The notes beneath the pieces are model-generated. The model saw only the letters and a program-made list of their open reading frames with translations, did no database searches and had not been told where the DNA came from. Shown here piece after piece: positions 1-64,000 of a stretch of 64,000 bases of DNA; positions within the stretch are counted from its first letter, which is position 1, and the number at the start of each line of letters is the position of its first letter. Origin of the DNA: Bryobacterales bacterium (GTDB lineage Bacteria > Acidobacteriota > Terriglobia > Bryobacterales > UBA6623); NCBI GenBank assembly GCA_028819235.1, contig JAPPMC010000122.1, forward strand, positions 1 to 64,000. Reading direction: 5' to 3'. The translations under genes and the position numbers were made by a program.

Positions 1-333
1 TCCGGTTTGCCCATATATAAGGAGCACGAAGGGTTTTGGCGCAAGCACGAGCTAAGGGCGAACGCCGATCAGGCCGCCCGCCGGGCCATGGGCTACGCGC
101 TTGACCACCCGGACCTGACCGAATTCTTCCGAAGATCCCGAAGCATGCTGTTTCGCAAGGTCGAGGAATCCCACCGCTTCAAGTACGCGGCGGCGATCTT
201 CGAGGACCTGTCCTTGGTCAGCCCGGCGTGGCGCCCCCACATGCTTGCTGCTGCAACGTACTACCTGCAGGGCCCCGCGCACCCGGACTCCAAAGTTGTG
301 GCGCGCGCGCGGGAGGCATTGGGAATGGCCTGA
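1..333 (+). CDS. C-terminal part of an unrecognised protein (5' end outside window)
   Basis: The reading frame is open from the first base and ends at a TGA at 331-333, so this is most likely the last ~110 residues of a gene that begins upstream. A TTG at 7 could be a start but has no room for a ribosome binding site inside the window. The residues are charged and helical in character, with aromatic clusters (FEDLSLVSPAW, ATYYLQG) and no membrane segment. No family is recognised. It is convergent with the DUF1501 gene, which ends 20 bases downstream. Confidence 0.6.
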   Translation, partial: SGLPIYKEHEGFWRKHELRANADQAARRAMGYALDHPDLTEFFRRSRSMLFRKVEESHRFKYAAAIFEDLSLVSPAWRPHMLAAATYYLQGPAHPDSKVVARAREALGMA

Positions 334-352
334 CGCCTCCGTTCGAGAAGAC

Positions 353-1789
353 CTACACCAGCAGCGGAGCAATCACCTTGCCACCCACGTCCGTGAGCCG
401 GAAGTCCCGGCCGCGGTACCGGAAGGTAAGCCGCTCGTGGTCTATGCCTAGGAGGTGGAGAATCGTCGCCTGCACGTCGTGGACGTGGACGGCATCCTTC
501 ACCGGCTGGAATCCCACCTCGTCCGTTTCGCCGATGCTCTGGCCCGGCTTCGTGCCGCCGCCTGCGAACCACATTGTGTAGGCGTCGATGTGGTGGTTGC
601 GCCCGACCGTGTCGCGCACTTCGCCCATCGGAGTGCGGCCGAACTCGCCTCCCCAGACCACAAGCGTTTCGTCCAGCAGGCCGCGCTGCTTGAGATCGAT
701 GATCAATGCCTTGCACGCTTGGTCCGCTGTGAGGCAAACCTCGTCAAGGTCCTTGTCAAGGCTTTCGCCGGGGCCGCCGTGGTGGTCCCAGCTCGAGTGG
801 TACAGCTGCACGAACCGCACGCCCCGCTCGACCAGTCGCCGCGCCAGCAGGCAATTGTTCGCGAACGACCTCTCCCCCGGCTTGGCGCCATAAAGGTCCA
901 GGGTCGCTTGGGTCTCTGTCGAAAAGTCAATCAGTTCCGGCCCGCTCGTCTGCATCCGGTGGGCCATCTCGTAGGCCGCGACTCGCGTCTCAATCTCCGG
1001 GTCGCCCACTGCCTCCATGTTGAGCCTGTTCAATTCCACGATTGCGTCGACGGTGGCCGACTGGCGTTCGCCCTCGAAGCCCCCGGGGCTTGTCATGTTC
1101 AGGATCGGGGCGCCTCCGCCCAGGAACGGCACGCCCTGATGGGCCGTCGGCAAGAAACCGCTGGTCCAGTTCATGGCGCCGCCGCGCGGTCCGCGCGGCC
1201 CGGACTGCAGCACTACGAAGCCGGGCAGGTCCTTGGCCTCGCTGCCGATTCCGTAGCTCACCCACGCTCCCATGCTCGGCCGCCCGAAGAAGGGCGTCCC
1301 AGTGTTCATGAAGATCTTGGCCGGGGCGTGGTTGAAATTCTCCGTGTGCACCGCCCGCAGGAAAGTCAGGTCATCGACCACCTGCGCCGTGTGTGGCAGA
1401 CACTCGGACACCCACTGCCCAGACTCGCCATGCTGCGCGAACTTACGTCGTGTCCCTAGAAGCTTCGGAGGGTCCTTGGTAAACGACTCCATGAATGCGA
1501 ATCGCTTTCCCTCGAGCATCGACGGCGGGAGTTCCTTCCCGCTGAGCTTCTGGAGTTCAGGCTTGGGCTCGAAAAGCTCGAACTGGCTGGGCGCCCCGGC
1601 CATGAACAGGTAGATGACGCTCTTCGCGCGCGGCCTGTGGTGCATGCCGCCGGCGCTCTCGGGCCGCTGCCCAAAGAGCGAGTCTCCAACGAACAGCGAG
1701 GTCAAGCCGACCTTTCCGATGCCAATACCGCAGTCCTGGAACAGCTGCCGCCGCGTGCGCCTGATCAATCGCTTCCCATTTGGATGCAT
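353..1789 (-). CDS. DUF1501 domain protein
   Basis: About 478 residues. DUF1501 proteins are sulfatase-fold exported proteins of unknown activity, typical of Planctomycetes, Acidobacteria and Verrucomicrobia and usually encoded next to PSD1 proteins, as here. The N-terminus has a Tat-like region (RRTRRQLFQDCGIG). Family motifs seen include SVIYLFMAGAPSQ, ELFEPKPEL, the LYHSSWDHHGG region with metal-ligand-like histidines, and WGGEFGRTP followed by GRNHH near the C-terminus. Two in-frame ATGs lie at 1795 and 1789. A GGAGG sits 8 bases before the 1789 ATG and only 2 before the other, so 1789 is preferred. The gene follows the PSD1 gene with a gap of about 17 bases, implying one operon. The true substrate is unknown. 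Confidence 0.9.
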   Translation of the reverse strand: MHPNGKRLIRRTRRQLFQDCGIGIGKVGLTSLFVGDSLFGQRPESAGGMHHRPRAKSVIYLFMAGAPSQFELFEPKPELQKLSGKELPPSMLEGKRFAFMESFTKDPPKLLGTRRKFAQHGESGQWVSECLPHTAQVVDDLTFLRAVHTENFNHAPAKIFMNTGTPFFGRPSMGAWVSYGIGSEAKDLPGFVVLQSGPRGPRGGAMNWTSGFLPTAHQGVPFLGGGAPILNMTSPGGFEGERQSATVDAIVELNRLNMEAVGDPEIETRVAAYEMAHRMQTSGPELIDFSTETQATLDLYGAKPGERSFANNCLLARRLVERGVRFVQLYHSSWDHHGGPGESLDKDLDEVCLTADQACKALIIDLKQRGLLDETLVVWGGEFGRTPMGEVRDTVGRNHHIDAYTMWFAGGGTKPGQSIGETDEVGFQPVKDAVHVHDVQATILHLLGIDHERLTFRYRGRDFRLTDVGGKVIAPLLV

Positions 1790-1806
1790 GGACATTGCCT
1801 CCCTCG

Positions 1807-4278
1807 CTATTGACGCGTCACGAATTCGTCCAAGTTGAGCATGACCCTGGCTGCTGACGTCCATGCCGCCCCGTGCGCCGAATCGGCCCCGCTACGCTCA
1901 AGCGCTCCGGGGTCACTGGCAAACGAGTCCGCCATCCGGCCGAGCAAGATCTCCAGACGTTCACTCTCCGCCTCACTGGGAGGCCGCGAGAGGCAGACCT
2001 CGAAGGCGTGGCGGATCCGTTCCTCGCGGTTTGGCGAGTGCTCTCTAACGCGCCGGGCGAGCGCTAGGGCAAACTCGGTCTGCGACGCGTCGTTGAGCAG
2101 GGTCAGGGCTTGCAGCGGGGTGTTGGAACGGTTGCGGCGCGTGACGGTCTCTTGGGCGATCGGGGCATCGAAGAGTATCAGGCCCGGGTGCGCTGCCGAC
2201 CGGATGAAATAGGTGTACATGCCGCGCCGGTAGCGGTCCGGTCCGGTGTCCGCCGTCCAGTTTCGGTCCACCTGCGTGAACTGGCCAGCCCCCTCGGGCT
2301 GGGGAGGGTAGACGCTCGGACCACCGATCACGGGTGTCAGGAGGCCAGACGCGCTCAGCGCTGCGTCCCGGATGATCTCCGCTTCTAGCCTGAACCGGTT
2401 CTGCCGCGCCAGCAGTCGGTTGCCAGGGTCCACTTCTGCCGCGTCGGCCCTGTAATTCGAGCTCTGCCGGTATGTCGCCGAGTTGACGATCTGCCGGTGC
2501 ATGTGCTTGAAGTCCCAGCCGCTGGCGACAAACTCGGACGCAAGCCAGTCCAGCAGTTCGGGATGGCTGGGCTGGTTGCCTTGGCTTCCGAAGTCGTTCT
2601 CGGTCTCCACCAGGCCCATTCCGAAGTACCGCTGCCAGACGCGGTTCATGGTCACTCTCGGTGTCAGCGGATTGTCAGCTGACACTAGCCATCTCGCTAG
2701 GCCCAGCCGGTTCCGGGGCAAGTCGGGCGCCATGCCAGGCAGCACGGTCGGCGTGTCCGGACTGACCGGGTCGCCCCGGCGCGTGAAGTCACCCTGAACA
2801 TGTAGATACGACTCTCGCGGCTCCGGCAAGTCGCGCATGACCATGGTCCAAGTAATGTCCGGAAGGGCTTTTCTTGCCTCCTTGATCTCGTCCTGCTTGG
2901 CCTTGTACGCCGACACATGCTCTGTGAAGAGCCTCTCCAGAACTGCCTGTTGGACCGACGAGCGCTCCTCACGGGCCGTGTGGACGATCACGTCTGCGCG
3001 TCGCAGCGCCTCCTTGTCAACACCGGGAAGATTCCCGTCCCAAGAGGCTTCCAGATCCCGGCCCAGTTGGGCCAGCTCTCTCTCGAGCTGCCGGACCTGC
3101 TTAGTCACCCTGTCCCGCTCGGCGAGCATCTGCGGCGGCGCGAGCTCCAAGATGGGCTCCATCATCCGGCTGCGCCCCTCTGTCTCGCCCAGATTCCCCC
3201 CGAGCTCGTCGACGTTGTTGAAGAACGCGAATATCTGGTAGAAGTCACGCTGCGAAATCGGGTCGAACTTGTGGTCGTGGCACCGGGCGCACTCCAAGGT
3301 CAGGCCGAGAAACGCGGCGCCGGTCGTGCGAACTCTGTCCACGACGGCCTCCACGCGGTACTGCTCGAAGTCGATGCCGCCCTCTTGGTTGACCATCGTG
3401 TTCCGGTGGAAGCCGGTTGCGACGAGCTGGTCTCGGGTCGGGTTCGGCAGCAAGTCGCCCGCCACTTGTTCGACAACAAAGCGGTCGAAGGGCATGTTTT
3501 CGTTCAGAGCCCGGATCACCCAGTCGCGATACGGCCAGATCGAGCGCGGCCCGTCGATCGAGTAGCCGTTGGTGTCGGCGTATCGCGCGATGTCCAGCCA
3601 ATGGCGCCCCCAGCGCTCCCCGTAGTGAGCAGACTCGAGCAGTCGGTCAACCAGCCGCGAGTAAGCGCTGGGACTGCTATCCTCCACGAACTCCTGCACG
3701 TCCTTTGGAGACGGCAGCAAGCCGGTCAGGTCTAGGGTCACCCTTCGGATCAGCGTGCGGCGGTCGGCGTGCGAAGACGGTTCAAGGCCCTCATTCTCCA
3801 AGCGCGCAAGGACGAAGTGGTCGACGCCGTTGCGGGCCCAGCCGGACTGCTCGATTCTGGGCAGTTCGGGATGTGTGACGGGCTGCAGGGACCAGAGTTT
3901 GGCTGGCTCGGCGGGATCCGCAGGCTGGCCCCACTCGGCGCCAGCAAGCACCCAAGCTCTCAGTGCCTCAATGTCTGCGGGCTCCAGCGGGCCTCCCGGC
4001 GGCATCTTGAGGGCGCCTTCCCGCGCAACGGCACGCAGCAGCACGCTGTCCGCGGTGTTGCCGGGAACGACCGCTGGTCCGCGCGATCCTCCTTGGAGGA
4101 TCGACTCCCGCGAGACGAGCGATAGTCCGCCGCTCCGCACTGAGTCGTTGTGGCACGCTTGGCAGTTGTTTGCCAGCACGGGGCGGACCCGCTCCTCGAA
4201 GAATCGGACCTCATCGCCTTGGGCGGCACCCGCGGGGAGTGCCATGAACGCGGCAAGACATGCGCTGCGCAGGATCAT
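1807..4278 (-). CDS. PSD1 / planctomycete-cytochrome-c domain protein (DUF1549 + DUF1553)
   Basis: About 823 residues with a Sec signal peptide. After the signal comes a planctomycete-type cytochrome c domain with a heme motif CQACH near residue 40. DUF1549 follows (LDLTGLLPSPKDV, then ERWGRHWLDIARYADT and GLTLECARCHDHKFDP, around residues 190-340). DUF1553 is in the C-terminal half (HPELLDWLASEF, NRSNTPLQALTLLND). A charged coiled-coil-like stretch sits between the two halves. Such proteins are exported, paired with DUF1501 partners, and are presumed redox-linked polysaccharide-degradation components, but the activity is not established. ATG 4278 is chosen; a TTG three codons upstream is also in frame. 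It is the first gene of a two-gene minus-strand operon with the DUF1501 gene. Confidence 0.92.
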   Translation of the reverse strand: MILRSACLAAFMALPAGAAQGDEVRFFEERVRPVLANNCQACHNDSVRSGGLSLVSRESILQGGSRGPAVVPGNTADSVLLRAVAREGALKMPPGGPLEPADIEALRAWVLAGAEWGQPADPAEPAKLWSLQPVTHPELPRIEQSGWARNGVDHFVLARLENEGLEPSSHADRRTLIRRVTLDLTGLLPSPKDVQEFVEDSSPSAYSRLVDRLLESAHYGERWGRHWLDIARYADTNGYSIDGPRSIWPYRDWVIRALNENMPFDRFVVEQVAGDLLPNPTRDQLVATGFHRNTMVNQEGGIDFEQYRVEAVVDRVRTTGAAFLGLTLECARCHDHKFDPISQRDFYQIFAFFNNVDELGGNLGETEGRSRMMEPILELAPPQMLAERDRVTKQVRQLERELAQLGRDLEASWDGNLPGVDKEALRRADVIVHTAREERSSVQQAVLERLFTEHVSAYKAKQDEIKEARKALPDITWTMVMRDLPEPRESYLHVQGDFTRRGDPVSPDTPTVLPGMAPDLPRNRLGLARWLVSADNPLTPRVTMNRVWQRYFGMGLVETENDFGSQGNQPSHPELLDWLASEFVASGWDFKHMHRQIVNSATYRQSSNYRADAAEVDPGNRLLARQNRFRLEAEIIRDAALSASGLLTPVIGGPSVYPPQPEGAGQFTQVDRNWTADTGPDRYRRGMYTYFIRSAAHPGLILFDAPIAQETVTRRNRSNTPLQALTLLNDASQTEFALALARRVREHSPNREERIRHAFEVCLSRPPSEAESERLEILLGRMADSFASDPGALERSGADSAHGAAWTSAARVMLNLDEFVTRQ

Positions 4279-4299
4279 TCTCGCCAATATTCTATGCGG

Positions 4300-4782
4300 T
4301 CAGTTCAAGTAGCCGGCGATCAGGCGGGCGGCTTGGTCCGCGTCCTCCAGATCCAGCCCCGTGACTCCGACCACGTACTTGCCCTTCTGAAAGACCATGG
4401 TCGGAACTTCTGCATCCATGCCGAAGAAGCCCCCGAAGCTCGGGATGAACTTGGGGTCCGTGAGGACGTCGCGATAGTCCATCGAGAGGAACATAGCTTG
4501 GTCCGCGTTGCGGCGTTCCGTGAAGAACACGCTGTATTCCTTTCCGTCCTTGGCGTACTCGGCAAGGTTGCCGCCCGGCATGAAGTCCTTTCCGGCCAGC
4601 TGGTCCTCGACCACTCGTGCGCTGACCAGGCCGTCCTTATGGAACTTGTGCGTCTCGTCTCGGATCTGTTCGGCGCGTTTCTTCTCCGGTGCGACTGCGG
4701 TCTCGGAAGGGGGCTCGCCCGGCGAGCACGTCAAGAGTCCAAGAACCGCGATCAGGATTGCTGGCAGGGCGTAGCGGCGCAT
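4300..4782 (-). CDS. putative lipoprotein, unknown function
   Basis: About 160 residues. The N-terminus has two arginines, a hydrophobic stretch and a lipobox ending LLTC at about residue 19, so it is predicted to be a lipid-anchored periplasmic protein. The mature part is rich in charged residues (DETHKFHKDG, FFTERRNADQA) and ends in a small compact domain with alternating hydrophobics (PTMVFQKGKYVVGVTGLD). A GAGG six bases before ATG 4782 supports this start over an upstream GTG at 4809. It precedes the PSD1 gene on the same strand by about 20 bases and could be cotranscribed with it. No family is recognised. Confidence 0.75.
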   Translation of the reverse strand: MRRYALPAILIAVLGLLTCSPGEPPSETAVAPEKKRAEQIRDETHKFHKDGLVSARVVEDQLAGKDFMPGGNLAEYAKDGKEYSVFFTERRNADQAMFLSMDYRDVLTDPKFIPSFGGFFGMDAEVPTMVFQKGKYVVGVTGLDLEDADQAARLIAGYLN

Positions 4783-4899
4783 CAGGTACCTCAACGTCAA
4801 TGTTCGCACGGAAGCGGCCCCGGTCGGGAACGACGCCAGCAGTCTGATGTAATGTTTGGGCGAGGATGTGTCGGCGGTCTCGCCGACTCAGGACCAAGA

Positions 4900-5295
4900 G
4901 TGGCCAGCCAAGCGCAGTTGGACATGCTGCGGACTGACGTGGACGCTTGGAACTTCTGGCGGGCCAAGAATCCGAAGGCTGAGATTGACCTGCGCGACGC
5001 TGACTTGAATGGGACGGACTTGCGGCTGGCCCACCTTCAGGGTGCGGATCTCCGAGGCGCGACGCTGGTGTTGGCCCAACTGACCGGTGCCGACCTGCAC
5101 GGCGCGAATCTGCGCGGCGCCAATCTTGTTGGCGCAAGGCTGATCGGGGCGGACATCGAAGGATGCGATCTTCGGGGTGCCGACTTGCGTACCGCCGAGG
5201 ACCTCACGCGCGAGCAGCTCCTGTCAACCCGAGGCGATGCGGAGACCGTTCTTCCCGACCTTGTAGAACGGCCTTCGCACTGGAGCGGCGGCTAG
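4900..5295 (+). CDS. pentapeptide-repeat protein
   Basis: About 131 residues. After a short N-terminal segment (LRTDVDAWNFWRAKNP, the usual lead-in of this family), the protein is a run of A(D/N)LXX pentapeptides from about residue 30 to 105 (DADLNG, GADLRGA, GADLHG, GANLRGA, GADIEG). These form a right-handed quadrilateral beta helix. It ends in a short non-repeat tail. The GTG at 4900 gives the lead-in expected for the family and has an AGGA about 8 bases upstream; an ATG at 4852 is also in frame. The cellular role is not known for most such proteins. The gene is convergent with the dehydrogenase downstream and only 3 bases from it. Confidence 0.85.
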   Translation: MASQAQLDMLRTDVDAWNFWRAKNPKAEIDLRDADLNGTDLRLAHLQGADLRGATLVLAQLTGADLHGANLRGANLVGARLIGADIEGCDLRGADLRTAEDLTREQLLSTRGDAETVLPDLVERPSHWSGG

Positions 5296-5298
5296 CGG

Positions 5299-6342
5299 CT
5301 AGATCTGCGAGACGACTGCATCTGCCATCTCCGAACACGACGTCGTCCCACCGAGATCCGGAGTCCGGCACGAAGGGTCCCGAAGTGCGAGTTGGACCGC
5401 CGTCCGGACTGAGTCGCCTTCCGCTTCGCGGCCAAGCCAGTCCATCATCATCGCCGCCGAGAGAATCGTCGCGATCGGGTTGGCGATGCCTCGGCCAGCG
5501 ATGTCGGGAGCGCTCCCGTGCGCGGGCTGGAAGACGCCGTAATCGTCTCCGATGTCCGCGGAGGGTGCCATCCCCATACCGCCGACGATTCCGGCCGTCA
5601 AGTCAGAGAGGATGTCGCCGAACATGTTTTCGGTGACGATCACATCGAATCTCTGCGGTTCCAGAACGAGGTACAGGGCCGCTGCGTCGACGTAGACTCG
5701 GCTGGTCTCGATTTCGGGATACTCTTCCGCCACTGCGTCGAAGACGGTCCTGAAGAAGGCCATGGCAGGGAGAACATTCGCCTTGTCGACCAGCGTCACG
5801 TGACCTCTGCGGCGCCCCGCTGCCTCAAAGGCTGCCCGCATGATGCGCTCGGCTCCTCGGCGTGAAATGCGCATCGCGTTGTCAACGTAGGCGGCCTGCG
5901 GATCGTACCGGCCCTTCCGATCCCAGAAGAGCCCTTCGGTGTTCTCGCGGTAAATGACCAAGTCGACCGACGCTCGCTCGGCGCCACGCAGCGGCGTCAG
6001 GTCCGGGTGCTGCAGCCGCACCGGACGGATTCCTTGGTACAGGTCGAGCCGCTCCCGGATGTCCAACTGGGGTGTCATCTCCGTACCGTCGGGCCAGCGC
6101 ACATCCGGCAGTCCCATGGCGCCGAGCAAGACTGCGTCGTACTCCTTTGCCCGTTCCAAGGTCGCGTCTGACAGCGGATCGCCCGACTCCAGGAATTCCC
6201 CCGCTCCGACCGAGAGCGTCTCGAAGGCGAGCACGAGGTCGTCGGAGTGTGCCTCAACCGCCCGCAACACGTGCACAGCGGCGGCGGTGACCTCCGGCCC
6301 GATGCCGTCGCCAGGCATTAGGGCGATTCGCAGTTCGCTCAA
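5299..6342 (-). CDS. isocitrate/isopropylmalate dehydrogenase-family enzyme
   Basis: 347 residues, the usual length for LeuB/TtuC-type NAD-dependent beta-decarboxylating dehydrogenases. It starts with [10 protein letters not shown] (nucleotide-fold start). It has the substrate loop with [25 protein letters not shown], the catalytic-lysine region LVDKANVLP, the metal-binding segment [12 protein letters not shown], and the cofactor loop [13 protein letters not shown]. The YRENTEG motif and RPVRL resemble tartrate or homoisocitrate enzymes as well as 3-isopropylmalate dehydrogenase, and no other leucine genes are nearby, so the substrate is left open. The TTG at 6342 is chosen because GGGAGGGG lies 7 bases upstream. 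It is divergent from the PhyH gene with 34 bases between starts. Confidence 0.9.
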
Positions 6343-6376
6343 CTCGCAGCCCCTCCCACTCGCTATCCTAGACCGC

Positions 6377-7243
6377 ATGGCAGTTGGCGTCCCAGACGTG
6401 GAGTCGGCAGTGTCGGAGCTCTGCGATGGTCGCGGCTATCTGCTACTGGAGGACTGCTTCCCGCGAGCCTCGGTGTTGGAGGCACGGGACCGCATTTACG
6501 CCCTACTGCAGGAAGAGCCTGGCCGCACCTCGCACTTCTACGGGGACGAGATCAACACTACGCAGGCCCGTGTCTGGAACTTGCCCGCCAAGGGGAAGGT
6601 GTTCCGGGACCTGTGCGCGGATCCGGACATCCTCTCGCTGATGCGACCGATCCTCGGCCAGGACCTGATGCTGAGTTCCTTTGCGGCCAACGTGCTGCAC
6701 CCCGGAGCGCAGGCCCAAGAACCGCATGTGGATTACCCGTACTGGGACCTTCACGCCAGGCATCGCTGGCCGAGGACGCTTAACGCGAGCTTCTTCCTAG
6801 CTGTCGAGACCGTCATTCCGCTGGATGAATTCACCGTCGAGAACGGCGCTACGGCAATCGTTCCCGAGAGCCAGAGTCTGGCGCGGTGGCCTGACGCGGC
6901 CGAATTCGCCGAGAGGTCCGTCCGGGTTTGCATGCGGCCCGGAAGCCTGCTGGTTTTCCCGGCGCTCCTGTGGCACGCTGGCCAAGAAAACCGATCCTCG
7001 GAGTCTAGGGCTGCACTGCTCGGCTCGTACACGGTGAAGTCTGTCAAACCGATCGAGGACTGGAGCCGCTGCATCGAGCGGCAGGCGGCCGAAGCGTATT
7101 CCGACGAAATGCAGGGATTGCTCGGCTTGCACTACCCCTATCCGGCTGTGATGGACCGGCTCCCCGCCCGGAGCTCGGAAGGGGCCCGCAGCAAGCAGTC
7201 GATCCTGAAACGGGGCGATGACGAGGAGGAGGCGACACATTGA
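6377..7243 (+). CDS. phytanoyl-CoA dioxygenase (PhyH) family Fe(II)/2-oxoglutarate oxygenase
   Basis: 288 residues, a full-length double-stranded beta-helix oxygenase. The iron ligands are visible as the HxD pair in PHVDYPYWD (about residue 118) and the distal histidine in FPALLWHAGQENRS (about residue 205), followed by the arginine expected to bind 2-oxoglutarate. PhyH family members hydroxylate diverse small molecules, so the substrate is not assignable. Its stop overlaps the start of the following sulfatase (TGATG), so the two are cotranscribed and probably translationally coupled. Confidence 0.92.
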   Translation: MAVGVPDVESAVSELCDGRGYLLLEDCFPRASVLEARDRIYALLQEEPGRTSHFYGDEINTTQARVWNLPAKGKVFRDLCADPDILSLMRPILGQDLMLSSFAANVLHPGAQAQEPHVDYPYWDLHARHRWPRTLNASFFLAVETVIPLDEFTVENGATAIVPESQSLARWPDAAEFAERSVRVCMRPGSLLVFPALLWHAGQENRSSESRAALLGSYTVKSVKPIEDWSRCIERQAAEAYSDEMQGLLGLHYPYPAVMDRLPARSSEGARSKQSILKRGDDEEEATH

Positions 7244-8823
7244 TGTCCATGACAAGGAGAGAGTGGCTCGCCGCTTCGGTGGGCATCGGGGTCTCCGCCT
7301 GCGCCCCCGGAGAGGGGCCGCACCGACCGAACATCCTGCTGGCCTACACAGACGACCAGTCCTATCCGCACACCTCCATCCTCGGAGACCCGGTCGTCAA
7401 GACGCCGGCTTTCGACAGGGTGGCCCGCGAGGGCGTGATCCTGACCCACTCATTCACGGCCTGTCCCTCCTGCACGCCGTCACGCTCGGCGCTATTGACA
7501 GGGAGGAACATATGGAGGCTCGGGGAAGCGGGCGTGCTGTTCGGCACTCTGCCGGCCGAGTATCCGCTCTTCACCCACCTGCTGGAGGATGCCGGCTACC
7601 ACGTCGGATTCTGTGGCAAGCCGTGGGCACCCGGCGACTGGAGGGCGGGCGACTTGCAGCGCCACCCGTTTGGGGCGGAATTCGCGGAGAGGCTCGAGCC
7701 AGATCCCCCCGCTGGCGTCGATATCCGCGACTATGCCGCCAACTTCGAAGACTTCTTGGCGGATCGTCCGGCCGCGGCGCCGTTCTTTTTCTTCTTCGGG
7801 GCGACGGAGCCGCACAGGGACTACGACCCAGGCATTGGGGAGCGGAGCGGTCTGGACCCGTCGGCCGTGCGTGTCCCCCCCTACCTTCCCGACGCCCCGG
7901 AGGTCCGTTCCGAACTTCTCGACTATTACTTCGAGATCGAGCACTTCGACCGGCACCTCGGTAGGATGCTCGATCGGCTGGAGGCCATCGGCGAGCTCGA
8001 AAACACGCTGGTGGTGGTGACATCGGATAACGGCATGCCGTTCACCCGATCCAAGGCCACGCTCTACGACAGCGGCACGCGCATGCCGACCGCCGTTCGC
8101 TGGGGCAGCCAGATCTCGCCAGGGCGTCGGGTTGACGACCTCGTAAGCCACACAGACTTGGCGCCAACGTTTCTCGATGTGGCCGGTCTGGCTCCGGTGA
8201 CCGGCCACGACGGGTCCAGCTTGATCCCTCTGCTGCTGTCCGAGGCGAGTGGCAGGGTCGATCCCAGCCGTGACAGCGTCCTGACAGGGATGGAGCGGCA
8301 CACATGGTGCCGGCCGGCGGGGGCCACCTATCCCATGCGGTCGATCCGCACAGTTGAGTACCTGTATATCCGCAACTACGAGCCGGACCGCTGGCCGACG
8401 GGAGGGCCAGAGTTCATCTCGTCCAACAAGGCGCCTCACGGTGATGTGGACGACGGGCCGTTCAAGGACTTCATGCTCCGCCCCGAGACTCGAGAGCAGT
8501 TCCCGGTCGAGTATGAACTTGCTTTCGGCAAGCGGCCTGCCGAGGAGTTGTACGACTGCCTTGCTGACCCTCACCAGATGGTGAATCTCGCAAATGACCC
8601 GGCCCACCAGCCGGCGCGCGAAGAGCTGGCCGCGCGGCTTGAGCAAGAACTCAGGGCCGGTGGGGATCCTCGCATGGAGGGCTTGGACCCGTGGCAAGGA
8701 TACGCCTACCGCCAGGTGGACGGTTTTGGCGCAACGTTCAACCGTCTGTTGCCGGCCGAGGAGCGTGAGGCGGCCAAGAGCAGGGGCAAGCACGCTGTGG
8801 GCTATTCCCGTCCAGACCCCTAG
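7243..8823 (+). CDS. sulfatase (formylglycine-dependent), Tat or lipoprotein-exported
   Basis: 526 residues. The N-terminus MTRREWLAASVGIGVSAC combines a twin-arginine-like start with a lipobox-like cysteine, so it is predicted to be exported and possibly lipid anchored. The sulfatase fold is clear: PNILLAYTDDQS (metal-binding Asp pair near residue 36) and the C-x-P-S-R motif CTPSRSALLTG, whose cysteine would become formylglycine. Further motifs are CGKPW, VVTSDNGMPF and ATLYDSGTRMPT. It needs a formylglycine-generating enzyme, which is not in this window. The start overlaps the PhyH stop. The substrate (a sulfate or phosphonate ester of a glycan or small molecule) cannot be told. Confidence 0.93.
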   Translation: MSMTRREWLAASVGIGVSACAPGEGPHRPNILLAYTDDQSYPHTSILGDPVVKTPAFDRVAREGVILTHSFTACPSCTPSRSALLTGRNIWRLGEAGVLFGTLPAEYPLFTHLLEDAGYHVGFCGKPWAPGDWRAGDLQRHPFGAEFAERLEPDPPAGVDIRDYAANFEDFLADRPAAAPFFFFFGATEPHRDYDPGIGERSGLDPSAVRVPPYLPDAPEVRSELLDYYFEIEHFDRHLGRMLDRLEAIGELENTLVVVTSDNGMPFTRSKATLYDSGTRMPTAVRWGSQISPGRRVDDLVSHTDLAPTFLDVAGLAPVTGHDGSSLIPLLLSEASGRVDPSRDSVLTGMERHTWCRPAGATYPMRSIRTVEYLYIRNYEPDRWPTGGPEFISSNKAPHGDVDDGPFKDFMLRPETREQFPVEYELAFGKRPAEELYDCLADPHQMVNLANDPAHQPAREELAARLEQELRAGGDPRMEGLDPWQGYAYRQVDGFGATFNRLLPAEEREAAKSRGKHAVGYSRPDP

Positions 8824-8933
8824 ACCGCGCCGCGGCGGCACCGTCGGGAGCAACACTGGGGCGTGCCGGCAGATGTCGGCCTGACGCGGCGGGACGCGAT
8901 GCGGCGTCCGGGCGTATGATTCTAGGCACTGCG

Positions 8934-10832
8934 ATGAGAGCCTCAACGACCAGGCGCACGTTCCTTAAGGCTGCGGCCGCCCTTTCCGGCGGTCTGGGCA
9001 CTTCGCTTAAGGCGGCCCAGACTGGAGCCTCCGCGGACTGGCGGCACTATGGCGGGACGCTGGGGGCGACGCGCTACTCCAGTCTGGACCAGATCAACCG
9101 TTCCAATGCCGGAGACTTGCGAGTTGCGTGGATCCATGCCACGGGCGACAGCCAAGCCCGCCCCGCCACGAAGATAGAGTGCACGCCGCTGGTGGTGGAC
9201 GGCCGGATGTACATCACCACGGCTCAGGTTCAGGTCCGGGCACTGAACGCCGCGACCGGTGAGCTCCTTTGGAAGTTCGACCCATTCGAAGGTATTCGGA
9301 TGCGACGCTCCAAGGGCATCAATCGGGGGGTTGCCTATTGGCAGGACGGCGCGGATCGGCGGATCTTCATGTCGGGCTCGGGCCAGGACGTGATGTACTG
9401 CTTGGACGCAGACACCGGCAAGCTCGTTCCTGGCTTTGCAGACGGTGGAATCTTGGATTTGAAGCAAGGGCTGGACCGAGAACTGGGCGAGTCCACGCGC
9501 TGTTTCTACGCGACCCCGGGCGTGGTGTTTGAAGACCTGCTGATCGTGGGCGGCGGGTCCGGCAGCGAAGGGCCCGCTCCGGCAGCGCCCGGGCACATCC
9601 GCGCCTACGATGTGCGCACCGGCAAGCGCCGTTGGATCTTCCACACGATTCCGCACCCCGGGGAATTCGGATACGACACTTGGGGCAAAGACAGCTGGAA
9701 GCTCGCCGGCGGCGCCAATAACTGGGGTGGCATGAGCGTCGACAGCGACAGCGGCCTACTATTCGTTCCGACTGGCTCACCGACCTACGACTTCTACGGT
9801 GCCGACCGCCCCGGCAGCAATCTGTTCGGGAACTCCTTGGTCGCCCTAGACGTGCGGACGGGAGAGCGCAAGTGGCACTTTCAGACGGTCCATCACGACC
9901 TTTGGGACTACGACCTGCCCGCCCAGCCAGTGCTTGCGCGCCGGCGCCGCGGCGACGGCTGGCAGGATATCGTCGTCCAGATCTCGAAGCAGGCGTTCTG
10001 GTACATCTTTGACCGGCAGACCGGCGAACCTGTGTGGGAGATCCAGGAGCGTCCGGTGCCGGGCTCGGAGATGGAAGGCGAGCACGTGTACTCGACCCAG
10101 CCCTTCCCCACCAAGCCGCAGCCCTTCGCCCGCCAAGGCTTTGACGACGACGCCTTCGTGACCGACATCTCCGAGGAAGCCCGGGAGTCCGTCATGCGGC
10201 GCCTCAGGGATCTCAAGAGGGGAGGGCTGTACACTCCGCCGAGCCGGACTGGCACGGTCTATAACCCGGGAACGGTTGGCGGGACGATTTGGGGGGGAGC
10301 GAGCCACGATCCGGAGGCGGGTGTGATGTTCATCAACACCAACAACTGGCCCAAGTACTTCACGCTGATCGATGCTCCTGAGGGTGTCGGGTACCCATAC
10401 ATGCATGGTGGCTACCCGTTCCTTGTAGACCACGAGAAGTATTCCGCGGCGAAGCCACCATGGGGCGAGCTGCTGTGCTTGGACCTGGGCAGCGGCGAGT
10501 ACCGCTGGCGGCGACCCATCGGAGAGTACGCCGAGCTCACTGCCAGGGGAATCACGGGCACTGGCACGTTCAACGTAGGCGGTTCAGTTGCCACAAAGGG
10601 CGGCCTTCTGTTCTTGGGCGCAACGCAGGACGAGAAGTTCCGGGCCTTTGACACGGATTCCGGCGAGATCCTCTTCGAGCACAAGCTCTCGGCGGGAGGA
10701 TACGCCACCCCTTGTACCTATGAAGTGGATGGCAAGCAGTACGTCGTGATCGCGGCCGGCGGCGGCGGACGGGACATCGGTACCGGGGGGCATCGCTCTG
10801 GCGACGAGTTTGTGGCGTTCAGCCTTGGCTAA
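8934..10832 (+). CDS. PQQ-dependent dehydrogenase (quinoprotein glucose/alcohol dehydrogenase type), Tat-exported
   Basis: About 632 residues. The N-terminus TTRRTFLKAAAALSGG is a twin-arginine signal, so the enzyme acts in the periplasm. It is an eight-bladed propeller with tryptophan-docking repeats (LRVAWIHAT, GELLWKFDP, GKRRWIFHT, GERKWHFQT, GEYRWRRPI). The HHDLWDYDLPAQP segment is the typical PQQ-pocket region, and the C-terminus reads VVIAAGGGG. No cytochrome c domain is present, so electrons would go to a separate acceptor. An in-frame ATG 18 bases upstream (8916) is less likely because it precedes the Tat motif with extra residues. A hairpin follows the stop. A decayed copy of its last ~100 codons lies at 15172-15474. 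Confidence 0.92.
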   Translation: MRASTTRRTFLKAAAALSGGLGTSLKAAQTGASADWRHYGGTLGATRYSSLDQINRSNAGDLRVAWIHATGDSQARPATKIECTPLVVDGRMYITTAQVQVRALNAATGELLWKFDPFEGIRMRRSKGINRGVAYWQDGADRRIFMSGSGQDVMYCLDADTGKLVPGFADGGILDLKQGLDRELGESTRCFYATPGVVFEDLLIVGGGSGSEGPAPAAPGHIRAYDVRTGKRRWIFHTIPHPGEFGYDTWGKDSWKLAGGANNWGGMSVDSDSGLLFVPTGSPTYDFYGADRPGSNLFGNSLVALDVRTGERKWHFQTVHHDLWDYDLPAQPVLARRRRGDGWQDIVVQISKQAFWYIFDRQTGEPVWEIQERPVPGSEMEGEHVYSTQPFPTKPQPFARQGFDDDAFVTDISEEARESVMRRLRDLKRGGLYTPPSRTGTVYNPGTVGGTIWGGASHDPEAGVMFINTNNWPKYFTLIDAPEGVGYPYMHGGYPFLVDHEKYSAAKPPWGELLCLDLGSGEYRWRRPIGEYAELTARGITGTGTFNVGGSVATKGGLLFLGATQDEKFRAFDTDSGEILFEHKLSAGGYATPCTYEVDGKQYVVIAAGGGGRDIGTGGHRSGDEFVAFSLG

Positions 10833-10836
10833 CGCC

Positions 10837-10858
10837 GGGCACGCGGTCTTCCGTGCCC
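10837..10858 (+). terminator. possible terminator hairpin after the PQQ dehydrogenase
   Basis: GGGCACG at 10837-10843 pairs with CGTGCCC at 10852-10858 around an 8-base loop, four bases after the TAA. There is no T-run behind it, so it may be a weak or Rho-assisted terminator or only an mRNA-stabilising hairpin. Confidence 0.4.
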
Positions 10859-11211
10859 TCTGACCTGACTTCATGTTCCTTGGCTTCGACCGGAGGGGGG
10901 CAACGGGGTCTGGCATCCGGGAATTGTCGCCGACTACCCCCGCACACGATTTGGCTTCCCGGACTTCGGGGTAGGGAAGGCTCCCACGGTCTACGCCGAC
11001 TCGCTGAGGCCGCTGGCTGAAATGGATAACACAGGGTTGGCCCATCGCTTGGCCAAGTGTGCCCTGCCCATTCCCCAAATGGCTACTCAACAGATGGAAT
11101 TGGATCTGAATCCATCAATTCATGCGGGCGCAGCACCGCGTCCTGGAGACGCTTTCGACACCCGGCCGGCTACTTCTTCTCCCGCAGGGCGCCGGCTGCC
11201 GGAGGAAACTG
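10859..11211. other. intergenic, nothing recognised
   Basis: This stretch between the PQQ dehydrogenase and the convergent toxin gene has no reading frame with a recognisable product and no RNA gene that I can see. Confidence 0.6.
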
Positions 11212-11658
11212 CTAGCCCCGTGCGTCGTCATTCAGCGGATTGGTGGTTTCGATTCCAGTAAAGCGACGGAAATCGCGGTCTGCCGTCGCGATAACGGCAC
11301 CGTGTTCCCGGGCCAGCGCAGCCAGATGTGCGTCCATGACCAAGGGGCCTCTGGCGCTTGCGTCGGTGCATATCTCGCCAAGGTGCCTCCAGCTTCGTGG
11401 TCCGGGTGCAAGCATCTGTACATTGGCTGCATCGAGCAATGACGCTACCACCGTGCAGGCTTCGGCCGGGGACATGGGCCGGACGAATATTCGGGAATCG
11501 GAGGCAATACGGACAAAGGCCAGCAAGGTCACGAGTGCGAATCGAACCGGGTGGCCGGACGAAATCCTGTCTTTCAGCCACTGACGCACAATCGCGTGGT
11601 GGGGGCTATCCGCGTCGTAGGCGTACAACAATAAGTTGGCGTCGACCAGCACCGTCAT
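11212..11658 (-). CDS. vapC: PIN-domain toxin, VapC type
   Basis: 148 residues with a PIN nuclease fold. The first acidic residue lies in VDANLLLYAYD at the N-terminus, a second group in the SDSRIF/SPAEA region, and the C-terminal pair in VMDAHLAALA and IATADRDFRRF. VapC toxins are Mg-dependent RNases that cleave tRNA or rRNA and are silenced by a VapB partner. Its ATG overlaps the stop of the upstream antitoxin by four bases (ATGA), the usual toxin-antitoxin arrangement. Targets cannot be predicted. Confidence 0.88.
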   Translation of the reverse strand: MTVLVDANLLLYAYDADSPHHAIVRQWLKDRISSGHPVRFALVTLLAFVRIASDSRIFVRPMSPAEACTVVASLLDAANVQMLAPGPRSWRHLGEICTDASARGPLVMDAHLAALAREHGAVIATADRDFRRFTGIETTNPLNDDARG

Positions 11659-11900
11659 GGCCGCGCGGGACCATCCAGCAGGTCAAGCAGTCCGCCTATG
11701 TCATCCAGATCGATGCCCGGACGAAGCCCCATGGATCGCCCCTCCACCGTGAATGGAGCCGCCAGTTCTTTGTCGGCAGTAGCTTCCAGACCCCGGCGCA
11801 AGCAGGTGTTGAGTGCTTCCCGGAAAGTAACGCCAGTGCGGCGCATGCGATCCTGGAGTTTATCCGAAACGTCGTCGTCGAGTGTGACGGTCGTTCTCAT
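11655..11900 (-). CDS. vapB: VapB-like ribbon-helix-helix antitoxin
   Basis: 81 residues starting MRTTVTLDDDVSDKLQDR, the beta strand plus first helix of a ribbon-helix-helix DNA-binding domain. TFREALNTCLRRGLE supplies the second helix. The C-terminal half (LDDIGGLLDLLDG) is acidic and hydrophobic, as expected for the toxin-binding tail. ATG 11900 is chosen because it begins the domain; longer in-frame extensions upstream have no family support. It is coupled to the toxin gene by a four-base overlap. VapB proteins usually repress their own promoter. Confidence 0.85.
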   Translation of the reverse strand: MRTTVTLDDDVSDKLQDRMRRTGVTFREALNTCLRRGLEATADKELAAPFTVEGRSMGLRPGIDLDDIGGLLDLLDGPARP

Positions 11901-13235
11901 GCTGCACCACAATCTGCTGATTCGCATATCGATGCTAACAGATTGATGCTGAGAGCATCTACGTCTGCTAGCACCCAAGAGCACTTGCCTCATTAGGAGC
12001 TGGCGTAGCGACTGAAGATGGGGTGATTTGTCGGTATACGCATCTGTGCTGGTGACAGGGTGACCGGCAACAGGATGGGCAGCCCCCCAAGCCAGTCTAC
12101 GGGTTCAGGCGCTCATCAGGGCGCGGCCCCAGTGCTCCCCAATGCCCAAACCGCGAGGCCAACTTGCGCGTGCCTGGCTAATTCGCAGCTATGGGCTGGC
12201 GCTGGCGCGTCCCCAAGCCAAGCTGGATTCGGCTGCCGACGGCCCAGCCCGTGTCCTCTTGCCCACACCACGCGACGGCAACACCCACACGCGAGGACCG
12301 TCCGCTTGTCGGCAGCCCGCACCCCCGAGCTCCCGTCGCTGGGCGGGCCGCGCTGCCAGCACCGGCAAGCCCGTGCTGGCCGAGCAGCTCGGTTGCGCCT
12401 CAAGCGCCAGCCCGACAGTGTTGCGCGTCACACTATTTGGACGTGAACCGGACCGTTCTCGTCGAATTGCTAGGACGCAGAATTGGGCTGATGGTCGAAG
12501 AATCCGGGAATTTCAGACGGGCACTCACTTTACCGCCCTATCTTGGCGAGATCCTCAGCATCATCTCTTCTCTGGGTAGGCTACTGCCGAAGGGGAGGGT
12601 TGGAGGGCCGATGGGAAGAATGTGGCGAGCCGAAGTCGGGCAGCCAACACTCACTACCCCGCCACCCGCCCGGTAGCACCGCTACTGCTACCCCATCGAT
12701 GCTCACATAATCCGACGGAATCGGCGCCTGCCGTCCGGCATCCGCGATCACAGAATGCGACGCGTCCTCGATCATTCTTCGTGAAGTTCAACACCGACAG
12801 CTGCACCCGCAGATTGACGTACGCCCGCCACATGATCTGGTGCCGAAGCAGCGGTCGACGCTTCGATGGCAGAGACCCGACCGTCAGCACCATCCGCACC
12901 GCACCGCTCAGGTGCGGATGTCCTTGGTCAGGGGGCGGCCGCGCTCCGCCGGCGATGGGCGTCTTGAGCACCCCAGCCAAGATCAAGTCCCGCTCATCCT
13001 GCGTCAGCACCTGTTCTGTCGTACGCGGCATCTACGCACACTGGGCGAATCTTCCATCAGCGGAGCCGAGTGCGGCAACCCGCACGCTCGGGACGTACGG
13101 GAAGGGCCGCAGTAATGCCCCCTTCTACCCGGCGGCCCCGACCGCCTCATTCTCCAAATTCGTTTTAGATACTTAATAAATACCTATTTTCTTGTTATAA
13201 CATCTCCTATGCTTCTAAGCCGATAGCCGGATAGT
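11901..13235. other. long region without a supported gene, probably decayed accessory DNA
   Basis: About 1.3 kb between the two toxin-antitoxin pairs. Only overlapping GC-rich frames exist. A minus-strand frame at about 12654-13031 (MWRAYVNLRVQLSVLNFTKN and neighbouring pieces) has a protein-like look that shifts into another frame near 12775, so a decayed minus-strand gene is possible, but I cannot name a family. The last 70 bases before hicA (around 13160-13235) are conspicuously AT-rich and probably contain the hicAB promoter. Confidence 0.5.
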
Positions 13236-13448
13236 ATGGATATGAATGGTAGGGAGTTCATGAGACGCGCCAAGCGGTACGCGGCGAGGAACGGGCTAGA
13301 CTTCCGGTTCGAGCGCGCCAAGGGCAAGGGAAGCCATGGCCAGTTGTACATCAGGGGCGGGAGAACCATGGTCAAGCGCTCCGAACTCAGCAAGGGCCTG
13401 TTGCGGAACATGCTATGGGACCGTGGGATCAAGAAGGAAGACCTGTGA
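13236..13448 (+). CDS. hicA: HicA-type mRNA interferase toxin
   Basis: 70 residues, with the small dsRBD-like HicA fold. It has an N-terminal helix (NGREFMRRAKRYAARNG), then the strand with the catalytic histidine in GKGSHGQLYI, and a C-terminal helix (SKGLLRNMLWDRGIKKEDL). HicA toxins cleave mRNA independently of the ribosome. The HicB antitoxin gene begins one base after this stop. An AT-rich stretch upstream is the likely promoter. Confidence 0.9.
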   Translation: MDMNGREFMRRAKRYAARNGLDFRFERAKGKGSHGQLYIRGGRTMVKRSELSKGLLRNMLWDRGIKKEDL

Positions 13449-13449
13449 C

Positions 13450-13887
13450 ATGCGGTACGCATACCCGTGCAAGATTGAGCGGGACGAGGACGGTGCGTTC
13501 GTTGTTTCGTTCCCGGACGTGACCGGGGCCAATACCGGTGCTGACGACCGCGCCGAGGCGCTGGAACTGGCCGAGGAAGCGCTCGCAGGGGCGCTCGGGA
13601 TGTACGTCGAATTGCGGGAACCCATCCCTGTTCCGAGCCCCATCATGGACGGTCAGGAGGTCGTCGCGGTGAACTCGGTAGCGGCGGCCAAGCTGGAGCT
13701 CTACAGCGCAATGCGGACGCAAGGTATCAGCAGGCGTGCCCTCGCCCGGCGGCTGGACGTGTCCGACACCACCGTGGGCCGTCTGACCAGTCCGGGCAGC
13801 AACTCGCGGATCGGGCATGTGGTCCGGGCCCTTCGAGCGGTCGGCCGGGGGCTCGTGATCGAGGGTCGTGCGGGATCGGCTCGCTAG
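13450..13887 (+). CDS. hicB: HicB-type antitoxin with C-terminal HTH
   Basis: 145 residues. The N-terminal half is the degenerate RNase H-like HicB domain (MRYAYPCKIERDEDGAFVV, then FPDVTGANTGADDRAEALE). The C-terminal half carries a helix-turn-helix (SRRALARRLDVSDTTVGRL) that would bind the operon promoter. It neutralises the adjacent HicA toxin. Start and stop spacing with hicA is one base, so the two are coupled. The recombinase remnant follows within about 50 bases. Confidence 0.9.
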   Translation: MRYAYPCKIERDEDGAFVVSFPDVTGANTGADDRAEALELAEEALAGALGMYVELREPIPVPSPIMDGQEVVAVNSVAAAKLELYSAMRTQGISRRALARRLDVSDTTVGRLTSPGSNSRIGHVVRALRAVGRGLVIEGRAGSAR

Positions 13888-13940
13888 CGGACCAGCTCGA
13901 CGGTCTCGGGTTCCGGCTTGGTTACGCAGCCTCCGTGTGA

Positions 13941-14420
13941 AAACGGCTGGAGCACCGGGCCGTCCTGCTGCTGCTGGCACGTCTCGCGCTGCGCGCCGGC
14001 GATGGCACCAACCTGCAGCTTGGGGACATCGACTGGGAACAGGCCGCGGTCAGGGTCAGCGGCAAGTCGCGCCGGGGCGCGACCCTGCCGCTGGCGCAGG
14101 AGATCGGCGACGCCGTCAGGGCCTATGTCCTCGAAGCCCGGCCGCGCACTGCGGGGACGATCGTGTTCCTGCGCGTAGGTGCCCCGCACTGTGGACTGAC
14201 CAGCAGCGGCGTGGGTTGCATCGTGCGGCGGGCGATGGAGCGGGCGGGCATCGATCACGAAGGCCTCCCGGCTGCCCATCTCTCTAGGCATTCGAGGGCA
14301 ACGAACTTGCTGCGCGGCGGAGCCTCACTGGAAGCCATCGGAGCGCTCCTGCGCCACAAGACGCCCCGATCGACGGCGCTCTACGCCCGCGTAGATGTGC
14401 CCATGCTGCTCGAGATCGTC
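13941..14420 (+). pseudogene. 5'-truncated tyrosine recombinase/integrase remnant
   Basis: The frame after a TGA at 13938-13940 reads as the catalytic domain of a tyrosine recombinase. It has LARLALRAGDGTNLQL (region of the first arginine), VSGKSRRGATLPL (lysine), HLSRHSRATNLL (HxxR box), IGALLRHKTP (histidine) and TALYARVD (nucleophilic tyrosine). The N-terminal DNA-binding half is missing and no start codon fits, so it is a fragment. Beyond about 14420 the frame stays open to 14618, but only as antisense of the serine recombinase remnant. Confidence 0.75.
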
Positions 14421-14509
14421 GGACACGCGGCGCACCAGGAGCGCTGTTGCCTCCAGGTACCAGTACGTGCCCTCTGCATTCTTGTGGCCCAGACAGGTGG
14501 AAGGGGCGA

Positions 14510-15120
14510 GTGGCTTCTTCTGCGTGCCGTGTTCAAGCTGCACGACCTTGCCGCCGCGCAGGCGCAGTCCGACGTTCACCTCTCATACCTCGCGGAGCAC
14601 CGTGACGTCCTCCACTAGCTGGCCCAGCAGCCGCTGGCGGTCCACGCTCCGGGTGGTCGGCGCGTTCCAGACCTGCGCGAAGTCCTCCGCCAGTGCCTGC
14701 ATGCGCCGAAGCTGTTCCGCAGACATCTCCTAGTCCCTCTCCTCGTGGCGCTGCTCGCGCTCCCTAACGCCTCCTCCAGTTCTCGCAGGCGCTCGTTCCA
14801 GGCCGCTCCAAGCGTGCCGCGAACAACCGGTTCTGAGGGCCGTGGGCGCAGTATCGCCTCTGGGCCAGCGTAGCCTCGTACGTGAGGCGCTCAATGCGGC
14901 GGGCCCGCTGTGCGTCGGCCTCCTCGAACTCCGCCCGAACCTGTTCCTGCACGGCCAGCGGCAGTGAGACGCTCTGCTCGTTCATCGCTTCCACCACAAC
15001 GCGCCCCACGGTGGCGTCGACGCTTTCCGCCTGCGCGCTCTGGCAGGCTCCCCGACCGTCGTGGACCGTCCTGCCATCGCAGCGGTAGTGTACCCGCGCC
15101 GGCTGGCCGTGGGCCGGTCG
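14510..15120 (-). pseudogene. C-terminal remnant of a large serine recombinase
   Basis: Read on the minus strand, pieces in different frames line up with the C-terminal part of resolvase-type recombinases. They are a zinc-ribbon-like VHYRCDGRTVHDGRGACQSA, the long charged helix (EEADAQRARRIERLTYEATLAQRRY, here split between pieces), then RMQALAEDFAQVWNAP, LLGQLVEDVTVLRE and LRLRGGKVVQL. A stop and frame changes (near 14600 and 14740-14770) separate them. The catalytic resolvase domain with its serine is absent. It overlaps tail to tail with the tyrosine recombinase remnant. Confidence 0.65.
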
Positions 15121-15171
15121 CGCGCTGCTCTAGATCGTGTGCATGCGCTGCCCGGAACGACCGCACAGCGC

Positions 15172-15474
15172 GATGCCAGAACTCACTGCAGGGGGATCAC
15201 GGGCACCGGAACGTTCAGCGGCGGCGGTTCAGTCGCGACAAGGGGCGCCATTCTGTTCTTGGGCGCAACGCAGGACGAGGAGTTCCGGGCCTTCGACACT
15301 GGCTCCGGCGAGATCCTCTTCGAGCACAAGCTCTCGGCGGGACGATACGCCACCCCTTGCACCTACGAAGTGGACGGCAAGCAGTACGTTGTGATCGCGG
15401 CCGGCGGCGGACGGGACATTGGTACCGGGGGCCTTCGCTCTGGCGACGAGTTTGTGGCGCTCAGCCTTGGCTAG
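15172..15474 (+). pseudogene. duplicated 3' fragment of the PQQ dehydrogenase gene
   Basis: This stretch matches the last ~306 bases of the PQQ dehydrogenase at 10527-10832 at close to nine bases in ten by eye. It runs from the ITGTGTF segment through LFLGATQDE, GEILFEHKLSAG and CTYEVDGKQYVVIAAGGG to the final codons. One glycine codon is lost in the glycine run. The rest of the gene is missing and is replaced upstream by recombinase debris. A 137-codon frame covers it (15061-15474), but it has no meaningful N-terminus, so it is scored as a gene fragment. Confidence 0.88.
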
Positions 15475-15594
15475 TACTTGGCGTCCGGCCTGAACTGACC
15501 TCCGCCTGGACGCAATGGCTCTTGTCTCCGGTCGGGTCGGTCATCGGCGTCTGGCAATTGTCACGTATCGCCGGGCGCTGCTCGGCTTCACGCA

Positions 15595-16566
15595 TCAAGG
15601 GGCAGGGAAGGTCCCCGCGCGCCTCCCACCCCTGCGCGGAGCCCTCGCAGGGTAGATCTCCGAGCGGCTGAAGCCGGACCCGTCCGTGAAGACGAATTCG
15701 GCGCCGCCGTCTGGCGGCAGCGTGTAGTGCACTGAGTGGTCTTCGCCCCGAAGAGCGTATTCCAATCGATAGGTGCCTGTTGCCAATCGGTCGAATCCGG
15801 TGATCGTCGCACCCCGGATCGGTCGCGTGAACGGCCTTACGGCCCGCGTTCTCGGTTGTACCGCGACTTGGCCGTTCCGCAGTGCAATCCGACCCCGGAA
15901 CCCTCCGTTCACTCGCGGATACTCCTTGGTCGCATGGTAGTGGTACGAACCGTCAGGCCCTGCATGACCGTTCAGCCAATCCAGATCCCGAGCCTCCGAT
16001 CCGTCGGCCTCGACGTAACCGAATATCGGAAACCCGTCCAGAGCCCAAGCTAGCGGCAAGCCCGTTCCGATACGGTCTGAGAGATGAATGGGGGCCACGT
16101 GATAGTGGTAGTCGTCGGCTCTGCCAGCGTGGCCTCCGAAGGTGTCGAGTTCCCCGGCGAGAAACGTGTCTGTGCGCCCGTCCTGCTTAATGGGATTGAA
16201 GATCGGTATTCCGTTCGTCGCTATGGCGATCGCGCCGCGGAACAGTGTTTCTCTCGCTGACACTGGACTGGCGGAGAAGCCCGGGCGCAGGGTGAACCGG
16301 AAGGCGTTGTCGGCGGTGTAGGGCTGTGGAATCGGGACCTGCCCGTTCCAAGCCCGGATCCCGACCATCATCCGGTGGCGCGGTAGGCCGTTGGACTCCA
16401 CGTAGAAGTAGTCGTCGTCCCAGCGCACCCTCACGTCATCTTGGAACGGCCGGAACGAGCGGGCCACATAATCCGGATCGAATGCGAATTCGGTTGAGGA
16501 TCGTTCCGCCGCTGCCGCGGTCAGCAGGGCCAACACCAAGACTGCCGCAAGCCTGGGCCTGGTCAT
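15595..16566 (-). CDS. YHYH-domain exported protein
   Basis: 323 residues with a cleavable signal peptide (LAAVLVLALLTAAAAE). Two histidine-rich motifs define the YHYH family: GHAGRADDYHYHVAP near residue 150 and GHAGPDGSYHYHATKEYP near residue 205, separated by LAWALDGFPIFGY. The repeated YHYH suggests metal binding, but the family has no established activity. The start overlaps the stop of the upstream sulfatase by four bases (ATGA), so it is the last gene of a three-gene operon with that sulfatase and a metallophosphoesterase. Confidence 0.88.
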   Translation of the reverse strand: MTRPRLAAVLVLALLTAAAAERSSTEFAFDPDYVARSFRPFQDDVRVRWDDDYFYVESNGLPRHRMMVGIRAWNGQVPIPQPYTADNAFRFTLRPGFSASPVSARETLFRGAIAIATNGIPIFNPIKQDGRTDTFLAGELDTFGGHAGRADDYHYHVAPIHLSDRIGTGLPLAWALDGFPIFGYVEADGSEARDLDWLNGHAGPDGSYHYHATKEYPRVNGGFRGRIALRNGQVAVQPRTRAVRPFTRPIRGATITGFDRLATGTYRLEYALRGEDHSVHYTLPPDGGAEFVFTDGSGFSRSEIYPARAPRRGGRRAGTFPAP

Positions 16567-17939
16567 TGAGTCTCGACCTGCCCGGGACGCCGTCGGCGCT
16601 CCGGTCGCCCGCCTTCACGAGTCCGCGGACGGGCTCTCGTCCTTGGGCCTGCAACAAAACCCTCGGACTGGAGTCTTGCAAGCGCCTCCTCACCGAGCCC
16701 TTCCCGGAGGTGGGCCAGCAGCTCGATCTGCAGCCCCGCCGCAAGATCCCGATGTTCGGAAGAAATATCGCGCGCCTCGCGGGGATCTGCACGGACGTCG
16801 AACAGGGCGGCCCTTCCTTCCGCCCAAGAATAGAGCAACTTGAAGTTGTCTCGAACGATTGCGGCCTGCGGGCCGGGCTCTCTACCGCGGGCTTCGGCGA
16901 AGAAGAAGACCATCCGGTCGACGGGGCGATCGATTCCTGACCCGCAGCCATTCAGGAGCGTCGGCCTCCAGCTGCCCCCCTCCATTCTGGGTGGATGCGA
17001 CGATTCCGGGTCTGCGAAATCGAGGACTGTCGGCAGCAAGTCGTACCCAACGACCGGGGTGTCGCAATAGGAGTCCTCCTCGATCCCGGGCCCTCGCACG
17101 AGTAAGGGCACGCGCAAACCCCCCTCCGTGACATTCGTCTTGCCTCCGCGGAGGTAGCGCGTCGGGCCACCGTTGTCCGACATGTAGATCACATAGGTGT
17201 TGTCCCGAATCCCTAGCTCGTCAATCTTCGCCAAGGTCATGCCGACAGCCCGGTCGAAGTCTTCGGCCATGGCGGCGCGAGTCGGGTCTCGATGGAGCCT
17301 CCCTTGCGGCCGGGCTTGCCACCGCTCGAGGGTCTCAGGCAGAGACTGGTTGCTGCCGTGCACGGCGTAATGCCATAGCTGCAGATAGAACGGACGACCT
17401 TCGTCGACGCTGTCTTGCATGAATCGGTTGCCTTTCTGCGTCAGATCGAACATGCGTTTCGGATCTCGGGGGTCGGGGGACTCACCGTCCCGGTTCTGAG
17501 TGATCCGGCCGTCGTCCCGGTCGAATCCCAGCTCTCTCTGCGATCTGCTGAGCTGCCACTTGCCGTATGTCGCGGTCGCATAGGAGGAGTTCGCCTCCTT
17601 GAGGGCATTGGCCAGCGAATGGCGCGAATCCGCCCGCAGGCGGGTGGCAGTGCGCTTGTCGGGAGCGTTGAGGCTCGTGGTGGTCATCCCGAAGGTGATG
17701 GCGTACCGCGACGGCTCGCACTTCGGCGCCGCTGCATAGGCGCGCGAGAACGTCATCCCTTCCCGGGCAAGGCGATCGATGTTCGGCGTCCGATGGAAGT
17801 CGCTGCCGGATTCGGGCACAGTTTGGATCATCCGCCTCGAAAGGCCGTTCCATGCCTGGTCGTCGGCGAGAATGAAGACGAAATTGGGAGGAGCGGCACC
17901 CGCAGTAAGGGCCGCAACCAGCGGCAACCAGATTCGCAT
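16563..17939 (-). CDS. sulfatase, exported
   Basis: About 458 residues. A signal peptide (MRIWLPLVAALTAGAA) precedes PNFVFILADDQAWNG (metal-binding Asp pair). The formylglycine site is C-x-P-S-R as CEPSRYAITFG, and later motifs are TYGKWQLS and VIYMSDNGGPT. The segment after CEPSR departs from the usual LLTG, which may mark an unusual subfamily. ATG 17939 is chosen; GGAGAG lies about 10 bases upstream, and an earlier start at 17963 would put a hydrophilic tail ahead of the signal. It follows the metallophosphoesterase by two bases and overlaps the YHYH gene. Confidence 0.9.
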   Translation of the reverse strand: MRIWLPLVAALTAGAAPPNFVFILADDQAWNGLSRRMIQTVPESGSDFHRTPNIDRLAREGMTFSRAYAAAPKCEPSRYAITFGMTTTSLNAPDKRTATRLRADSRHSLANALKEANSSYATATYGKWQLSRSQRELGFDRDDGRITQNRDGESPDPRDPKRMFDLTQKGNRFMQDSVDEGRPFYLQLWHYAVHGSNQSLPETLERWQARPQGRLHRDPTRAAMAEDFDRAVGMTLAKIDELGIRDNTYVIYMSDNGGPTRYLRGGKTNVTEGGLRVPLLVRGPGIEEDSYCDTPVVGYDLLPTVLDFADPESSHPPRMEGGSWRPTLLNGCGSGIDRPVDRMVFFFAEARGREPGPQAAIVRDNFKLLYSWAEGRAALFDVRADPREARDISSEHRDLAAGLQIELLAHLREGLGEEALARLQSEGFVAGPRTRARPRTREGGRPERRRRPGQVETQ

Positions 17940-17941
17940 CT

Positions 17942-19606
17942 TCACTCGCACTCTCCATTGCATTTTGGCTGAACACGGAACGAGTAGGCAGTGCGTCCGT
18001 TCCCGTCCTCTACCCCTTCCAGGCGAGACTGAACGAGCTCGACCATCGCCGCCTCTGGCGACACGGTGACACGCAGATGCCCCGGCCCACCGACCACGTT
18101 GGCACGCTCGTACACGCCGAAGATGTCACGTGGCGCACCGTATCGGTCAAGCCCCGGCTGCGGAACCAGCAGGTACACGATGCCGTCGAGCTCTTCCCTC
18201 GCAAAGACGTGGTCATGGCCGTGGAAAACGATATCCACGCCAGTCTCGACGAGCATCTGATGAATCGGTTTGCCCCAGCCCGGCCGGCGTCCTTCGAACT
18301 CGCGTGCGCCGCTCAGGGAGCGGCCTCCCCACTCGAACAACCCGGCGGCGGCGGCTCCGCCCCGAGCCGCTTGATTGATGCCGCCTACGAGATGGTGCAC
18401 GAAGACAAACTTGAACCGCGCCTTGCTTGAATGCAAGGTTCGCGCAAGCCAGCGAAACTGATTCTCGCCCAGCGTGCGAGCCCAGAAGTCGCCGCCTTGC
18501 CGAATACGAGGCGTTTCCCAGAATGGATCCAGGACTACGAAGAGGGCGTCGCCCCATGCCCACGAATAGTAGTTCCCCCGGCCCGGGAAGCCGTCTGAAG
18601 GCGTCGCGAAGTACAAGTCGCGCTGCTCGCGTGCCCATTCGCCCATGGCACCCCGCCTCAGCCCCTCGCCGTCATGGTTGCCCGATACGAGAAAGACGGG
18701 CGCATCAGTCCCGATCAAGCCCAAGTAGTACCGCTGAGCGAGGTATTGCGGCAAGGCGTTCCGGTAGTCGGTGCGTCTCTTGTCCGTCATGAAGGTGTCG
18801 CCCAGATCGATATGGAAGTCCGGGTCGGCGGCTTTGGCATTCCGCAATGAGGCCTCGTAGAGACGCGTATCGGTCCGACCGTCCAGGTGAGAGTCGGCTT
18901 GCACTGTGAACACGAAAGTCGCGCCCTCCGCCCGGCCAGTCCTGAACCTGAACTCGTCCGATGCCTCGAAGTCATCCGATGCCGTAGCCCTGCCTCTCCA
19001 TCGATAGAAATACTGGGCGTTGGGAGCCAACTTTCCGAGGATCACCTCAGTCGGCAGGCCCGGCACAAGGCTGACAAGATCCGAACGGTCGCTGTATTCG
19101 CCTGACGTGTCGCCGAACTCGAAGTATCCCTGAAGCGGTGAATAAGCGACGATGCTCGCTGTAACCGAAGAAGCGGTCGGGTTTCCGAGGACAATGTCGA
19201 ATTGTCTGTGGGGCACTTCGGTCCGGAACGTATCCGGTGGTCCTCGTCGAGCCCTCCTGTCGGCTTGCTCGGTGCGCTGATTGGATTGCGCGCGCAGATA
19301 GTTCGGCGACACGGAGTGGTGAGACTGTGTTGGGATTGGCGAATTGGCGATGGACCAGCCCACAAGAACCAGGCCGCAACGGGCCGCGATTGACCGGAAG
19401 GCACTGCTCGTGCGCGAGATTCGAAGGAAGAGCGTCTGTACGCCCGGCGACGGCGATCGGGTTGGGGCGCGGTGGCTCTCGAGCGAAGTCGCGGAACACG
19501 CCGCTTCGTTGCGGCCGGCCGGCACCCCGATCTCGGCCGCAGGGCGACCGGGTCCGTCCTGCCCTCGGGGCAGGAGGTTTGGCTCTTCGCTCCGCATGCT
19601 CTTCAT
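17942..19606 (-). CDS. metallophosphoesterase with N-terminal fibronectin-like domain (purple-acid-phosphatase-like)
   Basis: Up to 554 residues. The calcineurin-like phosphoesterase motifs are complete and in order: QADSHLD (D-x-H), DLGDTFM (GD), SGNHDGE (GNHD), FVHHLVGG and FHGHDHVF (GHxH). Before them is a beta-rich domain (PTEVILGKLAPNAQYFYRW) resembling the fibronectin-type domain of purple acid phosphatases, here about residues 130-225. A probable signal region (GLVLVGWSIANS) lies near residue 80. The first ~60 residues look non-native, so the true start is probably downstream of 19606, but I could not fix it. It is first in an operon with a sulfatase and a YHYH protein. Confidence 0.85.
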   Translation of the reverse strand: MKSMRSEEPNLLPRGQDGPGRPAAEIGVPAGRNEAACSATSLESHRAPTRSPSPGVQTLFLRISRTSSAFRSIAARCGLVLVGWSIANSPIPTQSHHSVSPNYLRAQSNQRTEQADRRARRGPPDTFRTEVPHRQFDIVLGNPTASSVTASIVAYSPLQGYFEFGDTSGEYSDRSDLVSLVPGLPTEVILGKLAPNAQYFYRWRGRATASDDFEASDEFRFRTGRAEGATFVFTVQADSHLDGRTDTRLYEASLRNAKAADPDFHIDLGDTFMTDKRRTDYRNALPQYLAQRYYLGLIGTDAPVFLVSGNHDGEGLRRGAMGEWAREQRDLYFATPSDGFPGRGNYYSWAWGDALFVVLDPFWETPRIRQGGDFWARTLGENQFRWLARTLHSSKARFKFVFVHHLVGGINQAARGGAAAAGLFEWGGRSLSGAREFEGRRPGWGKPIHQMLVETGVDIVFHGHDHVFAREELDGIVYLLVPQPGLDRYGAPRDIFGVYERANVVGGPGHLRVTVSPEAAMVELVQSRLEGVEDGNGRTAYSFRVQPKCNGECE

Positions 19607-20127
19607 CTTTGGGCCTGTGACGGGCCATAGTCAATGGGCGGGTGCATGTGCCTCAACGGCTTGCACGAATCTTTACAAGTCGAGCCGGACCTAGCCGTGT
19701 CGGCTCGTTCTGAGTTCCCAGTCCGTTGGTGAGCCTTTCAAGGCCGTCACTAGCTTGATGCTGGAGTACGTCCCGATGGCAGCCGTGGCCGATCGGTTTA
19801 GCGAACTGGAGGAAGGAGGGCCCATGCTGTCTTGTTGACCGTCCTCTGGCGCCAGGCTAGGGCGAACAAACGGTCGAGGCGGTGACGTTCTTGGGGAGAT
19901 GGATGGGCAGGTGTGCCCCACAGCAGAATACAGTCCGAAGCCCTGTCTGCATTGAGGCCCCATGTCTGGGGCAGACGGCCACTGAGCGTCTGGGACTGCG
20001 CCTGGAGCCAGCGCAATCACGGAGGGGACGCTACAAGAGCGTTCAGTAAGCCAAGGATTCCGGTCGATTCACACTTGTCGAGCCATTCCGTCGTCCTCGC
20101 CAGGGGCGATCGGAAGGGGCTGCTTGC
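19607..20127. other. intergenic, nothing recognised
   Basis: About 520 bases between the metallophosphoesterase and dtd. A minus-strand frame of about 109 codons (19691-20020) has no recognisable motif and biased composition. No RNA gene was identified. Confidence 0.5.
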
Positions 20128-20577
20128 CTAGAACTTCTTCTGCGAATCGATCAGGATCGTCACGGGCCCCTGGTTCGTCGAATCGACCTGCATCATCGCC
20201 CGAAAAACCCCGGTGGAGACCTCTAGGCCCAGGTCCTGAAGCTCGGAGACGTAGGCTTCGTAGAGTTCTTCGGCAGGTCCCGGAGGCGCCGCACCGTCAA
20301 AACTCGGTCGCAGACCTCTCCGGACATCTCCGAACAGTGTGAACTGAGATACCGCCAGCACGGCCCCGCCGACATCCCTCACGGACCGAGTCATGCGATG
20401 GTCCTCACCCTCGAAGACTCGCAGGCCCGCGGTCTTTCCGGCCAGGTACACCGCGTCCCGTCGAGTGTCGCCCTTGGCTACGGCCAAGAGGACCAGCAGA
20501 CCTCGGCCGATGCGGCCCCTGACGCTCCCGCCCACAGAGACGCTTGCCGAACTGACACGCTGGACCACGGCCCGCAC
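20128..20577 (-). CDS. dtd: D-aminoacyl-tRNA deacylase
   Basis: 149 residues, the full family length. The protein hydrolyses D-amino acids (and glycine) mischarged on tRNA. Signature segments are MRAVVQRVSSASV at the N-terminus, AVSQFTLFGDVRRGLRPSF (the SQFTL active-site motif) around residue 80-98, and the C-terminal NQGPVTILIDS, the cross-subunit Gly-cisPro motif region. It is a cytosolic housekeeping enzyme, encoded alone here and divergent from the PQQ dehydrogenase that follows. Confidence 0.96.
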   Translation of the reverse strand: MRAVVQRVSSASVSVGGSVRGRIGRGLLVLLAVAKGDTRRDAVYLAGKTAGLRVFEGEDHRMTRSVRDVGGAVLAVSQFTLFGDVRRGLRPSFDGAAPPGPAEELYEAYVSELQDLGLEVSTGVFRAMMQVDSTNQGPVTILIDSQKKF

Positions 20578-20643
20578 GGAGCGACCATTCTAGCTCCCGG
20601 GCCTGCGCGGGCCCTACCTAGGGCGGTCGGATATCCTAGTGCC

Positions 20644-22266
20644 GTGCGAGTGCCGATCGTCGCGATCCTCGCTGTCGGTGGGCTGTTGGGCCAAGTGGAC
20701 CAGCAGCGGCTTGAGATGGCAGGTTCCGAGCCCCAGAACTGGCTGACCTACAACGGGACCTACTACAGCCAACACTACAGCCGGCTGGATGGCATTGACC
20801 TGTCCAACGTGGCCGATCTGGAACTGCGGTGGGTATATCAGGCAGAGTCGACCGACAAGTTCCAAGCGACGCCGCTAGTTGTAGACGGAGTCATGTACGT
20901 CACCGAGCCCCCGGACAAGCTGGTGGCGCTTGATCCCGCATCCGGGCGGGAATTCTGGGTCTACCACCATGAACTCCCCGAGCGAATCTACCCGTGCTGC
21001 GGGCGTGTCAACCGGGGTGCCGCAATCCTCGGGGACACTCTGTACTGGGGCACGCTGGACGCCAAGCTCGTCGCGGTGGATGCCGCGACCGGCCGGAAGG
21101 TTTGGGAGACCACGGTCGTCGAGGACTATGAGAGGGGCTATGCCCTGACGGTGGCCCCGCTGGTCGTAAACGGCAAGGTCATCGTGGGCACGGCGGGCGG
21201 TGAGTTCGGCATCCGCGGCTACCTGGCGGCCTACGACGCGGCCACTGGAGAAGAGGCGTGGCGGTTCTATACGATTCCAGGCCCCGGCGAGCCCGGGCAC
21301 GAGACGTGGGAGAACGATGCGTGGAAGACAGGCGGCGGCTCGATCTGGCTGACCGGTTCTTACGATCCAGAGCTGAACCTGACGTACTGGGGAGTGGGGA
21401 ATCCCGCGCCGGACTGGAATCCTGACGTCCGCCCTGGAGACAATCTCTACACGGATTCGGTTGTAGCACTGGATGCAGACACGGGAAAGTTAAAGTGGCA
21501 CTTTCAGTTTACGCCGCACGACGAGTGGGACTGGGACGCCGTTCAGATACCGGTCTTGGCCGATTTGGAATGGGACGGAGAACCCCGCAAGCTCATGCTG
21601 TGGGGCAATAGGAACGGGTTTTACTACGTGCTGGACCGGGAGACCGGCGAATTCCTGCTCGGCAGGCCATTCGTCAAGCAGACCTGGGCGGCCGGGCTGG
21701 ACGAGAATGGTCGGCCCGTCAAGATCCCTGGGCGGGGTCCTAGCCGAGAGGGCACGAAGACATGGCCTGGGGTCCAAGGCGGAACGAACTGGTACGCGCC
21801 GTCCTTCAGCCCGAGCACGGGGCACTTCTACCTGTCCGTCTGGGAGGACTACTACTCCATCTACTACAAGTGGGACCAGCCCTACGAGCCCGGCAAGCGC
21901 TATCTGGGCGGCACGCCCCGCGGGCCCGTCTCGTCGACCCGCCGCACTAGGTTCATGACGTACACCGAGGAGGACGGGTATGGGGCCGTCAGGGCTCTCA
22001 ACCCGCTCACAGGCGAAGTGGTCTGGGAGTTCGCCATGACCGATGTCACCGACTCAGGTCTCTTGTCGACCGCGAGCGACATCCTCTTCTCGGGCAGCAG
22101 GGAAGGGCACTTCTATGCCTTGGACGCGACATCGGGAGAGATGCTCTGGCAGCGATATTTGGGAGGCCAGATAGCCGCCTCCCCGATCACCTACAAAGAT
22201 GGAGAGACACAATATGTCACCGTTGCATCTGGCCACGCGCTGTTCACCTTCGCCCTGCCCGAGTGA
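20644..22266 (+). CDS. PQQ-dependent methanol/ethanol-type dehydrogenase
   Basis: 540 residues from GTG 20644, which begins a short signal (VPIVAILAVGGLLG). It is a propeller with repeated tryptophan docking motifs (LELRWVYQAE, GREFWVYHH, GRKVWETTV, GEEAWRFYT, GKLKWHFQFTPHDEWDWD). The adjacent cysteine pair in YPCCGRVNRG is the vicinal disulfide that sits over PQQ in methanol and ethanol dehydrogenases. GNPAPDWNPDVRPGDN is a family hallmark. No heme c motif is present, so an external cytochrome would take the electrons. The lactonase-like propeller gene follows within about 50 bases, suggesting an operon in which a sugar or alcohol is oxidised and its lactone opened. Confidence 0.92.
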   Translation: MRVPIVAILAVGGLLGQVDQQRLEMAGSEPQNWLTYNGTYYSQHYSRLDGIDLSNVADLELRWVYQAESTDKFQATPLVVDGVMYVTEPPDKLVALDPASGREFWVYHHELPERIYPCCGRVNRGAAILGDTLYWGTLDAKLVAVDAATGRKVWETTVVEDYERGYALTVAPLVVNGKVIVGTAGGEFGIRGYLAAYDAATGEEAWRFYTIPGPGEPGHETWENDAWKTGGGSIWLTGSYDPELNLTYWGVGNPAPDWNPDVRPGDNLYTDSVVALDADTGKLKWHFQFTPHDEWDWDAVQIPVLADLEWDGEPRKLMLWGNRNGFYYVLDRETGEFLLGRPFVKQTWAAGLDENGRPVKIPGRGPSREGTKTWPGVQGGTNWYAPSFSPSTGHFYLSVWEDYYSIYYKWDQPYEPGKRYLGGTPRGPVSSTRRTRFMTYTEEDGYGAVRALNPLTGEVVWEFAMTDVTDSGLLSTASDILFSGSREGHFYALDATSGEMLWQRYLGGQIAASPITYKDGETQYVTVASGHALFTFALPE

Positions 22267-22318
22267 TCCGGCGGGTCCCCCGGCGCTCGCGCTCGGCACG
22301 CCGCGAAGTAGGGTACTT

Positions 22319-23446
22319 GTGACCTTGGTTGCCGTGGGAATCGGAGCCTCCTGCACCGCCGTGGAGCAGGACACAACGACCGAGCAGTTCGTGTACTTCG
22401 GCACCGGAGCAAGTCACGTTTATGTCGCAACGTTCGACGACACAACCGGCGAACTCGGGGAGCCCAGCGAGGCGGCAGCGATTGGGAGGCCGGGCTTCTT
22501 GGAATTCCATCCGTCCAAGGATGTGCTCTACGCTGTCGGTCGGGAGCGGGAGGGTGATTCCGGCTGGCGCGGCGAGGCCGCAGCATTTCAGGTCGACCCG
22601 GCTACGGGCAGCCTGAACGAGATGAACCGCTCGGCTACGAATGGGGCTGGTGCCGCTCACGTCGCCGTGCACCCGGCGGGTACTGCGATCGCCGCCTGCA
22701 ACTATGGCGACGGCAACACAGTAACGCTTGGACTCGAACCGGATGGCTCACTCGGCAGTGTTGTGTCCGACGTGGCGCACGAGGGTTCAAGCATCCATCC
22801 CACTAGGCAAGGCGAGCCGCATCCACATTCGGTCAACTTCAGCCCGGACGGCGAGCACCTGATCGTCCCCGATCTAGGGACGGACGAGCTTGTGACGTAC
22901 AAGTTCCGCGCCGAGTCGGCGGCGATTGAGCGCGTCCCCGACCCCCAGGTCCGCGTGGCCCCCGGATCCGGTCCGCGGCACATGACATTCCACCCCAACG
23001 GCCGCTGGGCGTATGTCATCAACGAGCTTGCCTCCACCGTCGCGGTGTTCCAGTACGACGCCTCGTCGGGGGGAATCAACGAGCTGCAAGTCATCAGTAC
23101 ACTACCCGAAGACTACGACGGTCCGGCAAACACGACGGCTGAGGTCCTGGTGCACCCGAATGGCCAGTTTCTCTACGGATCGAACCGCGGCAGCAACACC
23201 ATCGCGGTCTTCTCAATCGACCAGTCCGACGGGAAGCTCGCAGCGGTGGAGCGCGTCCCCACCGGGGGCGATTGGCCTCGCAATTTCCGGCTCAGCCCCT
23301 CCGGAAGCTTCCTGCTGGCCGCCAACCAGCGCTCGGACAGCGTGCACGTACTGCGGGTGGATCCGGACAGCGGCCGGCTCGCGCCTACGGGCGGGGGCGT
23401 GTCCGTGCCGTCTCCCATGTGCGTGCGCTTCGGACCCGCGAGGTAG
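22319..23446 (+). CDS. lactonase-family beta-propeller protein (6-phosphogluconolactonase-like), putative lipoprotein
   Basis: About 375 residues of seven-bladed propeller. Repeated blades carry FLEFHPSKDVLYAVG, HVAVHPAGTAIAACNYG, SVNFSPDGEHLIVPDLG, HMTFHPNGRWAYVINE, LVHPNGQFLYGSNRG and FRLSPSGSFLLAANQ, matching the Pgl/YbhE lactonase family. GTG 22319 gives a short hydrophobic leader ending in a lipobox-like GASC and has AGGG 5 bases upstream. Longer in-frame starts inside the preceding gene exist (ATG at 22199 and 22214) and cannot be excluded. Given the exported location, a periplasmic lactone or carbohydrate substrate is more likely than 6-phosphogluconolactone. Confidence 0.85.
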   Translation: MTLVAVGIGASCTAVEQDTTTEQFVYFGTGASHVYVATFDDTTGELGEPSEAAAIGRPGFLEFHPSKDVLYAVGREREGDSGWRGEAAAFQVDPATGSLNEMNRSATNGAGAAHVAVHPAGTAIAACNYGDGNTVTLGLEPDGSLGSVVSDVAHEGSSIHPTRQGEPHPHSVNFSPDGEHLIVPDLGTDELVTYKFRAESAAIERVPDPQVRVAPGSGPRHMTFHPNGRWAYVINELASTVAVFQYDASSGGINELQVISTLPEDYDGPANTTAEVLVHPNGQFLYGSNRGSNTIAVFSIDQSDGKLAAVERVPTGGDWPRNFRLSPSGSFLLAANQRSDSVHVLRVDPDSGRLAPTGGGVSVPSPMCVRFGPAR

Positions 23447-23482
23447 CCTCTCGCTGTGTGCCGCGTTCCGCGGACAGCGCGC

Positions 23483-25813
23483 TCAAGTCCTTACCCGAAG
23501 CATCAAATAGCTGCCGCCGATCGCGAAGAGCAGGCATGGGGCCCAGGCGGCAATTGAGGGCTGGAGCTGCCCTGAGTGACCAAGCTGCTCGGCCAGCGCA
23601 GTTGACGCGTAGAAGGCCAGAACGAGCGCCAGCGCGATGCACACTGAGCGCAGGCTGCGACCGCCGCCGTAACGTAAGGCAAATGGCACGGTGGTCAGTG
23701 CCATGGCGAAACAGAACAGGGGAAACGCCAGCTTCTTGTGCATGCTGACCCTAAGGCGGACGGTGTCGAACCCGCTCTGCGTAAGGTCGCCGATATAGGC
23801 CTGAAGCTGGGCAAGGTTCATCTGCTGGTGGCGCCGGTCGCGCTTTAGAAAGTACGAGGGCGGTTCCGCGATGTCTCGGAACGATCGCGCATCGAACGAC
23901 TCGAAGTGCTCGGTCTGTATGCCGGCGAGTTTGCGGGACCAGCCGTTCTCGAACACCCATTCGTCTTGGGCCGGATCCCAGCGGGCTCGCTCCGCTTGGA
24001 TGTGTCTCTTGAGCTCGAAGGGCTCGCGCCGAAGGTCAAAGACGCTAATGCCGGAGAACGTGTTGGTTCCGGGATCGAACGCGCGGTGGTAGAAGATCCG
24101 GTCGTGGAGGCCGAAAGTCCACTGGCGGTCGGGGCGCAGGTAGGTCCGGGGCGGTCTGCCCTTGATTTCGTCACGCAGGGCGTCCTGTCGCTGGTTGGCG
24201 GCCGGCAGGTATGTCTCCTCCAGAGTGAAGAGTGCGCCGCTGAGGATTCCGGCGACCGCCAGCACGGGGACTGCTAGCCGATAGAGGCTTACGCCGCAGC
24301 TGCGGAAGGCTGTCAGTTCTTGGCGGACGGCCATGATGCCGAAGCAGATCAAGGCTGCCACCATTACCGCCAGCGGTGCTGTGTTGTAGAACAAGAATGG
24401 CGTCAGGTAGTAGATGTACGGGACAAAGCGGTCAACCTTGTCCCGCTCCAGCATGTCGCCGAGCAATTCGAAGAAGCTGAAGATGTACCAGATCGCGATG
24501 AATACGACCAGGAACACCGCCAGGTAGTAGAGAAAGCTCCGCAACACGTAGCGGTCGACGACGGGGAGAGGAGCTCGGATCGGGCCGCGCTTCTTGTAGG
24601 CCGCTCCGCTCGGTCTACGGACGGCGTCAACTCGAAACCCACGGATGCCCGCGAGGGCCCGGGCGAGGGCAGTGTGTGCTGCTCCTGTCCTAGGCCGACC
24701 GTCGGAGTTCCACAGCAGCACCAGCCCGGCCGCGGCGAAGACAAGCGTGGCCGACCATGCGGCGAGCTCCGCGGGCAGCGTCCCCCGCTCGGCTAGCGCC
24801 GTGGCCCCGAGCGACACCATCCAGTACCCGAAGCACAGGCCCATCGCTGCGAGAACGCCCGTGGCACGGCTCGCGCCTTGGACGGAGATCGCCAGGGGCA
24901 GTCCGAGCAGGGGGAGCAGCCAGCAGGCGAAGGGCAGTGAGAACCGGTCGTGGAGCAGTACGGTCGCCGCGGGGTCGCCCGCCTCCCGCACTGTCGCGGC
25001 CAGATCCGCCGTGCGCATTGATTCGTAGCGCTGCACCAACGGATCGAACCTGCTTGGCGGAGCTTCCAGGACTTGGTCGGCCGCCAGCGAACGGAAGGCC
25101 AAGTACTTCTCACGGTCCCTGGACATCTCGTAGGTGGTCGTGAGAGGGAATCTTACCTGCACGCGGCCCTGCTGGGGTCTGGGGAGCACGAACGCCTCCG
25201 TGCCCAGAGTGATGCGCGGCCCGTCGACGGCCGTATTGAATCCCGCGATCGATCCCCGTACGGCGGGCGGTCGCATGTCGGCCATAAAGATGCCCTTCCA
25301 GTGGATGCCCTCGCCGGGGAGGACGTCCTGCACCCAGATCACGCGGTCGGGATAGTCTTCCAGGAACACCCGGGGAACGACTTCCGTGCCTGCTAGCTGG
25401 ATGCGCAGTTCCGCCGCCGTCCGGTCCTGTTCGCGAAACGACCACGGGGAAAGCCAGAGTGTGGTGACCGCACAGGCCACGGCACCGAGCGTGGCCACCA
25501 TCGAGACGGGCACCCCCAAAGCCCTCGAACGGATCCCGGACGCGACCATAGCCAACACCTCGTGGTCGCTCGACAGGCGTCCCACGGCCACCAGCGTGCC
25601 CGTCAGCACGCCCATTGGGATCGTGAACGGAAATGCCTGTGGGACAGCCAGCAGAAGAAGCTTCAGCATGTCCCCGGGCGGCACTTGGCGACCGACCAAG
25701 AGCTCCATGACGGGCTCCACCCGGTTCAGGAACAGGACCAGCGTGAACAGGCCTACCGCAACCCCTGAAGACAGGGCCACCTCGCGGAACACGTATCGGT
25801 GCAGGATTCCCAC
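23483..25813 (-). CDS. fused LptF-LptG lipopolysaccharide export permease
   Basis: 776 residues holding two YjgP/YjgQ-type permeases in one chain. The first copy (about residues 1-370) starts HRYVFREVALSSGVAVGLFTLVLFL, with a periplasmic beta-jellyroll and three C-terminal membrane segments (SLPFACWLLPLLGLPLAI). The second (about residues 415-776) restarts with VDRYVLRSFLYYLAVFLVVF and ends with its own set (KLAFPLFCFAMALTTVPFALRYGG). Between them is a basic linker (AAYKKRGPIRAP). Usually LptF and LptG are separate and dimerise; a fusion is known in Acidobacteria. It works with LptB ATPase and the Lpt bridge, so the organism makes LPS. GTG start. Confidence 0.93.
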   Translation of the reverse strand: MGILHRYVFREVALSSGVAVGLFTLVLFLNRVEPVMELLVGRQVPPGDMLKLLLLAVPQAFPFTIPMGVLTGTLVAVGRLSSDHEVLAMVASGIRSRALGVPVSMVATLGAVACAVTTLWLSPWSFREQDRTAAELRIQLAGTEVVPRVFLEDYPDRVIWVQDVLPGEGIHWKGIFMADMRPPAVRGSIAGFNTAVDGPRITLGTEAFVLPRPQQGRVQVRFPLTTTYEMSRDREKYLAFRSLAADQVLEAPPSRFDPLVQRYESMRTADLAATVREAGDPAATVLLHDRFSLPFACWLLPLLGLPLAISVQGASRATGVLAAMGLCFGYWMVSLGATALAERGTLPAELAAWSATLVFAAAGLVLLWNSDGRPRTGAAHTALARALAGIRGFRVDAVRRPSGAAYKKRGPIRAPLPVVDRYVLRSFLYYLAVFLVVFIAIWYIFSFFELLGDMLERDKVDRFVPYIYYLTPFLFYNTAPLAVMVAALICFGIMAVRQELTAFRSCGVSLYRLAVPVLAVAGILSGALFTLEETYLPAANQRQDALRDEIKGRPPRTYLRPDRQWTFGLHDRIFYHRAFDPGTNTFSGISVFDLRREPFELKRHIQAERARWDPAQDEWVFENGWSRKLAGIQTEHFESFDARSFRDIAEPPSYFLKRDRRHQQMNLAQLQAYIGDLTQSGFDTVRLRVSMHKKLAFPLFCFAMALTTVPFALRYGGGRSLRSVCIALALVLAFYASTALAEQLGHSGQLQPSIAAWAPCLLFAIGGSYLMLRVRT

Positions 25814-25893
25814 GCTTCGATTCTGGCCCCGCCCGAACCGTCATTATCGCCGCTTGGAGACCGGGGGGCCGTGGTAAAATGAGCAGGTACTGG

Positions 25894-25968
25894 GGCGCTA
25901 TCGTCTAAGGGTTAGGACAGGGCCCTCTCAAGGCTCAGATCGGGGTTCGAATCCCCGTAGCGCTACCA
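25894..25968 (+). tRNA. tRNA-Glu (anticodon CTC)
   Basis: A cloverleaf can be drawn: acceptor GGCGCTA pairs with TAGCGCT (first pair G-T), the anticodon stem GGGCC/GGCTC encloses loop CTCTCAA with anticodon CTC, and the T arm is CGGGG-TTCGAAT-CCCCG. CCA is encoded at 25966-25968. 75 bases including CCA. Confidence 0.95.
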
Positions 25969-26052
25969 CCGATACCGCGGTCCGTCCTCGGTGCGTCGAG
26001 GGTCTGCGATATTCGCTAGCCGCGCCGAAGGCATTTTAGGCGGGGCATCCGC

Positions 26053-27585
26053 ATGCTCGGGCTCTCCAGGCAGTCACTGGGTTTGTGGGCGGGCCTTGCG
26101 TGCTTTGTTCTGATCCTGCTGCTCCCGGCGCCTGCTGGCATGGGGGATGCTGCAAACAAGACCGCCGCGGTGGCGGCGTTGATGATCTGCTGGTGGGTAA
26201 CCGAGGCCGTCCACATCGGCGTGACCGGCTTGGTACCGCTAGCGGCGCTTCCGCTGCTAGGAGTGGAGTCCAGCCAGGCGGTTTCGGCGAGGTACGCGAA
26301 CCACCTGATCTTCCTATTCATCGGCGGCTTCATCATTGCTCAGGCCATGGAGCGCTGGAACTTGCACCGCCGGATCGCCCTGAACATCATCGTGCGATTC
26401 GGATCGCGCCCTCGGCCAATCGTGCTCGGATTCATGGTCGCTACGGCCGTTCTGTCCATGTGGATCTCGAACACGGCAACGACGATGATGCTGCTTCCGA
26501 TGGCAATGGCCGTCGTCAATCAGCTCGTCCCCTCGGCGAAGGTGCGCGGGGTGGCGGACGGACAGCCTGCGGAGCAAGTCGCACGTGACACGTTCGGTTC
26601 GGTCTTGCTACTTGGAATCGCCTATGCGGCGAGCATCGGAGGCATCGGAACGGTCGTGGGCTCTCCGACCACGGTGGCATTCTTGGGATTTGCGAACGAG
26701 GCACTTCCCGATCTTCCCCAGATCACCTTCGCGCAATGGTCGATGGTCGCCTTACCGATCGTAGCCGTGTTCCTGCCGGTCACTTGGGTTTACCTGTGCC
26801 GATTCGGGGCACGCGCCCCTTTGTCCGCAGTTCGTTTCGAGAGCAGTCAGGACGTTGTCCGCTCCGAGCTGGCTTCGATGGGTCCCATGTCAGTGCCGCA
26901 GAAGCGTGTACTCGCCGTCGCGTCTGCTACGGGAATGCTGTGGATCCTCCGGGCTCCGCTGCAGATCGGCGCGGTCCTTATTCCAGGATGGTCCAGCCTC
27001 TTTCCGCAGCCGGGCGCGATCCACGACTCTACCGTTGCCATGGCGATGGCGCTCCTTCTATTCGGGGTTCGCTCTGGCGCTTCCCGTAAGGAAGGCACAC
27101 ATAGGCTGCTCGCTTGGCGCCAAGTAGCCCGCGGCACGCCTTGGGGAATCGTCTTCCTCATCGGCGGCGGCTTTGCCCTCGCCGGTGCGATCACTGGCAG
27201 CGGGCTCGCCGGGTGGGTGGGCCAGTCCTTGGGAGCGCTGGCTGGCTTGCCGGAGTGGATGCTAGTGGTCTGTGTTTGCGTCTTGGTGACCACAATGACG
27301 GAGACGACCTCGAACGTTGCCACGGTCCTGATGCTCTCGCCGGTGGTGACGGCAATGTGTGCCGAGCTTGGAGTGCATCCCTACCTGTTGCTGCTCCCGA
27401 TGGCGGTCACGGCCTCGTTTGCATTCGCCCTTCCGGTGGCAACACCGCCGAACGCAATCATCTTCTCGAGTCGATGGATCACAATTCCGCAGATGGCCCG
27501 GGCGGGAGTGGCGCTCGACGTGATCGGGCTACTCATCGTCCCGCTGGCTGTGTATGCGCTTGGAACAGCTGCGCTGGGCATCTAG
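26053..27585 (+). CDS. SLC13/DASS-family sodium:dicarboxylate (or sulfate) transporter
   Basis: 510 residues, nearly all membrane. Two inverted repeats carry the family SNT motifs: MWISNTATTMMLLPMA near residue 140 and TETTSNVATVLMLSPVV near residue 420, with FVFALPVAT-like segment SFAFALPVATPPNAI after the second. These clamp-like loops bind Na+ and the carboxylate or sulfate substrate. The N-terminal LMICWWVTEAVHIGVTGLVPLAALPLLG is typical. It lies between two tRNA genes, so nothing nearby indicates the substrate; a C4-dicarboxylate or citrate-type ion is likeliest. Confidence 0.92.
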   Translation: MLGLSRQSLGLWAGLACFVLILLLPAPAGMGDAANKTAAVAALMICWWVTEAVHIGVTGLVPLAALPLLGVESSQAVSARYANHLIFLFIGGFIIAQAMERWNLHRRIALNIIVRFGSRPRPIVLGFMVATAVLSMWISNTATTMMLLPMAMAVVNQLVPSAKVRGVADGQPAEQVARDTFGSVLLLGIAYAASIGGIGTVVGSPTTVAFLGFANEALPDLPQITFAQWSMVALPIVAVFLPVTWVYLCRFGARAPLSAVRFESSQDVVRSELASMGPMSVPQKRVLAVASATGMLWILRAPLQIGAVLIPGWSSLFPQPGAIHDSTVAMAMALLLFGVRSGASRKEGTHRLLAWRQVARGTPWGIVFLIGGGFALAGAITGSGLAGWVGQSLGALAGLPEWMLVVCVCVLVTTMTETTSNVATVLMLSPVVTAMCAELGVHPYLLLLPMAVTASFAFALPVATPPNAIIFSSRWITIPQMARAGVALDVIGLLIVPLAVYALGTAALGI

Positions 27586-27639
27586 CATCGGCTCCCTTGG
27601 ATTGGTGGGTCGTTCTGCCGTGCGCTAGACTGAGGTTTC

Positions 27640-27715
27640 GGCCAGGTAGCTCAGTCGGTAGAGCGCGGCCCTGAAAAGGCCGGCGTCGGCGGTTCGATTC
27701 CGTCCCTGGCCACCA
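27640..27715 (+). tRNA. tRNA-Phe (anticodon GAA)
   Basis: Acceptor GGCCAGG pairs with CCTGGCC, D arm GCTCAGTCGGTAGAGC, and the anticodon stem CGGCC/GGCCG has loop CTGAAAA giving GAA. The T arm contains GGTTCGATTCC and CCA is encoded at 27713-27715. 76 bases. Confidence 0.95.
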
Positions 27716-27895
27716 CCTTAAGTCCCCTAGAACGTGATAAACGGCATGGGCGGCGGTTGGCCGGCCCGAGTCGAGCGAGGATTTCCGCCCGCGCACTTTC
27801 CCGACTTGGCGGGCGGCCACTAGACTTGCCGCGATCGTTCGGCTAGGCTGTCAGCCAGTCTTGGGGCGTGCCGCGGACGCCTATCCGGCCACTGC

Positions 27896-29281
27896 TCAGA
27901 GGTGGATTGCCCTGCCTTCAACTGCTAGTGAGGCCTCCTTCAGCACCTCCGCAAGCGTGGGGTGCGCATGGCTGGACCGGGCGACATCCTCGCTGGTGGC
28001 ACCAAACTCAATCGCTACGGCTGCCTCCGCGATCAGGTCACCGGCACGCGGCCCGATCACGTGCAGGCCGAGTATTCGGTCGGTTTCCGCATGGGCTAGG
28101 ACCTTTGCGAAGCCCTCTGTGCCGCCGATCACCCGCGCCCGACCGTTCGCCGCAAATGGGAAGCGGCCCTTCCGGAATGGGATGCCCGCCTGGTTTAGCT
28201 GTTCCTCCGTCTTGCCGACTGAGGCAATCTCTGGGTGTGTGTAGACCACCCCTGGAATGGCGTCATAGTTGACGTGGCCATAGCCCGTGGCGATGCGCTC
28301 GACGCAGGCTATCCCCTCCTCTTCGGCCTTGTGGGCCAACATCGGACCGCGAATGACATCGCCGATCGCGTACACGCCGTGCGCGGATGTCTGGAAGGAT
28401 TCGTAGACCGCGATCCTGCCGCGATCGTCCAGCCTAACTCCCGCAGCCGCCAAGTTGAGCCCTTGCGTGTTCGCTTGCCGCCCTACCGACACCAGCACAC
28501 GGTCGCACTCGAACGGTTGGTTCCCCTCTGTCTCAACGGTGCACACCCGACCGCTTCTCTTGGCGGCGGTCACCCGGCTCCCCAGCCGGAAACGCAAGCC
28601 CTGCTTCGCGAAGATGGTCCGGGCTGCCCTGGCGACTTCTGCGTCCATCCCGGGCAGGATTCGGTCGAGGTACTCGAAGACTGTCACTTGGGAACCCAGT
28701 CTCCGCCACACAGAACCGAGCTCGAGCCCGATGTAGCCGGCGCCGATGACCGCGAGGCGCGCCGGGACTTCGGGGTACGAGAGGGCCTCCGTGCTCGTTC
28801 CGATTCGATCTCCGTCCAGCGCGATTCCCGGCAGGCTTGCAGGCCGACTTCCCGTCGCGATGATGATGTGGGCGGCCGCGATCTCGAGCCTCTCGCCGCG
28901 CCCGCTCACTTCCAAGCGGCCCGGCGACCTGAACCGTGCCGTTCCTGTGTACCGGGTGACGCGGTTCTTCTTGAGCAGGCCTGCCACTCCCGCGCCTAGT
29001 TGGGCCACGACGACATCCTTCCGGCGCAGCATACGACGCAGGTCGAGCTGGACGCCCTCGGCCAGGACCCCATGGTGATCCAGTCCGGACAAGGTCCGCT
29101 CGTAGATCTCAGATGACTCCAGCAACGCCTTGCTGGGAATGCATCCGATCCGCAGACACGTGCCCCCGAGCATCGGCTCGCGCTCGATGCAGGCCGCGTC
29201 AAGGCCCAGCTGGGCGGCACGGACGGCTGCACAGTACCCGCCTGGCCCGGCGCCGATTACGACCAAGTCGTGGCTGTTCAT
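27896..29281 (-). CDS. lpd: dihydrolipoyl dehydrogenase (E3)
   Basis: 461 residues, the full family length. It reoxidises dihydrolipoamide of 2-oxo acid dehydrogenase complexes with FAD and NAD+. Visible features are the FAD site VIGAGPGGYCAA, the redox disulfide in GGTCLRIGCIPSK (CxxxxC), the NAD site VIGAGYIGLELGS, the FAD-binding YAIGDVIRGPMLAHKA, and the C-terminal catalytic HAHPTLAEVLKE (HxxxxE). It is last in the minus-strand cluster sucA-sucB-lpd, about 60 bases after sucB, so it serves 2-oxoglutarate dehydrogenase. Confidence 0.97.
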   Translation of the reverse strand: MNSHDLVVIGAGPGGYCAAVRAAQLGLDAACIEREPMLGGTCLRIGCIPSKALLESSEIYERTLSGLDHHGVLAEGVQLDLRRMLRRKDVVVAQLGAGVAGLLKKNRVTRYTGTARFRSPGRLEVSGRGERLEIAAAHIIIATGSRPASLPGIALDGDRIGTSTEALSYPEVPARLAVIGAGYIGLELGSVWRRLGSQVTVFEYLDRILPGMDAEVARAARTIFAKQGLRFRLGSRVTAAKRSGRVCTVETEGNQPFECDRVLVSVGRQANTQGLNLAAAGVRLDDRGRIAVYESFQTSAHGVYAIGDVIRGPMLAHKAEEEGIACVERIATGYGHVNYDAIPGVVYTHPEIASVGKTEEQLNQAGIPFRKGRFPFAANGRARVIGGTEGFAKVLAHAETDRILGLHVIGPRAGDLIAEAAVAIEFGATSEDVARSSHAHPTLAEVLKEASLAVEGRAIHL

Positions 29282-29342
29282 GTGATTCTGCGCCTTGGAG
29301 CTACTCTGCGACGGCTGCCGATGTCGGTAAGGCTCCGGCCGA

Positions 29343-30641
29343 TCACACTTGCAACCAGATCCTTTCGGGCTCTTCCACCAGTTCCTTCACCCGCTTAAGG
29401 AACGTCACCGCTTCCCGCCCGTCGACGATTCTGTGGTCATACGTCAGGGCGATGTACATCATGGGCCGGACTGCGACTTGGCCGTCGACCGCCACTGCTC
29501 GATCTTGGATGGCGTGCATGCCGAGGATGCCGCTCTGGGGTGGGTTGATGATCGGCGTCGAGAGCATGGAGCCATAGATGCCCCCGTTGGAGATTGTGAA
29601 GGTGCCTCCGCGGAGTTCCGACAGTTCGAGCTTGTTGCGCCGAGCCCGGTCGGCGAAGTCCGCTATCGTCTTCTCGATTTGCGCAAAGGTCATGCTCTCG
29701 GCGTTCCGCATCACCGGAACGACCAGTCCGCGCCCGCCTCCGACCGCGATGCCAATGTCCTGATAGTTCCGATAGACGATGTCTTCGCCATTGATCCGCG
29801 CGTTGATTGCCGGAACCGTTTGAAGAGCATCCACTACGGCCCTGACGAAGAATGACATGAACCCGAGCTTGATGTCGTGCCGCTTCTGGAATGCTGCGGC
29901 ATAGGTGCGTCGGAGGCGGATCACCTCGCTCATGTCGACCTCGTTGAAGGTTGTGAGCAGCGCCGCCTCCTGCTGAGCGCGGACCAGGTTCCGGGCGACT
30001 ACTTTCCGCAGCGGCGTCATGGGGACGACGCTCTCACCGCGCGTGCCATCCTTGGGCGGCCCCACGACCGGTGGCACCGCTCCCGGCCCTGATTGCTCAG
30101 GGGGAGGTTCCTGCGTCGGTTCGGACGGTTGAGATCGGTCCCCGGCCCTCTGTTGTGAGGCCGGTTGCGGTGGTGTATTCGCGGGCGAAAGGTGTCCGAC
30201 GGACCGGAGGGCATCCTCCTTGAGCACTCGGCCTCCGGGACCGGTCGCCTCAGAGGCCGATGGAGACATTCCCCCTTGGGCCAAGATGCGGCGGGCCGAG
30301 GGCATGACCCGCGGTTCCGGGCCTTGTGAAGGCGCTTCGCTGTCCGACCGTACCTGACCTGCCGGCGCTCGCTCCGGTCGCCGTTCCGCCTCGCCAGGTG
30401 GCGCTCCCGCCTCCAATAGGGCTATGACATCTCCGGGGGATGCATCCTCGCCTTCCTTCCTGAGGATCTTGGCCAGAGTGCCTTCGATCGGCGCGGGCAG
30501 CTCCATCGCCGCCTTGTCAGTCTCAATTTCCACCAAGACTTCGTCCAGCGCGACCCAGGAGCCCTCAGGCTTGCGCCAAGCTCCCACACGGACCTCCGTG
30601 ATGGACTCGCCAGCTTCGGGTATCACCAGTTCTACTGCCAT
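29343..30641 (-). CDS. sucB: dihydrolipoyllysine succinyltransferase (E2 of 2-oxoglutarate dehydrogenase)
   Basis: About 432 residues. The lipoyl domain is N-terminal with the lipoylated lysine in EIETDKAAMELPAP (near residue 43). A proline-, glutamine- and serine-rich linker and a peripheral-subunit-binding domain (MPSARRILAQGGMSPS) follow, then the catalytic domain with TYDHRIVDGREAVTFLKR holding the active-site histidine and aspartate. ATG 30641 is chosen because it begins the lipoyl domain directly (MAVELVIPEAGES). It sits 16 bases after sucA. The succinyl-transferring identity rests on its place next to sucA. Confidence 0.95.
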   Translation of the reverse strand: MAVELVIPEAGESITEVRVGAWRKPEGSWVALDEVLVEIETDKAAMELPAPIEGTLAKILRKEGEDASPGDVIALLEAGAPPGEAERRPERAPAGQVRSDSEAPSQGPEPRVMPSARRILAQGGMSPSASEATGPGGRVLKEDALRSVGHLSPANTPPQPASQQRAGDRSQPSEPTQEPPPEQSGPGAVPPVVGPPKDGTRGESVVPMTPLRKVVARNLVRAQQEAALLTTFNEVDMSEVIRLRRTYAAAFQKRHDIKLGFMSFFVRAVVDALQTVPAINARINGEDIVYRNYQDIGIAVGGGRGLVVPVMRNAESMTFAQIEKTIADFADRARRNKLELSELRGGTFTISNGGIYGSMLSTPIINPPQSGILGMHAIQDRAVAVDGQVAVRPMMYIALTYDHRIVDGREAVTFLKRVKELVEEPERIWLQV

Positions 30642-30657
30642 CACCGATGCTCCAACC

Positions 30658-33528
30658 CTAGCCGACGGCCAATGCGCGCTCGACGAGTCGTTTCTGCTCC
30701 CGCTTGTGGGCACGAGGCGAACCTGTGGCCGGACTAGCGGACTCGGGTCGGCACACCACGTCGGTGAACGCTCCGCCGAAACTCATCTGCAGGTGGCGCC
30801 AAGCGCCCATGTTGCGCGGCTCCTCTTGGATCCAGTAGAGGCGAGCACGCATGAACGGCGCCACAGCGGCCTGCAAGGCCTCGCTGCTCAGCGGATAGAG
30901 TTGCTCCAAGCGGACGATCGCCAGATCCACCGCGCCGGACTTCTCTCGCGCTGCCTCGAGTTCGTAGTAAATCTTTCCGCTGCACGCCAGGACACGCTTG
31001 ACGCGGCTGCTGTTCTCTACCGGGTCCACGAGGATTCGCTGGAACGTGCCTGTTGCAAGCTCCTCCATTTCAGAGACGACTTGCGGGTGGCGCAATAGGC
31101 TCTTTGGCGCCATCACGATCAGCGGCTTCCTCCATGGCCGCAGGATCTGCCGGCGCACCAGGTGAAAGTACTGGGCCGCCGTGGTCGGGCAGGCCACCTG
31201 AATGTTGTCCTCCGCCGCGAGCTGCAGGAACCGCTCCAGCCTCGCGCTGGAGTGTTCGGGTCCCTGTCCCTCAAATCCATGTGGGAGCAGCATCACCAGC
31301 CCGCTCCACAGGTGCCACTTGTCCTCCCCGCTGGAGATGAACTGGTCGATGATCACTTGGGCCGAATTCGCGAAGTCGCCGAACTGCGCCTCCCAGACGG
31401 TCAGGCCGTCCGGCCACTCCATGCTGTAGCCGTACTCGAATCCTAGGGGGCCTCCTTCCGAGAGTGGGCTGTTGTGGATCTCAAATTCTGCCTGGCGTGG
31501 AGTGAGATGCTGCAGCGGGATGTGGCGCTTCCCGGTCTTGAAGTCGCGCAGCACGGCGTGACGGTGCGAGAACGTTCCCCGCTCGCAATCCTGCCCCGTG
31601 AGGCGGATGCGGTGTCCCGCGACCAGCAGCGTGCCGAACGCCACCGCTTCGGCGGCGGCCCAGTCGACTGGCCGCTGCCCCCTGGCCATCTCCGTGCGTG
31701 CCTTCAGCATGCGCTCCAGGCGCGGATGCGGGTTGAAGCTGTCGGGTGTCCGTCCAATGCGGTCGAGGATGGCCGCCAGAAGCCGCCTCGTCCGCACACC
31801 AGTCTGGATTTCGGCGACCTGCTCATCCGTGCCGGTGTTGAATCCGGTCCAGTCTCCCGCGACCTGCTCGCCGACATCGATGTAGTGGTCGTGCTTCGCC
31901 GATGCCAGTTCGTTCTCCAAGTGCTGGCGCCGCTCCGTGGCAATCCGCTGGGCGGCTTTTCGGCTGACGCCCCCTTGGTTCAGGAGATGTTCGAGGTACG
32001 CCTCTCGGACGGGCTTGTGCGCCGCAATCTGCTCATACATCAACGGCTGCGTGTACCTAGGATCGTCGGTCTCGTTGTGGCCCCGCCTGCGGTAGCCGTA
32101 CATGTCGATCACCACGTCCCGCCGGAACTCCTTGCGGAAGTCCACCGCCAAGCGCACCGCTTGCGCCACAGCCTCCGGGTCTTCGCCGTTTACGTGGAGG
32201 ATCGGAATCTGGAGCATCTTTGCCACGCCCGCGGCATAGATGCTGGAGCGCCCTTGGGCAGGCTGGGTTGTGAATCCGATCTGGTTGTTGACGATGATGT
32301 GGATCGTGCCGCCGACCGTGTAGCCGGGGAGCTGGCTCATGTTCAGCGTCTCTTGGACGATGCCTTCGCCTGCGAACGCCGCGTCTCCGTGGAGCAGGAT
32401 GCAGAGACCTCGGGTTCGATTGCGATCTCCCCGCCGGTCCTGCCGCGCACGCGTGCGTCCAACCGCGACGGGATTGACGTATTCCAGATGGCTCGGGTTG
32501 AAGCATAGGGACAATCGCACGTGCTCGCCTTGGGAGCTGCGCCACCAGCTTCGGTAACCCAAGTGGTACTTCACGTCGCCGCCGCTGCTGCTGTACTTCT
32601 CTTGGTCTACGTCCGCAAACTCGCGGAAGATCTCTCTAGCGCTCTTCCCGAGAATATTCGCCAGCACGTTTAGCCTGCCTCGGTGAGCCATTCCGATGAT
32701 GAGGTCATTGACACCGTGATGGCTGGCCCGCTCGATTAGCAAGTCGAGCAGCGGGATCAGCGTTTCGCAGCCCTCGAGGGAAAAGCTCTTGGCGCCGACG
32801 AACTTCTTCTGGATGAAGTCCTCGAAGATCGTGGCGTCTGTCAGGCGCGTCAGAATGCGAAACTGCCGTGCCTCGCTCAGCTGCACGCGGTTGGCGACGG
32901 ATTCCATCCGCTCTTGGATCCACTCGCGAACGCCCGAGTCGTCGATGTGCATGAACTGTGCGCCGACGGACCGGGTATAGGTTTCCTTAAGTCGCTCGAT
33001 CACGGCCCTGGGTGTGTCGAGCGAGCAGCCTGACAGGGTTGCCGGGGAGATCTTCCGGTCGAGGTCCTCATCTCCCAGCCCAACGAACGACGGATCGAGC
33101 TCGGGGGACGTGTGCACTTGACGCATGCCCAGCGGATCGATGCGCGCCTCCATGTGGCCGCGGGCGCGGTATGCGCTGACAATCTTGTCAACGCAGTGTT
33201 GCAAGGCCGCTGCACCGACTCTGTCGCTGCTGCTGTGAGTGGCTGCCGGGGCCGCTCCCGCGGCGGTGCGATGCGGTGTCTTGGCGCGTCCTGAGCCGGC
33301 TCTGCGAGGTGTGGGGGGTTGGCCGTGAGGCCTCCGTTGCAGGCTTGGGGCAGGGCGGGCCGCGCCTTGTCCGTCGTCTCGTGCCTGGCGGCGTTTCGGC
33401 ACTGCGAGGGAGTCGAAGTACCTGCGCCATTCGTCCGAGACCCTTGAAGGGTCACGAAGGTAGTCTGCGTAGAGAGCCTCCGCGAAGGCTAGGTTGATTT
33501 CCGCGGGCCAGCTCGAGTCGCCGGACAT
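30658..33528 (-). CDS. sucA: 2-oxoglutarate dehydrogenase E1 component
   Basis: About 956 residues. The N-terminal targeting-like segment is FAEALYADYLRDPSRV. Thiamine-diphosphate enzyme motifs follow: FSLEGCETLIPLLD, IGMAHRGRLNVLANI, the cofactor-binding LHGDAAFAGEGIVQETLNMS with VNNQIGFTT, and YGYRRRGHNETDDP. In the transketolase pyrimidine domain are GFEYGYSMEWPDGLTVWEAQFGDFAN and VMLLPHGFEGQGPEHSS. It decarboxylates 2-oxoglutarate in the TCA cycle and hands succinyl groups to SucB. ATG 33528 is preferred over a GTG 27 bases upstream. First gene of sucA-sucB-lpd. Confidence 0.97.
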   Translation of the reverse strand: MSGDSSWPAEINLAFAEALYADYLRDPSRVSDEWRRYFDSLAVPKRRQARDDGQGAARPAPSLQRRPHGQPPTPRRAGSGRAKTPHRTAAGAAPAATHSSSDRVGAAALQHCVDKIVSAYRARGHMEARIDPLGMRQVHTSPELDPSFVGLGDEDLDRKISPATLSGCSLDTPRAVIERLKETYTRSVGAQFMHIDDSGVREWIQERMESVANRVQLSEARQFRILTRLTDATIFEDFIQKKFVGAKSFSLEGCETLIPLLDLLIERASHHGVNDLIIGMAHRGRLNVLANILGKSAREIFREFADVDQEKYSSSGGDVKYHLGYRSWWRSSQGEHVRLSLCFNPSHLEYVNPVAVGRTRARQDRRGDRNRTRGLCILLHGDAAFAGEGIVQETLNMSQLPGYTVGGTIHIIVNNQIGFTTQPAQGRSSIYAAGVAKMLQIPILHVNGEDPEAVAQAVRLAVDFRKEFRRDVVIDMYGYRRRGHNETDDPRYTQPLMYEQIAAHKPVREAYLEHLLNQGGVSRKAAQRIATERRQHLENELASAKHDHYIDVGEQVAGDWTGFNTGTDEQVAEIQTGVRTRRLLAAILDRIGRTPDSFNPHPRLERMLKARTEMARGQRPVDWAAAEAVAFGTLLVAGHRIRLTGQDCERGTFSHRHAVLRDFKTGKRHIPLQHLTPRQAEFEIHNSPLSEGGPLGFEYGYSMEWPDGLTVWEAQFGDFANSAQVIIDQFISSGEDKWHLWSGLVMLLPHGFEGQGPEHSSARLERFLQLAAEDNIQVACPTTAAQYFHLVRRQILRPWRKPLIVMAPKSLLRHPQVVSEMEELATGTFQRILVDPVENSSRVKRVLACSGKIYYELEAAREKSGAVDLAIVRLEQLYPLSSEALQAAVAPFMRARLYWIQEEPRNMGAWRHLQMSFGGAFTDVVCRPESASPATGSPRAHKREQKRLVERALAVG

Positions 33529-33587
33529 GGCATTGCGGCCTGGGGAACTAGGCACTGGATATGAGCATATCCGACTTGCGAATTAAT

Positions 33588-34907
33588 TCAGCCGCGATCC
33601 GGCAATCGGAGGAGGAACATCTGCCTCGTTCCATGCTCTGTCATCCCTGGGATCAGCAGCGCGTCGCCCTTACGATTCCATCGCGGTGCAGGGTCGCACC
33701 GTAGATCCCCCGAGACCCGGCCGTGCAGGTCGAAACCTCCGGCACGGTAGGTCGTGCCGTTGCGGCGGTTGTGGACCACGTAGTGCAGTTCTCCATCTTG
33801 CTTGTAGCCGTTCGCAAGCCAATCCAAATCGGGCGACAGTGCGATGTCTCCCTCGGGGTCCGGAAACAAGTCCGCCTCGCCGATCAGCCCGACCATCTGC
33901 TGCGAATCCACGTCAAAGACGGCTTGGCGCTTGGCGATGGACCCGATCATCAGCGATCCGGCATCCCATTCAGGATGGCCTCCGATGTGTGTTTCCAGCC
34001 GGCGAAGGCCGGTTCCGTCGGAAGCAACCGTGAATGCTGCGTTGAGACGCCCGGGACGGCGGAAGTTCGCTCGGGCAAAGAAGAACAGGGTATGCCCGCT
34101 CCTGTTCCAGAGAGTGTGGTTGATGAACAAGGGCATGGAGTCGATCTCAGGGCGTTCCCGCCGCAGGGCATCGGCCAGCTGGTGGAACGAGACGACCAAG
34201 CGCTTCGTTCCGGTTTCCGAATCCACGACGAACACTCCGTCGTCTTCCGGCGCGCTGACGCCCTCGGTCCAGTCCCACGCCAGCGGATAGCCCGTCACGG
34301 GCCGCAATCGCGCCATCCGCGCGTAGTTGATCGCCGCGAACCGCCGACCGTCTAGAGACACGCCGCCGTTTGCAACCGGAGTGTCCTGATACCGGAACTC
34401 TCGGATCCGACGTCCCTCCGCCACGTCGTAGAGGACTGTGAACACCTTGCCGGTTTGCGGATCGCGGTCGTTGAAGTAGAACTGGGTCTCGGGGCTGGTG
34501 GGGTTCCAGAACAGCATCGTCCCCTGTTGCACGTTCCAGGCCCTGGTCGTGTCGACGGCACGGACGGCATATCCGTCGGTAGTGTCGAGCAGGATGACGT
34601 CGGCGGCGTCGTCCGGGCTAGGCATTCGGTCGACAAAGTCTGTTCGGAGGGCCACGATGTACCTGCCGCTCTCGTTCCAGGGAATCGTGCCCACGTGGCC
34701 GATGTACCCGAAGAAGTGGTTCTTCGGACCAAATGTGATCTGCTCGCGCACGAGGGTGTCACCAGCAGGCGGCAGTTCCGGCTGGAGCGGTCCGCTGCAG
34801 CTGAGGGCGGATGCGGCCAATCCGCACCCAAGGACTCCTAAAGGAAGAGCGGATCCCCGAATCGGAGTGCGATCTTGGCTTCGGTGCATCGGGCTAGGCA
34901 TCAGCAT
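33588..34907 (-). CDS. putative lipoprotein with WD40-like beta-propeller
   Basis: About 439 residues. A leader (ALPLGVLGCGLAASALSC) ends in a lipobox-like cysteine at about residue 37. The mature part shows propeller-type repeats: GHVGTIPWNESGRYIVALRT, NGGVSLDGRRFAAINYAR, ALSPDLDWLANGYKQDG and APRWNRKGDALLIPG. It resembles TolB/oligogalacturonate-lyase-like propellers seen in Acidobacteria and Planctomycetes exported proteins, but no catalytic set is recognised. Three in-frame ATGs lie near the start (34907, 34901, 34889) and none has a clear ribosome site. It is upstream of sucA on the same strand with about 60 bases between. Confidence 0.75.
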   Translation of the reverse strand: MLMPSPMHRSQDRTPIRGSALPLGVLGCGLAASALSCSGPLQPELPPAGDTLVREQITFGPKNHFFGYIGHVGTIPWNESGRYIVALRTDFVDRMPSPDDAADVILLDTTDGYAVRAVDTTRAWNVQQGTMLFWNPTSPETQFYFNDRDPQTGKVFTVLYDVAEGRRIREFRYQDTPVANGGVSLDGRRFAAINYARMARLRPVTGYPLAWDWTEGVSAPEDDGVFVVDSETGTKRLVVSFHQLADALRRERPEIDSMPLFINHTLWNRSGHTLFFFARANFRRPGRLNAAFTVASDGTGLRRLETHIGGHPEWDAGSLMIGSIAKRQAVFDVDSQQMVGLIGEADLFPDPEGDIALSPDLDWLANGYKQDGELHYVVHNRRNGTTYRAGGFDLHGRVSGDLRCDPAPRWNRKGDALLIPGMTEHGTRQMFLLRLPDRG

Positions 34908-34984
34908 ACTGCGGGCGAGTAGAGCCGCTCAAAGTGCTGCCCGCGCCCAGCTCCGCACTGCGGTGCTCGCGGTCCCACCCGGAC

Positions 34985-35640
34985 CGGCGTGGAGTATTGT
35001 ACGGAGGGATGACGCGTCATTCGACTGGCACGACACCGTCCTGGGCATTGGCCGCGGTGCTCTTCCCATTGATTGCATGCGACAGCGCCTGAGGGTCAGG
35101 CCTTGCGGCCAACGCCTGCACAGCGCAAGAAGCGATCCTGTCCCACCCTGAGGCTGAGGCGCGCCGAACCACGCAGCGGACTCTTGCGGTGACGCCTTCG
35201 CGAGAATCATGGGACGCCGTTCGGGATCGGCGATTGGCGAATTTCAGGGAAATACCGGGCTTGGTTCCCAATTCCTTCCGGTCGTCCCGGCTCAGCAGGT
35301 TAGAGGCCAAATTGATCGGGTCCGCTAGGTGGTCGAGAGGACCGTGTACGACAGCCTGCCAAAGGTGTACGTCTCGGCCAACCCCAAGCCGCCACTTGGA
35401 TGGGAGGGCCCCGTCCTCGGCGTCATCTACGTTCCTCGCCATGCTTACCCTACCCGTGGCGCATAGATGTGCTACCAGCGCCGAGGGCACGCCGTGGGAA
35501 GGCCAAGATGGGCTGGTTCTCGGTCGCCGTCGAGCCGCGGACCAAGGCGGCGATCCTGATCAGTTGCGTCGCCACATCCTGTGCCGCCGGAGAGAGCGAC
35601 ACGCAGCTGCTTCGCTGCGGCAGCAAGTTTGGTTGATTGC
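34985..35640 (+). pseudogene. decayed copy of the two-domain hydrolase gene at 38327-40366
   Basis: Base-by-base reading against 38311-39150 shows clear homology, starting before the ATG (a shared TATTGTACGGAGGGATGACG) and including the WDAVRDRRLA and LPKVYVSAN segments. Frameshifts break the frame repeatedly. About 225 bases that encode the middle of the hydrolase domain are deleted, joining the region after YQRRGHAV directly to GWFSVAVEPR. The copy ends near the position matching 39140 of the intact gene. No intact product can be made. Confidence 0.85.
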
Positions 35641-35655
35641 GGGATAGGAGGATCT

Positions 35656-35787
35656 GTGAGAGGGCGACCTATGGCATCCAGAAACAGACGTCAGCAGTCG
35701 CATTCCCACGCGACGTGCCGATTCGCCCCAGTCCAATGTGAAGGAATCACCGGGAGGCGAGTCGCCGAGGGGAGGAGCCCGAAGTGA
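35656..35787 (+). CDS. 43-residue ORF coupled to the ATP-binding protein
   Basis: A short basic ORF starts GTG 35656 with AGGAGG four bases upstream; an ATG at 35671 is an alternative. It ends at a TGA that overlaps the GTG start of the next gene (GTGA). The peptide is rich in Arg, Gln, His and Ser (RNRRQQSHSH) with no recognised family. The good ribosome site and overlap suggest it is translated and coupled to the downstream gene; it could equally be only a leader peptide or remnant. Confidence 0.4.
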   Translation: MRGRPMASRNRRQQSHSHATCRFAPVQCEGITGRRVAEGRSPK

Positions 35788-37028
35788 GGCACACCTACTC
35801 GGATCAGGAACTCGCGGCCTTGATGGCCGACATCGAGTCTGAACTCGTTGAGCGGCAGCAGTCGCTTCTAGAGACTCCCGGGAAGAAGGAAAGGCCCATC
35901 GAGAGGATCCGGCGAGCCGTCTGCGCGTTCGCCAGCGACCTCCCAGGCCACCGCCTTCCCGGAGTGGTGTTCGTAGGCGTGCGTGACAATGGCATCCCCT
36001 CGGGGATTGAAGTTACGGACCGCCTGCTCCAGCGGCTGGCGGACATCAAGACCGATGGCCATACACTGCCTCCTCCCGCAATGTCCGTCACTAAGCGGAC
36101 TCTTACCGGATGCGACGTGGCAGTAGTCAAGGTCCAACCAGCGGACGTGCCTCCGGTTCGCTCGCGCGGCAAGATCTGGATCCGAGTCGGTCCCCGCAGG
36201 GCGATTGCTAACGCGCAAGATGAGCGGATCTTGAACGAGAGGAGGCACCACCGGAATGCCCCATTCGACGTGCAGTCTGTCCCCAGCGCAACGCTGTCGG
36301 ATCTCGACCTCCGCCGATTCGAGGACGAGTATCTGCCGCGAGCCGTCGATCGGGAACTGCTCGCCGCGAACGACAGGACTACTGAGGAACGCCTAGCGGC
36401 AGCCAAGATGATCACATCTGTAGATCAGCCAACTCCAACGATTGTTGGGCTGCTGATCCTTGGCGTTGGGCCACAGGACTTCCTCCCTGGTGCGTACATT
36501 CAGTTCCTTCGCATCTTGGGCACCGAGCTCTCAGGTGAAGTCGTGGATGAAGCACGATGCGGAGGTCCGATCACCAGACAGTTGGCGCGTCTAAACGACA
36601 AACTCGACGCCCACAACCGGACCGCGATCGACTTCACGGCCGCCCGCTGCGAACAGCGGCGCTCTACCTATCCGGCAGCGTCGCTACGCCAGATAACCTA
36701 CAACGCAGTCATGCACCGAACTTATGAGGCGACGAACGCACCGGTCCGCGTCATCTGGTTCGACGACCGTGTAGAGATCGTGAGCCCGGGTGGCCCTTAC
36801 GGAGCTGTCACTGCGGAGAACTTCGGCCAGCCACTGGTCACCGACTACCGGAACCCGAGCCTGGCCGAATCAATGCGGGTGCTCGGCCTCGTACAGCGAT
36901 TCGGTTTGGGAATCGCCGTCGCGCGAAGAGAATTGCTGGACAACGGACAGGCAGAGCCTAGTTTCCGTACTGAGTCCAATTGGATTCACTGCACCCTGCG
37001 TGCTCGGCGATTAGCGGATCCACCCTGA
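35784..37028 (+). CDS. AlbA/Schlafen-type ATP-binding protein (AlbA_2 + HATPase_c_4)
   Basis: 414 residues. The N-terminal ~150 residues form an AlbA_2-like domain (IRRAVCAFASDLPGHRLPGVVFVGVRDNG split by an insert, then GKIWIRVGPRRAIA). The C-terminal part is a GHKL-like ATPase (SLRQITYNAVMHRTYE, IWFDDRVEIVSPGG, FGLGIAVARREL). Proteins of this class act as putative regulators and are frequent in defence and mobile islands. GTG start with GGGGAGGAG 8 bases upstream; it overlaps the small ORF before it and the ParA pseudogene after it. A second protein of the same architecture is embedded in the type I restriction operon at 61529. Confidence 0.85.
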   Translation: MRHTYSDQELAALMADIESELVERQQSLLETPGKKERPIERIRRAVCAFASDLPGHRLPGVVFVGVRDNGIPSGIEVTDRLLQRLADIKTDGHTLPPPAMSVTKRTLTGCDVAVVKVQPADVPPVRSRGKIWIRVGPRRAIANAQDERILNERRHHRNAPFDVQSVPSATLSDLDLRRFEDEYLPRAVDRELLAANDRTTEERLAAAKMITSVDQPTPTIVGLLILGVGPQDFLPGAYIQFLRILGTELSGEVVDEARCGGPITRQLARLNDKLDAHNRTAIDFTAARCEQRRSTYPAASLRQITYNAVMHRTYEATNAPVRVIWFDDRVEIVSPGGPYGAVTAENFGQPLVTDYRNPSLAESMRVLGLVQRFGLGIAVARRELLDNGQAEPSFRTESNWIHCTLRARRLADPP

Positions 37029-37420
37029 CGGACTTCAGGAACAAGGGAGGCGTAGGAAAGACTCCGTTCATACTCCACGTTGCACGGATGCTCGCCGAAT
37101 TGGACCATATGGTTCTGGCTGTCGATCCTGACCCCTAGGCCAACCTCACAGCCAAATCCTTGGACGAAGGCAAGCTAATCGAACCTTGGGAAGGATCTCG
37201 ACAGGAAGCAACAATCCATCGATGCGTCCAGCTGCCATCGAAGTTCGGCGATATCCGAAGGCCCGTGTTCTGCAGGGGGTTCTCTGGGCTGTACCTCCTT
37301 CCGGGAGACCTTGCCCGTTCAGACTCTGAAGATTTGCTCTCCAGAGAATGGCCCGACTGTCTAGAATCTTGTTGCGACCAACAAGCATTTCCGCAGCAGC
37401 CTGAGCGAACTCGCGGATGA
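37020..37420 (+). pseudogene. ParA-family ATPase pseudogene
   Basis: A frame overlapping the end of the ATP-binding protein reads FRNKGGVGKT (deviant Walker A at 37043-37063), then MLAELDHMVLAVDPDP, where the universal glutamine codon is a TAG stop at 37136-37138 and ANLTAKSLDEG follows. Downstream in the same frame LYLLPGDLARSDSEDLLSREWP matches the later ParA region. The second Walker threonine is proline. No start codon is present. The frame ends at 37420 well short of a full ParA, so the gene is inactivated. Confidence 0.8.
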
Positions 37421-38130
37421 GGCTCGCAATCCGATCTTCTCTCTAGCGCCCGCGGATGGCGTTATGCGTGCCCATTCCATCGTCGCGAATGTCGCACACG
37501 CGGACTTCAATTAGATCGCGGAAGAGCTGTTGCGTCGGATGCGAACGAAGGGACTGCGGGCATGCCAGTACTCCCGGCCCGCCAACTCGCAGCGCACCAG
37601 CTGTGGCCCCGCACGCCTTGCCTCCGGCCGCAACTGGAACTGCACCCGGATCACATCCGCGCGTACAGCTTCCTTGCCGCCTTCCGGTTGCGCAGCTCGC
37701 TGTATGGCGAGATAACATCCAGAGCGAAGTCCGGCAGCTTGACCGCCTCCAACAACTTGTACGTCCCCCGCCACCGCAAATCGTGGTCCAGCAGCACGAT
37801 CACGTACGGGGCCACGCACTTGTCCACGCGCCGTCCCCGCCCACCGCTCGTTGGCCCACCCATCCGCGTAGGACAGGCACATATCGCCTTCCACCACCAG
37901 ACTTGGCCGGCGCTGAAAGTGCTTCTTTAGGTTTGCCGCGCAACTCCATGGTGGTGTTGGCCTGCAAGGGGCTCTCGGGCAAGGATTACCCCTCCGAATC
38001 GGGCACTGCAGACGTACGGGCACGATGCGTGACCGTGCCAGCTTGACCGCCATCGCCGGTGGGGCGTAGTGCTTCATGATGCCCTTGTCCACCATGCGAG
38101 GAAGGCGTGGCCCACGGCCCGGCACGGGGT
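37421..38130 (-). pseudogene. decayed minus-strand gene of unknown family
   Basis: No single frame is convincing, but on the minus strand protein-like segments appear in alternating frames: KHFQRRPSLVVEGDMCLSYA (frame of 37511-38125), YVIVLLDHDLRWRGTYKLLE and PDFALDVISPYSELRNRKAARKLYA (frame of 37651-37863), then QLVRCELAGREYWHARSPFVR back in the first frame. That pattern fits a gene broken by two or more frameshifts. I do not recognise the family. Confidence 0.4.
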
Positions 38131-38326
38131 CAAGATGTCACAGGCGCGAGAGTGTCCCCAAGCCGCGGGAGAGTCCTCGATCCGGCCGGTGCGGGGTACT
38201 CGAGCGGCGGCTGGCCTAGGCCAGTCACGGGCCAGCCCTCCCCATCTCTCACGCCTCGCTGAACGCTTGCTTCGGCTGCGGTGGCCGCTCCCTCGCTTGC
38301 ACCGGCGTGGGGTATTGTACGGAGGG

Positions 38327-40366
38327 ATGACGGGTCACTCGACGGGCACGAAATGGTCTTGGGCATTGGCCGCGGGCCTGTTCGCACTGACTGCATGCAA
38401 CAGCACCCGTGGCTCAGGATCTGCGGACGCCGCCTCCACAGCACAGGAGGCGATGATGTCCCACTTCATGGCGGAAGCGCGCCGAATCACGGACCGGGCC
38501 GTTGCTGAGACTTCGACGGAGGAAGCCTGGGACGCCGTTCGGGATCGGCGATTGGCGGAGCTTCGGGAAATGCTGGGCTTGGGCTCCCACCTCTCCCGGA
38601 CGCCCCTGAATCCGCAGGTGAGGGGTCGAATAGAGCGGGCCGGCTACGCAGTGGAGAGGATTTCGTTCGAGAGCCTGCCAAAGGTCTACGTAACGGCAAA
38701 CCTTTACCTGCCCTCTGCTGGGGAGGGCCCTGTCCCTGCCGTCATCTACGTCTGCGGCCACGCTTACTCTCCGCATGGCGCCAAGACGTCCTACCAGCGC
38801 CACGGGCACACCTTGGCCAAGCACGGCTACGCGGCTCTAGTCATCGACCCGCTGCAGATTGCCGAGACCGCCGCTCTGCACCATGGCGTGTACAACCAGG
38901 AGATGTACGAGTGGTACACCCGCGCGTACAGCCCGGCAGGGTTGGAGGTCTGGAACGTGATTCGGGCGCTGGACTACCTCGAGACGCGCCCTGAGGTCGA
39001 CAGCCAGCGCTTTGCGATCACGGGCAGGTCTGGCGGGGCCGCGATGAGCTGGTTCTCGGCCGCTGTCGAGCCCCGGATCAAGGCGGCGATCCCGATCATG
39101 GGCATCGCCACCTACGCCGCTGCTGTAGCGAACGACACGCAGCGGCTGCACTGCGATTGCATGTTCCCAGTCAACTTCCGCATGCAGGACCTGATCCATC
39201 TCGGGGCGCTCATCTCGCCAAGGCCGCTATTCACGGCACATGGCCGAACGGACCGGTTATTCCCGGTCGAGGGGTACGAGGAGTTCTCGTCGGCCATGGG
39301 TGCGCTCTACACATCGCAAGGGATGCCCGACCGGTTTCGGAATCTGGAGGTTGACAGCGGCCACGAAGACTCGGACCTGTTGCGGGCCGAGGCGGTGAAG
39401 TGGCTGGACCGCTGGATCCTGCGGCGTGAGCCCCGCGAGATCGACACGGCATTCGACCCGATCGACGCGGCAGAACTCTCCGTGTTCGAGGGCAGTCCAC
39501 CCGCCGACGCCCGAAACCACTTCGCGCACGAGTTCTTCATACCGGACCCCGCGCCGACCCGGTGGGCAGGGCCCGAAGATTGGGAGGCTAGGCGCGCGGA
39601 AGTACTCACGGCACTGCGCGGCCAAGTCTTCCCGACGATTCCTGAGAGCATCCCGGCCCCCGAGACGTTCCCCGGCTCGCTCGAGCCGCCGCAAGGGTTC
39701 GAGGCGCTGGCCTTCCGTTATCCGGGTGATGTGCCGGTCGAGGCAGTGTTGAGGGTCCCCGAGTCGCCGGATGGGCCGGCTCTGTTGCACATCGCGGCTC
39801 CCGGGGAGGGGCCCGTGGCAGCTGCACAGCTATTGCGAAACATGCGAAGGTTCGGCTCGAACCCGGTCATGATCGTGTTCCCGCCGGGGACGGGTCTGGC
39901 GACTTGGCCCAAGTCGGTCTGGAAGTCCCTGCTGCGCAATGCGATGCACGCTGGGCGCACGGTGGACACTGTTCGCATTGCCGCCGTGCTTGCCGCGGCT
40001 CAGGTCTTGCGAGAGCGGGCCGGGCACCGGCCCGTCGCTGTCAGCGGGGTCGGCCCGGCCGCCGGATGGGCGCTCTACGCGGCCGTGCTCGACTCCGAAA
40101 TATCCCACGCCATCTTGGCCCGCGCGCCGGCCGCGCACTTTGACGGGCCGGTCGTCTTGGGTGCCATGCGCCACGCGGACTTTCCGGGGATCGCCGCGTT
40201 GCTGGCCCCCCGCCGCCTCACCTTCTACGGGCGGATGCCAGAGGCATTCGAGGCGACGAGAGACGTGTACGAAGGCTTGGGAGTCGGCGACAGTCTGGCC
40301 GTTTCGATGAGCATCGGCGCTGCTCTCAATGGCCGGCTTGGTCACGGTTTCTCGCTGGGCTTGTGA
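38327..40366 (+). CDS. exported two-domain alpha/beta hydrolase (acetylxylan-esterase-like)
   Basis: About 679 residues. A lipoprotein-like leader (WALAAGLFALTAC) is followed by a first alpha/beta-hydrolase domain: PAVIYVCGHAYSPHG, LVIDPLQIAET, and the nucleophile elbow FAITGRSGGAAMSW (G-x-S-G-G) near residue 240. LFTAHGRTDRLFP and VDSGHEDSD supply acid and histidine. The second half (about residues 400-679) resembles another hydrolase domain whose elbow reads VSGVGPAAGWA without a serine, so it is probably inactive. Carbohydrate esterase is the likeliest activity. The ATG has GGAGGG only one base upstream, an oddly tight spacing shared by the pseudogene copy at 34985. Confidence 0.85.
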   Translation: MTGHSTGTKWSWALAAGLFALTACNSTRGSGSADAASTAQEAMMSHFMAEARRITDRAVAETSTEEAWDAVRDRRLAELREMLGLGSHLSRTPLNPQVRGRIERAGYAVERISFESLPKVYVTANLYLPSAGEGPVPAVIYVCGHAYSPHGAKTSYQRHGHTLAKHGYAALVIDPLQIAETAALHHGVYNQEMYEWYTRAYSPAGLEVWNVIRALDYLETRPEVDSQRFAITGRSGGAAMSWFSAAVEPRIKAAIPIMGIATYAAAVANDTQRLHCDCMFPVNFRMQDLIHLGALISPRPLFTAHGRTDRLFPVEGYEEFSSAMGALYTSQGMPDRFRNLEVDSGHEDSDLLRAEAVKWLDRWILRREPREIDTAFDPIDAAELSVFEGSPPADARNHFAHEFFIPDPAPTRWAGPEDWEARRAEVLTALRGQVFPTIPESIPAPETFPGSLEPPQGFEALAFRYPGDVPVEAVLRVPESPDGPALLHIAAPGEGPVAAAQLLRNMRRFGSNPVMIVFPPGTGLATWPKSVWKSLLRNAMHAGRTVDTVRIAAVLAAAQVLRERAGHRPVAVSGVGPAAGWALYAAVLDSEISHAILARAPAAHFDGPVVLGAMRHADFPGIAALLAPRRLTFYGRMPEAFEATRDVYEGLGVGDSLAVSMSIGAALNGRLGHGFSLGL

Positions 40367-40426
40367 CGGCTCCGTCGGGCGGTCCGACTCTGCCGCCCAC
40401 TCGCGCGTCGTGTCGGAGGGGCTGGG

Positions 40427-41926
40427 CTAGCGGCTGCCGTCAGCTGAGCGGATTCGGCGCAACAGGCGGGTCATCGACGCCACCCGGTCCGGTTCCGATG
40501 TGAATCGATTGCGGCGTTCCCCGAGGTCGTCACGGAGGTTGTACAGCTGGCCGTAAGGAATGCTCCGGTCGGTCTCGAAGGGGTGCCAGACACCGTCGAC
40601 GACACTGCGGCCGCCGCCGCCTTGGAACAGCAACAGCTTCCAGTCTCCCTGACGGATGCCGTAGCCGCCGAAGTAACCGTTGTGCACTAGGGACTCCCGC
40701 ATCGGGCCTGTCGACTCTTGGTCGAGCAACGGCCCGAGGAAACTGAAGCTGTCGGGCCCGGCGCCGGGCGGCAGTTCGCGGCCCAGAAGGTCCGCCAGCG
40801 TTGCCAGCGTGTCCGTTAGGGCTATCAGCGCGTCGGACTGCGACCCGGCCATGATCCGGCCCGGCCAGCGCGCCAAGAGCGGGACCCTTTGGCCTCCCTC
40901 GTAGGCTTCGGTCTTCTGCCCGCGTAGCGGGCCGTTCACCAGATGGCCGGACAGATCGCGCCGGACCGCGCCGTTGTCGCTCGAGAAGAGGACGAGCGTG
41001 TCGTCCGAGAGGCCAAGCTCATCGAGCGTGTCCAGAATGCGGCCGACCGACCAGTCCAGTTCGAGCACGAAGTCACCGTACGGGCCGATGCCGCTTGAGC
41101 CGAGGAAGCGCTCGTTGGGAGCAATCGGACCGTGGGTATCGCGATGGGCGAAGTAGAGGAAGAATGGCCGGTCCGCTTGCTCCCGGATCCAGCGTTCGGC
41201 CTCTTCCGTCAGCTTGACGGCCAGCTGCCGATGGTCATAGAGGGCCCCCAGACCCCCGGAGAAGAAGTGCCGCGGCGGAAAACCGAAGCGTTGGAGGTAC
41301 GACACGCGCCCGATCCAGCGCTGGTCCCTGTGCAGCCGCAGCGGGGAATCCGGCGAGAGGCCTACGACTCGATGGTTCTCGATCAGGACATGCGGCTGCT
41401 GGCCCACGTGGGGTATGCCGAAGTAATAGTCGAATCCCACCTCAAGCGGCCCGGGCGAGATCTCGCCGTTGTAGTCCACGCCCGCATCCGACCAGTTGGC
41501 GGAGCCTGGGCGACCGTAGCCCAAGTGCCACTTGCCCACGATTCCGGTCCGGTAGCCCTCGTCCTTGAGGAGCATCGGCAGAGTGTACCGACCCTCCTCG
41601 ATCAGCAGCGGGTCGTCCGACCATACGTTGGATGTTCCTGCCCAGGTGCGCCAGCTGTAGCGGCCCGTCATCAGGCCGTACCGAGTCGGAGTGCACACGG
41701 GATGCGGGGAGTGGGCGTCGGTGAACAGCTTGCCCTCCCACGCCAAGCGGTCGATGTTGGGGGTCTCGTAGCGATCGGCGCCGTAGGCGCTCAAGTCCCC
41801 GTAGCCCAGATCGTCAGCAAGGATCAGGACGATGTTGGCGGGTCGCTGACCAGACAGCACAGCTGGTGCACTCAAGCCCACCAACAGCGCTGCCAACGAC
41901 CAGCGCGCACGTCGCGCGGTTCGCAT
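40427..41926 (-). CDS. sulfatase (arylsulfatase A-like), exported
   Basis: 499 residues. Signal peptide with basic start and hydrophobic core (WSLAALLVGLSAPAVLSG), then PANIVLILADDLGYGDLS with the metal-binding Asp pair. The modification site is CTPTRYGLMTGRYSWR (C-x-P-T-R, a threonine variant of the common C-x-P-S-R). GIVGKWHLGY, FAHRDTHGP and LFSSDNGAVR follow. The length and motif order match arylsulfatase A-type enzymes acting on sulfated glycans. It is convergent with the hydrolase gene, 60 bases away. Confidence 0.94.
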   Translation of the reverse strand: MRTARRARWSLAALLVGLSAPAVLSGQRPANIVLILADDLGYGDLSAYGADRYETPNIDRLAWEGKLFTDAHSPHPVCTPTRYGLMTGRYSWRTWAGTSNVWSDDPLLIEEGRYTLPMLLKDEGYRTGIVGKWHLGYGRPGSANWSDAGVDYNGEISPGPLEVGFDYYFGIPHVGQQPHVLIENHRVVGLSPDSPLRLHRDQRWIGRVSYLQRFGFPPRHFFSGGLGALYDHRQLAVKLTEEAERWIREQADRPFFLYFAHRDTHGPIAPNERFLGSSGIGPYGDFVLELDWSVGRILDTLDELGLSDDTLVLFSSDNGAVRRDLSGHLVNGPLRGQKTEAYEGGQRVPLLARWPGRIMAGSQSDALIALTDTLATLADLLGRELPPGAGPDSFSFLGPLLDQESTGPMRESLVHNGYFGGYGIRQGDWKLLLFQGGGGRSVVDGVWHPFETDRSIPYGQLYNLRDDLGERRNRFTSEPDRVASMTRLLRRIRSADGSR

Positions 41927-42028
41927 CAGGCGGTCCCCTTAGAGTCATGGGAACTGGGCGGAACAGCTCCCGCTTTGGCCCAGCGCCGCGCTTCGCCCGT
42001 CCTCGTACGCCGGCGGGCGCGCTTCAGA

Positions 42029-42105
42029 TGGTGGGCACGCCCAGACTCGAACTGGGGACCTCCTGCGTGTGAAGCAGGCGCTCTAACCGACTGAGCTACG
42101 TGCCC
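42029..42105 (-). tRNA. tRNA-Val (anticodon CAC)
   Basis: On the minus strand, acceptor GGGCACG pairs with CGTGCCC, the D arm is GCTCAGTCGGTTAGAGC, and anticodon stem CCTGC/GCAGG has loop TTCACAC giving CAC. The T arm contains CAGTTCGAGTCTG. CCA is encoded at the 3' end (42031-42029). 77 bases. Confidence 0.95.
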
Positions 42106-42231
42106 GCCTGGAGCTCCAACTTGCCCGGCCGCCACGGGCGCGAATCTTGGAACTGGCCCCGGCCACCCCACGATTGTACAGTCACGCGACCGTCCCGACC
42201 GGCCATGTGCCGTGCCGCGCAATGGCCGCTG

Positions 42232-43683
42232 CTAGTAGCCGAGATAAACGGTCTTGAAGTCAGTGTAGAAGTCCAGGGCGACCGGCCCCTGCTCCTTGGG
42301 CCCGAAGCTGGACTCCTTCGATCCTCCGAAGGGGAGCTGGTACTCCACACCTGCGCTCGGAAGGTTGACCGTGATCAGCCCCGCCTCGATGCCGTTGATG
42401 TACTCGAAGATGCGCGAGACATCGCGGGTCTGGATCGAAGCCGACAGGCCGAATTCAGTCTTGTTGGCGATGCGCATGCAGTCGTCGAAGTCTGACGCGC
42501 GCATCACCCCTAGCACCGGCCCGAACACCTCTTCTTGTGCAATCCGCATGTCCTCGGTCACGCCGCTGAACACCGTGGGCTCGAAGAAGTAGCCTTTGGC
42601 CAGCGATCCCTCGGTCAACACGCGTCCACCGCATTCCAGTCTGGCCCCCTCACGCTCGGCCAACCGGCAGTATCGGTCGTTGGTGTCCAGCTGCGGTTGG
42701 TCGATGGCCGGGCCGACGTCCACTCCGGGTTCCAGCCCGTTTCCGACGCGCAGGGCCTTCGTTGCGGCGACGACCCGCTCTAGGAACTCGTCGTGGACGG
42801 GGTCTTCGACGATGACCCTGCTGGTTGCGGTGCACTTCTGCCCAGTCGAGAACATCGCCGCGTTGACCGTGTTCGCTACTGCCTTGTCCAGATCGGCGTC
42901 CGCCAGCACGATTGTGGGGTTCTTACCCCCCATTTCGAGCTGGATGCGCATGCGCCTTGCGGACGCCTTTGCGTGAATTGTCTTTCCCACGGGGACCGAA
43001 CCGGTGAACGAGATGGCCTTGACGGGATCGGCTTCCACCATCGCGTCGCCGACCTCTGAGCCGGCGCCGCAGATGAGGTTGACTACCCCTCGTGGGATCC
43101 CGGCGTTGTGGCAGGCTTCGGCGAGCCTCCAGCCACACAGCGGTGCTGCCGTCGCGGGCTTTACCAGGACAGTGTTGCCCGCTACCAGTGCCGGCGCCAG
43201 CTTCCAGGCGGGGATAGCACTGGGAAAGTTCCAAGGGTTGATCTGGGCCACCACGCCGAGCGGACGGCGTACGGCGTACATGAAGACCCGGTCGCGCTCC
43301 GAGGGAACCTGAATTCCCGGGATCCGGGATGCCTCCCCTGCGAAGTAACGGAAGATGTTGACGGAGCGCATCGTCTCGCCCTTCGCCTCCGGCAGGGTCT
43401 TGCCCTCCTCGCGGGTCATTTCCCGTGCGAGCTCGTCCAAATTGCGTTCCAAGATGTCGGCGACCTTGTAGAGGTAGGCGCCGCGGGCAGGGGAGGCCAG
43501 CGCTGCCCACGCTGGGAACGCCCTTCGGGCCGCCTCGGCGGCGGAATCGACATCCGCCCTGCTGGCCTTATGGAAGACTCCTACGCAGTCGTCCGAATCG
43601 GCTGGATTGATGTTCCGGAACTGGCGGTCGGTGGAGATCCACTCACCGTCGATGTAGTTCGGGTAGGAATTGGACTTGCTCAT
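42232..43683 (-). CDS. NAD(P)-dependent aldehyde dehydrogenase (2-oxoglutarate-semialdehyde-dehydrogenase-like)
   Basis: 483 residues, full-length ALDH. Motifs in order: NYIDGEWI, INPWNFPSAIPAWKLAPAL, VLVKPAT (cofactor lysine), the glycine motif ISFTGSVPVGK, the general base in LEMGGKNPT, and the nucleophile in STGQKCTATSR near residue 285. EEVFGPVLGVM follows. The LPSAGVEYQLPFGGSKESS segment is typical of 2-oxoglutarate semialdehyde and related sugar-acid pathway ALDHs, so oxidation of a semialdehyde to a dicarboxylate is likely, but the substrate is not certain. It is encoded alone, downstream of a short unassigned gap. Confidence 0.92.
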   Translation of the reverse strand: MSKSNSYPNYIDGEWISTDRQFRNINPADSDDCVGVFHKASRADVDSAAEAARRAFPAWAALASPARGAYLYKVADILERNLDELAREMTREEGKTLPEAKGETMRSVNIFRYFAGEASRIPGIQVPSERDRVFMYAVRRPLGVVAQINPWNFPSAIPAWKLAPALVAGNTVLVKPATAAPLCGWRLAEACHNAGIPRGVVNLICGAGSEVGDAMVEADPVKAISFTGSVPVGKTIHAKASARRMRIQLEMGGKNPTIVLADADLDKAVANTVNAAMFSTGQKCTATSRVIVEDPVHDEFLERVVAATKALRVGNGLEPGVDVGPAIDQPQLDTNDRYCRLAEREGARLECGGRVLTEGSLAKGYFFEPTVFSGVTEDMRIAQEEVFGPVLGVMRASDFDDCMRIANKTEFGLSASIQTRDVSRIFEYINGIEAGLITVNLPSAGVEYQLPFGGSKESSFGPKEQGPVALDFYTDFKTVYLGY

Positions 43684-43925
43684 GTGGGGGTCAGCCTGTC
43701 GGATTGCCGGAACTCTCGGGCCGTCAGGAATCGCGAAGCTCCATCATCGCACGCGATGCGCTCGCCGCCTCCTGGATGGCGGCGAGGACCGAAGGTGCAG
43801 ACCGGTTGTCGCCGACCTATCGACGGTCGCGGTCGGCGATTCTTCGCCACCGCATTGCGGGAGCCCCAATGCAGATGGAAAGCCGGGACTGGCATTGAGG
43901 GCGTGCGCGTCTGTGGAGCGGCCGC

Positions 43926-44231
43926 TTAGGCCCGTCGTCGCCGATCAGCGAGGAATGCATCGCGGCTCGACTCCGACTCGAAGAAGAAGGTCGTTCCCGC
44001 AATGTTGGCCCTGACGGCATCGTTTGGATCGACGTAAGTGCCGGTGTGCGGATCCCGTTCTAGGCGGCCCGGGGGCGCCTTCTTCGACGAGTTGCCACCC
44101 TCCGAACCACTATTGGGCTTGGCGGCCGGCCCGGCCATCTTCCGCGCCATCAGCCGCGTGATCTCCCGGATCAGGTTGCGGACAAGCGCAAGGCCAATCA
44201 CGCCAAGGACCAAGAACAGGAGGTTTCGCAC
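43926..44231 (-). CDS. small single-pass membrane protein, unknown function
   Basis: About 101 residues. From the GTG at 44231 the protein opens with one membrane helix (RNLLFLVLGVIGLALVRNLI), then a basic stretch, a Ser/Gly/Lys linker and a C-terminal domain reading RLERDPHTGTYVDPNDAV and TTFFFESESSRDAFLA. The C-terminal part resembles short YHS-like domains, where FFF and a late Asp-Ala-Phe are common. GTG 44231 is preferred: AGGGGA lies a few bases upstream, while the alternative GTG at 44255 lies inside a strong hairpin. Function unknown. Confidence 0.65.
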   Translation of the reverse strand: MRNLLFLVLGVIGLALVRNLIREITRLMARKMAGPAAKPNSGSEGGNSSKKAPPGRLERDPHTGTYVDPNDAVRANIAGTTFFFESESSRDAFLADRRRRA

Positions 44232-44245
44232 AGGATCCCCTTGCC

Positions 44246-44283
44246 ATAGCGGCACGGCACCTACCCCGGCACCGTGCCGCTAT
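44246..44283 (-). terminator. strong inverted repeat between the TPR gene and the small membrane protein gene
   Basis: ATAGCGGCACGG at 44246-44257 is a perfect 12-base complement of CCGTGCCGCTAT at 44272-44283, with a 14-base loop. On the minus strand it lies 46 bases after the TPR gene stop and about 15 before the next start. It has no T-run, so it could be a Rho-assisted terminator, a processing hairpin or a control element for the next gene. Confidence 0.55.
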
Positions 44284-44328
44284 TATTCTTCGAATCTCTT
44301 GCCGGGCTCCAAGACCCGGCTGGCACGC

Positions 44329-45465
44329 CTACTTCCTGCTGCTCCTGCGCCTCTTGGGCTGCTCGAACGTCGTCTCAAGCGTGCCGCTCAAGCTCTGAAC
44401 CATCGCTTGGGCACTGGCAGCGTACGGACCCTGAGGGTCGAGATCGAGGTACTTCTGGTATGCCTCGACTGTCCCGGGTGCCGGAACGACTGTGCCGTCC
44501 TCCTTCATCTGGGCGGTACCGACCAGCACGGTCGCAAGCTGGTAGTACGCGTTGGCGAAGTCGGGCTGGACCTCGGTCGCCTTCGTGAAGGCGCTGATGG
44601 CGCCTTCCGTGTTGCCCGTGTTGACCATCGTGGCGCCTAGGTTGAAGTAGTACGTGCCGGCGTTCTCGGGAGCCAGCTGCGCAGCGGTTTCCAGCTCCGC
44701 GGCCCCCTCTTCGACTCTCTGGAGCCGGATCAAGAGCAGGCCCAAGTTGTTGTGGTACGCCGGGTCGGGCTCGATCGAGATCGCCCTGCGGTACGCGGCG
44801 ATGGCTTCCTCGCCGACCGCCTCACGCGCGTCGCCAACCTTCGTGGTGACCATACCGCTGAGGGCCTCCGCCAGATTCCCCCAAATGACGTGCTGCTCCG
44901 GATCGATCTCCGCCGCCATCTTGAACTGCTGGACGGCGACGTCAAAGTCCTTCAGCCGCTTGGCCTCCATGGCCGCGTTGAAGGCCTCATTCAGCTTCTT
45001 GTTCTTGCTGATCTGCTGCTCTCGGGCCTTAAGCTGCCTCTCGTACTCCTTGCGCTGGGCGTCGGACATTCCGGCCAGCTGCTCCTTAGTCGGGCCTCCA
45101 GCCGCTTGGTTCGCCGCCGCCTCGCGCTGGATTTCCCGGAGGTCGAAGTCCAAAGGCTTGTCGTCGCCGAGCTTGAGGGGATATCCATTGACGTTGTATA
45201 CCTGCTTGCCGTCGATCTCAAGCCTGACGTTGTAGTTTCCCAAGGGCAGTCCGGCGTGGAAGTAGTTCCCACGCTTGTTGGTCTTGACCTTGTAGTTGCC
45301 GCGTACGCCGATACGCTCGATGTACACCATCGCATCGCGTAGTCCTTCGCCACTATGGTCGATGACCTTGCCCCGAAGGGAGCCGGTCTGAGCCATGGCG
45401 CTGGTTGCGAGCAGCGTCAGGACGAGGGCTGCGTAGATGCAGGTGCGCAGTCTGGTGCTTGTCAT
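44329..45465 (-). CDS. exported TPR protein with carboxypeptidase-regulatory-like domain
   Basis: 378 residues. Signal peptide (LVLTLLATSAMAQ), then a carboxypeptidase-regulatory-like beta-sandwich (GSLRGKVIDHSGEGLRDAMV to about residue 110), a charged coiled-coil stretch (AQRKEYERQLKAREQQISK), and several tetratricopeptide repeats (FDVAVQQFKMAAEIDPEQH, AIAAYRRAISIEPDPAYHNNLG, GAAELETAAQLAPENAGTYYNLG-like). The C-terminus is basic (KRRRSSRK). This layout is common in Acidobacteria. The role is presumably periplasmic scaffolding; partners are unknown. A hairpin follows the gene. Confidence 0.88.
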   Translation of the reverse strand: MTSTRLRTCIYAALVLTLLATSAMAQTGSLRGKVIDHSGEGLRDAMVYIERIGVRGNYKVKTNKRGNYFHAGLPLGNYNVRLEIDGKQVYNVNGYPLKLGDDKPLDFDLREIQREAAANQAAGGPTKEQLAGMSDAQRKEYERQLKAREQQISKNKKLNEAFNAAMEAKRLKDFDVAVQQFKMAAEIDPEQHVIWGNLAEALSGMVTTKVGDAREAVGEEAIAAYRRAISIEPDPAYHNNLGLLLIRLQRVEEGAAELETAAQLAPENAGTYYFNLGATMVNTGNTEGAISAFTKATEVQPDFANAYYQLATVLVGTAQMKEDGTVVPAPGTVEAYQKYLDLDPQGPYAASAQAMVQSLSGTLETTFEQPKRRRSSRK

Positions 45466-45588
45466 GGTATGTCGCTCCTGTGCTGGGTGGCTGCTAAGCC
45501 GAGATCTATGATTAGCCTACAGCATTGCGCGGTATGGAGGGGTCAGATTGCAGCAGCGGAAGGAACCGCATCCCCGGAATCCGGTCCC

Positions 45589-47076
45589 ATGGAGCCTGAT
45601 GGCCGTACTCCGCCGGTGCCTTTGGCGAGCCCAGAGCTGGATCCCGAGAGCTTCCGCCAAGCGGGCCGTGCGCTGATCGACTGGATCGCCGACTATTTCG
45701 GTCACCCCGAGGCCGTGTCGGTCCTCCCGAAGGCCGGCCCGGGAGAGCTTGCCGACAAGCTTCCTAAACGCCCTCCCGCCTTGCCCAGCCGGCAGAGCGA
45801 AATACTGGCCGATTTCGAGCGCGTCGTATTCCCCCACCTCGTCCACTGGAATCATCCGGGCTTCATGGCCTACTTCGCGGCAGGCGGGTCTGCTCCGGGC
45901 GTCTTGGCGGACGCGCTGGCGGCTGCGGTCAACAATGTCGGGCTGTTGTGGAAGTCCTCGCCGGCCCTGGCCGAACTGGAAGGGCGCACATTGGAGTGGC
46001 TATCGGAAGCCGCGGGACTCCCGGGAGACTGGTTCGGGATGATCCACGACACAGCCAGCACGGCAACCCTTCACGCGATGATCGCCGCCCGAGAGAGGGC
46101 GGCAGTGGCGGCAGCAGATGCCGGCTCATCCCTTGACCTCAACCGTCTCGTTACCTACACGTCGGAGCAGGCGCATTCCTCGGTGGAGAAGGCCATGGCA
46201 GCCCTTGGGCACGGTAGGCGGCGGTGCCGCAAGATTCCCTGTGACGGTCGCTACGCTATGCGGCCGGACAGTCTCGACCGCGCCATCAATTCCGACCGGA
46301 ACGCCGGGCTGATTCCGATCGCGGTCACGGCCACGATCGGGACGACAGCCTCGACTGCTGTCGACCCAGTCCCTGAAATTGCCAATGTTGCGGACTCGCA
46401 CGGTCTCTGGCTGCACGTCGACGCTGCGTACGCCGGAGCGTCCGCCATCCTCCCCGAGATGCGCCACCATTTCGTGGGCTGCGAACGGGCCGACTCGTTC
46501 GTGGTCAACCCCCACAAGTGGCTGTTCGTCCAAATGGACTGCAGCGTGCTCTACACCGCTGACCCGCGTTGGTTGCGTCGCGCGTTCTCGCTGGTCCCGG
46601 AGTACCTCACGAGCCAAGAGCACTCACGAGCAATCAACTACATGGAGTGCGCTGTCCCGCTCGGCCGACGATTCCGCGCCCTAAAGCTGTGGTACGTCCT
46701 GCGATCTTTTGGCATCGAAGGCATCAGTTCCGTTCTGCGGGAGCACATACGGCTCGCGCGCCTGCTGGCGGGCTGGATCGAAGACTCCAAGGAGTTCGAG
46801 CTGGCGGCGCCTGTCGAGTTCGCGCTTGTGTGCCTGCGCTACCGTCCGGGCGGCTGCGACGGCGTCCGCGCAGATGCGGCTAGCCGTGCCTTGCTGGAGG
46901 CCGTCAACGCCACCGGCAAGTTCTTCCTTTCCCACGCGGAGCTTCGCGGACGATACGCGATCCGCGTATCGATCGGGAACATCCGAACGGGTGAGGCGCA
47001 CGTGCGCCGCTTGTGGGAATTGTTGAACTCGTTGGCGGGTCATGCGGCCACTGACCGCCTCTCTGGCCGTGCGTAG
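45589..47076 (+). CDS. PLP-dependent aromatic-amino-acid/glutamate-type decarboxylase
   Basis: About 495 residues of the group II decarboxylase family. It has LIDWIADYFGHPEAV near the N-terminus, the pyrophosphate-site HWNHPGFMAYFAAG, the PLP-stacking histidine in TSEQAHSSVEKA, the PLP-pairing aspartate in WLHVDAAYAGAS, and the Schiff-base lysine in VVNPHKWLFVQMDCS near residue 305. These residues are complete, so the enzyme should be active. HWNHPGF and the general layout fit aromatic-L-amino-acid decarboxylases. ATG 45589 leads straight into the family N-terminus; an ATG at 45508 is also in frame. It precedes the large exported protein gene by 28 bases. Confidence 0.9.
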   Translation: MEPDGRTPPVPLASPELDPESFRQAGRALIDWIADYFGHPEAVSVLPKAGPGELADKLPKRPPALPSRQSEILADFERVVFPHLVHWNHPGFMAYFAAGGSAPGVLADALAAAVNNVGLLWKSSPALAELEGRTLEWLSEAAGLPGDWFGMIHDTASTATLHAMIAARERAAVAAADAGSSLDLNRLVTYTSEQAHSSVEKAMAALGHGRRRCRKIPCDGRYAMRPDSLDRAINSDRNAGLIPIAVTATIGTTASTAVDPVPEIANVADSHGLWLHVDAAYAGASAILPEMRHHFVGCERADSFVVNPHKWLFVQMDCSVLYTADPRWLRRAFSLVPEYLTSQEHSRAINYMECAVPLGRRFRALKLWYVLRSFGIEGISSVLREHIRLARLLAGWIEDSKEFELAAPVEFALVCLRYRPGGCDGVRADAASRALLEAVNATGKFFLSHAELRGRYAIRVSIGNIRTGEAHVRRLWELLNSLAGHAATDRLSGRA

Positions 47077-47104
47077 TTGTACAATTTGTGGCGGTCTGAG
47101 CAAT

Positions 47105-50100
47105 ATGGGCTGGCGTAACGCTTTACTAATTTCGTTTGCAGTGATCTTGGTCGGTCACGTCCCGAATGCCCTCCGGGCGTCGACCGCGGAAGCAGATTCC
47201 CTTGAGCGGGACGGGAAGCCAGCAGACGCGCGCCAAGTCCTTCGGGACTGGCTCCAGGATAGTCCGGACCAAGCCGCAGCCCAGACGGCTTGGGCCGAGT
47301 TCTTGGACCGTTATGGCGACCCATTGGCCGTGGAGGCCTACGCACGGGCGACAGAGGCTGCGAGTTCCGCAGGGTCCGACATGGCCTCTGAGCTCCGTAG
47401 GCGGGCCGCCGTTACCGCGCTCGTACACGGTGACGCCGAGTCTGCGCGTTCCGCATTGGAGGCCCTTGAGGCCGCCGGTGAGGGGGGTGCTGGCGTGCGT
47501 GCACTGTTGGCGCCCGCTCCCGAGTCCGAATCCGCGGACTACCTCGACGTACCCGGCACCCGTGATTCGTTCAGCCGGATGGCCGCTCTCTCGACAGACC
47601 TGTCCATCGAGGAGATCCTGCCGTTCCTCGGACGGACCATCTTCACGGGCGGGTACCATGCCAGCCGCGGAGGCGGCACGTTCGAGCCGACTGAGTACCT
47701 GCGGCTCCTCAAGCAGTACCTGACCCAAGCCCGCGAGTTGGAAGAGTACGCCGGCCCTGACCGCGTCATCGACATCAGCTTGTGCGAGTCAGAGGAAACG
47801 GCCAAGCTTCTGCGAATCATCGGCTACCGACTGCGGGGCGAGTGCGGGCCGGATGTCGTGCTAGAGACTGTGAACCCGTCCAGAGCCTTCCTGGCCATCG
47901 ACTCGGCGTTCCCCCTGACGGACTTGGAACTCGCGTTCCGCCGAGCAGAACGGTTCCGCTACCAATTCGGCCCGACGCGCCTTCCGGTGATGTTCGGGCG
48001 CGAGTACTGGGAGGGTGCTGCGCGCAGGGAGCGGGGCGACTTCCTGGACACATTCATCGATGAGCCCGTCCTCGCGCGCCTTTACGTTGCGATGTACAAC
48101 CTTCACCAGCCGACCGCGGAGGCGCTGCGAGCCACCGTGACCGTAGACAGGCTCTCGGACTACGCGCCGGTCCTGGACTTCTTTGGCGCCATGTTCGAGG
48201 TGAGCGATGGCGTCGCGGTGACGCCTGGCGGTGAACGTTCGCGGTCGGCTTGGGAGCGTCTCACGGGCGTTCGCGTGCAACAGGGCGGACGGTTCTTCCA
48301 GCAGCTGATCGAGAAAGACGATGGCTGGATGGCTGCCTACTACGATTCGGTCGCGCGGGTGCAAGGCTCGGCGGCACGCGCGTACTTCCACGAGCCGGGC
48401 CGCATTGAGCGCTTCTACCAAGCCGTTCGGGGCCGCGTCACGAGCCCGGGCCCGGCGAGGCCCATTTTCCGGGCGAGTGCCGACTTGCTGCTCGTGACGG
48501 CCAGACTGGCCTTCCTGCCGTCCGGTGCCCCACACATCCCTGGAGGCATAGAGCCTTGGAAAGACCTCTTCGTCACACACCCTCACGGGAAGTACGACGG
48601 AAAGCTGACTGAGTCCGCTACGCGCTGGACGAACGCCGATGACGTGGTTGAGGCGATGTTCGCGCTGTCCCGGAAGGCGATCGAGAACGAGCCACTGCGC
48701 ATGTTCCTCGCCATCTCCGACCTCGATCGCAAGCGGCGTACTCCTCTGTCGAGCTCCACGGTGGAGCGGCTGATCCGGGCGTTCCCCGACCACGGAGAGC
48801 AGTTCGCAATCTACGGCGATTCTCCTGACATCGCCGAGGAGACGATCACGGCGCACCTTGACACGATGGCGCGGCTTGACCGCATCGGCAATGACCTGCG
48901 CCGCGCTAATGCGGTGGGCACGCTCCAGGCTCAGCTGGCAATCTGGCAGGTCCTCCGCCGCAACGGCTCAATCCCTCCGGAACGGGCGGACGCATCGATG
49001 CTGGCTCTGCTGTCCGCAACGAATTCCGCAACCGACGCTCAGGGGGTTTTTGAGGCGGGGCGCGACGGCGTGCTTACGCTGTTGGAGGCCGCCGGCGGCG
49101 ACGCGTCCACGCCACAGGAATCCCTCTTGGACCTGCTCGTCGGCGACGCTCCGACGCAAGGCCAAGAAGAGCGCGAACAGGTACTGGCCCGTGTCAACCA
49201 GCTACTGGCCCTACAGCGCTTGGTGCCGCTCGAGACCCTGTTTGACCTGGCCGACCACTTGGAGAGGGTCTCCCGCGGCGAGGCCTTCAACGTCGCGATG
49301 GCGAACCGGCTAGCCGAGAGCATCTCGGACATCCGGCTCCCGCGATCCCTGCTGTCCGTCGAGGAGTCCAATGCGATGGCGCGTGGCCACTGGGTGGAGC
49401 GCCACATCCAGGCCCAGCAGAGGCTCAACCTGCGGCGGGCTGTGGACCGAGCCCAGGGCAACCCGAGAAGGCTGCTGTCAATCCGCGGCGAGCTTGCCCC
49501 GATGCTGCGGGACTCGCTGGTGGGGATCGTTTACGCGCTCTACGCCCCGCCCGGGGCGGAACTCATCCGCGCAAATCCGCTGTTCGTTCGGAGCCACGAC
49601 TTTCTGGGCCCGGAGGGCCGGTTTGCGTGGGCGCGTACGCGCCTGCAGTCCACCGGTTGGCCCAGCAGCGGCGGCGGCAGGCTGGTGGGCTCGCTCGTCT
49701 CCCTGCCGTACGAACTGGCATCCGCCGAGCAGAACTTCATGATTCCCACGGAGCGGCAGGCCCTAATCTGGCAGGACCTGGCGCCGCAGATGCTGCTCGG
49801 TGCCACCCTGCCTCGGTGGTGGAGCGTCACACACGCCGACCTGCACTACGTCGGGCTGCACCTCCGCATGGCAGAGTCCTTGCTGGGACAGGCCGCATTG
49901 GACGGGCAGGTGGCCGATACACTGCTCGCCCGGCTCGGCGACAGGCTCGAGCCGTCGCGTGTCTGGAAGATCCGCGACCGCTTCCGACAGGGAAGGGTCA
50001 GGCAGGCGATCGAAATCGTCACACCCGCCGAACTGTTCGCGCTGGCGCACGGACTTAGGGGAGCCGAGACCGATCTGGTCGATCGCTTCGGCCAGCCATT

Positions 50101-50533
50101 CGTGGGCAGGATCCTCGAACTGGAGCGCTCAGATCCGCAACGCTTCACCGAGGAGAATTCGAGCCGACTGTTCGGGATGCCCCACCCGCGCTTGGCGCAT
50201 TCCTACCAGCTTGAGCTGCTCAACTTGCCCTTGTTTCCGACCCTGATGGGCTATTCGAGCCGAATCTTGGCCGAGACTTGGGAGTCGAACAACCTATTCT
50301 GGGCGTCTCTCGCAGACGAGCTGCACATCGCCCCTGCGGAGATGAGCTTGCTGATCCCCGACTGGACCAAGCGCACACTGGAGCGCATCTTCGCCACGCA
50401 CCTCGATGACTGGCCGGCCCTGTGGCGGTCATTGCGCATCGTTGCGGACCAGGTTCGCGACGCCAATCGCCAGACTGCCAGCGCTAGTGCGCCGTCCGGG
50501 CCGCGTGTGGCTAGCGTGCGAGAAGGGCCGTGA
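47105..50533 (+). CDS. very large exported protein, unknown function
   Basis: About 1142 residues. A signal peptide (NALLISFAVILVGHVPNALRAS) is followed by a short TPR-like helical segment (DGKPADARQVLRDWLQDSPDQAA, then EAYARATEAASSAG), which may dock partners. The remaining ~950 residues are mostly helical with no recognised catalytic motif; conspicuous stretches are FLGRTIFTGGYHASRGGGTFEP and ERTAIYGDSPDIAEE-like segments. I do not recognise a family. ATG 47105 begins the signal; an in-frame ATG at 47042 inside the decarboxylase is less likely. It is closely followed by a VWA protein, so they may work together outside the cytoplasm. Confidence 0.75.
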   Translation: MGWRNALLISFAVILVGHVPNALRASTAEADSLERDGKPADARQVLRDWLQDSPDQAAAQTAWAEFLDRYGDPLAVEAYARATEAASSAGSDMASELRRRAAVTALVHGDAESARSALEALEAAGEGGAGVRALLAPAPESESADYLDVPGTRDSFSRMAALSTDLSIEEILPFLGRTIFTGGYHASRGGGTFEPTEYLRLLKQYLTQARELEEYAGPDRVIDISLCESEETAKLLRIIGYRLRGECGPDVVLETVNPSRAFLAIDSAFPLTDLELAFRRAERFRYQFGPTRLPVMFGREYWEGAARRERGDFLDTFIDEPVLARLYVAMYNLHQPTAEALRATVTVDRLSDYAPVLDFFGAMFEVSDGVAVTPGGERSRSAWERLTGVRVQQGGRFFQQLIEKDDGWMAAYYDSVARVQGSAARAYFHEPGRIERFYQAVRGRVTSPGPARPIFRASADLLLVTARLAFLPSGAPHIPGGIEPWKDLFVTHPHGKYDGKLTESATRWTNADDVVEAMFALSRKAIENEPLRMFLAISDLDRKRRTPLSSSTVERLIRAFPDHGEQFAIYGDSPDIAEETITAHLDTMARLDRIGNDLRRANAVGTLQAQLAIWQVLRRNGSIPPERADASMLALLSATNSATDAQGVFEAGRDGVLTLLEAAGGDASTPQESLLDLLVGDAPTQGQEEREQVLARVNQLLALQRLVPLETLFDLADHLERVSRGEAFNVAMANRLAESISDIRLPRSLLSVEESNAMARGHWVERHIQAQQRLNLRRAVDRAQGNPRRLLSIRGELAPMLRDSLVGIVYALYAPPGAELIRANPLFVRSHDFLGPEGRFAWARTRLQSTGWPSSGGGRLVGSLVSLPYELASAEQNFMIPTERQALIWQDLAPQMLLGATLPRWWSVTHADLHYVGLHLRMAESLLGQAALDGQVADTLLARLGDRLEPSRVWKIRDRFRQGRVRQAIEIVTPAELFALAHGLRGAETDLVDRFGQPFVGRILELERSDPQRFTEENSSRLFGMPHPRLAHSYQLELLNLPLFPTLMGYSSRILAETWESNNLFWASLADELHIAPAEMSLLIPDWTKRTLERIFATHLDDWPALWRSLRIVADQVRDANRQTASASAPSGPRVASVREGP

Positions 50534-50550
50534 TGTAGGAGGCTGTGAAC

Positions 50551-51591
50551 ATGTTGCGAACCACCGAAGGGGGATCGGGCCGAGCGGTCGCCGGGCGTGT
50601 AGCCTTCTGCGCCGCAGCCGCGTGGGTTCTGTTCGTGCCCGCCACGGCGCTGTGCCAAGCAACGGCGGACCTCCCTAGATCTCAGGCGATCTTCGAGGTC
50701 GAGGTCGACCTCGTGATGCTCAACGTCGCTGTCACGGACCAGCGTGGCCGGTACGTGCAAGGACTGGGCCCGCAGGACTTCAGGATCACCGAGGATGGCT
50801 TACCCCAATCAATTGCCTCGTTCGGTGCCGGCAATGTAGCTCCCAGGAGAGTAGCTCGAACTGCAGTGCGGCCGGGCACAACGCCGGGCGACATCGAGTT
50901 CATGATTCCCGAGGCTATCTCGGACCAGCTGGTCGGCACCAACGTGTTCGTGCTGTTCGACACCAGCAACTTCATGTACCGCAGCTTGGTGTACGCCGAG
51001 GATGCCATTGCGGACTTCATACGCGGGTTAGACGGCGCGGACTCCGTAGCGGTCTACTCATTCAGCCGCAATCTTACGCGTCATGCGTCTCTGTCGGACG
51101 ATCACGACGACGCCTTGCGGGGTTTGCGGCGCTCGGTGGCCGGAGACGAGACGGCGCTCTACAACTGCCTCTTGCTGACCTTGCGCGACGCGGCCGAAGT
51201 CAGCGGCCGGAAAGTGATCATCGTATTCTCCAACGGCCCAGACAACGCTTCCGCCGTCTCCCCGGACGACGTCGGCGCGATCGCTGAGGACGAGGGCGTG
51301 CCGATCTACGTCATCAGCACGCGTGCACTCAACCGCGATCCGATATCCAGCAATGCATTCCGCAGGATTACGCAACGCACAGGAGGGAAGGCCTACTTCG
51401 CCAAGACTTGGCAGCGGCAGTCTGAGGCGTTTGTGGAGATCCGGGATGAACTTGCGAGTTCCTATACCGTGACGTATTACCCTCAAGCGAACCCCAACCG
51501 CGGTTGGCGAAGTATTCAGGTCGAGCTGATCAGCCCCGAGCACCGCCGGTACCGCGTGCGCACCCGCGCTGGATACCGGCCCAAGCTCTAA
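50551..51591 (+). CDS. acidobacterial VWFA-related domain protein, exported
   Basis: About 346 residues. Signal peptide (VAFCAAAAWVLFVPATALCQA). FEVEVDLVMLNVAVTDQRGRYVQGL and DFRITEDGLPQSIASF form the N-terminal strand domain characteristic of the acidobacterial VWFA-related family. The von Willebrand A fold follows, with FVLFDTSNFMYRS in place of a perfect DxSxS MIDAS. VIIVFSNGPDNAS is the later strand. The C-terminus ends GWRSIQVEL and YRVRTRAGYRPK, a family-typical tail. ATG 50551 has AGGAGG 8 bases upstream, better than the GTG at 50545. The role is unknown; adhesion or protein complex assembly in the periplasm is presumed. Confidence 0.9.
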   Translation: MLRTTEGGSGRAVAGRVAFCAAAAWVLFVPATALCQATADLPRSQAIFEVEVDLVMLNVAVTDQRGRYVQGLGPQDFRITEDGLPQSIASFGAGNVAPRRVARTAVRPGTTPGDIEFMIPEAISDQLVGTNVFVLFDTSNFMYRSLVYAEDAIADFIRGLDGADSVAVYSFSRNLTRHASLSDDHDDALRGLRRSVAGDETALYNCLLLTLRDAAEVSGRKVIIVFSNGPDNASAVSPDDVGAIAEDEGVPIYVISTRALNRDPISSNAFRRITQRTGGKAYFAKTWQRQSEAFVEIRDELASSYTVTYYPQANPNRGWRSIQVELISPEHRRYRVRTRAGYRPKL

Positions 51592-51605
51592 GACCGTTAG
51601 ACCGG

Positions 51606-52919
51606 ATGTCCATCCGGGTCATCCGCCGGCTGCAGACCCAAGGCCACAAGGCGTACTGGGTAGGGGGCTGCGTCCGCGACGAGCTGCTCGGCAGGCCCGT
51701 CAAGGACCGTGACGTCGCGACGGACGCCGTCCCATCGGAGGTGCGCAAGGCCTTCCCTCGTTCCCGGTCTCTGGGCGAGCGATTCGGTGTCGTCATCGTG
51801 CGGGACCACGGTGCCCTCACCGAGGTGGCCACTTTCCGCCGGGAGAGCGGCTACCGCGACGGCCGCAGGCCGGACAAGGTGATCTTCACGACCGATCCGA
51901 ACGAGGACGTGCTGCGGCGGGACTTCACGGTCAACGCAGTCCTGCACGATCCCATTGCGGATGTTCACATCGACCTCGTGGAGGGAATGGCGGATCTTCG
52001 ACGAGGTTTGATTCGTACAGTGGGCTCGCCTCGCGAGCGATTCGGCGAGGACCGGCTGCGAATGCTGCGAGCTGTTCGGCTAGCGGCCAAGCTCGGATTT
52101 CGGATCGAAGAAGGCACGATGCAAGGAATCCGGGCTTGGGCCCACAAGATCACGAGCGTCGCGGCCGAGCGAGTGAGGGACGAGCTGAGCCGGATTCTGA
52201 CGGAGGGAAGCCCTCGGCAGGGGTTCGAGCTGCTTGAGCAGAGTGGGCTGCTCGAGCGGCTGTTGCCGGAGGTCCGGGCAATGCGAGGTGTCGAGCAGCC
52301 GCCTCAGTTCCACCCTGAAGGTGACGTCTGGACGCACACGATGCTTATGTTGGACGGCCTGCGCGAACCGTCCGTGCCGCTGGCCTGGGGGATCTTGCTT
52401 CATGACATCGGCAAGCCCGCGACGTTCAGCAAGACCGACCGCATACGCTTCCATGGGCATGCTCGCGTGGGCGTGGGAATCGCCCGCCGAATCTGCAGGC
52501 GGCTCCGATTCTCCAACGCTTGGTCAGACCGGGTCTTGGCGCTGGTCGCCAACCACATGCGATTCCTTGACGTGCGGCGTATGAAGCGTTCCACTCTCCG
52601 CAGATTTGCCGGGCTGCCGCATTTCGACGAGCACTTGGAACTGCACCGGCAGGACTGCCTTTCGAGCGGCGCCAGCCTAGATGGGTACGACCACGCATCC
52701 GAGCACTTCCGGAGCCTCCAGGATGAGGGCCCGGGCGAGCGTCTGCTGACTGGTCACGACCTGAAGAAGGCAGGGTACGTTCCCGGTCCGATCTTCGGCC
52801 AGATCCTCTCCAAAGTGGAGACCCTACGTCTGGACGGGTCGCTGACCACTAGGGATGACGCGCTGCGGTTCGTGAGCGATCAGTATCCGCTGCCGGTTGG
52901 CGACCGTTCGAAGGGCTGA
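51606..52919 (+). CDS. cca: tRNA nucleotidyltransferase (CCA-adding) / poly(A) polymerase family with HD domain
   Basis: 437 residues. The class II nucleotidyltransferase head is complete: VGGCVRDELLGRPVKDRDVATDA (GG motif, then the DxD metal pair), ERFGVVIV, RRDFTVNAVLHDP, and the base-recognition region RERFGEDRLRMLRAVRLAAKLGF. An HD phosphohydrolase-type domain (WGILLHDIGKPATF, VANHMRFLDV) is fused at the C-terminus, as in many bacterial CCA-adding or poly(A) enzymes. It adds or repairs the tRNA 3' CCA, though the tRNAs here already encode CCA. It follows the VWA gene by 14 bases. Confidence 0.93.
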   Translation: MSIRVIRRLQTQGHKAYWVGGCVRDELLGRPVKDRDVATDAVPSEVRKAFPRSRSLGERFGVVIVRDHGALTEVATFRRESGYRDGRRPDKVIFTTDPNEDVLRRDFTVNAVLHDPIADVHIDLVEGMADLRRGLIRTVGSPRERFGEDRLRMLRAVRLAAKLGFRIEEGTMQGIRAWAHKITSVAAERVRDELSRILTEGSPRQGFELLEQSGLLERLLPEVRAMRGVEQPPQFHPEGDVWTHTMLMLDGLREPSVPLAWGILLHDIGKPATFSKTDRIRFHGHARVGVGIARRICRRLRFSNAWSDRVLALVANHMRFLDVRRMKRSTLRRFAGLPHFDEHLELHRQDCLSSGASLDGYDHASEHFRSLQDEGPGERLLTGHDLKKAGYVPGPIFGQILSKVETLRLDGSLTTRDDALRFVSDQYPLPVGDRSKG

Positions 52920-53651
52920 TTTGAAACGTCCGGCCCGGCGATATGTGGATGGTTTCCTAGACGGCTCGCGAGCCATCCGAGAGTAGCGGGCGGGCAGTAT
53001 CGCGGCCGACGCGCAGGCCTGCGCCCCCGCCAGGGCGTGCGGTATGGCAGCGACCAAGAGGAGGCCCCTGTTTCGATTCGGCGAGACCCGCAGCCGCCCG
53101 CAACAGCCTGTGGCGGAAGCCCGGGTCAGGTCACGTTCGCTCGCTGGTTGCGGGCGACCCGCACCGGTCGGACCGCCCTCAGGCGTGACAAACTAGTTTC
53201 CGAGAAAGTGGTTCCGAGCCGGTTCTAGCCGTTTGGGAGTCTCATCACGGGCGGATAAGGTCTGCTTGTGTGGCACGGGCAGCCTGCGCCCTAGCGCCCA
53301 AGAGCGCCCCAATGCTCCACCTAGCGTCAGGCACGCCTGCGGTGGGACCGCCGTTTTCACCAGTCTACCGCAGCGCCGGGCGCGGTTTCGATCCGGCGGG
53401 GCGAGACGCGCACGCGCCCTCATGCCCGTTACTGTGGAGCAGGCCGTGGGCAGGGCACACCTATCCCCACGCGCGAGCTTCGGCACCCCACAGGGATTCA
53501 GCCAGCGACGCCTTCCTCAAGCGTGACGAATCGCACCGCGTTCAAAGGCATCCCCGACATATAGCCCATGGCTGCGGGTCTGGAACTCCTCAGCGCTTGG
53601 GACATGCAGGCGTCGACGCCCTCTCGGGCGACGCTCCGACTATAGGCTGTT
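52920..53651. other. region without a supported gene
   Basis: About 730 bases after cca. A possible GGATGG...CCATCC hairpin with an inner GGCTCGCGAGCC palindrome lies just downstream of the stop (52951-52980). The rest has only overlapping GC-rich frames and no recognised product. It sits at the edge of the mobile/defence island and may be decayed insertion-element DNA. Confidence 0.5.
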
Positions 53652-54044
53652 TCACGCGTGCGGGGTGTGCGGCTGGCCGCTCATGAGCCTTCTTGCCGCG
53701 CTGGTGCCTTTCGTGAGCCGCGACTGGCACAGCTCGTCACTGACCTCGATCAATTCGGCAACCAAGCGCCGCAGGCGCTGGCACTCTGAGACTTGTGCCT
53801 GAGTCGCAGCGACTTGCGAGGCAGGGATGGAGCGGGTACGAGTCTTGCCGGCTACTTTGCGGGTCAGTAGCGAATAGGGCCCGTGACCGCGATGCTGCTT
53901 GTCGGTGCAGAAGCAGTTGGCCTTTCCGCAACGACGGTAGCTCTGCACTAGGGACCCGGGTCGCAGGTCGCCCAGTGCGGATAGCCTGGCGAGCAGTTCC
54001 TCGCGGCGTTCCTGGAGGGCAGAGGTGTCGGATTGTGCAGCCAC
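53652..54044 (-). CDS. DUF6788-like small protein associated with insertion elements
   Basis: 130 residues. A leading charged helix (ALQERREELLARLSALGDLRPGS) is followed by a zinc-ribbon-like core (QSYRRCGKANCFCTDKQHRGHGPYSLL, here with CxxxxCxC spacing) and a second strand region (TRKVAGKTRTRSIPA), then a helical tail (RLRRLVAELIEVSDEL). The pattern RCGKxNCxCxxxxHGPY...RKxxGKTxT is seen in small proteins encoded beside transposases. Here no transposase is adjacent, so it is probably an orphan left from an insertion element. Confidence 0.7.
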   Translation of the reverse strand: MAAQSDTSALQERREELLARLSALGDLRPGSLVQSYRRCGKANCFCTDKQHRGHGPYSLLTRKVAGKTRTRSIPASQVAATQAQVSECQRLRRLVAELIEVSDELCQSRLTKGTSAARRLMSGQPHTPHA

Positions 54045-54757
54045 GGCGGCCTCTCTTGATGTAAGTCAAATCACTTACAGACTCACTGCGCAACGCGTGG
54101 GCCAGCAGCAGGCGTCGCAGTCCAGTCCGCGCCGAGGCAGTCCCCATCTGACACCAGCGCTGCCTGCTGGGAAGCGGTAGCCAACCAACCTCCGGACGGC
54201 CACCATACTGTCACGAGCAAGCCTTGGCCCGCAGTGGTCCCCAACAGCGCTCACGCGATCCGGACAGGCAGCTCGGACTGCGAGCACGCAAACTCTCCGT
54301 GGCCCCGCGCCGACACCGAGCAGGCACTTGGCGGGCAACCTTGTTGCCGGGGCTCTCTCGGATGCCTCCGCAGTCGTGCTAGGTGGCCGTTCAGCGGCCT
54401 CCTGTCCAACAAGATCCCCGAGCACCCGGCGGCTGGCCTGTCTGTCGTCTCATATTGGGCTCACCGCTGGGTCTGCCAACCGTACCTCTTACGGCACAGC
54501 CATCCGCACCGGGAAGGCTGACAGAACACCCCTTTGAACCCGCCGCGGACTCCCGCTCCAGACGCCAGTCAACTCACACGACAACTACGTTCTTGTATCC
54601 GCACCCAAACCCTGCCCGCCCCGGCCGAAGGGCCATTTCGCACCCAAGGATCAGAATGATGTCGTGCACGCTTGGTTTGGGTGGGGATTCTGGTCAGATA
54701 GGCTAGACTAAAAAGGAGAGGGTTATTTGCTAGCCTGTCAACGCTGCGGGAGTTCCA
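54045..54757. other. intergenic, composition changes; nothing recognised
   Basis: About 710 bases upstream of the AT-rich HEPN gene. The DNA turns AT-richer near 54650. A weak promoter-like stretch lies near 54690-54710 (TAGACTAAAAAGGAG) ahead of the HEPN gene. No gene or RNA is supported here. Confidence 0.5.
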
Positions 54758-55567
54758 ATGCAAAATCTAGCAACATACAAGAAGGATCTTGAGCATCTTG
54801 TCGCTGTTGGAGAACGTTTACACCTCGCTATGAGGGTAGAGTATGATCGCGCAGAAATCGACCAAATTATGGAGACCATTGCTCCCGAGAAAAAAAAGAC
54901 GTTCGAGAAGTCCCTGCAAGAACTGTCCCCGTTTCGTAAGGGGTATCAAGCTTGGTATTCAGAAGCAAGAGCACTTGTGCGTCAATTGCTTCCTGATCGC
55001 TTAGATGATTTCTCAGACTACTATGAGAAGCCAAAGACACGCAAGACTGTCGACTACGAGACTTACAGAATTTCTGACTACCTCTTGGGTCTTTCCGTGA
55101 CTATAGGTTTCGGAACAGAAGTCGGACCTGAAGCAGCTATTCCTAAGTTCCGCCAGCAATTGGAGATCGTTAAAGCTATCAGACAACGCTTAAAGAGCGC
55201 ACTCTTCGATATTCAAAAAACTGTACAAGCCGATCTATTCGACTCTGAATTAGAGGGTGCAAAGGCCCTCATAAAGCACGGTTTCCTTCGTGCTGGAGGA
55301 ATCATAGCAGGAGTTGTCCTCGAAAGGCACTTGGCACATGTATGCGATTATCATGGTCTCAAAATACGTAAAAAAGCACCGACTATCGGAGACTTCAACG
55401 ACATGCTCAAGAACAACGGAGTGATTGATATCCCTCAGTGGAGATTCAATCAATATCTTGGTGACATACGCAATTTATGCGGTCACAATAAAGCTCGCGA
55501 TCCTACTAAGAACGAAGCAATCGACCTAGTGGATGGCGCGAAGAAAGTCACCAAGACGTTATTCTAA
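54758..55567 (+). CDS. AT-rich gene with C-terminal HEPN-type RNxxxH motif, unknown function
   Basis: 269 residues. The codons and base composition are plainly more AT-rich than all neighbours, pointing to recent transfer. The protein is helical throughout (LATYKKDLEHLVAVGERLHLAMRV at the start, many Lys/Glu). The C-terminal ~90 residues (GFLRAGGIIAGVVLERHLAHVC to the end) look like a HEPN domain and contain RNLCGH at about residues 238-243, matching the RNxxxH ribonuclease motif. HEPN proteins act in toxin-antitoxin and abortive-infection systems. No obvious antitoxin is adjacent; a type I restriction operon starts 2.2 kb downstream. The HEPN assignment is inference from the motif. Confidence 0.7.
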   Translation: MQNLATYKKDLEHLVAVGERLHLAMRVEYDRAEIDQIMETIAPEKKKTFEKSLQELSPFRKGYQAWYSEARALVRQLLPDRLDDFSDYYEKPKTRKTVDYETYRISDYLLGLSVTIGFGTEVGPEAAIPKFRQQLEIVKAIRQRLKSALFDIQKTVQADLFDSELEGAKALIKHGFLRAGGIIAGVVLERHLAHVCDYHGLKIRKKAPTIGDFNDMLKNNGVIDIPQWRFNQYLGDIRNLCGHNKARDPTKNEAIDLVDGAKKVTKTLF

Positions 55568-56384
55568 TCTTCGGCTTGAATTCCGGATCGAGTTCAGCGA
55601 AAAATTTCGACTACTATGGAAGGTGAACTGCCAGTGCTTCCGCGCCCAGATTTCTCGTGTTTGCGGTCTTGTATTCACCCCTAGACTCAGATCCGTTCGA
55701 AGATGCCCTCTGTGAACCACTCCTCGCGCTGATCGATTTTCTGAATGTTGCGACAAGGAGAGTGCTGGGCAAGGATGGGACATTCTTCATCAGTCCCGAT
55801 ATACGCTAAAATAGTCCGAGAAATTCCGCCCTTTACACCCCGCATCGGTGATCACAGAATCCGACAAATCCCGGTCCGTCCTATCTGGCTTTCAACCACC
55901 TCCGCAAGTACGTTCCGACGGGATAGTTGTCCATTCGATGCCATGCTGGTTCTCCTCTCGGATCGTACGCGGCGGCCACCGATAGCCGCTCGTGCCCGCG
56001 TTGTCGAACTGGCCGACGCTGCTGGATGGGAGCGAACCGACCCATAACCGTCGCTCCAGCCGGTAGCAACCGGAGCGGTCTGAAGAGCAAACGAGACGGA
56101 CTGAAACACTTTGGCTAGAGGGACCGCCTTGCGCGGTTGAGCCAGTGTGCAGGCTGCAACGCGCAGCAATCGTTGAGCAGGCCTCGAAACGTTCAATGCG
56201 GAAGCCGACCCACCCACTGCTCGGGGAAGGCTGCCAGCGATCGGGAAGCGAGCGAAGCGAGCACGGATCGGTTGCGCCGGGGAAATGATGGCAGCATGTA
56301 CACGAGGGGCAATCAGCAACACGGGCAACCTTGCCGGTGGCGTGGCACGCGCCAACCGGGATCCCGAGAGAGACAGGCCGGGCC
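55568..56384. other. intergenic, nothing recognised
   Basis: About 800 bases between the HEPN gene and the group II intron-like stretch. It contains only overlapping GC-rich frames with no recognised product. It may be decayed DNA of the same island. Confidence 0.5.
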
Positions 56385-57290
56385 GTGCGAGGTGGCGGAG
56401 AGGCCCGTATTGTGTGCTGGGCAGCGCCCAGATCAGGTGGATTGGAGTCCCATCGGCGCTCGGGGAAGGAGCGCCATATCGGAAAGTGGGGGTAATGCCT
56501 CACTGGCCGTGGTGTGCTGGTAGGCGAAACCCTAAACGGGCACGAAGCCGGAAACGGCGGACACAGCCAAGGAAGGAGCTAGGTTGACGCACTGCTGGAA
56601 AGCAACCGGAGGGCAGGGTGTCCACCGCGAGGTGGAATCTGAAGGGCTTCAGGAGAAGTTCCGGGCCGTAGTCGAGGGGCAACCCGTGATGAATCGGTCG
56701 GCCAAAGACGGGGCAAGGTCGAGTCGGCAGTGACGAAGGCGTTCTTACTCAGCCGTCGTACCAAGGTGTGTGCGAACGGCACAATATGGAAGATCTGGAC
56801 GTGACCCCAGAAGGGCTGCTCGCGTTCCTGGGTGGCGCCGGGATAACAGACCCTATGAGTCGAAAGACGAAGTGGCGACGAATGCGCGGCGAGCAGTCGG
56901 ACAGCCGAATAGTGCTTCAAACGTGGCGAAAGCCGCGCGACCGCTTGAGCGGCGGCTGGGTGGGCCGGGGAAGTCGGCTGGCGAGGGTGGTTGGAGCGAG
57001 ACGGAGAGCGAGTGAGTACAGGCCGTGAGGCGGATAAGTTCCTTAAGCGAAAGATTTAGGCCTCTCGGACTCAGGAGACTGGTTCGAAGGATGAAACCGA
57101 CGAGTGAGGGGAAGGTCCACTCACTGGTGAACAGACAGCTGGCAGCAGCCGCCCACGCTCGGAGGCCGTGGCCGACACGGTCTCGGGCGATCAACGGCAC
57201 CGGTGCCTTCCTTAAGTTCTTGCTCAGACGCCCTCGCGAAAGCGGCTTACGGCAAACTGTACGAGCCGTTTGAGCGGCGGACGGAGGCTA
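56385..57290 (+). mobile_element. group II intron-like element with its reverse transcriptase deleted
   Basis: The stretch begins GTGCGAGG, a typical group II 5' start, and has domain-I-like structured segments (GGTAATGCCTCACTGGCCG, GAAACCCTAAACGGGCACG, GAATCTGAAGGGCTTCAGG). Near 57090 a frame reads MKPTSEGKVHSLVNRQL, the usual N-terminus of group II intron reverse transcriptases (KVHSL), but the frame then runs to a stop within about 60 codons. A domain-V-like GAGCCGTTTGAGCGG lies at about 57260-57274 without a full matching strand. It is therefore a deleted, inactive intron. I give the boundaries by eye. Confidence 0.45.
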
Positions 57291-57623
57291 GCCCTGGGGG
57301 CGCCTCCTCCGACCCAACACCGAGGAAACCGGGTAATGCCGACGGGGGGAATGGGCCTCAGGCGAGGAGAGATGAGTGGAAGCGCGAAGGATGTCGGGAG
57401 TGGCAGAAAGCCCCGTACCCTAGCCAAGTGTCCGGGAGCGGCGGAGCCACGCCATGCGGAAGCGAAGGGAACGGCCAGCGACCGAGGCGCAAGCCGGTCG
57501 ATGGGCGTCGGCCGCAAGGCGTGAACAGGCTCACAGCCGGGTCCGGCCGCGGACGGGGATCAGAGTCAGCTAGCATTCCGCGCGGGCGCAAGACCGAGGT
57601 CGGAGACCCGTTACATTGGAGGC
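57291..57623. other. intergenic, nothing recognised
   Basis: About 330 bases between the intron-like stretch and the restriction operon. Only overlapping GC-rich frames are present. The promoter of the operon is likely in the last part, but no convincing -35/-10 pair stands out. Confidence 0.45.
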
Positions 57624-57776
57624 ATGAACCGCGATGATGGGACGATCTACTGCATCGCCGAGGCTGGCGACAGCGCGGTCGAGGTGCGCCCGGGAGTTGC
57701 GCTACGGGCGGTCCGACCGCTAGACGATCTGAGGGAATCGCTTCCCCCGACGCCCATCCTCCTCCGCGCCGTCTGA
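57624..57776 (+). CDS. 50-residue ORF leading the type I restriction operon
   Basis: ATG 57624 opens a 50-codon frame (MNRDDGTIYCIAEAGDSAVE and on to PPTPILLRAV) that ends at a TGA two bases before the hsdM start. GGAGG lies one base upstream of the ATG, tight spacing. The tail is proline- and leucine-rich. No family is recognised. The close link to hsdM suggests translation in the operon, possibly to couple or regulate hsdM. Confidence 0.5.
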   Translation: MNRDDGTIYCIAEAGDSAVEVRPGVALRAVRPLDDLRESLPPTPILLRAV

Positions 57777-57778
57777 CC

Positions 57779-60226
57779 ATGCCCCTTCGCAAATCCCACC
57801 TCTACGCGTCGCTCTGGCAGAGTTGCGACCAGCTACGGGGCGGCATGGATGCCTCGCAGTACAAGGACTACGTCCTAACGCTGCTGTTCATGAAGTACGT
57901 CTCGGACAAGTACGGACACACCGAAGAACTCTACCCTGACATCTTCGTTCCGCCGGGCGGCGGTTTCGCCGACATGGCCGCACTCAAGGGTACGAAAGAG
58001 ATTGGCGACGGCATTAACAAGGCCATCGGCAGGCTGGCCGACGCCAACGGCTCCCTGCTCAGGGGTGTGATCGACCAAGCCGATTTTAACGATGAGAGTA
58101 GGCTGGGCAGAGGCCGGGAGATGACAGATCGGCTCACGAAGCTGGTCGGGATCTTCGAGCAGCTCGATTTTCGCGCCAACCACGCCCAAGGCGACGACCT
58201 CTTGGGCGACGCCTACGAGTACCTCATGCGCCACTTTGCCACCCAGTCCGGCAAGAGCAAGGGACAGTTCTACACTCCGGCGGAGGTCTCGCGCATCATG
58301 GCCCAAGTGATCGAGATCGGGCCGAACACCGCCCGCGACCGCTCCGTTTACGATCCGACCTGCGGCTCCGGCTCGCTGCTCATCAAGGCTGCCGACGAGG
58401 CGCCGGACGGGCTGACCATCTTCGGACAGGAGATGGACGTGGCGACGTGGACGATGGCCAGGATGAACATGATCCTGCACGGCCACACCACGGCCGAGAT
58501 CGAGCGGCACAACACGCTCGCCACGCCGTGTTTCACCGACAGGCGCGGGCTCCTCCAGCGCTTCGACTTCGCCGTGGCCAATCCGCCCTTCTCGACGAAG
58601 GCATGGTCGAACGGCCTCGATCCGGAAAACGACGAGTTCCGCCGCTTCGAGTACGGGATTCCGCCTGCGAAGAACGGCGACTACGCCTTCCTCTTACACC
58701 TCGTCGCATCGCTCAAGAGCACGGGCAAGGGCGCCATCATACTCCCGCACGGGGTACTATTCCGCGGCAACCGCGAGGCCCGCATCCGCCGCAACGTCGT
58801 CAAGCGCGGGCTGATCCGCGGCGTCATCGGGTTGCCCGCCAACCTGTTCTACGGTACCGGAATCCCTGCGTGTATCGTCGTCATCGACAAGGAGGACGCG
58901 GCCACCCGCAAGGCCATCTTCATGGTGGACGCGAGCGGGGGCTTCCGAAAGGACGGGGCCAAGAATCGCCTTCGCGAGCGCGATATTCACCGCATAGTCG
59001 ATGTCTTCAATGGCCAGCGCGACACGCCCGGCTACGCGCGGATGGTGCCGCTCGACGAGATCGCCAGCCAGGCCAACGATTACAACCTGAACATCCCCCG
59101 CTACATCGACTCCGGCGAGCCGCAAGACCTCCACGACTTGGACGCGCACCTCCATGGAGGCATCCCGAACCGAGACATCGACGCCGTCGACCGCTACTGG
59201 AAAGTGTTCCCCGGCTTGCGGAGGGCGCTTTTTGCGCCGGGTCCCCGCCCGGGATACAGCGAAGCGCGCACGTCGGCGGATGAGACGAGAGCTGTGGTCC
59301 TTGGACATGAGGAATTCATGGCGTACTGGGAGCGAGTGCGCAGCGCCTTCGGAGATTGGCGGGGCGAGCATGAGTCCCATCTATATGGACTCGGTGAGAG
59401 CGATTCCCCTAAGGCGCTGATTCGAGAGCTATCCGAGGATCTGCTAGGACGCTTCGCCGATCTCCCTCTCATCGACGGTTACGACGTTTACCAGTGCCTC
59501 ATGGACTACTGGGATGCGGTTATGCAGGACGACGTGTACGTGGTGGTGACCGTCGGATGGTCGGAGGCGGCGCGGCCGCAAGTGCTGGTCGGGAAACGGC
59601 AGGCTGGTGAATCCTCCGACCTGACCGTCAGGCGGATGAAGTACAAGATGGACTTGCTTCCGCCAGATCTTGTGGCAGCGCGCTACTGCGCGGCAGAGCA
59701 GCGCGAGGTGGCGCTGTTGCTTGCCGAGCGGGAGAGGATCGGGCGAGAGGTGGAGGGGTTTGTCGAAGAGCACACAGGCGAGGATGGGCTGCTGGACGGT
59801 GCGACGACGAACACCGGGAAGGTGACACAGGCAGCCGTGAGGGCTCGATTAAAGGAGGTTCGCGGCGGCTCTGGAGATCCCGACGAGCGCGGTGCATTGG
59901 AATTGTGTCTTGACCTGATGAAGACGCATGCCAAAGCGAAGAGGGTCGTGAAGACCGCTCAGGCGAAGTTAGATGCGGGGGTGCTGGCGCGGTATGCGGA
60001 GCTTGGTGCGGCCGAGGTCTCCGACATGGTGGTCGGTGACAAGTGGATGGCGAGCATCGAAGAGGCAATTCAGGCGGTAGTCGAGCGCCTGACGGACGAA
60101 CTTGTGGACCGCGTGAGAGTGGCGCAGGAACGGTACGCGGAGTCGCTGTGTGAGCTATCGCGTCGAGTCGAGCAGCGGGCCGCGAATGTCGATCGCCACC
60201 TGAAGCGTATGGGACTTTCCGTATGA
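57779..60226 (+). CDS. hsdM: type I restriction-modification DNA methyltransferase subunit (HsdM), long form
   Basis: 815 residues. The N-terminal helical domain (LRGGMDASQYKDYVLTLLFMKYVSD) is followed by the adenine methyltransferase core: GQFYTPAEVSRIMAQVI, motif I YDPTCGSGSLL, and motif IV DFAVANPPFSTKAW (NPPF catalytic). HGVLFRGNREARIRR and GLPANLFYGTGIPACIVVID close the core near residue 380. The remaining ~330 residues, a charged coiled-coil-rich extension, make it longer than the usual ~500-residue HsdM. It modifies adenines in the HsdS-specified site. The stop overlaps the hsdS start (ATGA). Confidence 0.94.
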   Translation: MPLRKSHLYASLWQSCDQLRGGMDASQYKDYVLTLLFMKYVSDKYGHTEELYPDIFVPPGGGFADMAALKGTKEIGDGINKAIGRLADANGSLLRGVIDQADFNDESRLGRGREMTDRLTKLVGIFEQLDFRANHAQGDDLLGDAYEYLMRHFATQSGKSKGQFYTPAEVSRIMAQVIEIGPNTARDRSVYDPTCGSGSLLIKAADEAPDGLTIFGQEMDVATWTMARMNMILHGHTTAEIERHNTLATPCFTDRRGLLQRFDFAVANPPFSTKAWSNGLDPENDEFRRFEYGIPPAKNGDYAFLLHLVASLKSTGKGAIILPHGVLFRGNREARIRRNVVKRGLIRGVIGLPANLFYGTGIPACIVVIDKEDAATRKAIFMVDASGGFRKDGAKNRLRERDIHRIVDVFNGQRDTPGYARMVPLDEIASQANDYNLNIPRYIDSGEPQDLHDLDAHLHGGIPNRDIDAVDRYWKVFPGLRRALFAPGPRPGYSEARTSADETRAVVLGHEEFMAYWERVRSAFGDWRGEHESHLYGLGESDSPKALIRELSEDLLGRFADLPLIDGYDVYQCLMDYWDAVMQDDVYVVVTVGWSEAARPQVLVGKRQAGESSDLTVRRMKYKMDLLPPDLVAARYCAAEQREVALLLAERERIGREVEGFVEEHTGEDGLLDGATTNTGKVTQAAVRARLKEVRGGSGDPDERGALELCLDLMKTHAKAKRVVKTAQAKLDAGVLARYAELGAAEVSDMVVGDKWMASIEEAIQAVVERLTDELVDRVRVAQERYAESLCELSRRVEQRAANVDRHLKRMGLSV

Positions 60227-61539
60227 GACCGCAAGTCCAGTTGCTTGAACGAGGCGTTCAAGCCGAACGCATCGGACACGGGGGTGTGGTAGCACTGGAG
60301 CGAATGAGATTCGGAGCAGAGTGGACGAGCAGGCAGATTGACTCGCTAGCAGAAGTGGACCCCGAGAATCTGCCAACCAGCACCGATCCATTGTTTGTGT
60401 TCAACTACATTTCTCTCAACAATGTTGATGGTGGTCGTCTTCTCGGCTACACAAGCGAGTCGTTCGGGACGGCCCCGTCCCGCGCGCGGCGCGTACTGCG
60501 CACCGATGATGTGCTCATGTCAACGGTTCGTCCGGCTTTGCAGGGACACTTGCTCTTTTCGGGCCAAATCCCCAACGCCGTTTGCTCGACGGGGTTCGCG
60601 GTGCTTAGGACGAACCGGCATCGCTGCGACCCTCGGTTCCTGTTTGCCCACTTGTTTGGCGATGTCGTCGCTGCCCAAGTCCAAGGACTCCTTGCTGGCT
60701 CGAACTACCCAGCGATCAACAGCGGTGACGTTGGAAGGTTGTGGGTCACCTGTCCACCCACTGTTGCGGAACAGCGCGCTATCGCGGCCGTGCTTTCCGA
60801 CGTGGACGGCCTGATCGGGTCGTTGGAGACGTTGATCGCCAAGAAGCGGGCGATCAAGCGGGCCGCGATGCAGCAACTACTGACCGGTAGGACGCGGCTG
60901 CCGGGATTCGAGGGAGAGTGGGGAACGAGGCGGATCGATGCGCTGGCGACTGTGGATCCAGAGAATCTGCCAAGTCGCACTGATCCGGGATTTGCATTCA
61001 ACTACATTTCGCTGGATCACGTTGATGCCGGTCGTCTTCTTGGCTCCTCAAGAGAGTCGTTCGCGACAGCGCCGTCGCGCGCACGACGCGTACTGCGCAT
61101 CGACGATGTACTCATGTCAACGGTTCGCCCGGCCTTGCAGGGACACTTGTTTTATTCCGGCCAAGTACCGAATGCCATTTGCTCGACGGGATTCGCCGTT
61201 CTTCGGGCCAGGGGAAACGAGGGCGATCCTCGCTTCCTGTTTGCTCACCTGTTTGGGGATTTCGTCGCTGCCCAACTCCAGAGGCTTCTTGCTGGTTCGA
61301 ATTACCCCGCGATCAACAGTGGTGATGTCGCAAGGATGGGAGTTACCTGTCCTCCCACCCTCGCCGAACAGAGCGCCATCGCGACCGTCCTCTCCGACAT
61401 GGACGCGGAGATCGCCGCGCTGGAGTGTCGCTTGGACAAGACCCGTTCGATTAAGCAGGGCATGATGCAACAGCTTCTTACCGGAGCCGTCCGTCTGCCC
61501 ATCCCCGACGGACCGGAGGAGAAGACTGGTGGCGGCTGA
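60223..61539 (+). CDS. hsdS: type I restriction-modification specificity subunit (HsdS) with two near-identical halves
   Basis: 438 residues. Two target-recognition domains, about residues 35-185 and 235-385, each followed by a helical spacer ending in AVLSDVDGLIGSLETLIAKKRAIK or its counterpart and MQQLLTG. Usual HsdS halves differ and read different half-sites. Here the halves share long identical stretches (NYISL, APSRARRVLR, DDVLMSTVRPALQGHL, CSTGFAVLR, DPRFLFAHLFGD, LLAGSNYPAINSGDV), about four residues in five by hand alignment. It overlaps hsdM by four bases and the next gene by 11. It should direct both HsdM and HsdR to one symmetric, spaced site. Confidence 0.93.
   Translation: MRPQVQLLERGVQAERIGHGGVVALERMRFGAEWTSRQIDSLAEVDPENLPTSTDPLFVFNYISLNNVDGGRLLGYTSESFGTAPSRARRVLRTDDVLMSTVRPALQGHLLFSGQIPNAVCSTGFAVLRTNRHRCDPRFLFAHLFGDVVAAQVQGLLAGSNYPAINSGDVGRLWVTCPPTVAEQRAIAAVLSDVDGLIGSLETLIAKKRAIKRAAMQQLLTGRTRLPGFEGEWGTRRIDALATVDPENLPSRTDPGFAFNYISLDHVDAGRLLGSSRESFATAPSRARRVLRIDDVLMSTVRPALQGHLFYSGQVPNAICSTGFAVLRARGNEGDPRFLFAHLFGDFVAAQLQRLLAGSNYPAINSGDVARMGVTCPPTLAEQSAIATVLSDMDAEIAALECRLDKTRSIKQGMMQQLLTGAVRLPIPDGPEEKTGGG
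60340..61490 (+). repeat. in-frame direct repeat inside hsdS (period 597 bases)
   Basis: The segment starting at 60340 recurs at 60937 in the same frame, offset 597 bases (199 codons). The two copies read alike through the recognition domain and the spacer up to the LLTG codons. Bases agree at roughly four in five by eye, including exact shared runs such as CTCATGTCAACGGTTCG. Confidence 0.85.
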
Positions 61540-62923
61540 GACGCAGCACGTCGAGTGGAAGCGGTCCTGGCGGGACGAGCACTTGAAGTGGATCTGTGGT
61601 TTCGCCAACGCACAGGGCGGCGTCCTGGAGATCGGTAAGAACGACGCAGGTAACGTCGTCGGGGTGACAGGGGTTCTCCGGCTGCTCGAAGAGATCCCCA
61701 GCAAGGTGCAGTCGCTGCTCGGCATTGTGGCAGACGTGAATCTGAAGTCTCAGTCCGACCTCGAGTATCTAGAAATCGTAGTCAAGCCGCATCCGCACCC
61801 GATCAGCTACAAGGGGGAGTACCACTACCGTAGCGGCAGCACGAAGCAGGTGCTCCGGGGTGCCGCACTGAGCCGCTTCCTGCTCGCAAGGTACGGAAGG
61901 ACCTGGGATGACGTGCCGCTCCCCGGCGTTGGGCTGAAAGATCTTGACGACCGCGTGGTCGATGCGTTCCGTCGCAGGGCCGTTGGGAGCGGTCGGCTTC
62001 CGAAGGAAGTGCTCAGCGAGCCTATCGAGAGCATCGTCGAGAACCTGAGCTTGCGGGAAGGGGCGCACTTGAAGAGGGCCGCAGTCCTTCTCTTCCATCC
62101 GTCGCCCAGGCGCCTCATGCCAGATGCGTATGTCAAGATCGGCTACTTCCGAGGGGCAGAACTGCAGTTTCAGGACGAGATCGAGGGTGACCTGTTCGCA
62201 CAAGTGGAGCGGGCCATGGATCTGCTGTACACGAAGTACACTCGCGGCCTCGTCTCCTACGACGGCGTCTACCGGGTCGAGACCTTCCCCGTGCCACGCG
62301 GGGCGATGCGGGAGGCTCTGATCAACGCGGTCATCCACCGCGACTACGCAAGACCCACGACGATCCAGGTTCGGGTCCGCGACGACCGGATCGCGATCTG
62401 GAACGCGGCCCACCTGAAGCCCGAATGGACGGCCGAACTGCAAGCGTCCGTAATGTCGTCGCAGCCGCACAACCCGCGCATTGCCTACACCTTCTTCCGG
62501 GCGGGCATGATCGAGGCGTGGGGACGCGGTATACGTCAGATCGTGAACATCTGCCGTGAGGCGGGGAACCCGGCACCGACCTGGCGGCTCGACGTGGGCG
62601 GGGACGGCCTGCGGATTCGGTTCCCGTTCTCGAGTGCCTATCAGGCTGCCGACTCCGCAGCGCGCGGGATCGCTGTGCCGAACACTCCCCCAGTTACTAC
62701 CCAGAAGGGCAGCGCCATCTACCAGAAGACTACCCGGAAACCCACGCGCGACCGGATCGTGGATTGCCTCCGGGCCGAACCCGGCCTGACTCGGACGGCG
62801 CTCGCCGTGCGGGTCGGGCTCTCGCCGGACGGCGTGAAGTATCACTTGCGGAACCTGAAGGCAGCCGGTGTTATCCGCCGAGTCGGCTCAGACCGGGCGG
62901 GACATTGGGAGGTGATGCGGTGA
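61529..62923 (+). CDS. AlbA/HATPase ATP-binding protein within the restriction operon
   Basis: 464 residues from GTG 61529. The N-terminal AlbA_2 domain reads HVEWKRSWRDEHLKWICGFANAQ and GGVLEIGKNDAGNVVG in sequence. A GHKL-like ATPase follows (GAMREALINAVIHRDYARP near residue 255, RVRDDRIAIWN, AGMIEAWGRGIRQI). A C-terminal winged-helix-like segment (DRIVDCLRAEPGLTRTALAVRVGLSPDGV) could bind DNA. Such proteins are found as regulators or accessory parts of defence loci. It overlaps hsdS by 11 bases and hsdR starts 28 bases after it, so it is a member of the operon. Confidence 0.88.
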   Translation: MAAETQHVEWKRSWRDEHLKWICGFANAQGGVLEIGKNDAGNVVGVTGVLRLLEEIPSKVQSLLGIVADVNLKSQSDLEYLEIVVKPHPHPISYKGEYHYRSGSTKQVLRGAALSRFLLARYGRTWDDVPLPGVGLKDLDDRVVDAFRRRAVGSGRLPKEVLSEPIESIVENLSLREGAHLKRAAVLLFHPSPRRLMPDAYVKIGYFRGAELQFQDEIEGDLFAQVERAMDLLYTKYTRGLVSYDGVYRVETFPVPRGAMREALINAVIHRDYARPTTIQVRVRDDRIAIWNAAHLKPEWTAELQASVMSSQPHNPRIAYTFFRAGMIEAWGRGIRQIVNICREAGNPAPTWRLDVGGDGLRIRFPFSSAYQAADSAARGIAVPNTPPVTTQKGSAIYQKTTRKPTRDRIVDCLRAEPGLTRTALAVRVGLSPDGVKYHLRNLKAAGVIRRVGSDRAGHWEVMR

Positions 62924-62951
62924 GATCGGCCGGGCAGGACGAGGCAGTGGA

Positions 62952-64000
62952 ATGACCGCTTTCGGCGAACGTGAGGTCAATGCCCAGCGGCGCGTCATCG
63001 CGCTATTCCAAGACCGGCTCGGCTACGAGTATCTTGGCGACTGGCGGGCCCGGGAGAACAACCAGAACATCGAGACCCACTGGCTTGAGAGGTTCCTTGC
63101 CCGCCAAGGCCATGCTGAGGTCTTGATAACCAAGGCGATCCACGAGTTCGAGAGGGCCGCCGCACTGGGCAGTGACAGAAACCTATACGAGGCCAACCGC
63201 GAGGCTTATCGTCTACTCCGCTACGGCGCGAGGGTTAAGCCCAGGGTGCAAGAGAACGCCCAGACCGTCCACCTGATCGACTGGGAGGATCCGGCCGCCA
63301 ACCACTTCGCCATCGCCGAGGAGGTGACCGTGGCGGGTAGGCATACCAAGCGGCCAGACCTAGTGCTATACATCAACGGGATCGCCATCGGCGTGATCGA
63401 ACTCAAGCGCTCGACGGTCTCAGTTGGCGAGGGAATCCGCCAGAACATCTCGAATCAGGAACCGCACTTCATTCGGCCTTTCTTCACCACCGTACAACTC
63501 GTAATGGCGGGCAACGACAGCCAGGGACTTCGCTACGGCGTGATCGGCACTCCCGAGAAGTACTGGCTCCGCTGGAAGGAGCCAGAGGGCAGCGGCGAGG
63601 CAAGCTTGCTGCTTCGCGAACTCGCCCACCTCTGCCAGCGCGAGCGCCTGCTTGAACTAATCCACGATTTCGTGGCGTACGACGCAGGCGTCAAGAAGAT
63701 CTGCCGTCATAACCAGTACTTTGGCGTGAAGGCGGGCCAGGCGCACGTGAAGAGGCGCGAGGGCGGGGTCATCTGGCACACACAGGGGAGCGGCAAGAGC
63801 CTCACGATGGTGTGGCTTGCGAGGTGGATTCGGGAGAACGTCCCGGGTGGCCGGGTCCTTGTGATCACCGATCGCACCGAACTCGACGAGCAGATCGAGA
63901 GAGTCTTCAAGGGGGTGGGGGAGGACATCCATAGGACCGCGAGCGGGGCGGATCTCGCCAAGGCGCTGGCCGATCCCGGAAAGTCGCTGGTCTGTTCGCT
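62952..64000 (+). CDS. hsdR: type I restriction endonuclease subunit (HsdR), 3' end outside window
   Basis: The first ~349 codons of a gene running off the window end. The N-terminus is the HsdR start (FGEREVNAQRRVIALFQDRLG). The nuclease motif is KRPDLVLYINGIAIGVIELKRS (PD-(D/E)xK with D and ELK). Then FFTTVQLVMAGN, and the helicase start with Walker A HTQGSGKSLTMVWLA and LVITDRTELDEQI. HsdR translocates DNA and cleaves at a distance. ATG 62952 starts the family N-terminus; the upstream AlbA/HATPase gene ends 28 bases before. No internal stop is seen in the visible part. Confidence 0.95.
   Translation, partial: MTAFGEREVNAQRRVIALFQDRLGYEYLGDWRARENNQNIETHWLERFLARQGHAEVLITKAIHEFERAAALGSDRNLYEANREAYRLLRYGARVKPRVQENAQTVHLIDWEDPAANHFAIAEEVTVAGRHTKRPDLVLYINGIAIGVIELKRSTVSVGEGIRQNISNQEPHFIRPFFTTVQLVMAGNDSQGLRYGVIGTPEKYWLRWKEPEGSGEASLLLRELAHLCQRERLLELIHDFVAYDAGVKKICRHNQYFGVKAGQAHVKRREGGVIWHTQGSGKSLTMVWLARWIRENVPGGRVLVITDRTELDEQIERVFKGVGEDIHRTASGADLAKALADPGKSLVCS

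Follow-up and report, generated by a model that had tools for sequence, protein, structure and literature searches.

An uncatalogued HEPN-family gene near a type I restriction operon in a Bryobacterales genome, with relatives in integron cassettes

Introduction

In the cases tested, an intact motif goes along with metal-independent RNase activity of HEPN proteins, and the superfamily has a second conserved acidic residue, typically as part of Ex3[KR] (PMC3710099). PrrC and its restriction system form a layered phage defence, and further links between HEPN proteins and restriction have been described (PMC3710099). PrrC is an ABC ATPase fusion encoded inside the hsd operon, while HEPN-MNT toxin–antitoxin modules are marked by an adjacent nucleotidyltransferase antitoxin gene. 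A HEPN family of integron cassettes (PDB 3jrt) has been reported from Gammaproteobacteria only (PMC3710099 Table 1). Vibrio integrons contain small mobile single-gene cassettes, the function of most being unknown; phage-defence cassettes occur among them (Darracq, Littner et al. and Kieffer et al. 2025, as reviewed in PMC12409362), and about 10% of the Vibrio cholerae integron cassettes give phage resistance upon expression (PMC12409362). DUF4145-like and stand-alone HEPN proteins (PF13643, PF05168) include WP_005065062.1 from mobilizable plasmids of Acinetobacter.

Here we compare these systems with a gene from a Bryobacterales bacterium. The gene lies in a stretch of 64,000 nucleotides (contig JAPPMC010000122.1, positions 1 to 64,000), referred to as the window. 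An earlier note on this DNA had described an apparently transferred gene with a HEPN ribonuclease motif near a restriction operon. Literature searches revealed no paper on the family to which the gene belongs.

Results

Composition and surroundings of the gene

The gene is present as a single copy in its own 7.2-Mb genome. It is intact and has the following features:

54758..55567, forward strand: uncatalogued HEPN-family gene (P0001), intact, 269 residues (open reading frame list, homologues, model)
54748..54752, forward strand: GGGAG, plausible ribosome-binding site 5 nt before the ATG (sequence reading)
54758..55189, forward strand: N-terminal half, residues 1-144, helical, conserved (alignment); proposed regulator or sensor
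55190..55564, forward strand: predicted HEPN-fold domain, residues 145-269 (AlphaFold2 model, structure matches)
55322..55330, forward strand: conserved E189-R-H191 in the second HEPN helix (alignment)
55469..55486, forward strand: RNLCGH, residues 238-243, predicted RNase active-site motif (alignment, profile comparison)
54673..55794, no strand: unique AT-rich segment carrying the gene, approximate limits (own-genome DNA search, composition)

The GC content of the gene is 44.8%, as is its GC3. Windows of 810 bp elsewhere in the stretch have a mean of 64.1% (SD 2.0%, minimum 57.8%), which places the gene about 9.7 SD from this mean and bears out the sharp difference in base composition reported in the earlier note. 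GC3 values of 0.66–0.80 were found for HsdM, HsdS, the AlbA-like gene and the upstream genes.

A DNA search against the own genome resolved positions 52930-57790 into a mosaic of genome-repeated sequence, with the exception of the unique segment of about 1.1 kb. The part of the mosaic between the gene and HsdM is apparently non-coding and contains remnants of group II introns at 56020-56164 (Rfam RF02003, E 2e-6, below the curated cut-off) and, weaker, at 56182-56282 and 56621-56727 (RF02005, RF02001). Four group II maturase matches are present in the genome. The region 56020-57398, which lacks convincing genes, is related to copies at other sites of the genome, and contig C192 has a maturase match.

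Upstream, the repeat mosaic includes a DUF6788 gene (53652-54044, reverse strand), the DNA of which is repeated on contig C253 with 81% identity. Short repeats at 53034-53288 and 55795-55896 are found in numerous contigs, in several cases at the contig end, and resemble remnants of mobile elements or repeats. About 70 bp upstream of the gene is a 15-nt inverted repeat (54597-54611 / 54674-54688; 93% complementary, 62 nt apart), which overlaps a sequence that recurs at the beginning of contig C29.

We propose that the window copy was acquired horizontally on the AT-rich segment. Three lines of evidence support the transfer suspected earlier: base composition, a patchy spread over phyla, and relatives in integron cassettes (see below).

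Fold and active-site motif

The window protein has no match in Pfam, NCBIfam, PHROGs or PADLOC; the curated cut-off of Pfam DUF4145 (PF13643) was not reached. Its family stays under every Pfam HEPN cut-off, and no member obtained a convincing PADLOC score.

Folding the window protein as a single sequence gave a useless model (pLDDT 40.5), which was discarded. Therefore, a family alignment of 28 sequences was built as input for AlphaFold2, and the resulting model has a mean pLDDT of 93. The best structural match of residues 145-269 is 2hsb (Z 14.1, 2.6 Å over 116 residues), followed by Csm6', 1ufb, the HEPN domain of sacsin, TM0613, MntA-HepT toxins, AbiV, AbiA and others. Matches to HEPN structures span Z values from 14.1 to about 8, while clearly unrelated bundles begin with 6ff6 at 7.5. 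As helical bundles inflate Z, the agreement among HEPN entries carries more weight than any single value. The Foldseek ranking is concordant, with a probability of 1.00 for several HEPN entries and weak E-values (0.03 at best); a BFVD fold search with the model gave no useful match. The integron cassette protein 3jrt is absent among the fold matches listed, which does not speak against kinship, and the window family has no sequence match to any solved structure, 3jrt included.

An Rx4-6H motif with a polar residue after the Arg is present in the window protein (R238, N239, H243). By itself, RNLCGH is weak evidence because R[NDH]xxxH also occurs in 5.6% of shuffles of the protein (RNxxxH in 1.4%). 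We take it as real because it is conserved across the family and coincides with a predicted HEPN fold. Conservation of R238 and H243, the two residues singled out in the earlier note, was found in 27 and 25 of the 28 aligned members, respectively, and N239 (26/28) and C241 (27/28) are similarly conserved. E189 (26/28) and H191 (28/28) are further conserved positions. By its position, E189 may correspond to the conserved acidic residue reported in PMC3710099; no Lys or Arg is kept at +4 from it.

Profile–profile comparison with the shorter, DUF4145-like relatives gave a co-linear match over 212 columns (prob 99.8, E 7e-29). Blocks common to both are QA(D/E)xFDSELxxA, GVVLE and DIRNxxxH, the last being aligned with DIRNLCxH of the window family. 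Some of the shorter relatives exceed the Pfam cut-offs for HEPN or DUF4145 (L018, for example, that for DUF4145), and two are annotated in this way in RefSeq. Stand-alone occurrence and carriage on plasmids are further traits shared with WP_005065062.1. They differ from the window family by an identity of only 20–24% and by its longer N-terminal half with an invariant block of its own. By predicted fold and motif, the protein is a member of the HEPN superfamily, and RNLCGH aligns as the HEPN RNxxxH motif, as had been read from the sequence before. Of the two outcomes that the earlier note would have counted as a refutation, a different fold and poor conservation of Arg and His, neither was obtained.

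Three members deviate from the motif: His is replaced by Arg in L041, is lost in L046 and is lost together with Arg in L045. This loss of H243 counts against an RNase effector. It would suit a protein with a HEPN fold that has no catalytic activity and, like the mannitol repressor MtlR, acts as a regulator by binding RNA or protein. The MtlR structure (6kcr) is also among the matches of the model; several members are, furthermore, encoded among metabolic genes. However, Arg and His both occupy their expected motif positions in 25 of the 28 members, a diverse set, and of the three exceptions, L045 and L046 belong to a single supported clade in the tree. We therefore regard such a regulator as improbable and prefer a catalytic HEPN protein.

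The N-terminal half

Eight of the 19 family-invariant residues are located outside the HEPN domain (Y63, Q64, W66, Y67, R81, F85, D107 and Q134), and the N-terminal half is under no weaker constraint than the active site. The shorter relatives have a weaker version of it, as revealed by profile comparison. We propose that this half regulates the putative nuclease.

Distribution of the family

When the window protein was the only query, back-translated searches gave no hit in either genome or viral contigs. With an alignment of the window protein and two relatives, 31 related genome loci were recovered from at least 12 phylum-level groups: Binatota, Campylobacterota, Omnitrophota, Spirochaetota, Pseudomonadota, Chloroflexota, Armatimonadota, Nitrospirota, Bacteroidota, Acidobacteriota and patescibacterial groups, with Rokubacteria represented by a fragment. 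A homologue with 51% identity is encoded on a Paraburkholderia plasmid. No family match was found in phage records; one IMG/VR contig (L051) holds a relative at 41%. In 396 genomes of the own phylum, only a single further close homologue with the full domain was seen, along with an N-terminal fragment located at the end of a contig, and we thus consider the distribution patchy.

Maximum-likelihood analysis placed the window protein together with proteins from Binatota and Desulfurellaceae (support 99/97), and the members from Campylobacterota and Acidobacteriota do not group by phylum. Single placements are no proof of transfer because metagenome bins can hold foreign contigs. The GC content of the gene is below that of its flanks in 31 of 33 loci. 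The frame is broken in four members (L027, L035, L043, L049), which are either pseudogenes or assembly errors.

Integron cassettes among the relatives

A first pattern scan for attC sites was too strict. A relaxed scan, followed by a covariance model built from ten sites, was successful. The model placed an attC starting at most 13 bp from the stop codon in six loci (L022, L023, L029, L031, L047, L048) and at other positions in L027 and L050, and found none in most other loci. Five of the six stop-adjacent sites had been part of the ten-site model set; the exception is L031. Matches outside the training set comprise the L031 site, further sites in several arrays and sites on contigs bearing an integrase (L061, L063, L064, L065). 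The clearest case is L029, where the gene lies alone between attC sites at 3022-3093 and 3947-4018 and thus forms a one-ORF cassette. L022 and L023 look like one-ORF cassettes as well, with upstream sites taken from the pattern scan. Of the 30 genomes with homologues, seven encode an integron integrase above the NCBI cut-off, compared with none of 14 control genomes; no integrase was seen within the homologue loci themselves. At least one relative is therefore a clear one-ORF integron cassette, a link to integrons that is new here, and the family in this respect resembles that of 3jrt.

The window gene was also considered as an integron cassette, and this was rejected: no attC was found in the window (E<=10), and no integrase above the cut-off in the genome. 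The best unfiltered local hits near the gene scored 8.7 and 7.4 bits (E about 1). The downstream contig sequence and ten contig stretches sharing the repeats were likewise devoid of attC. As small mobile single-gene cassettes, the relatives are similar to the Vibrio phage-defence cassettes. Phage resistance has been observed with the latter; the window copy is not in a detectable integron.

The cassettes bear on whether the protein is the HEPN toxin of a two-gene toxin–antitoxin module of the HepT/MntA kind, in which a separate gene supplies the antitoxin that keeps the toxin inactive. The model shares the fold of MntA-HepT toxins, and distant relatives on Acinetobacter plasmids lie among toxin–antitoxin genes. 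Against such a module, no gene, neither a nucleotidyltransferase nor any other, recurs as adjacent partner across the 33 loci, the integron relatives consist of one ORF, and a small partner gene is not evident at the window copy. We consider a two-gene module highly improbable. Since relatives travel alone as one-ORF cassettes, a dedicated partner gene or antitoxin seems unneeded and unlikely, and a self-contained protein remains our preferred reading.

Restriction and defence genes in the vicinity

Downstream of the gene, the following features were annotated:

57779..62923, forward strand: type I restriction operon, context only (open reading frames, domain matches)
57779-60226, forward strand: HsdM
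60223-61539, forward strand: HsdS
61529-62923, forward strand: AlbA/Schlafen-like gene
62952-66080, forward strand: HsdR, beyond the window
L066:6450-8843 (contig C161 about 68449-70842), reverse strand: NACHT/NCH1 gene, beyond the window

The complete Hsd operon starts 2.2 kb downstream of the HEPN gene, which lies outside its transcription unit. The earlier note was right in placing the gene near a restriction operon (HsdM starts at 57779); the gene is not a part of that operon, and a repeat mosaic fills the gap. The gene between HsdS and HsdR is of the AlbA_2/Schlafen type with a C-terminal winged helix. The HsdM-HsdS-AlbA-HsdR operon is followed by a gene for a YgjP-like metallopeptidase. 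Further downstream, the STAND-type NACHT/NCH1 gene is AT-rich (47% GC), apparently transferred and defence-like.

In three homologous loci, the gene is found in, or beside the remnant of, a type I restriction operon. L040 (982-8528, Parcubacteria) has the order HsdR, HEPN, HsdM/S fusion, with 2–4 bp between genes, and then AIPR. The order in L038 is HsdM, two small genes, HEPN, one gene, HsdS, and that in L033 is truncated HsdM, HEPN, small gene, HNH gene. In a further locus (L030), an ApeA gene is located about 116 bp upstream of the HEPN gene.

These arrangements are reminiscent of PrrC/EcoprrI and further HEPN genes located within restriction operons, and together with the type I operon close to the window copy they would fit a restriction-linked second-line nuclease, which is held by the type I complex and released when a phage disables that complex. 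However, the operon link is confined to a minority of loci, most relatives having no restriction genes nearby; the window gene is separated from its operon by mosaic non-coding DNA, and its product lacks the ABC ATPase part of PrrC. We judge this explanation unlikely. PADLOC gave only scattered matches among 108 neighbours, by which the idea that the family is always in defence islands was rejected. Many relatives sit among ordinary genes, and defence context is therefore a minority feature.

Discussion

The best reading, which we hold to be probable, is that of a HEPN RNase effector that is self-contained and has a conserved N-terminal half of its own. It draws on the published chemistry of HEPN RNases, on layered defence and on the cassettes of Vibrio cholerae. 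The protein would be a stand-alone, most likely metal-independent endoribonuclease with an active site formed by R238 and H243 (RNxxxH), to which N239 and E189 would lend support. By analogy with other HEPN proteins it is probably a homodimer. The N-terminal half would silence the nuclease and sense a trigger such as infection; upon release, cutting of cellular or viral RNA would lead to abortive infection or dormancy. An anti-virus or dormancy role is most likely. Abortive infection in particular is what we infer; most neighbours of the relatives are not defence genes.

A bolder version is possible, though we put it forward tentatively and would rather doubt it at present: the N-terminal half may be a new infection sensor, and a single gene of 270 residues may constitute a complete, self-inhibited abortive-infection system which spread between phyla as an integron cassette and was captured into restriction operons.

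With this gene, the HEPN nucleases gain an uncatalogued, phylum-hopping family that is unrecognised by any curated library searched. Its conserved N-terminal region hints at the place at which a trigger would be recognised. The compact operon of L040 is worth testing as a combined defence system, and the one-gene cassettes allow a clean test of whether a single small HEPN protein without antitoxin may be a complete regulated defence.
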